Shown: piece after piece, positions 1 through 16,893 of the stretch | How the letters are laid out: each line of letters begins with the position of its first letter | Position numbering within the stretch: position 1 is the stretch's first letter | Origin: Collinsella aerofaciens | Lineage (GTDB): Bacteria; Actinomycetota; Coriobacteriia; Coriobacteriales; Coriobacteriaceae | Length of the DNA stretch: 16,893 nucleotides | Reading direction: 5' to 3' | Assembly: GCA_008671285.1 (NCBI GenBank) | Contig: RPYR01000131.1 | Location: forward strand, 1 to 16,893 | Notes under the pieces: generated by a model | Told to the model about the DNA's origin: nothing | The model's input: the letters and a program-made list of their open reading frames with translations, nothing else | Databases searched by the model: none | Made by a program: the position numbers and the translations under genes

Positions 1-1
1 A

Positions 2-394
2 CTCAATGAGCTTCTCGACGCGCCAAACATCGATGGCTATATCAAGGAGCACGACTTTGCCGCCCCGTCGCTTTCGGACTACCTGAAGCAGCTGCTGCAG
101 GAAAAGGGCTTGGAGCGCTCGCGCGTGGTTCGTATGGCCGATCTCAATGAGACCTTTGGCTATCAGATCTTTACCGGTGCGCGTCATCCGAGTCGCAATA
201 AGGTGCTGCAGATTGCCTTCGCCATGGCGCTAACGCTCAAGGAGACCAACCGCGCCTTGACGGCGGCGGGTGCCAACATCCTCAATTGTAAGGACCGCCG
301 CGATGCGATTATCATCTTTTGCATCGATCGCGGGTGCAGCCTCCAAAAGGTCAACGAGGAGCTGTATCGCTTTGGCGAGGAGACGGTGAGTTAG
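2..394 (+). CDS. XRE-like helix-turn-helix protein, 5' end missing
   Basis: The reading frame is open from the left edge, so only the last 130 codons are present and the true start lies outside the window. A TTG at 110 could be read as a start but the frame continues upstream of it without a stop. The visible part begins LNELLDAPNIDGYIKEHDFA and continues into a stretch (SLSDYLKQLLQEKGLERSRV, then LNETFGYQIFTGARHPSRNK) that resembles an XRE-type helix-turn-helix, with the residues around GYQIFTGARHPSR in the position of the recognition helix and following turn. The C-terminal part is rich in helices and contains several Cys residues. The kinase gene starts about 70 bp downstream on the same strand, so the two are probably co-transcribed and may work as a regulator/kinase pair. 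That pairing is inferred from position only. DNA target unknown. Confidence 0.75.
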   Translation, partial: LNELLDAPNIDGYIKEHDFAAPSLSDYLKQLLQEKGLERSRVVRMADLNETFGYQIFTGARHPSRNKVLQIAFAMALTLKETNRALTAAGANILNCKDRRDAIIIFCIDRGCSLQKVNEELYRFGEETVS

Positions 395-462
395 CGGCTG
401 ATATCTGAGCCGGCGGAGCTGCCGAACAACGATGCAAACGAACGGGGCGTGGATGCCATGGG

Positions 463-1872
463 GTGTCTGCGCCCTGCGCTATGATGGAGGCTATGGATAC
501 TCAGATCCCAACATATTCCGATGACGAGCTGACCGCAGCGCTTGCCGAGCACCTGGCGTCGCTCGATCGCGACGACAGCTATCGCGTGGAGCGTGTACTT
601 AAGCGCTCGTCCGTTGAAACAACCGAGCTCGTGTACTTTGAAGGAACCGGCGGTGGTTCGCTCGGCCCCTTTGTCCGTAAACGCATCGATGCTTCGGCTC
701 AAATCGGCGGGGCATACGAGCGTCTGTTTGCCGCTCAGCGGGCAGGCAGGCGTTTTGAGCACCTGCCCAGAATCGTCGATTGTCGTCGTGTGGGCGACGA
801 GCTCAACGTGGTTATGGAATACATCGAAGGGGAGACACTCGGGGCTCTGGTGGACCGTCTGGGAGCCACCCCCGATTATGCGCGTGAATTGTATCCTGTC
901 CTATGCGATGCCGTGGGCGAGCTCCATGCCGGTTTTGCAATGGCGGGGGAGACGTCGGCGCCGGTGATTCATCGCGACCTCAAGCCGTCGAATATCATCG
1001 TGACAGGTGCCAACTATACGCCTGATGACGGCCTGACATTTTCATCGCTGGTGATTATCGACCTAGGGATCGCGCGCGTATGGCGCGATGGCGCCGATGC
1101 CGACACCGTCAAGTTTGGCACACGACCCTATGCGCCGCCCGAGCAGTATGGGTTTGGGCAGACGAGTGTGCGCAGCGACGTCTACGCACTTGGCGCCCTG
1201 TTGTTCTTCTGCTTGACGGGAGTCGACCCTAAACCAGGGCTCGACATGCGCGAGCAATGCGAGGCGCGTGGCATTCCCACTCCACTTGCCGATGCCGTCT
1301 GCATGTCGATGGCGCTCGACCCGGCCAAGCGTTTTGCGAGCGCGGAAGCGTTGGGACGGGCGACGCGCGCGGCATACGATCTAAGTCGCCCCGTGCGGCC
1401 TCCTGCGCCTGTGCTTGTCCGTACTCCGGCCTCGGAGACGGTGTTGACGCCCCAAGGACTCCAGAACCCCACAGGGCTTCCTAGGCCTGCCGCCTCCACT
1501 GCATGCGGTCTGCTCTCTCGCGTTCCGGAGTCTCTGGGGCGCATTTGGAATACGCTCGTCTTCTTCTCGCTGCTTGTGTTCTTTGCCGGAAGTCACTTTG
1601 CCGTCTTTCACCCCACGGGAGCAAACCAAAGCTACCCGACGTGGCTTCTCATAATCGAGTATTTTTTCTTTGTCGATGGCCTTATGGTGCTTATGCATTT
1701 TGCGCTGTTCGACAAGCGTCGTCTTCGTCGGCGATTCGCGCTGCTCGACAGCTATCGCGGCAAGAAACTCGCGAAACTCTGGCTCAAGGCATTGGGTGTG
1801 CTGCTCCTATGCATGATCGTCATAGTCGCGGTTGCCAATGCGACCGGCGTCGTCGATACCTCCGCTACCTAA
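463..1872 (+). CDS. Ser/Thr protein kinase with C-terminal transmembrane helices
   Basis: Hanks-type protein kinase (up to 469 aa). It carries the catalytic loop HRDLKPSN (H170-N177), a DLG metal-binding motif in place of DFG (D200) and an APPEQYG activation-segment motif near 224-230. The VAIK lysine is probably K73 in FVRKRID, with E86 as the alpha-C glutamate. The glycine-rich loop is not obvious, so the nucleotide loop looks degenerate. After the kinase domain a Pro-rich linker (about 309-345) leads to three hydrophobic segments (about 363-383, 393-416, 440-461). The protein is therefore probably membrane-attached, and it lacks PASTA or other sensor domains. The start is uncertain: GTG 463, ATG 481, ATG 484 and ATG 493 are all in frame and none has a well-spaced ribosome site (GGAGG at 486-490 is only 2 nt from ATG 493). 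It lies downstream of the XRE-like gene. Substrates unknown. Confidence 0.9.
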   Translation: MSAPCAMMEAMDTQIPTYSDDELTAALAEHLASLDRDDSYRVERVLKRSSVETTELVYFEGTGGGSLGPFVRKRIDASAQIGGAYERLFAAQRAGRRFEHLPRIVDCRRVGDELNVVMEYIEGETLGALVDRLGATPDYARELYPVLCDAVGELHAGFAMAGETSAPVIHRDLKPSNIIVTGANYTPDDGLTFSSLVIIDLGIARVWRDGADADTVKFGTRPYAPPEQYGFGQTSVRSDVYALGALLFFCLTGVDPKPGLDMREQCEARGIPTPLADAVCMSMALDPAKRFASAEALGRATRAAYDLSRPVRPPAPVLVRTPASETVLTPQGLQNPTGLPRPAASTACGLLSRVPESLGRIWNTLVFFSLLVFFAGSHFAVFHPTGANQSYPTWLLIIEYFFFVDGLMVLMHFALFDKRRLRRRFALLDSYRGKKLAKLWLKALGVLLLCMIVIVAVANATGVVDTSAT

Positions 1873-1876
1873 AAGA

Positions 1877-1899
1877 AAAGGGCCCCATTGGGGCCCTTT
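1877..1899. terminator. bidirectional intrinsic terminator
   Basis: A perfect 10-bp stem (AAAGGGCCCC, loop ATT, GGGGCCCTTT) sits between the convergent kinase and PcsB-like genes. On the minus strand it is followed by a T-rich run (rc of 1871-1876), so it is stronger for the minus-strand gene. The plus strand has only the TTT of the stem itself. Confidence 0.85.
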
Positions 1900-1909
1900 G
1901 CAGTTGCAC

Positions 1910-3043
1910 TTAGATGCGGTTCATCTGAGCGGCGACTTTGTTGTACCAGTCCTGCCACGTGGGCGGGCAGTACTTTTTGGCTGCTGCCGGGGTAAGGGTG
2001 GAGCCGTAGTTGGCGCCCAGATAGGCAACGTGAGCGGAGATGCCCTCGCTCCAGCTGCCAAAGCTGCGCCAACCGCCGCCACGGGCACTCCAGCCCCAGG
2101 CGTTGTAAGAATTGGCGCAATAAGCACCCTTGGTGCTCTCGATGCAGGCGATGGCGGGGGACCAACGGGGGTCGACACCGGTATTCCAAGCGGCGACGGC
2201 AAAGTTATAGCCCTGGCCTGCCATGGGGGAGCCGGCGAGATAATTGTCGATGCGGCCTGTCCACTCATTAATGAACGAATCGTAATCGGAGTTACCAGTA
2301 TTGGAGCTGTTCACCGTGGTGTCGATGGTGGTGTTGGTGTTGGTGGCCTGGCTGCTGGAATTGCTGCCGCTTACGCCCTCGCCCGAGAGCTTCTCGGCGG
2401 CAGCGGCCTTATCGGCCTCAAGCTTGGCAAGCTCGGCGGCATTTTCCTGCTCGGCTTTTGCCTGCGCCTCGCTGCGGAGCTGCTGGGCCTGCGCCAGCGC
2501 GTCCTCGGCGTTTTTCTGCTCTGCCTCAAGTTGAGACTTGGCCTGCTGGAGCTCAGCCTTGTTCTGCTCGAGTTCGGTTTGCATGTTATTGAGCTCTTCG
2601 ATCTCGTCGACGCTCGAGCTCGTGATCTGGTTGGTGTATTTGCAGGTCGTGATGAACTCACCCAGGCTCTGCGCGTTGACCAGGAAGCTCACGATGGGAT
2701 TGGTGCCCTTCTGATACTTGTACAGATCGCGCATGGCGGAGCTTGCCTTGGCCTGCTGCTCGGGAAGCTTGGCCTCGATTTCCTCGATGCTTGCCTCATT
2801 GGAGTCAATCTGCTTTTGCAGGTCATCGAGTTTGGTGCGGGCGTCGTTGTAGGCGCTCGTGGCGGCTTCGATCTTCTGCTGGGCTGCGGAAAGCTGGTCC
2901 TGCGTTGCCTGCGAGGCGGCATACGCCGCAACGGGGGAGAGCATCGGCGTGGCCGTCAGCGCAACGGCGAGCGCGGCGCTCGTGATGATACGAGCCGGCT
3001 TCGACGCAATGAGCGCTGCGGTGCGATGATTCGAATGCTGCAT
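1910..3043 (-). CDS. secreted PcsB-type coiled-coil protein with lysozyme-like C-terminal domain
   Basis: A 377-aa exported protein. The start is placed at ATG 3043 because GAGGG lies 5 nt upstream; the frame is open to TTG 3058 but that codon has no ribosome site. Residues 1-43 form a signal peptide with basic residues, a hydrophobic core and a likely cut after AYA. Residues about 45-220 are an Ala/Gln/Glu-rich coiled coil containing MRDLYKYQKGTNPIVSFLVN and SLGEFITTCKYTNQI, the style of the PcsB/CwlO coiled-coil domain, which in known cases is controlled by the FtsEX complex. A Ser/Asn/Thr linker (about 224-252) joins it to a C-terminal domain with DPRWSPAIACIESTKG and NAWGWSARGGGWRSFGSW. 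This resembles the lysozyme-like/glucosaminidase fold, with E302 a candidate catalytic acid. The likely role is peptidoglycan cleavage at division or growth. Note that the hydrolase is lysozyme-like rather than the usual CHAP or NlpC/P60. FtsEX control is inferred. Confidence 0.85.
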   Translation of the reverse strand: MQHSNHRTAALIASKPARIITSAALAVALTATPMLSPVAAYAASQATQDQLSAAQQKIEAATSAYNDARTKLDDLQKQIDSNEASIEEIEAKLPEQQAKASSAMRDLYKYQKGTNPIVSFLVNAQSLGEFITTCKYTNQITSSSVDEIEELNNMQTELEQNKAELQQAKSQLEAEQKNAEDALAQAQQLRSEAQAKAEQENAAELAKLEADKAAAAEKLSGEGVSGSNSSSQATNTNTTIDTTVNSSNTGNSDYDSFINEWTGRIDNYLAGSPMAGQGYNFAVAAWNTGVDPRWSPAIACIESTKGAYCANSYNAWGWSARGGGWRSFGSWSEGISAHVAYLGANYGSTLTPAAAKKYCPPTWQDWYNKVAAQMNRI

Positions 3044-3058
3044 CCAGTCCCTCTGCAA

Positions 3059-3277
3059 TCAATCGTAGGTTATGGTTCGAACGGTATTCTACTACTGCTT
3101 TCGACCTCAACTTGAACCTTAAAGGTTCCAAAGGGTCAAGTTGAACTTGAGGCTTTGGCTTTGACCTGCAGTTATGATGAATTGTTGAGAAACCATAGAG
3201 TTCAACTTTAACGTTACAGAGCTCTGTTTGAGAGGAGTTTTGGGCTGTAAAAGCCATCTCAACGTGGGGTTTTATAA
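3059..3277 (-). promoter_or_regulatory. upstream region of the PcsB-like gene with two 15-bp palindromes
   Basis: This 219-bp stretch without a gene lies between the MOSC stop and the PcsB-like start. It contains two perfect odd-centred palindromes, GAACCTTAAAGGTTC (3114-3128) and TCAAGTTGAACTTGA (3136-3150), whose centres are 22 bp apart, about two helical turns. A shorter TCAACTTGA lies at 3107-3115 and CAGAGCTCTG at 3217-3226. A minus-strand promoter with TTGAGG (3105-3110) and TACCGT (3081-3086), spacing 18, or a TAGAAT at 3086-3091 is possible but weak. The palindromes lie just upstream of these. No clear terminator for the MOSC gene was seen. Confidence 0.5.
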
Positions 3278-3910
3278 CTACAGCGTGCCCTTCTGGCGAG
3301 TCTGCTCAATCTTTTCGAGGGCCTCGGCGGGGGTGAACGAACAGGTGCCGTCGCCGAGCTTGACTACCTGGATTTCGTCACCGGCGTTGACCTCTCCGCC
3401 CTTTAGTACCACGCCGAAAACGCCCTCGTGGGGAAAGATGCAGTCGCCGGCGAGATAGTAGATGGCGCAACGGGTGTGGCAGACCTTGCCGATTTGGCTG
3501 ATTTCGACGAGCACGTCGCTTCCAAGCTTGAGCTGTGTGCCCAAAGGGAGCGAGAGCAGGTTGATGCCCCGGGTTGTGAAGTTCTCCCCAAAGTCACCCT
3601 CGTGTACGTCGAGCCCGCGTGCCTGCGCCGTCTGGATGGACTCCGCGGCTAAAAAGGAAACCTGACGGTGCCAATGTCCGGCGTGCGCATCGGTGGCGAG
3701 GCCAAATTGCTCTATAACGGTGTCGCGTCCATCGGCGACGGGCGACTTGCGAGTGCCCTTGTGTACCGACGTGTTGATCGAGACGATGTGGGCGGGTCCG
3801 TTGTAGGCGTCGTTTGCCGTGCACAGGGGAGCGGTCGCTTTCGCACGTTTCGCCAGCTCGCGCCTCGCGGCATTGAGGATGGGATTATCGGTCGGATGGT
3901 CTTGGGGCAC
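3278..3910 (-). CDS. MOSC-domain protein
   Basis: A 210-aa cytosolic protein starting at GTG 3910, with AAAGG about 8 nt upstream. The MOSC fold is recognised by HEGDFGENFTTRGINLLSLP (about 103-122), by LGTQLKLGSDVLVEISQIGK, and by a Cys-rich block KVCHTRCAIYYLAGDCIFP with C144, C148 and C157, followed by EGVFGVVLKGGEVNAGDEI. MOSC domains occur in molybdenum cofactor sulfurases and in small stand-alone proteins thought to carry sulfur to metal-sulfur clusters; the conserved Cys is the presumed sulfur carrier. This one is of the small stand-alone type. No molybdenum-cofactor gene is visible next to it, so a pathway cannot be named. The first 35 residues have no matching motif and may be flexible. 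Confidence 0.88.
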   Translation of the reverse strand: MPQDHPTDNPILNAARRELAKRAKATAPLCTANDAYNGPAHIVSINTSVHKGTRKSPVADGRDTVIEQFGLATDAHAGHWHRQVSFLAAESIQTAQARGLDVHEGDFGENFTTRGINLLSLPLGTQLKLGSDVLVEISQIGKVCHTRCAIYYLAGDCIFPHEGVFGVVLKGGEVNAGDEIQVVKLGDGTCSFTPAEALEKIEQTRQKGTL

Positions 3911-3973
3911 GTGCGCGCCTTTCGCTCGAGGATGTCAATACACTGAATCCTACAACAATGGTAGGTTCATTGC

Positions 3974-3990
3974 CCGTTGTCATACAACGG
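3974..3990. promoter_or_regulatory. inverted repeat, possible operator between divergent genes
   Basis: CCGTTGT-cat-ACAACGG is a perfect 7-bp inverted repeat in the 234-bp region between the MOSC gene (minus) and the ATP-grasp ligase (plus). A second, imperfect one lies beside it, CCTAC-aacaatg-GTAGG (3949-3965). They are well placed to be operators for either gene, but no regulator is seen in the window. Confidence 0.35.
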
Positions 3991-4058
3991 TGAGCGCCGT
4001 CTTCGTGCTGGCCTTCGTGCTGGACGATTACGTCGATTGCCATAGATACGGTGGAGCT

Positions 4059-4088
4059 TTGGGCGCCGGCGGCTTGGCACGCTAGAAT
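4059..4088 (+). promoter_or_regulatory. candidate promoter of the ATP-grasp ligase
   Basis: TTGGGC (4059-4064) and TAGAAT (4083-4088) are separated by 18 bp, and the ATG at 4145 lies 56 bp beyond the -10. AGGAAG sits 5 nt before the ATG as ribosome site. The -10 matches well and the -35 only partly. Confidence 0.45.
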
Positions 4089-4144
4089 AAATCAGTTGCG
4101 CAAAGACCGCCCGTTGTGTGGGCAGTTCATGATAGGAAGTTTCC

Positions 4145-5401
4145 ATGGCATTGCAATTTACAGAGCGCGAGTTCATTCCCGTGCTGCTTGGTGGCGACAT
4201 CAACGCCTATTCGGTGGCGCGCGCCTTCTACGAGGAGTACCAGGTCAAGAGTCTGGTCTTTGGCAAGTATCAGACGGGTCCCGCGTACCGCAGCCAGATT
4301 ATCGACTACACGCCCAACGTGGATATCGACACCATGCCCGTGATGCTCAAAACCGTCAACGGCATTGCCCAAGCGCATGCCGACAAGACTATTGTCCTTG
4401 TGGGCTGCGGCGACAACTATGTCGCTCTCGTGGCTCAAGCCAAGGATGCCCATGAGCTGGCGGATAACATCGTCGCTCCCTACGCGCCCTACAGCATGCT
4501 CGAGCAGTGCCAGAAGAAGGAGATCTTCTACGAGCTGTGCGAGAAGCATGGCGTGCCCTATCCACACACGTTTACCTTTACCAAGGCGATGCTCAATGCT
4601 CAGGGTGAGGTGCCTGCCGAAGTGCTCGACCAGATCGATTTTCCTTACCCGATGATTCTGAAGCCTTCTGACGGCATCATGTGGTGGCAGCATGAGTTCG
4701 AGGGCCAGAAGAAGGCCTATGAGATTGCCGACCGCGCCGAGCTGGAACAGGTCATTCGCGATTCGTATGCCAGCGGCTACACCGACGATCTGATCTTGCA
4801 GGATCGCGTGCCCGGCAACGACGAGTACATGCGCGTGCTCACCAGCTATTCCGACCGCAACGGTAAGGTCCGCATGATGTGCCTGGGCCATGTGCTGCTC
4901 GAGGAGCATCAGCCCCACGGTGTCGGCAACCATGCCTGTATCATTACCGAGCCTAACGACGAACTCATGGGCGGCGTGCGCAAGCTGCTCGAGGACCTTC
5001 ACTTTGTGGGCTATTCCAACTTTGACGTTAAGTACGACGAGCGCGACGGCTCGTTTAAGTTCTTCGATTTCAACACGCGCCAGGGTCGCAGCAACTACTA
5101 CGTTACCAACAGCGGCTTTAACGTTGCCAAGTATGTGGTGGACGAGTATGTGTTCAACCGCCCGTTTGAGCCGGAGTTTGTGACGGCGCAGGACGAGGCC
5201 CTGTGGATGGTCGTCCCCATGGGCGTCGTCGACAAGTACGTCAAGGATCCCGAGCTGCGCGCTAAGGTGCATCGCCTGGACAAGGAAGGTAAGGGCGCCG
5301 ACCCTTCGTTTATGAAGGGCGACTTTGTCTTTAACCGCTGGCTGCGCATGTGGCACACCAAGCTGCGCCACTTTAAGCTGTTCAAGACGTATTACAAGTA
5401 G
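4145..5401 (+). CDS. ATP-grasp carboxylate-amine ligase, possible D-aspartate ligase
   Basis: A 418-aa cytosolic ligase starting at ATG 4145 behind AGGAAG. Residues 10-110 form a Rossmann-like N-terminal domain (FIPVLLGGDINAYSVARAFY). The ATP-grasp core follows: PYPMILKPSDG with K173, the hinge LILQDRVPGNDEYM with E227, and the metal-binding block YSNFDVKYDERDG...FFDFNTRQGRSNYY with D294, N310 and R312. ATP-grasp enzymes of this type activate a carboxylate as acyl phosphate and couple it to an amine. The gene is followed 84 bp later by an Asp/Glu racemase. Ligase plus racemase matches the known arrangement in lactic acid bacteria where racemase makes D-aspartate and an ATP-grasp ligase (Aslfm type) attaches it to the peptidoglycan precursor. 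The substrate here is inferred from that context, not seen in the sequence; other D-amino acid or dipeptide ligases remain possible. Confidence 0.85.
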   Translation: MALQFTEREFIPVLLGGDINAYSVARAFYEEYQVKSLVFGKYQTGPAYRSQIIDYTPNVDIDTMPVMLKTVNGIAQAHADKTIVLVGCGDNYVALVAQAKDAHELADNIVAPYAPYSMLEQCQKKEIFYELCEKHGVPYPHTFTFTKAMLNAQGEVPAEVLDQIDFPYPMILKPSDGIMWWQHEFEGQKKAYEIADRAELEQVIRDSYASGYTDDLILQDRVPGNDEYMRVLTSYSDRNGKVRMMCLGHVLLEEHQPHGVGNHACIITEPNDELMGGVRKLLEDLHFVGYSNFDVKYDERDGSFKFFDFNTRQGRSNYYVTNSGFNVAKYVVDEYVFNRPFEPEFVTAQDEALWMVVPMGVVDKYVKDPELRAKVHRLDKEGKGADPSFMKGDFVFNRWLRMWHTKLRHFKLFKTYYK

Positions 5402-5410
5402 ATGAGTGCG

Positions 5411-5440
5411 GCGCCCGTCCGGTTTGCATCGGGCGGGCGC
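5411..5440. other. GC-rich hairpin between ligase and racemase genes
   Basis: An 11-bp stem with one G-T pair (GCGCCCGTCCG, 8-nt loop, CGGGCGGGCGC) lies 9 bp after the ligase stop. It has no T run, so it is unlikely to be an efficient intrinsic terminator. It may stabilise the upstream mRNA or cause partial termination. A TATGAT at 5444-5449 just after it could be a -10 for the racemase, without a convincing -35. Confidence 0.5.
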
Positions 5441-5485
5441 GGGTATGATACGCGCAATTGCGCAAGCGTCACCAAGGAGGCGGCG

Positions 5486-6232
5486 ATGGAAAAGCTGGGA
5501 GTTATCGGCGGCATGGGCGCCGAGGCCACGTCGTATTACTACGACCAAGTGGTGCGTCATACGGCTGCTGCCTGCGATCAGGAACATATCGACATGGTGG
5601 TGCTCTCCAAGTCGACCATGCCCGACCGCACGCTGGCCATTAAGACCGGCGAGCATGCCAAGCTGCTGGCGACCATGAAAGAGTGTGCCCGGGCACTCGA
5701 GTCGCTGGGCTGTGCGCACATTGCCATTCCCTGCAACACGTCGCACTACTTCTACGACCAGATTCAGTCGTTTACCAAGGTGCCGATTATCCACATGCCG
5801 CGTGAGTCGGTGCGCTATGCCCTGGCGGGTGCGGTGATGGGGGAGTGTGAGTTCGATCCCAACCTGAGCATGCCGTCCGAGCCGGTGCGCAAGATCGGCA
5901 TCATGGGCACCGACGGCACCGTGGGTGCCGGCGTCTATGGGCGCGAGTGCGAGGCCGCGGGCGTCGAGGTCGTCTATCCCAGCGAGAAGCGCCAGAACGA
6001 TGTGATGTCGCTTATCTACGATGATGTGAAGGCCGGACGTGAGCCCGATATGGATAAGTTCGACCGCGTGATGTGGGAGTTCGCCCGTAGCGGCTGCGAC
6101 CGCGTCATTCTGGCCTGCACCGAGCTCTCGGTGCTGCAGAAGTACCGAGAGATGCCCGAGATCACCATCGACGCCATGGACGTCCTGGTGCGCGAATCCA
6201 TCATCCGTTGCGGTGATCCCTACCGCCTCTAG
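5486..6232 (+). CDS. aspartate/glutamate racemase family protein
   Basis: A 248-aa cofactor-independent racemase. The start is ATG 5486, directly behind AAGGAGG with 5-nt spacing; the upstream open frame is non-coding. The N terminus MEKLGVIGGMGAEATSYYYD is typical of the family. The two catalytic cysteines of the two-base mechanism are visible in IPCNTSHYF (C83) and ILACTELSVL (C211). Length matches the usual 230-250 aa. Members convert L- and D-aspartate, and some are broad-range amino acid racemases, so the substrate is not fixed by the motifs. It probably supplies a D-amino acid to the ligase upstream. The transcript ends at a strong terminator at 6292-6328. Whether it shares a transcript with the ligase is unclear because of the 84-bp gap and its hairpin. 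Confidence 0.88.
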   Translation: MEKLGVIGGMGAEATSYYYDQVVRHTAAACDQEHIDMVVLSKSTMPDRTLAIKTGEHAKLLATMKECARALESLGCAHIAIPCNTSHYFYDQIQSFTKVPIIHMPRESVRYALAGAVMGECEFDPNLSMPSEPVRKIGIMGTDGTVGAGVYGRECEAAGVEVVYPSEKRQNDVMSLIYDDVKAGREPDMDKFDRVMWEFARSGCDRVILACTELSVLQKYREMPEITIDAMDVLVRESIIRCGDPYRL

Positions 6233-6240
6233 CTTCCGAT

Positions 6241-6275
6241 CTGCCAAAAAGGGACAGGTTAATATTGGTAGGTTT
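6241..6275. repeat. possible GGGACAG-type dispersed element
   Basis: CTGCCAA (6241-6247) and TTGGTAG (6265-6271) can pair with one wobble around a core GGGACAGGTTAATA. Two other intergenic spots carry similar GGGAC heads: GGGGACGTTCTT at 8869-8880 and GGGACAGTCTTTGG at 8924-8937. This suggests a dispersed repeat family, but that needs the rest of the genome to prove. Confidence 0.3.
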
Positions 6276-6291
6276 TATCTGGTGAAACAGT

Positions 6292-6328
6292 AAAGGCCTC
6301 GGCTCGTTTGGTGCGAGCCGAGGCCTTT
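6292..6328. terminator. strong bidirectional intrinsic terminator
   Basis: A perfect 15-bp stem (AAAGGCCTCGGCTCG, loop TTTGGTG, CGAGCCGAGGCCTTT) with T runs on both sides lies between the convergent racemase and EcfT genes. It ends the ligase/racemase transcript from the left and the ECF operon from the right. Confidence 0.93.
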
Positions 6329-6357
6329 TGCGTTGGGCGGTTGCTGTCGGTGGTGAA

Positions 6358-7104
6358 CTAGAACAGGAAGCCGATGGCGATGAGGGCGATGCTGACGATA
6401 AGCACGGCGATGTCTAGGCCCTTGATGGGGTAGCGCTTGTACGAGCTGGCGCGCGTACGCAGATAGAAGCCGCGTTGTTCTGCCGCCAAGGCTGTGGCAT
6501 CGGTTTTGCCCACGCTTGAGATGAGCAGCGGCACGCACAGTGGCAGCATGAGCTTAAGCTTCTTAATGGGGTTCTTGGTGTCGTACTCGACGCCGCGTGC
6601 GGTCTGCGCCTCCATGATGGCGTTCATCTCCTGACCAAACACCGGCACAAAGCGCAGCGCCGTGGTAAAGGTGAAGGCATAGCGATACGGTACGTGCAGC
6701 ACCTCGACGCAGGCGTTGGCAAGGTCGTTGAGCTTGGTCACCATGAGCATGAGGATGAGTGGTAACGCCACACCCAGCAGGCGCAGACAGGCCTTTGATC
6801 CTGTGATGAGACCCGTGTCGGTGATAAAGCCCCACACCACGTTGCCATCGCGCATAAAGGCCAGCTGGAGCACCAGCATGATAAGCGCGAGCGGAATCAG
6901 CAACTTGAGCAGCGAGAACAGACGGTCGACGACGCCGGCATAGGCACCCAGCGCAAGGGTGAGTGCCAAAAAGCCCAGCAGCGCCACGTAGGTGTCGGAC
7001 AAGAAGATGCCGACGATGATGGCGGCGGCGAGGCCCAGTTTGACGACGGGATTCAGGCGATGCATCAGCGTATCGCCCGGCATGTAGTCGATGACGTTAA
7101 CCAC
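6358..7104 (-). CDS. ecfT: ECF transporter T component (energy-coupling membrane protein)
   Basis: A 248-aa integral membrane protein and the transmembrane scaffold of an energy-coupling-factor importer. Hydrophobic segments fall at roughly AAAIIVGIFL, YVALLGFLALTLALG, LLIPLALIMLVLQLAF, LLGVALPLILMLMV and the C-terminal VLIVSIALIAIGFLF. The cytoplasmic coupling helices carry the family's Ala-Arg-Gly motif (AQTARGVEYD) and a second related motif (AEQRGFYLRTRAS), which contact the ATPase. N-terminal YMPGDTLMHRLNPVVKL is also typical. I start at GTG 7104, overlapping the ATPase stop by 8 bp, with AAGGAG about 10 nt upstream; TTG 7125 and ATG 7083 are alternatives. It is the last gene of the S-A-T operon and is followed by the terminator at 6292-6328. 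Confidence 0.93.
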   Translation of the reverse strand: MVNVIDYMPGDTLMHRLNPVVKLGLAAAIIVGIFLSDTYVALLGFLALTLALGAYAGVVDRLFSLLKLLIPLALIMLVLQLAFMRDGNVVWGFITDTGLITGSKACLRLLGVALPLILMLMVTKLNDLANACVEVLHVPYRYAFTFTTALRFVPVFGQEMNAIMEAQTARGVEYDTKNPIKKLKLMLPLCVPLLISSVGKTDATALAAEQRGFYLRTRASSYKRYPIKGLDIAVLIVSIALIAIGFLF

Positions 7105-8848
7105 GGTGGACCATCTCCTTGGCAATTCGAACGACAGCGGTGACCTCGCTCACCTGCGCAAAAGCGGGCGAGACGGAAGATGCCAGACGGCGCGAGAGAT
7201 CAATAACCTGGGGAGGCTCCACGTAGGCACGCCGCATGAGATCGATGTTCGAGAATAGCTCGTGCGTGCGGCCGCGGTCGAGGATGCGACCGTCGGCCAT
7301 TACTACGATGCGCTCGGCAAAGTCGGAGACGACTTCCATATCGTGGCAGACCATGATAACGGCGCAACCGCGCTCGGCCATGGTGCGCACCGTTTCCATG
7401 ACGGTCATGCACTCGCGGTAATCAAGGCCGCTCGTGGGCTCGTCGAGCACGACGATCTTGGGCTCAACCACTACGACGGAGGCAAGCGCCACCATTTGTC
7501 GCTGACCGCGCGAGAGCGAGAAGGGCGCCTCGTCGGCCGGCAAGCCAAAGCGGTCGATGACGAGCTGGGCGCGACGCAGGGCTTCGGCGCGGTCGATGCC
7601 GGCAAGTTCTAGACCAAAGGCGACCTCGTCGAGCACGGTGTCTTTGCAGATTTGGCGGTCGGGGTTCTGGAAAAGCGTTGCCACTTCGCGTGCGATGCGG
7701 CTCGTGGGAACCGATGCCGTGTCCAAGCCCGTAACGCGTACGCTGCCCGATGCGGGCTTGAGCAAACCCGTGAGCAGTTTGGTGAGCGTGGTTTTGCCGG
7801 CTCCGTTTTGGCCGACAATGCCCACGAGCTCGCCGGGGTAGAGCGTCAAGTTGAGGTCGTGAACGGCGGCGCCTCCATGGGGGTAGGAAAATTCGACATG
7901 GTCAAAGGTGAGCACCGGCTCGGCGTCTTTCGCATGCGGGCGCAGCGATGGCGCGTGCGGGGAGCCTGCGGGCGCCCGGGTGTCGCTTGTCGCACGGTCG
8001 GGGTCGACGATTTCCGTGATTAGGCGTTCTGCCTCGTCGACATCCAGACAGGGCGTGCCGCTTACCAAGCCATCGGTCTCGAGGCTGTTGAAGATGCGCG
8101 TGGCGCGCGGACAATCGACGCCGATGGTGCGAAGCTCGTCGGTGCGTGCGAAGACCTCGTGTGGCTCGCCCTGCAGCGCGATTTCGCCATGGTTGAGCAC
8201 GAGCACGCGGTTGCAGTACTCCGAGAGCAGGGCGACCTTTTGCTCAACGACGACGATGGTGATTTCAAGTGCGCGGTTTGCCTCACGCAGCGTCTCGAAG
8301 ACCAATGTGGAGCTGGCGGGGTCGAGTGCCGCGGTGGGCTCGTCGAGAACCAAGACGCGCGGACGCATGGCGAGGATGGCGGCGATGGCTACCTTTTGCT
8401 TCTGTCCGCCCGAGAGGGTGGCGATCTCGCGGTCGCGCAGGTCGCTGATGCCGACGGTCTCGAGCGTTTCGCTCACGCGCTGCTCGATCTGGTCGTGGGG
8501 AACGCCAAAGTTCTCGAGGCCAAAGAGCATCTCGTCCTCGACGACCGAAGCGACCATCTGCGTGTCGATATCCTGCAGCACACTGCCGACGATTTGCGAC
8601 ACGTCGGTGAGCGAGACTTCGCAGGTGTCGTGGCCGTCGACCATGACGGACCCAAAGAACGTGCCGGTGTAGTGGTGGGGCACGGCGCCCGACAGGCAGG
8701 CGGCAAGCGTGGACTTGCCGGCGCCCGAGGGCCCGATGATGCCGATGAAATCTCCCTTGTTTACGCTGAGCGAGATGTGGCTGACCGCCTGCTCGGTCTG
8801 CGTTCCATAGGAGAACGAGACATCGTCGACGTTGATGATCGTTTCCAT
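7097..8848 (-). CDS. ECF transporter double ATPase (fused A and A' subunits)
   Basis: A 583-aa protein with two ABC ATPase domains joined by a Pro/Ala-rich linker (about 280-310). Domain 1 has Walker A GPSGAGKS (39-46), Q-loop Q92, signature LSGGQ (145-149) and Walker B VLVLDE (165-170). Domain 2 has Walker A GQNGAGKTT (346-354), Q-loop Q394, signature LSRGQ (445-449), Walker B IVVLDE (465-470) and H-loop H502. In domain 1 the switch histidine is replaced: the strand reads ITIVVVEQK. The two domains power substrate uptake through EcfT and the S component. The ATG at 8848 has AAAGG 5 nt upstream. The fusion and the adjacent dedicated S gene are typical of group I ECF systems. The gene is separated from the S gene by 212 bp holding two palindromic elements, which could lower or alter expression relative to the S component. 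Confidence 0.95.
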   Translation of the reverse strand: METIINVDDVSFSYGTQTEQAVSHISLSVNKGDFIGIIGPSGAGKSTLAACLSGAVPHHYTGTFFGSVMVDGHDTCEVSLTDVSQIVGSVLQDIDTQMVASVVEDEMLFGLENFGVPHDQIEQRVSETLETVGISDLRDREIATLSGGQKQKVAIAAILAMRPRVLVLDEPTAALDPASSTLVFETLREANRALEITIVVVEQKVALLSEYCNRVLVLNHGEIALQGEPHEVFARTDELRTIGVDCPRATRIFNSLETDGLVSGTPCLDVDEAERLITEIVDPDRATSDTRAPAGSPHAPSLRPHAKDAEPVLTFDHVEFSYPHGGAAVHDLNLTLYPGELVGIVGQNGAGKTTLTKLLTGLLKPASGSVRVTGLDTASVPTSRIAREVATLFQNPDRQICKDTVLDEVAFGLELAGIDRAEALRRAQLVIDRFGLPADEAPFSLSRGQRQMVALASVVVVEPKIVVLDEPTSGLDYRECMTVMETVRTMAERGCAVIMVCHDMEVVSDFAERIVVMADGRILDRGRTHELFSNIDLMRRAYVEPPQVIDLSRRLASSVSPAFAQVSEVTAVVRIAKEMVHRG

Positions 8849-8866
8849 GGATACCTTTCATAGTCA

Positions 8867-8910
8867 TTGGGGACGTTCTTTAATGACTAGTCGTTTAAGA
8901 ACGTCCCCAA
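8867..8910. repeat. 44-bp imperfect palindrome, REP-like
   Basis: Outer arms TTGGGGACGTTCTT (8867-8880) and AAGAACGTCCCCAA (8897-8910) are perfect 14-bp complements. In the centre GACTAGTC (8885-8892) is itself a palindrome, and the 4-nt links between pair partly. The form, in an intergenic space and with a GGGGAC head, is that of a REP element of the kind mobilised by REP-associated tyrosine transposases (family knowledge). None is encoded here. It lies 18 bp upstream of the ATPase start, within the ECF transcript. Confidence 0.7.
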
Positions 8911-8953
8911 GAGCTAGCCGTTTGGGACAGTCTTTGGTGGTGAAGCACGGAGA

Positions 8954-9054
8954 CGGCTTTACGAGGGGCCTCAGGTTGGCGTGAAAGAGGAGCGAAGCGT
9001 ACTTGGGTACGCGAGCGACGAATGAACGCCAAGATGGGGTGGCTCGTAAAGCCG
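8954..9054. repeat. 101-bp nested hairpin element between ECF S and ATPase genes
   Basis: Three perfect stems are nested: CGGCTTTACGAG/CTCGTAAAGCCG (8954-8965 with 9043-9054), TTGGCGT/ACGCCAA (8976-8982 with 9026-9032) and GCGTAC/GTACGC (8997-9002 with 9007-9012), closed by loop TTGG. Between the first two, CCTCA and TGGGG (8969-8973 with 9035-9039) can pair with one wobble in plus-strand RNA. Internal loops are nearly symmetric (10/10 and 14/13 nt) and purine-rich. It starts 7 bp after the S-gene stop. There is no T run. It may be an mRNA-stabilising or processing element, a mobile repeat, or a structured RNA. Confidence 0.7.
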
Positions 9055-9060
9055 AGCGGG

Positions 9061-9633
9061 TTAGTTGAGCTTCAGGGCCTTCTGGATGGGCAGATAGAGG
9101 GCGCCGACCAGAATGGCGTTAAAGACGGCGGTCATGGCGACGACGGGCAGCATGGCGGCGGCGAGCTCGCCTACCACGCCGAGCATGGCCATCTTGATGA
9201 CCATGAAGATGACGCCGGAGACAAAGGTGGTCAGGAAGGTTGCAACAATGGCGATGGCGGGCTTGACCTGACCGTTCTTGCCGGCGGCGTTGACGATGCC
9301 GGCCATGAGCATGGCGGCGATGCCCTCGGCGGCAAAATCGACGAACGGCGAAGTGGTGGTGATCTGGATCACGGCAGCTGAGATGAGGCCAATGACGAGC
9401 GCCTGGCCGATGTTGGGGCGAACGACCAGGATGGTGAGGCAGAAGGCCGAGATGATGAACTCGGGGCTGATCATGCCGCCCGAGATGCCCGAGATGGCCT
9501 TGCCGACGGTGAAGTTGAGGATGAAGCCGGCGGCGAGCAGGATGGCGAGCAGGACGAGAGCACGGACGTCGAGTTTGCCGCGGTCGGCGGTCTGGACGGT
9601 GCGGGGCTGGGCGGCGGTGGTGTTCTGAGACAT
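9061..9633 (-). CDS. ECF transporter S component, probable tryptophan-specific
   Basis: A 190-aa membrane protein, substrate-binding subunit of the ECF importer. The start is ATG 9633 with AAGGA 8 nt upstream; the frame continues to 9663 without a better start. After a soluble Gln/Thr-rich N terminus come about six hydrophobic segments: LVLLAILLAAGFILNFTVG, FIISAFCLTILVV, ALVIGLISAAVIQI, AAMLMAGIV, AIVATFLTTFVSGVIFMVI and VVAMTAVFNAILVGALYL. The pattern ISGGMISPEF ... IQITTTSPF resembles the TrpP type of S-like protein. The strongest substrate clue is the upstream leader peptide with tandem Trp codons followed by a terminator, implying tryptophan-starvation control. S components usually bind with high affinity and need EcfA/T for transport, which are encoded next. 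The residues that bind substrate cannot be named from sequence alone. Confidence 0.88.
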   Translation of the reverse strand: MSQNTTAAQPRTVQTADRGKLDVRALVLLAILLAAGFILNFTVGKAISGISGGMISPEFIISAFCLTILVVRPNIGQALVIGLISAAVIQITTTSPFVDFAAEGIAAMLMAGIVNAAGKNGQVKPAIAIVATFLTTFVSGVIFMVIKMAMLGVVGELAAAMLPVVAMTAVFNAILVGALYLPIQKALKLN

Positions 9634-9678
9634 GGTGAAAATCCTTTCGGAAGGGGAGTGCAAGAGAAAAGCGGAGGC

Positions 9679-9808
9679 GCGTGATGCGAATGCGATCGGG
9701 CTCGAGATAGAAAAAGGCCCCCGGTCGAAACCGGAGGCCTTCCAATCACCTAGAGCGCAAAAACAGGCGTGAGGGACTTACTGTCGACCGATCGTATTCG
9801 CATCACGC
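9679..9808 (-). repeat. 21-bp inverted repeat bracketing the attenuator
   Basis: Arm 1 is 9788-9808, inside the leader codons just after the Trp pair. Arm 2 is 9679-9699, just downstream of the terminator. They match at 20 of 21 positions as inverted complements (one A-C mismatch in the transcript). Paired in RNA they would enclose the terminator hairpin. It also raises the possibility that the leader segment was copied in inverted form. Confidence 0.75.
9711..9741 (-). terminator. attenuator terminator in the ECF leader
   Basis: In the minus-strand transcript the stem is AAGGCCTCCGGT / ACCGGGGGCCTT (9741-9730 with 9725-9714), 12 bp with one U-G pair, closed by a UUCG loop and ending in a run of U (9715-9711). 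It lies 37 bp after the leader-peptide stop and 77 bp before the S-gene start, so it must be read through for the transporter to be made. Confidence 0.9.
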
Positions 9809-9846
9809 CCCCACCAGTGGTTGAGAGACTTCAGCGTGTTCTTCAT
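9778..9846 (-). CDS. tryptophan leader peptide (22 aa) of the ECF operon
   Basis: A short ORF that starts at ATG 9846 with AGGAG 8 nt upstream and ends at TAA 9778-9780. It begins MKNTLKSLNHWWGRD and ends with IGRQ. Residues 11 and 12 are consecutive Trp codons (TGG TGG, 9811-9816), a very rare amino acid used twice in a 22-codon peptide. It sits between a promoter and an intrinsic terminator, before a transporter gene. This is the layout of the classical trp leader peptide: when charged tRNA-Trp is scarce the ribosome stalls at the Trp pair and the terminator is prevented from forming. The peptide itself probably has no function. A possible antiterminator pairs CGGTCGA in the leader (9784-9790) with TCGACCG in the terminator (9722-9728). 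A ribosome stalled at Trp leaves that leader segment free, while one at the stop codon covers it. Confidence 0.85.
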   Translation of the reverse strand: MKNTLKSLNHWWGRDANTIGRQ

Positions 9847-9904
9847 GTTGGTGGCTCCTGTCGTGATGCCGTGGCGCGGTCGCACCTAGTTGCTGTTGCG
9901 CTGC

Positions 9905-9910
9905 ACTATA
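9905..9910 (-). promoter_or_regulatory. -10 element of the ECF/leader promoter
   Basis: TATAGT on the minus strand lies 59 bp upstream of the leader ATG. No good -35 is present at 17-19 bp (TCCCCG, TTCCCC or TTTCCC), so the promoter may depend on an activator or on the AT-rich palindrome immediately upstream. Confidence 0.5.
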
Positions 9911-9931
9911 GCACAGCGAAGTGTGTGCGGG

Positions 9932-9954
9932 GAAATCTTTTTTAAAAAGATTTC
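9932..9954. promoter_or_regulatory. 23-bp perfect AT-rich palindrome upstream of the ECF promoter
   Basis: Arms GAAATCTTTTT (9932-9942) and AAAAAGATTTC (9944-9954) are perfect complements around one central T. It overlaps and extends upstream from the -35 position of the ECF leader promoter. It could be an operator or an UP-type element. It could also belong to the 3' end of the dipeptidase transcript, although it lacks the separate T run of a terminator. Confidence 0.45.
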
Positions 9955-9974
9955 AGGCGGGTTTCCCACCGGCC

Positions 9975-10026
9975 AAAAGAGCGGGCTGAGCGGGCGAGGC
10001 TGCCATTGCTGCCTTGCCCGCTCAGC
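9975..10026 (-). terminator. intrinsic terminator of the dipeptidase gene
   Basis: A 16-bp stem with one wobble (9985-10000 with 10011-10026, 10-nt loop) starts 8 bp after the stop codon. On the minus strand the stem is followed within a few bases by TTTT (9978-9975). It insulates the dipeptidase from the ECF operon. Confidence 0.8.
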
Positions 10027-10033
10027 TAAGACG

Positions 10034-12016
10034 TTACTCCTTATTGCGACGGTAGAGGAAGTAACCGCCCGCGGAGATGACGGCAACGCCAGCGATGGCG
10101 AATGCGGCCACCATGCGGCCATCAAAACGATCTCCAGTGGTGGGCAGGCCGCCCTTGGTGTTCGTCTTGTTAGTGGTTACCGTGGTCGTGGTGTCGGACT
10201 TGCTAGGCTTCTCAGGCTTGGCGGCTGGCTGCTCGGGCTTAGCGGGCTGCTCGGGGGTACCGGGCTGCTCAGGAGTACCAGGCTGCTCGGGGGTGCCGGG
10301 CTGATCCGGGGTGACCGGATCGGTGGCAAGAGCATCCTTGGCGTAGGTGATGGACACCTTGAGGCCGTTGGTCTCGGTGTTCAGGTCGCTTGGGGTGAAG
10401 GGCTGGTCGAAGTTTTCGGCCTTCTGATAGGCGCGCATCTCCTGGAGCAGTGCCTTGCACTTCTTGTAGGTGTTCTCGGTAGCAGCCTTGCCGGCCTTGT
10501 TGGCCAGGGCAGTGCGGCCCTCGGTGGTCGTCTCGGCCAGCATGGCGGTGTCGACTTCCTTGTTCTGCTCGATGAGCTCGTTCTGGAGCGCATCGAGGTA
10601 GGTGCGGACGCTGGTGGCGAATTGTGCGCGGTTCGCGAAGCAAAGCGAGTTGATGTCCATCAGGACGTAGTTAATGGAGTTCTCGGGCTCCTCGTTGTTC
10701 ACGATGTCCGTCTCGCTGCAGTGACCATAATCAACGGTCTGGTCGCTGAAGTAGGGGCTGACTTCGGTCATCAGAGCGGAGTATAGCGGGATAGCGACGG
10801 AGAACTCGGCGCAGGAGAGCATCTCCCACTGGATGGTTGCAACCTCGGGGTCATAGCCCTTTCGAATCTGGAAGAGGTTGGCCTCGGCGTTGCGGTCGGA
10901 ACCGATGCTGCTGACACCGTCAGTATTGGCATTAAGGCCGGGGACTTTTTCACCGCGGTTGCCGAAGGCGCGAATCAGCTCAAACGTGTTCCAGTCGGAC
11001 TTGCTGGGCTGGAAGAACAGCGGCTGCATCTCATGAACCATGGCACCGAGCGTGACGTCATTCTTGTCCTTGTCCTTGTCCTTGACGATCTCGTAGTCGG
11101 TGCCCTCGGTCAGCGGAGCCATAAAGTAGTCGCGGCCCTGGATATAACGCGCCCAAGAGCCCATGCCCGTATTGTTGATAGATGCACCGTAGGTCTGGGC
11201 AACATCGAACTGTCCGTCTTCAAAGTACTTGGCGAAGCCCTTCTCTTCGGGCATAGTCTTGATCTCCTCAGAGTGGAGGCAGTTCTCAGGATCGTCAAGA
11301 TTGACCTGAAAATTGAGGTTACTAATGTTGGGGTTGACCGAAGCGACGTCGTCGGTCAGCTTCATAGCGATCCACTGGTGGCCGGAAAGCGCGGCGAACA
11401 GCCAAGTCTCGGTGTTGTCGGCGATGACAATCTGGTCGTTGGAGCAGACGCCCTGCTCGTCAATCAGACTGCCGATAAGCTCGACGCCCTCGCGGGCCGT
11501 TGCGCTCTCGCCCAAGATGACGCCCGCGTAGCTGTACTCGCCGATGCCGGTATTTTTGACCTCGGGATTTGCTTTGTGGGCATGCTTGGTCGTGGGATCC
11601 GCTGCCTTGGCATCGTCGTTGTAGGAGGTGCTCAGTGTTGCGGAGCAGGAGACGCCCCTCTCATTGATGCCGGCCTCGGAGTAGGCATCCCAGCGTCCGT
11701 CCCACTCAGCAGGATGGTCGCGCACGTAGCTGTAACGATACGTAGTCTTGGTCGAGGTGTAGGAGAATCCGGACTCGTCCGAGCTGTAGGTATGACCAGG
11801 GCCATAAGAGGGCTCGATGCCATAGTGTTTGAGGTAACGAGTGCCAATGTCCTCGGTGCGGCCGTAGTACGTATTACCGTCGGCCGTCAGCTTGTTGCCC
11901 ATATAGACCTGCGTGCAGGCGAGCGCAGAGGTCGGCATGGACATGATGGTTGCAGCTCCAAAGGCGAGGCCTATGCCTAACTTCTTGAGCGCGTTGACGG
12001 GGTGAGTTTTCCTCAT
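10034..12016 (-). CDS. LPXTG-anchored C69-family dipeptidase
   Basis: A 660-aa secreted peptidase starting at ATG 12016 behind GGGAGG. Residues 1-33 are a signal peptide ending SALA, and C34 directly follows. In C69 (PepD-like) enzymes the catalytic Cys is the N-terminal nucleophile exposed by processing, and CTQVYMGNKLTADGNTYYGR matches that. The family's usual asymmetric catalytic core extends through GINERGVSCSATLS and a long C-terminal half with WARYIQGRDYF. Residues about 566-623 are a Pro/Glu/Gln/Lys-rich stalk with TPEQPG repeats, then LPTTG (624-628), a hydrophobic helix and RRNKE: a sortase cell-wall anchor. The role is probably hydrolysis of dipeptides at the cell surface. A hairpin in the 5' leader and a terminator behind it suggest a single-gene transcript. 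Confidence 0.92.
   Translation of the reverse strand: MRKTHPVNALKKLGIGLAFGAATIMSMPTSALACTQVYMGNKLTADGNTYYGRTEDIGTRYLKHYGIEPSYGPGHTYSSDESGFSYTSTKTTYRYSYVRDHPAEWDGRWDAYSEAGINERGVSCSATLSTSYNDDAKAADPTTKHAHKANPEVKNTGIGEYSYAGVILGESATAREGVELIGSLIDEQGVCSNDQIVIADNTETWLFAALSGHQWIAMKLTDDVASVNPNISNLNFQVNLDDPENCLHSEEIKTMPEEKGFAKYFEDGQFDVAQTYGASINNTGMGSWARYIQGRDYFMAPLTEGTDYEIVKDKDKDKNDVTLGAMVHEMQPLFFQPSKSDWNTFELIRAFGNRGEKVPGLNANTDGVSSIGSDRNAEANLFQIRKGYDPEVATIQWEMLSCAEFSVAIPLYSALMTEVSPYFSDQTVDYGHCSETDIVNNEEPENSINYVLMDINSLCFANRAQFATSVRTYLDALQNELIEQNKEVDTAMLAETTTEGRTALANKAGKAATENTYKKCKALLQEMRAYQKAENFDQPFTPSDLNTETNGLKVSITYAKDALATDPVTPDQPGTPEQPGTPEQPGTPEQPAKPEQPAAKPEKPSKSDTTTTVTTNKTNTKGGLPTTGDRFDGRMVAAFAIAGVAVISAGGYFLYRRNKE
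10244..10315 (-). repeat. 18-bp tandem repeat encoding TPEQPG units
   Basis: Four 18-bp units (10244-10261, 10262-10279, 10280-10297, 10298-10315) differ by a few bases and encode TPEQPG/TPDQPG in the wall-spanning stalk of the dipeptidase. The unit number probably varies between strains through slippage or recombination. Confidence 0.85.
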
Positions 12017-12035
12017 TTTCCCTCCCAGCGTGCGA

Positions 12036-12059
12036 AAGCCCTCTGTCGCCAGAGGGCTT
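12036..12059 (-). other. hairpin with GCGA loop in the dipeptidase 5' leader
   Basis: In the minus-strand transcript a perfect 10-bp stem (AAGCCCTCTG / CAGAGGGCTT) is closed by GCGA, a GNRA tetraloop. It ends 19 nt before the start codon, just upstream of the GGGAGG ribosome site. It is followed by only TTT, so it could be a weak attenuator or an mRNA-stabilising 5' structure. Confidence 0.6.
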
Positions 12060-12246
12060 CAGCCAATAAAGACACCCCATTAGCGTAACGAACTGGAAAC
12101 AATATTCATCTATGAAAGACACTTACTCGATAAGCGTGATGAAATATGCGACGAGCGGTTAATTGTACTCAGTTTGTAGCTTTACTTTAATAAAGACGCC
12201 CTGTAATTACTGTAGCCGAATAAAGTAGCTGGGAATGCCTGAAATG
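12060..12246. other. AT-rich intergenic region upstream of the dipeptidase
   Basis: No gene is supported here. On the minus strand TTAAAG and TACAAT (rc of 12162-12167) with 17-bp spacing make a candidate promoter that would give a leader of about 140 nt. Other AT-rich matches exist, so the choice is uncertain. Base composition is clearly more AT-rich than the flanking genes. Confidence 0.35.
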
Positions 12247-12286
12247 AAAATCCCCCGCTGTTTGGCAAATGCATAAACAGCAGGGG
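12247..12286 (-). terminator. terminator of the lipid kinase/small peptide operon
   Basis: A stem of 12 bp with one mismatch (12252-12263 with 12275-12286, 11-nt loop) is followed on the minus strand by ATTTT (12251-12247). It lies 37 bp after the stop of the small membrane peptide. Confidence 0.8.
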
Positions 12287-12322
12287 AGACGATAATTGGA
12301 TGAATATCATACCAATGTGGAA

Positions 12323-12415
12323 TTACTTCTTCCGGCGGTGGATCACGTTGATCGCATAGCCGACGAGCATGGCCAAAACGATGATGATAAAGCCGAGCAG
12401 GGGATTGTCGTTCAT
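12323..12415 (-). CDS. 30-aa single-pass membrane peptide
   Basis: ATG 12415 to TAA 12323 encodes 30 residues. The peptide starts MNDNPLLG, continues with a hydrophobic stretch (FIIIVLAMLVGYAINVI) and ends with the basic HRRKK. It thus has the form of a single membrane helix with the charged C terminus inside. A strong AGGAGG site lies 5 nt upstream and overlaps the stop codon of the lipid kinase gene, so the two are probably translated from the same message and coupled. A terminator follows. I recognise no family. Being next to a lipid kinase, it might help that enzyme at the membrane, but this is only a guess from position. The main doubt is its length; the ribosome site, membrane pattern and operon position argue that it is real. 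Confidence 0.72.
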   Translation of the reverse strand: MNDNPLLGFIIIVLAMLVGYAINVIHRRKK

Positions 12416-12424
12416 AGGGTCCTC

Positions 12425-13342
12425 CTATTTTCCGAGCGGGGAGAATTCGTCGACGATGAGGTCGAGGCATTGCGGAAGCGCGCGGGCTCCAAAGACGCCC
12501 GAATTGCTGGAGATAATCTCGCCATCGAAGTGTATGCCCCGTGACGGTGTGCAGGTGATCTTGGCTTCCTTGGTCTGGATGATCTTGAACTGCGGGCGGC
12601 CGAGTACCTTGCCGGCGGGGTCGAGTGCGGCGGTGATCACAGTCGGTAGAAGCTGCACAGTTTTTACGGGTTCGATGACCGCAATGTCGACCATGCCATC
12701 GTTCATACGGCAGTCGGGGAACAGGTTGATGTCGTTTTGGATGACCGAGGTGTTGCCGGCCATGCAGCAGATGCCGTCGAGCTCCTCGACAATGCCGTCA
12801 TGCTCAATCGTAAAGTGCGCCACCGTGGGATTGGGCGTGGCGAGCGCGGAGAGGAAGTAGGCGATCTCGCCGATGTCGTTTTTGGTGGGGGCGGCCTTCA
12901 TCATGATCTCGGCGTCGAAGCCCGAGCCGGCGATGATGATGAAGCCGTGGCGCTTCTCGTTGCCGTTTTCGTCGAGCCAAAAGAGCTCGCCCATGTCCAC
13001 TTTGACCGTGCGACCGGCGCGGCAAGCCTTGGCAAGCGCCGCCGCCTCGGGGGCATTACCGATGTTGTTGAAGAACAGGCAGGCCGTACCGGAGGGGAAG
13101 ACGAGCGTGGGGACACCGCATCCGCGCATCTGGTCGAGCACGTTGGAGACGGTGCCGTCGCCGCCCGAGACCACCACGCGATCGAATTCGCGCACGTCTG
13201 CCACGGCGTCCTCGGGCTCCATGCCATCGCCGATAAAGCGCATCACGACCTCGTCGCCGCCCTGCGCGAGGGCGTGCGTAAATGCGTAGATTTCATCTGA
13301 GCTGGGGCCCGATGCCGGGTTGTGGATGATAAGGCAGCGCAT
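12425..13342 (-). CDS. diacylglycerol kinase family lipid kinase
   Basis: A 305-aa protein of the DagK catalytic family (YegS/DgkB/BmrU type), which phosphorylates diacylglycerol or related lipids with ATP at the inner membrane face. N-terminal MRCLIIHNPASG is the family's first strand and nucleotide loop. VVVSGGDGTVSNVL contains the GGDGT signature (60-64). FPSGTACLFFNNIG (82-95) is the second conserved block, where the usual GGTANDFAR has SGTACLFFN, so Asn is replaced by Cys. The C-terminal half (GIHFDGEII) matches the beta-sandwich domain with the conserved DGE. The start at ATG 13342 has only a weak GGGA site. The gene is divergent from RNase D and forms an operon with the small membrane peptide. 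The lipid substrate cannot be fixed from the sequence. Confidence 0.9.
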   Translation of the reverse strand: MRCLIIHNPASGPSSDEIYAFTHALAQGGDEVVMRFIGDGMEPEDAVADVREFDRVVVSGGDGTVSNVLDQMRGCGVPTLVFPSGTACLFFNNIGNAPEAAALAKACRAGRTVKVDMGELFWLDENGNEKRHGFIIIAGSGFDAEIMMKAAPTKNDIGEIAYFLSALATPNPTVAHFTIEHDGIVEELDGICCMAGNTSVIQNDINLFPDCRMNDGMVDIAVIEPVKTVQLLPTVITAALDPAGKVLGRPQFKIIQTKEAKITCTPSRGIHFDGEIISSNSGVFGARALPQCLDLIVDEFSPLGK

Positions 13343-13349
13343 ACTTACG

Positions 13350-13378
13350 TTCCCGTTCTGTGACTAACCGAGTATAGT
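13350..13378 (+). promoter_or_regulatory. candidate promoter of the RNase D gene
   Basis: TTCCCG (13350-13355) and TATAGT (13373-13378) are spaced by 17 bp in the 98-bp gap between the divergent lipid kinase and RNase D genes. The -10 is good, the -35 partial. Confidence 0.45.
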
Positions 13379-13440
13379 TGTAAGGCAATGCCGATATCCT
13401 ACCCGTGTTTTTCGGGCCTAACCTTATTCGATGGGTTGAT

Positions 13441-14574
13441 ATGTACATTTCCACACATCAGGCTCTACTCGACTTTTGCCAGCGCGCCCGTAAGTTCGAC
13501 GCGATTGCCGTCGATACCGAGTTTTTGCGCGAGCGCACGTTCCATCCGCGTCTGTGCTTGGTTCAGATTGCCACCCCTGCCGAGAGCGTCGCGGTCGATC
13601 CCCTGGTAATCGACGACCTCTCGCCGCTGGCCGAGCTTATGGCCGACGAGAGCGTGACCAAGGTCTTCCACGCCTGCTCGCAGGATATGGAGGTCATGCT
13701 CCATACCGTGGGCGTGCTGCCACGACCGATTTTCGATACGCAGGTCGCCGCCGCTTTTTTGGGCGAGCGCCAGCAGATTTCCTACGGCGCGCTCGTGCAG
13801 ACGTTTTGCGGCGTCTCGCTGCCCAAGACCGAGTCGCTGACCGACTGGTCGCGTCGCCCGCTGACCGATAAGCAGATTGAGTACGCGATCGATGACGTCA
13901 AATACCTGATCGTCGCCTATACCGAGATGATGAGCCGCCTGCGCGAGCTGGGCCGCGTGGACTGGGTGCTCGACGAGTTGCGTCCTCTGGCCGACGAGTC
14001 GCACTACCGTGCCGATCGCCATGAGGCATTTCGCAAGGTCAAGCGCATCAACTCGTGTAGCCGTCACCAGTTGGGCATCGCGCGCGAGCTCGCCGCTTGG
14101 CGCGAGGACCGCGCCGAGCGCCGTAACATCCCGCGCAAGTGGGTCATGTCCGACGACACGCTGCTTGCGCTCGTTAAGCGCAATCCCGTACGCGTTGAGG
14201 AGTTCCGTAGCATTCGCGGTACCGATCAGTTGGGGGAGCGCGACGTGGACGGTGCGCTCATGGCCATCAAGCGCGGCGCGAGCTGCCCGCACGATCGCCT
14301 GCCGCTCTTGGTGCGCGGGCATCGCCAGATCTCTCCGGAGTTGGAGAGCGTGACGGACCTGATGTATGCGCTCATTCGCCTGGTTGCCGAGCGCTCGGGC
14401 GTGGCGACCTCGGTCATTGCCTCGCGCGATGACCTGGCTGACTATATTGAGCATCCCGAGCAGAGCCCCTTGCGCGAAGGCTGGCGCTTTGAGCTTGTGG
14501 GCTCGCGCCTGGACGATCTGCTTTCCGGCAATATGGGGTTGACGGTGAAGGACGGAAAAATCGAATTGCTGTAA
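13441..14574 (+). CDS. rnd: ribonuclease D
   Basis: A 377-aa 3'-5' exoribonuclease acting in tRNA 3' maturation and RNA turnover. The start is put at ATG 13441 because MYISTHQALLDFC aligns with the usual RNase D N terminus and the length then matches the E. coli enzyme (375 aa); the upstream extension to GTG 13405 is unlikely. The DEDD-y active site is complete: D25 and E27 in AVDTEFLRERTFHPRLCLVQ, D82 in HACSQDMEVM, Y148 and D152 in YAIDDVKYL. An HRDC RNA-binding domain follows (AAWREDRAERRNIPRKWVMS, with LLALVKRNPVRVEEFRSIRG). The ribosome site is weak. It leads a plus-strand run with the zinc peptidase gene 64 bp downstream. Confidence 0.95.
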   Translation: MYISTHQALLDFCQRARKFDAIAVDTEFLRERTFHPRLCLVQIATPAESVAVDPLVIDDLSPLAELMADESVTKVFHACSQDMEVMLHTVGVLPRPIFDTQVAAAFLGERQQISYGALVQTFCGVSLPKTESLTDWSRRPLTDKQIEYAIDDVKYLIVAYTEMMSRLRELGRVDWVLDELRPLADESHYRADRHEAFRKVKRINSCSRHQLGIARELAAWREDRAERRNIPRKWVMSDDTLLALVKRNPVRVEEFRSIRGTDQLGERDVDGALMAIKRGASCPHDRLPLLVRGHRQISPELESVTDLMYALIRLVAERSGVATSVIASRDDLADYIEHPEQSPLREGWRFELVGSRLDDLLSGNMGLTVKDGKIELL

Positions 14575-14638
14575 GGAAGCCTAGCCGTTTGAGTGGGTAA
14601 AATGCCTTCAACGTGTAACTCGATTCGGAGGAATTCGC

Positions 14639-15343
14639 ATGCCCTATTACTATGGATACGGCTTTGGCATTGACCCGCTGTACCTGCTGGTTGTTCTTGT
14701 CTGCACGGTGCTTGGCCTTGCCGCACAGAACTATATCAACTCGACATATAAAACCTGGTCCAAGGTTCGCTCGGACGGCGACACGGGCGCCACGGTCGCT
14801 CGCCGCATGCTCGACGCCAGCGGCTGCAACGCCGTGGGTATCAAGGGCGTCGCTGGTGAGCTCACCGATCATTACAACCCGCAGGACAACAACCTGTATC
14901 TGTCGGATGCCAACCGTTCAGGCGGGTCGGTCGCAAGCGTTGCCGTCGCCTGCCACGAGGCGGGCCATGCCGCCCAGCGTCAAAGTGGTTATGCCATGAT
15001 GAAGGTACGCACAGCCCTCGTGCCGGTCGTCAACTTTACCCAGAACACTTGGACCATCGTGTTGCTCATGGGTCTGTTTATGAACATCGCGGGACTCACG
15101 ACCCTCGCGCTGATCTTCTTCTCGTTTAGTGTGTTGTTCCAGTTGGTTACGCTGCCGGTCGAGATTGATGCCAGCCGCCGCGCCGTGGCGTATATCGAGC
15201 AGTCGGGTATGAGCTCCAAGCAGGTCAACGGTGCCAAGAAGGTCCTGACGGCAGCCGCGCTTACCTATGTTGCCGCAGCGCTCACTTCGATCATTCAGCT
15301 GCTCTATCTTATGGCTCGCTACAACAGAAACTCCAACCGATAA
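14639..15343 (+). CDS. YugP-like membrane zinc metallopeptidase
   Basis: A 234-aa protein, ATG 14639, with GGAGG 7 nt upstream. It is a neutral zinc metallopeptidase of the YugP family, mostly of unknown substrate. Features: an N-terminal membrane helix (PLYLLVVLVCTVLGLAA, 13-29), a soluble stretch with NNLYLSDANRSGGSVASVAV, the zinc motif HEAGH (106-110), two to three more helices (about 137-172 and 201-226), and VEIDASRRAVAYIEQSG, where E175 is the likely third ligand. Length and layout match the family. The active site is presumably at the membrane interface. The regulation is not visible, and it may be transcribed with rnd. Confidence 0.92.
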   Translation: MPYYYGYGFGIDPLYLLVVLVCTVLGLAAQNYINSTYKTWSKVRSDGDTGATVARRMLDASGCNAVGIKGVAGELTDHYNPQDNNLYLSDANRSGGSVASVAVACHEAGHAAQRQSGYAMMKVRTALVPVVNFTQNTWTIVLLMGLFMNIAGLTTLALIFFSFSVLFQLVTLPVEIDASRRAVAYIEQSGMSSKQVNGAKKVLTAAALTYVAAALTSIIQLLYLMARYNRNSNR

Positions 15344-15458
15344 CAAATTGGCTTGACAGGCGCCGCGGAGATTTGTGTCCCCGCGGTGCTGTACTATGTG
15401 TTGGACTTGAATTTGCGCAGGGCCGGAGCCCATGTGCACGATGACGAAAGGAGGCTGC
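15344..15458 (+). other. gap before xseA with GC-rich hairpin
   Basis: CGCCGCGG (15361-15368) and CCGCGGTG (15381-15388) form an 8-bp stem with one wobble, without a T run. A perfect TTGACA (15353-15358) has no -10 at proper distance; TACTAT (15392-15397) is 33 bp away. This region probably separates or partly terminates the peptidase transcript and may hold the xseA promoter. Confidence 0.35.
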
Positions 15459-16893
15459 GTGGCAGGTTGGAATCTGACCGGCAATGCCGTTTCCGCCGAG
15501 TTCGACGGTTCGGATGAGCAGGAGCGCAAGGAGCTCAGCGTGAGTCAGGCGGTAGAGATCGCTGCCGGTGCGCTCGATGCCATTCCGCAGCTGAGCGTCC
15601 TGGGCGAGGTCACGGGCTTCCGTGGTCCCAATGCCCGAAGCGGCCACTGCTACTTCCAAATCAAGGACGACTCGGCGGCCGTCGACTGCATCATCTGGAA
15701 GGGCGCCTATCTCAAGCGCACGTTCGATCTGCGCGACGGCATGCAGGTGAGCTTTAAGGGCAGCTTCAATCTCTATAAGGCCACGGGCCGCATGAGCTTT
15801 GTCGCTCGCTCGTTCTCGCTGGCGGGGGAGGGCCTGCTGCGTCAACAAGTGGCGCAACTGGCCGAAAAGCTACGCCGCGAGGGGCTGATGGACGAAGCGC
15901 GCAAACGTCGCATTCCGGTGTTCTGCTCACGCGTGGCGGTCGTTACCTCGCTTTCGGGTGCCGTAATCGACGACGTCAAGCGCACATTGCGTCGTCGCAA
16001 CCCGCTCGTCGAGCTCGTTTGCGTGGGCGCCAGGGTTCAAGGCGAGGGTGCGCCGGCCGAGCTTATCGAGGGCCTGCGCCGTGCCGCCGCCGTCACGCCG
16101 GCGCCCGACTGCATCTTGCTGGTGCGCGGCGGCGGCTCCTTTGAGGACCTCATGACCTTTAATGACGAGGAGCTTGCCCGCGCGGTGGCGGCTTGTCCCG
16201 TGCCCGTGGTGACCGGCATTGGCCATGAGCCCGATACCTCGATTTGCGACATGGTGAGCGACCGCCGCGCCTCCACGCCCACGGCGGCGGCCGAATCGGT
16301 GGCGCCGGCTATGACGGAGTTGGCCGATGTGCTCGAGGCACGCCATCAGCGTCTTGGCGCCGCGATGGCATCGATGATTGGGTCGAATCAGGTCGACCTG
16401 GAGATGCTCGATCAGCGTGGGCGCCGCGCTTGGAATACCTATACGGCCCGGCTGGGCGATGCACTCGATGCAGCCGCCTGCCGCCCTTGCCTCAACGACC
16501 CCACATTTATGGTCGAGCGTCGCGAATCGGAGCTTGCGCTGACTGCCGATCGCCTGTCGGGCGCCATAGTACGCTCGGTCGGGACATTCCGCTCCAACTT
16601 TGAGCGCCTGCCCGAGCGTCTGGTTGCAAGCACCTCGGGGCTCGATGGCAAGCGCCATGCGCTCACGCTTGCGAGTTCCCGTCTGGAGCATCAAGGGCGC
16701 ACGATGCTCAGCAAACCCGCGTCCGACCTGGGCCGTGCGGCAGCCTCACTCGATGCCCTGTCGCCGCTCAAGGTGCTTGCCCGTGGCTATTCCATCGCGT
16801 ACAGCGATGATGGGGTGGCTACGAGCGCCAAGACCTTTAAGCCCGGCGACGCCATACGCGTGCGCATGGCAGACGGCAACGTGGCGGCAACGG
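15459..16893 (+). CDS. xseA: exodeoxyribonuclease VII large subunit, 3' end missing
   Basis: The first 478 codons of the large subunit of exonuclease VII, which with XseB degrades single-stranded DNA. The window ends inside the C terminus (RVRMADGNVAAT), only a few to some tens of residues short. An OB-fold N-terminal domain (LSVSQAVEIAAGALDAIPQL, with GFRGPNARSGHCYFQIKD) is followed by the catalytic domain with VAVVTSLSGAVIDDVKRTL, LLVRGGGSFEDLMTFNDEEL, and VVTGIGHEPDTSICDMVSDR then RASTPTAAAE. A long helical region comes after. I start at GTG 15459 because AAAGGAGG ends 4 nt before it; ATG 15432 and ATG 15441 are in frame upstream with poorer sites. Gene order suggests xseB follows outside the window. 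Confidence 0.96.
   Translation, partial: MAGWNLTGNAVSAEFDGSDEQERKELSVSQAVEIAAGALDAIPQLSVLGEVTGFRGPNARSGHCYFQIKDDSAAVDCIIWKGAYLKRTFDLRDGMQVSFKGSFNLYKATGRMSFVARSFSLAGEGLLRQQVAQLAEKLRREGLMDEARKRRIPVFCSRVAVVTSLSGAVIDDVKRTLRRRNPLVELVCVGARVQGEGAPAELIEGLRRAAAVTPAPDCILLVRGGGSFEDLMTFNDEELARAVAACPVPVVTGIGHEPDTSICDMVSDRRASTPTAAAESVAPAMTELADVLEARHQRLGAAMASMIGSNQVDLEMLDQRGRRAWNTYTARLGDALDAAACRPCLNDPTFMVERRESELALTADRLSGAIVRSVGTFRSNFERLPERLVASTSGLDGKRHALTLASSRLEHQGRTMLSKPASDLGRAAASLDALSPLKVLARGYSIAYSDDGVATSAKTFKPGDAIRVRMADGNVAAT

Follow-up and report, generated by a model that had tools for sequence, protein, structure and literature searches.

A predicted tryptophan leader attenuator in front of an ECF transporter cassette of Collinsella aerofaciens and its relatives

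Leader, terminator and transporter genes at the locus

The window analysed here is the whole stretch of 16,893 nucleotides from Collinsella aerofaciens (contig RPYR01000131.1), and all coordinates are positions in it. The element and the transporter genes that follow it are encoded on the minus strand. An extended -10 promoter (TGC-TATAGT, 9905-9913) and the Shine-Dalgarno site AGGAG (9855-9859) were read from the sequence. They precede the reading frame of a leader peptide, MKNTLKSLNHWWGRDANTIGRQ, with 22 codons and the stop codon TAA (9778-9846), which was identified from the sequence, from relatives and by a shuffle scan. Region 1 (9799-9816, from alignment A2) contains the two Trp codons (9811-9816), a Gly codon in the place of Trp-3 (9808-9810) and the Arg-Asp-Ala codons. 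The antiterminator strand GGUCGA (9784-9789) is made up of Gly-Arg codons and was recognised by the conservation of the Gly codon. Region 2 (9766-9780), delimited by folds and alignment, consists of the stop codon and AGTCCCTCACGCC. In the folding it pairs either with region 1, when no ribosome is present, or with the 5' arm of the terminator, giving the antiterminator. The intrinsic terminator (9711-9741) has 12 bp, a UUCG loop and a U run, and a GACC spans its loop and 3' arm (9723-9726); both were found by sequence and folding. The terminator sits between the leader and the S gene, whose ATG is at 9633. On the 3' side of the terminator follows segment 5 (9673-9699), a complement of leader codons detected as an inverted repeat and by folding.

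A sequence-only reading of this DNA had claimed a -10, a Shine-Dalgarno site, a 22-codon leader with tandem Trp codons, a 12-bp terminator with UUCG loop and U run and an ECF S gene, and every one of these parts was found on the minus strand. It had overlooked that the relatives have Trp-Trp-Trp where the window has Trp-Trp-Gly, and also the long inverted repeat between the leader and the segment 9673-9699 beyond the terminator. The antiterminator, which can be drawn here, was absent from its account. When the window was scanned for reading frames of 8-40 codons with a Shine-Dalgarno site, an ATG and Trp-Trp, one match was obtained, and a terminator follows it. In 200 Markov-shuffled windows, 0.11 such frames were found per window and none with a terminator. 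Compared with Rfam, the window gave no family at the gathering score and hence no T-box (RF00230). An Rfam scan of six loci had a T-box in L027 as its sole match; it scores 109 bits and lies at L027:2838-3085, and the S gene of that genome (G033) is on the opposite strand. The stretch 9000-10000 of the window had no near match among plasmids.

The S gene (9061-9633, minus strand) encodes a TrpP-like ECF S component of 190 aa, assigned by Pfam PF17099 and its predicted fold. It is followed on the same strand by a fused ECF A-A' ATPase of 583 aa (7097-8848, profile matches) and by a T component of the CbiQ family (6358-7125), which is above the cut-off of Pfam PF02361 and below that of NCBIfam TIGR02454. 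The cassette had been described as a complete S-A-A'-T set. The S, A, A' and T components are indeed together, but A and A' are not separate, being fused in one gene. Next to the T gene, a carbamoyl-phosphate-synthase-like protein (ATP-grasp, weak match) that adjoins an Asp/Glu-type racemase is encoded on the plus strand (4145-6232). Upstream, on the minus strand (10034-12016), lies a C69 peptidase with an LPXTG-type C-terminus, the anchor being slightly below the Pfam cut-off.

Conservation of the element and of its alternative pairings

The nearest genomes are those of Collinsella, and the closest one has 57% of the sampled 31-letter words of the window. The leader was present in 25 of the first 30 loci; the other five comprise one with 36 nt of upstream sequence, two tandem second S copies and two distant relatives. 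The named loci are the best 80 of 329 and cover Collinsella, Enorma, Olsenella, Tractidigestivibacter, Thermophilibacter, Parafannyhessea, Slackia and unnamed MAGs. Enough upstream sequence was available for 79 of these best 80, and the Trp leader is present in all 79. Both the leader and the terminator recur at orthologous loci, as an alignment of the regions upstream of orthologous S genes had been expected to reveal. The leader reads Trp-Trp-Trp in 78 of the 79 and Trp-Trp in L127. A Shine-Dalgarno site also precedes the leaders of the relatives. The motif TGNTANNNT was found 5' of the leader in 49 of 81 loci and in none of the Atopobiaceae-type loci.

The pattern AAYTGGTGGTGG-N(15-30)-GGTCGA occurred once each in 45 of the 65 genomes of the family, and the reversed control gave 0. 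A class-wide pattern search matched 187 of 396 genomes and was discarded for counts because the reversed control also matched in many. A covariance model built from 50 sequences matched 115 of 247 genomes of the order under stricter filters. By hand count it matched 64 of the 65-genome family, G077 being the one without a match. Before the pairing counts on 69-70 rows, two model matches (L113, L237:3407-3528) were removed because they mirrored the inverted repeat from the opposite strand, and a tRNA-like match in G036 (L253) was set aside by eye.

Some of the loci differ in the genes behind the leader. In L025 (G013) the attenuator resembles that of the nearest clade, but the S protein encoded below it shares only 59% identity, which suggests an exchange of the S gene beneath a constant leader. 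A divergent second S gene stands directly behind the first in L029 and L030 and at the second matches in G014, G016 and G022, so that one attenuator may serve both S components. In Slackia isoflavoniconvertens (L082/L241) the S gene and the element are Collinsella-like (78% identity) and unlike those of the congeners that were read; acquisition by transfer is possible.

The codons at the end of the leader, GGU-C(G/A)A, can form pairs with G(A/G)CC in the loop and 3' arm of the terminator. All 62 distinct elements use GGT as the Gly codon; the share of GGT among Gly codons is 18% in nine genes of the window and 10% in 60 loci, of which the longest plus-strand ORF was taken wholesale. On the other strand of the helix, the loop G is invariant in the 50 alignment rows and the base behind it is A in 46 of them, while columns 92-94, the three loop positions that precede the G, vary. 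For the 62 elements the loop count is partly set by choice, because the terminator anchor demanded G[AG]CC then [GC]G, which is present in 80 of 81 elements and excludes L082 (GACCGA). In the 50-row alignment the antiterminator helix is 99.0% paired, compared with 1.0-59.8% in slid registers. The four pairs of the GGUC:GACC core are formed in 69/69, 69/70, 67/70 and 68/69 rows, with G-U variants. No changes on both sides of the core helix were seen in the 50-row alignment, and covariation did not provide a proof of the core, whose pairs are nearly invariant. The fifth position was paired in 50 of 62 elements, no better than in permutations (p 0.085, 40 distinct combinations). In G030 both antiterminator strands are altered and the pairing is retained. 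The sequence GUGAGUC, which contains the stop codon, pairs with the 5' arm of the terminator in the folds.

The folding was then analysed with a ribosome mask on the 62 elements. When the mask covered the Trp codons and the last 4 nt of the terminator 3' arm were unexposed, the antiterminator had a probability above 0.5 in 53 of 62, and the mean terminator probability was 0.14, compared with 0.76 when the free leader was shuffled. The nine that did not favour the antiterminator at this point are L084, L085, L086, L115, L116, L123, L126, L136 and L140. With the mask at the stop codon, the terminator was above 0.5 in 60 of 62. When the terminator was fully exposed it won in 61 of 62 even with a stalled ribosome, and the antiterminator in 1 of 62; the switch must therefore be kinetic. 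In this folding model, the decision must fall while the polymerase still holds the end of the terminator 3' arm.

The locus thus holds a predicted reading frame with tandem Trp codons, a terminator before the gene and an alternative antiterminator, the last from folding only. We consider it highly probable (about 0.88) that in the Coriobacteriales a tryptophan importer (ECF S-AA'-T) is controlled by this element, acting as a ribosome-mediated transcription attenuator with charged tRNA-Trp as its signal. This reading is supported by the anatomy, the conservation, the gene context and the masked folding, from which we infer the stalling, the read-through and the substrate. When tryptophan is short, the ribosome would stall on the Trp codons and mask region 1. 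GGU-C would then pair with the G(A/G)CC of the terminator loop and 3' arm, the stop-codon stretch would pair with the 5' arm, and the RNA polymerase would continue into the transporter genes. With ample tryptophan, the ribosome would reach the stop codon and mask both pairing strands, and the terminator would form. It would also form when no ribosome is present, with region 1 and region 2 paired to each other.

The deviating leader of the window and the segment beyond the terminator

The leader of the window is an outlier. From the Shine-Dalgarno site to the stop codon it differs from its close relatives by five substitutions: one beside the Shine-Dalgarno site, Met-5 to Leu, Asn to His before the Trp codons, the third Trp codon to Gly, and UGA to UAA. 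Among 43 genomes of the genus, 29 matched this stretch with two mismatches and none exactly, and the change of Trp-3 to Gly was absent from all 43. The predicted switching is also less clean, with masked-folding probabilities of 0.68 and 0.29 in the window and of 0.95 and 0.04 in the close relative L061. These substitutions, including those of Trp-3 and of the stop codon, and the weaker predicted switching would fit a decaying relic, in which the control is weak or lost in this strain though working in relatives. However, the window keeps two Trp codons, the Shine-Dalgarno site, the antiterminator strand and the terminator, and L127, from another species, also has just two Trp codons. We therefore regard a relic as possible but rather doubtful.

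Segment 5, between the terminator and the S gene, is complementary to leader sequence beginning at the Trp codons. In the window, the fold of this inverted repeat is 3.8 s.d. below that of shuffles. Folds with p <= 0.05 (200 shuffles) were obtained in 42 of 76 distinct loci. These are 42 of the 45 Coriobacteriaceae-type loci (including the window and L028) and none of the 31 Atopobiaceae-type loci, the groups being made by titles and leader type. In L131, L137 and at the S gene of G139 the leader differs and segment 5 differs along with it; in G139 about 20 consecutive pairs connect leader and segment 5 sequences that are unlike those of Collinsella. For the four elements that precede symporters (see below), one fold had p 0.005, one 0.055 and two were not significant. 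An anchored test, for which 25 loci lacked the anchor, gave at least 8 of 10 pairs in 14 of 37 distinct combinations. Permutation returned p 0.0002 for these 14, but they had been selected, and the value therefore overstates the case.

Since segment 5 is transcribed after the terminator, it is unable to decide termination, and the textbook scheme of attenuation makes no use of an arm 3' of the terminator. It could serve as a site where the read-through mRNA is processed or decays, act as a clamp in the untranslated leader, or be the product of inverted-repeat correction without a role. As a tentative extension that we think has a small chance of being right, the element might be a two-tier attenuator, with the helix of segment 5 and leader as a second off-switch beyond the terminator switch. 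Segment 5 would pair with the Trp-Arg-Asp-Ala codons of the leader over about 20-28 bp. Two conditions would have to hold for this helix to form: the mRNA is a read-through product, and the Trp codons are free of a stalled ribosome. The helix could expose this mRNA to RNase III or silence it otherwise. If true, the importer would have a fast second off-switch once tryptophan returns.

Tryptophan as the probable substrate and other genes behind the element

The S protein of the window matched Pfam PF17099 (TrpP) over its full length with 22.5-22.9 bits, below the cut-off of 27.2 bits. The S proteins of relatives exceeded it (L079 with 28.4 and L237 with 33.1 bits), and TrpP was the top Pfam family for 8 of 10 S members. 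The predicted model, of moderate confidence (pLDDT 76.5), is closest in fold to solved S components. Its best matches in the PDB were S components, with a probability of 0.98-1.00 for the first six and none at E <= 0.001. When the S alignment was searched against PDB sequences, no solved chain matched up to E 1.

All 57 good genomes of the family have the S gene. The 65 family genomes were also surveyed for the trp genes trpA and trpB, which were above cut-off in 3 and 1 of them, respectively. Weaker trpB matches near 130 bits were obtained in six family genomes; the TrpB-like protein of G030 likewise scores about 130 bits with the trpB model, so these genomes may have TrpB-like enzymes. Tryptophan synthesis is apparently lacking in most bacteria of the Collinsella group, which appear to depend on an external supply. 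The hosts of the element are common gut bacteria, and the tryptophan that they apparently need from outside is a metabolite central to host-microbe exchange.

Other genes were also found behind the element. We inspected 21 model matches in 20 regions picked as weak, double or distant. Judged by eye from the translations, 15 of them stand before S genes, four before SNF-family symporters and one before a 477-aa protein, and the remaining match itself looked tRNA-like. The symporters (G139, G234, G241 and G255) and the TrpB-like enzyme were confirmed by Pfam and NCBIfam. The symporters are of the LeuT type and belong to a Slackia-like genus; their best solved relative is 4us3, which we take to be MhsT. 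In G139, the symporter and the S gene each have their own element, and the A and T genes come after. In G030, the element is followed by the TrpB-like gene (477 aa) and then by an S gene fused to the A gene, the S component and the ECF ATPase lying in one reading frame (L240:141-1634). The trp genes of G002 (L141, L204) had no Trp-Trp leader resembling that of the window. With ECF importers, LeuT-type symporters and a trpB-like/S operon behind it, the element looks like a portable sensor of tryptophan.

Tryptophan as the signal gains support from the TrpP-like S protein, the rarity of trpA and trpB, and the position of the element before LeuT-type symporters and the trpB-like/S operon. Tryptophan is also the probable substrate of the cassette, judging from the same S protein, the rare trp genes and the genes of tryptophan or amino-acid uptake behind the element. 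Substrates of S components are difficult to assign from sequence, and the S protein of the window neither reaches the TrpP cut-off nor has a sequence match among solved chains, so the transporter could be under Trp-codon control and yet carry another aromatic compound or an indole derivative. We find this very improbable, as TrpP ranks first among the Pfam families for 8 of 10 members, few genomes of the family have trpA or trpB above cut-off, and the element of G030 precedes an operon of a TrpB-like gene and an S-A fusion. The S component, recorded as a hypothetical protein (P0048), thus obtains a testable substrate and control.

The leader could also be an arrest peptide of the TnaC kind, where free tryptophan is sensed and conserved residues, instead of stalling at the codons, halt the ribosome. 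Residues beyond the Trp codons are indeed conserved (Arg after Trp-3, Gly-Arg/Gln near the end), in most loci at a fixed distance from the stop codon. In two symporter leaders, the stop codon comes before GGTC, and GGTC is kept though untranslated, which speaks for the RNA and not for the peptide. Tryptophan keeps the operon of TnaC on. An arrest peptide is very improbable here, since it is the bases that are conserved (Gly is GGT in 62 of 62, and GGTC persists after the stop), the intervening residues vary, and the sign of TnaC is wrong for the importer of an auxotroph.

The attenuator can be compared with several known systems. The S protein resembles TrpP (Pfam PF17099) over its full length, with several relatives above the cut-off. 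TrpP of Bacillus subtilis is under TRAP control and is thus regulated differently from the leader-peptide attenuation proposed here. Amino-acid transporters can also be under T-box control; in the Bacillus cereus group, for example, NSS transporters are preceded by a Trp T-box (PMC2494555). That Trp T-box is like the Coriobacteriales element in its NSS transporter targets and in sensing the charging of tRNA-Trp, which we propose for the element as well. However, a T-box binds the tRNA directly and needs no leader peptide, and none was found in the window.

The attenuators of trp operons in Corynebacterium and Streptomyces have leader peptides with two or three tandem Trp codons (PMC1262725). 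They share with the Coriobacteriales element the tandem-Trp leader, the GC-rich terminator with a U run and an antiterminator. Their targets are trp biosynthesis operons and trpS, whereas transporters are the targets here, and they use a gGCC-rGCy-GGCC triple, whereas here the antiterminator strand lies within the last leader codons and pairs with the terminator loop (PMC1262725). The control by a leader had been called unusual for a transporter, being usually known from trp biosynthesis. This stands with respect to the trp operons, but a predicted precedent exists for histidine. In Firmicutes, histidine leader attenuators are predicted before his operons and/or the hisZ*YX transporter (PMC9413887). 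Like the Coriobacteriales element they are predicted cases of leader-peptide attenuation that can reach an amino-acid transporter, and unlike it they have histidine codons and belong to another phylum and another transporter family (PMC9413887). The literature searched, which excludes most subscription journals, yielded no account of this element and none of tryptophan attenuation acting on an ECF transporter. Taken together, the mechanism is of a known kind, and what is new are its targets, the position of the antiterminator strand and segment 5.
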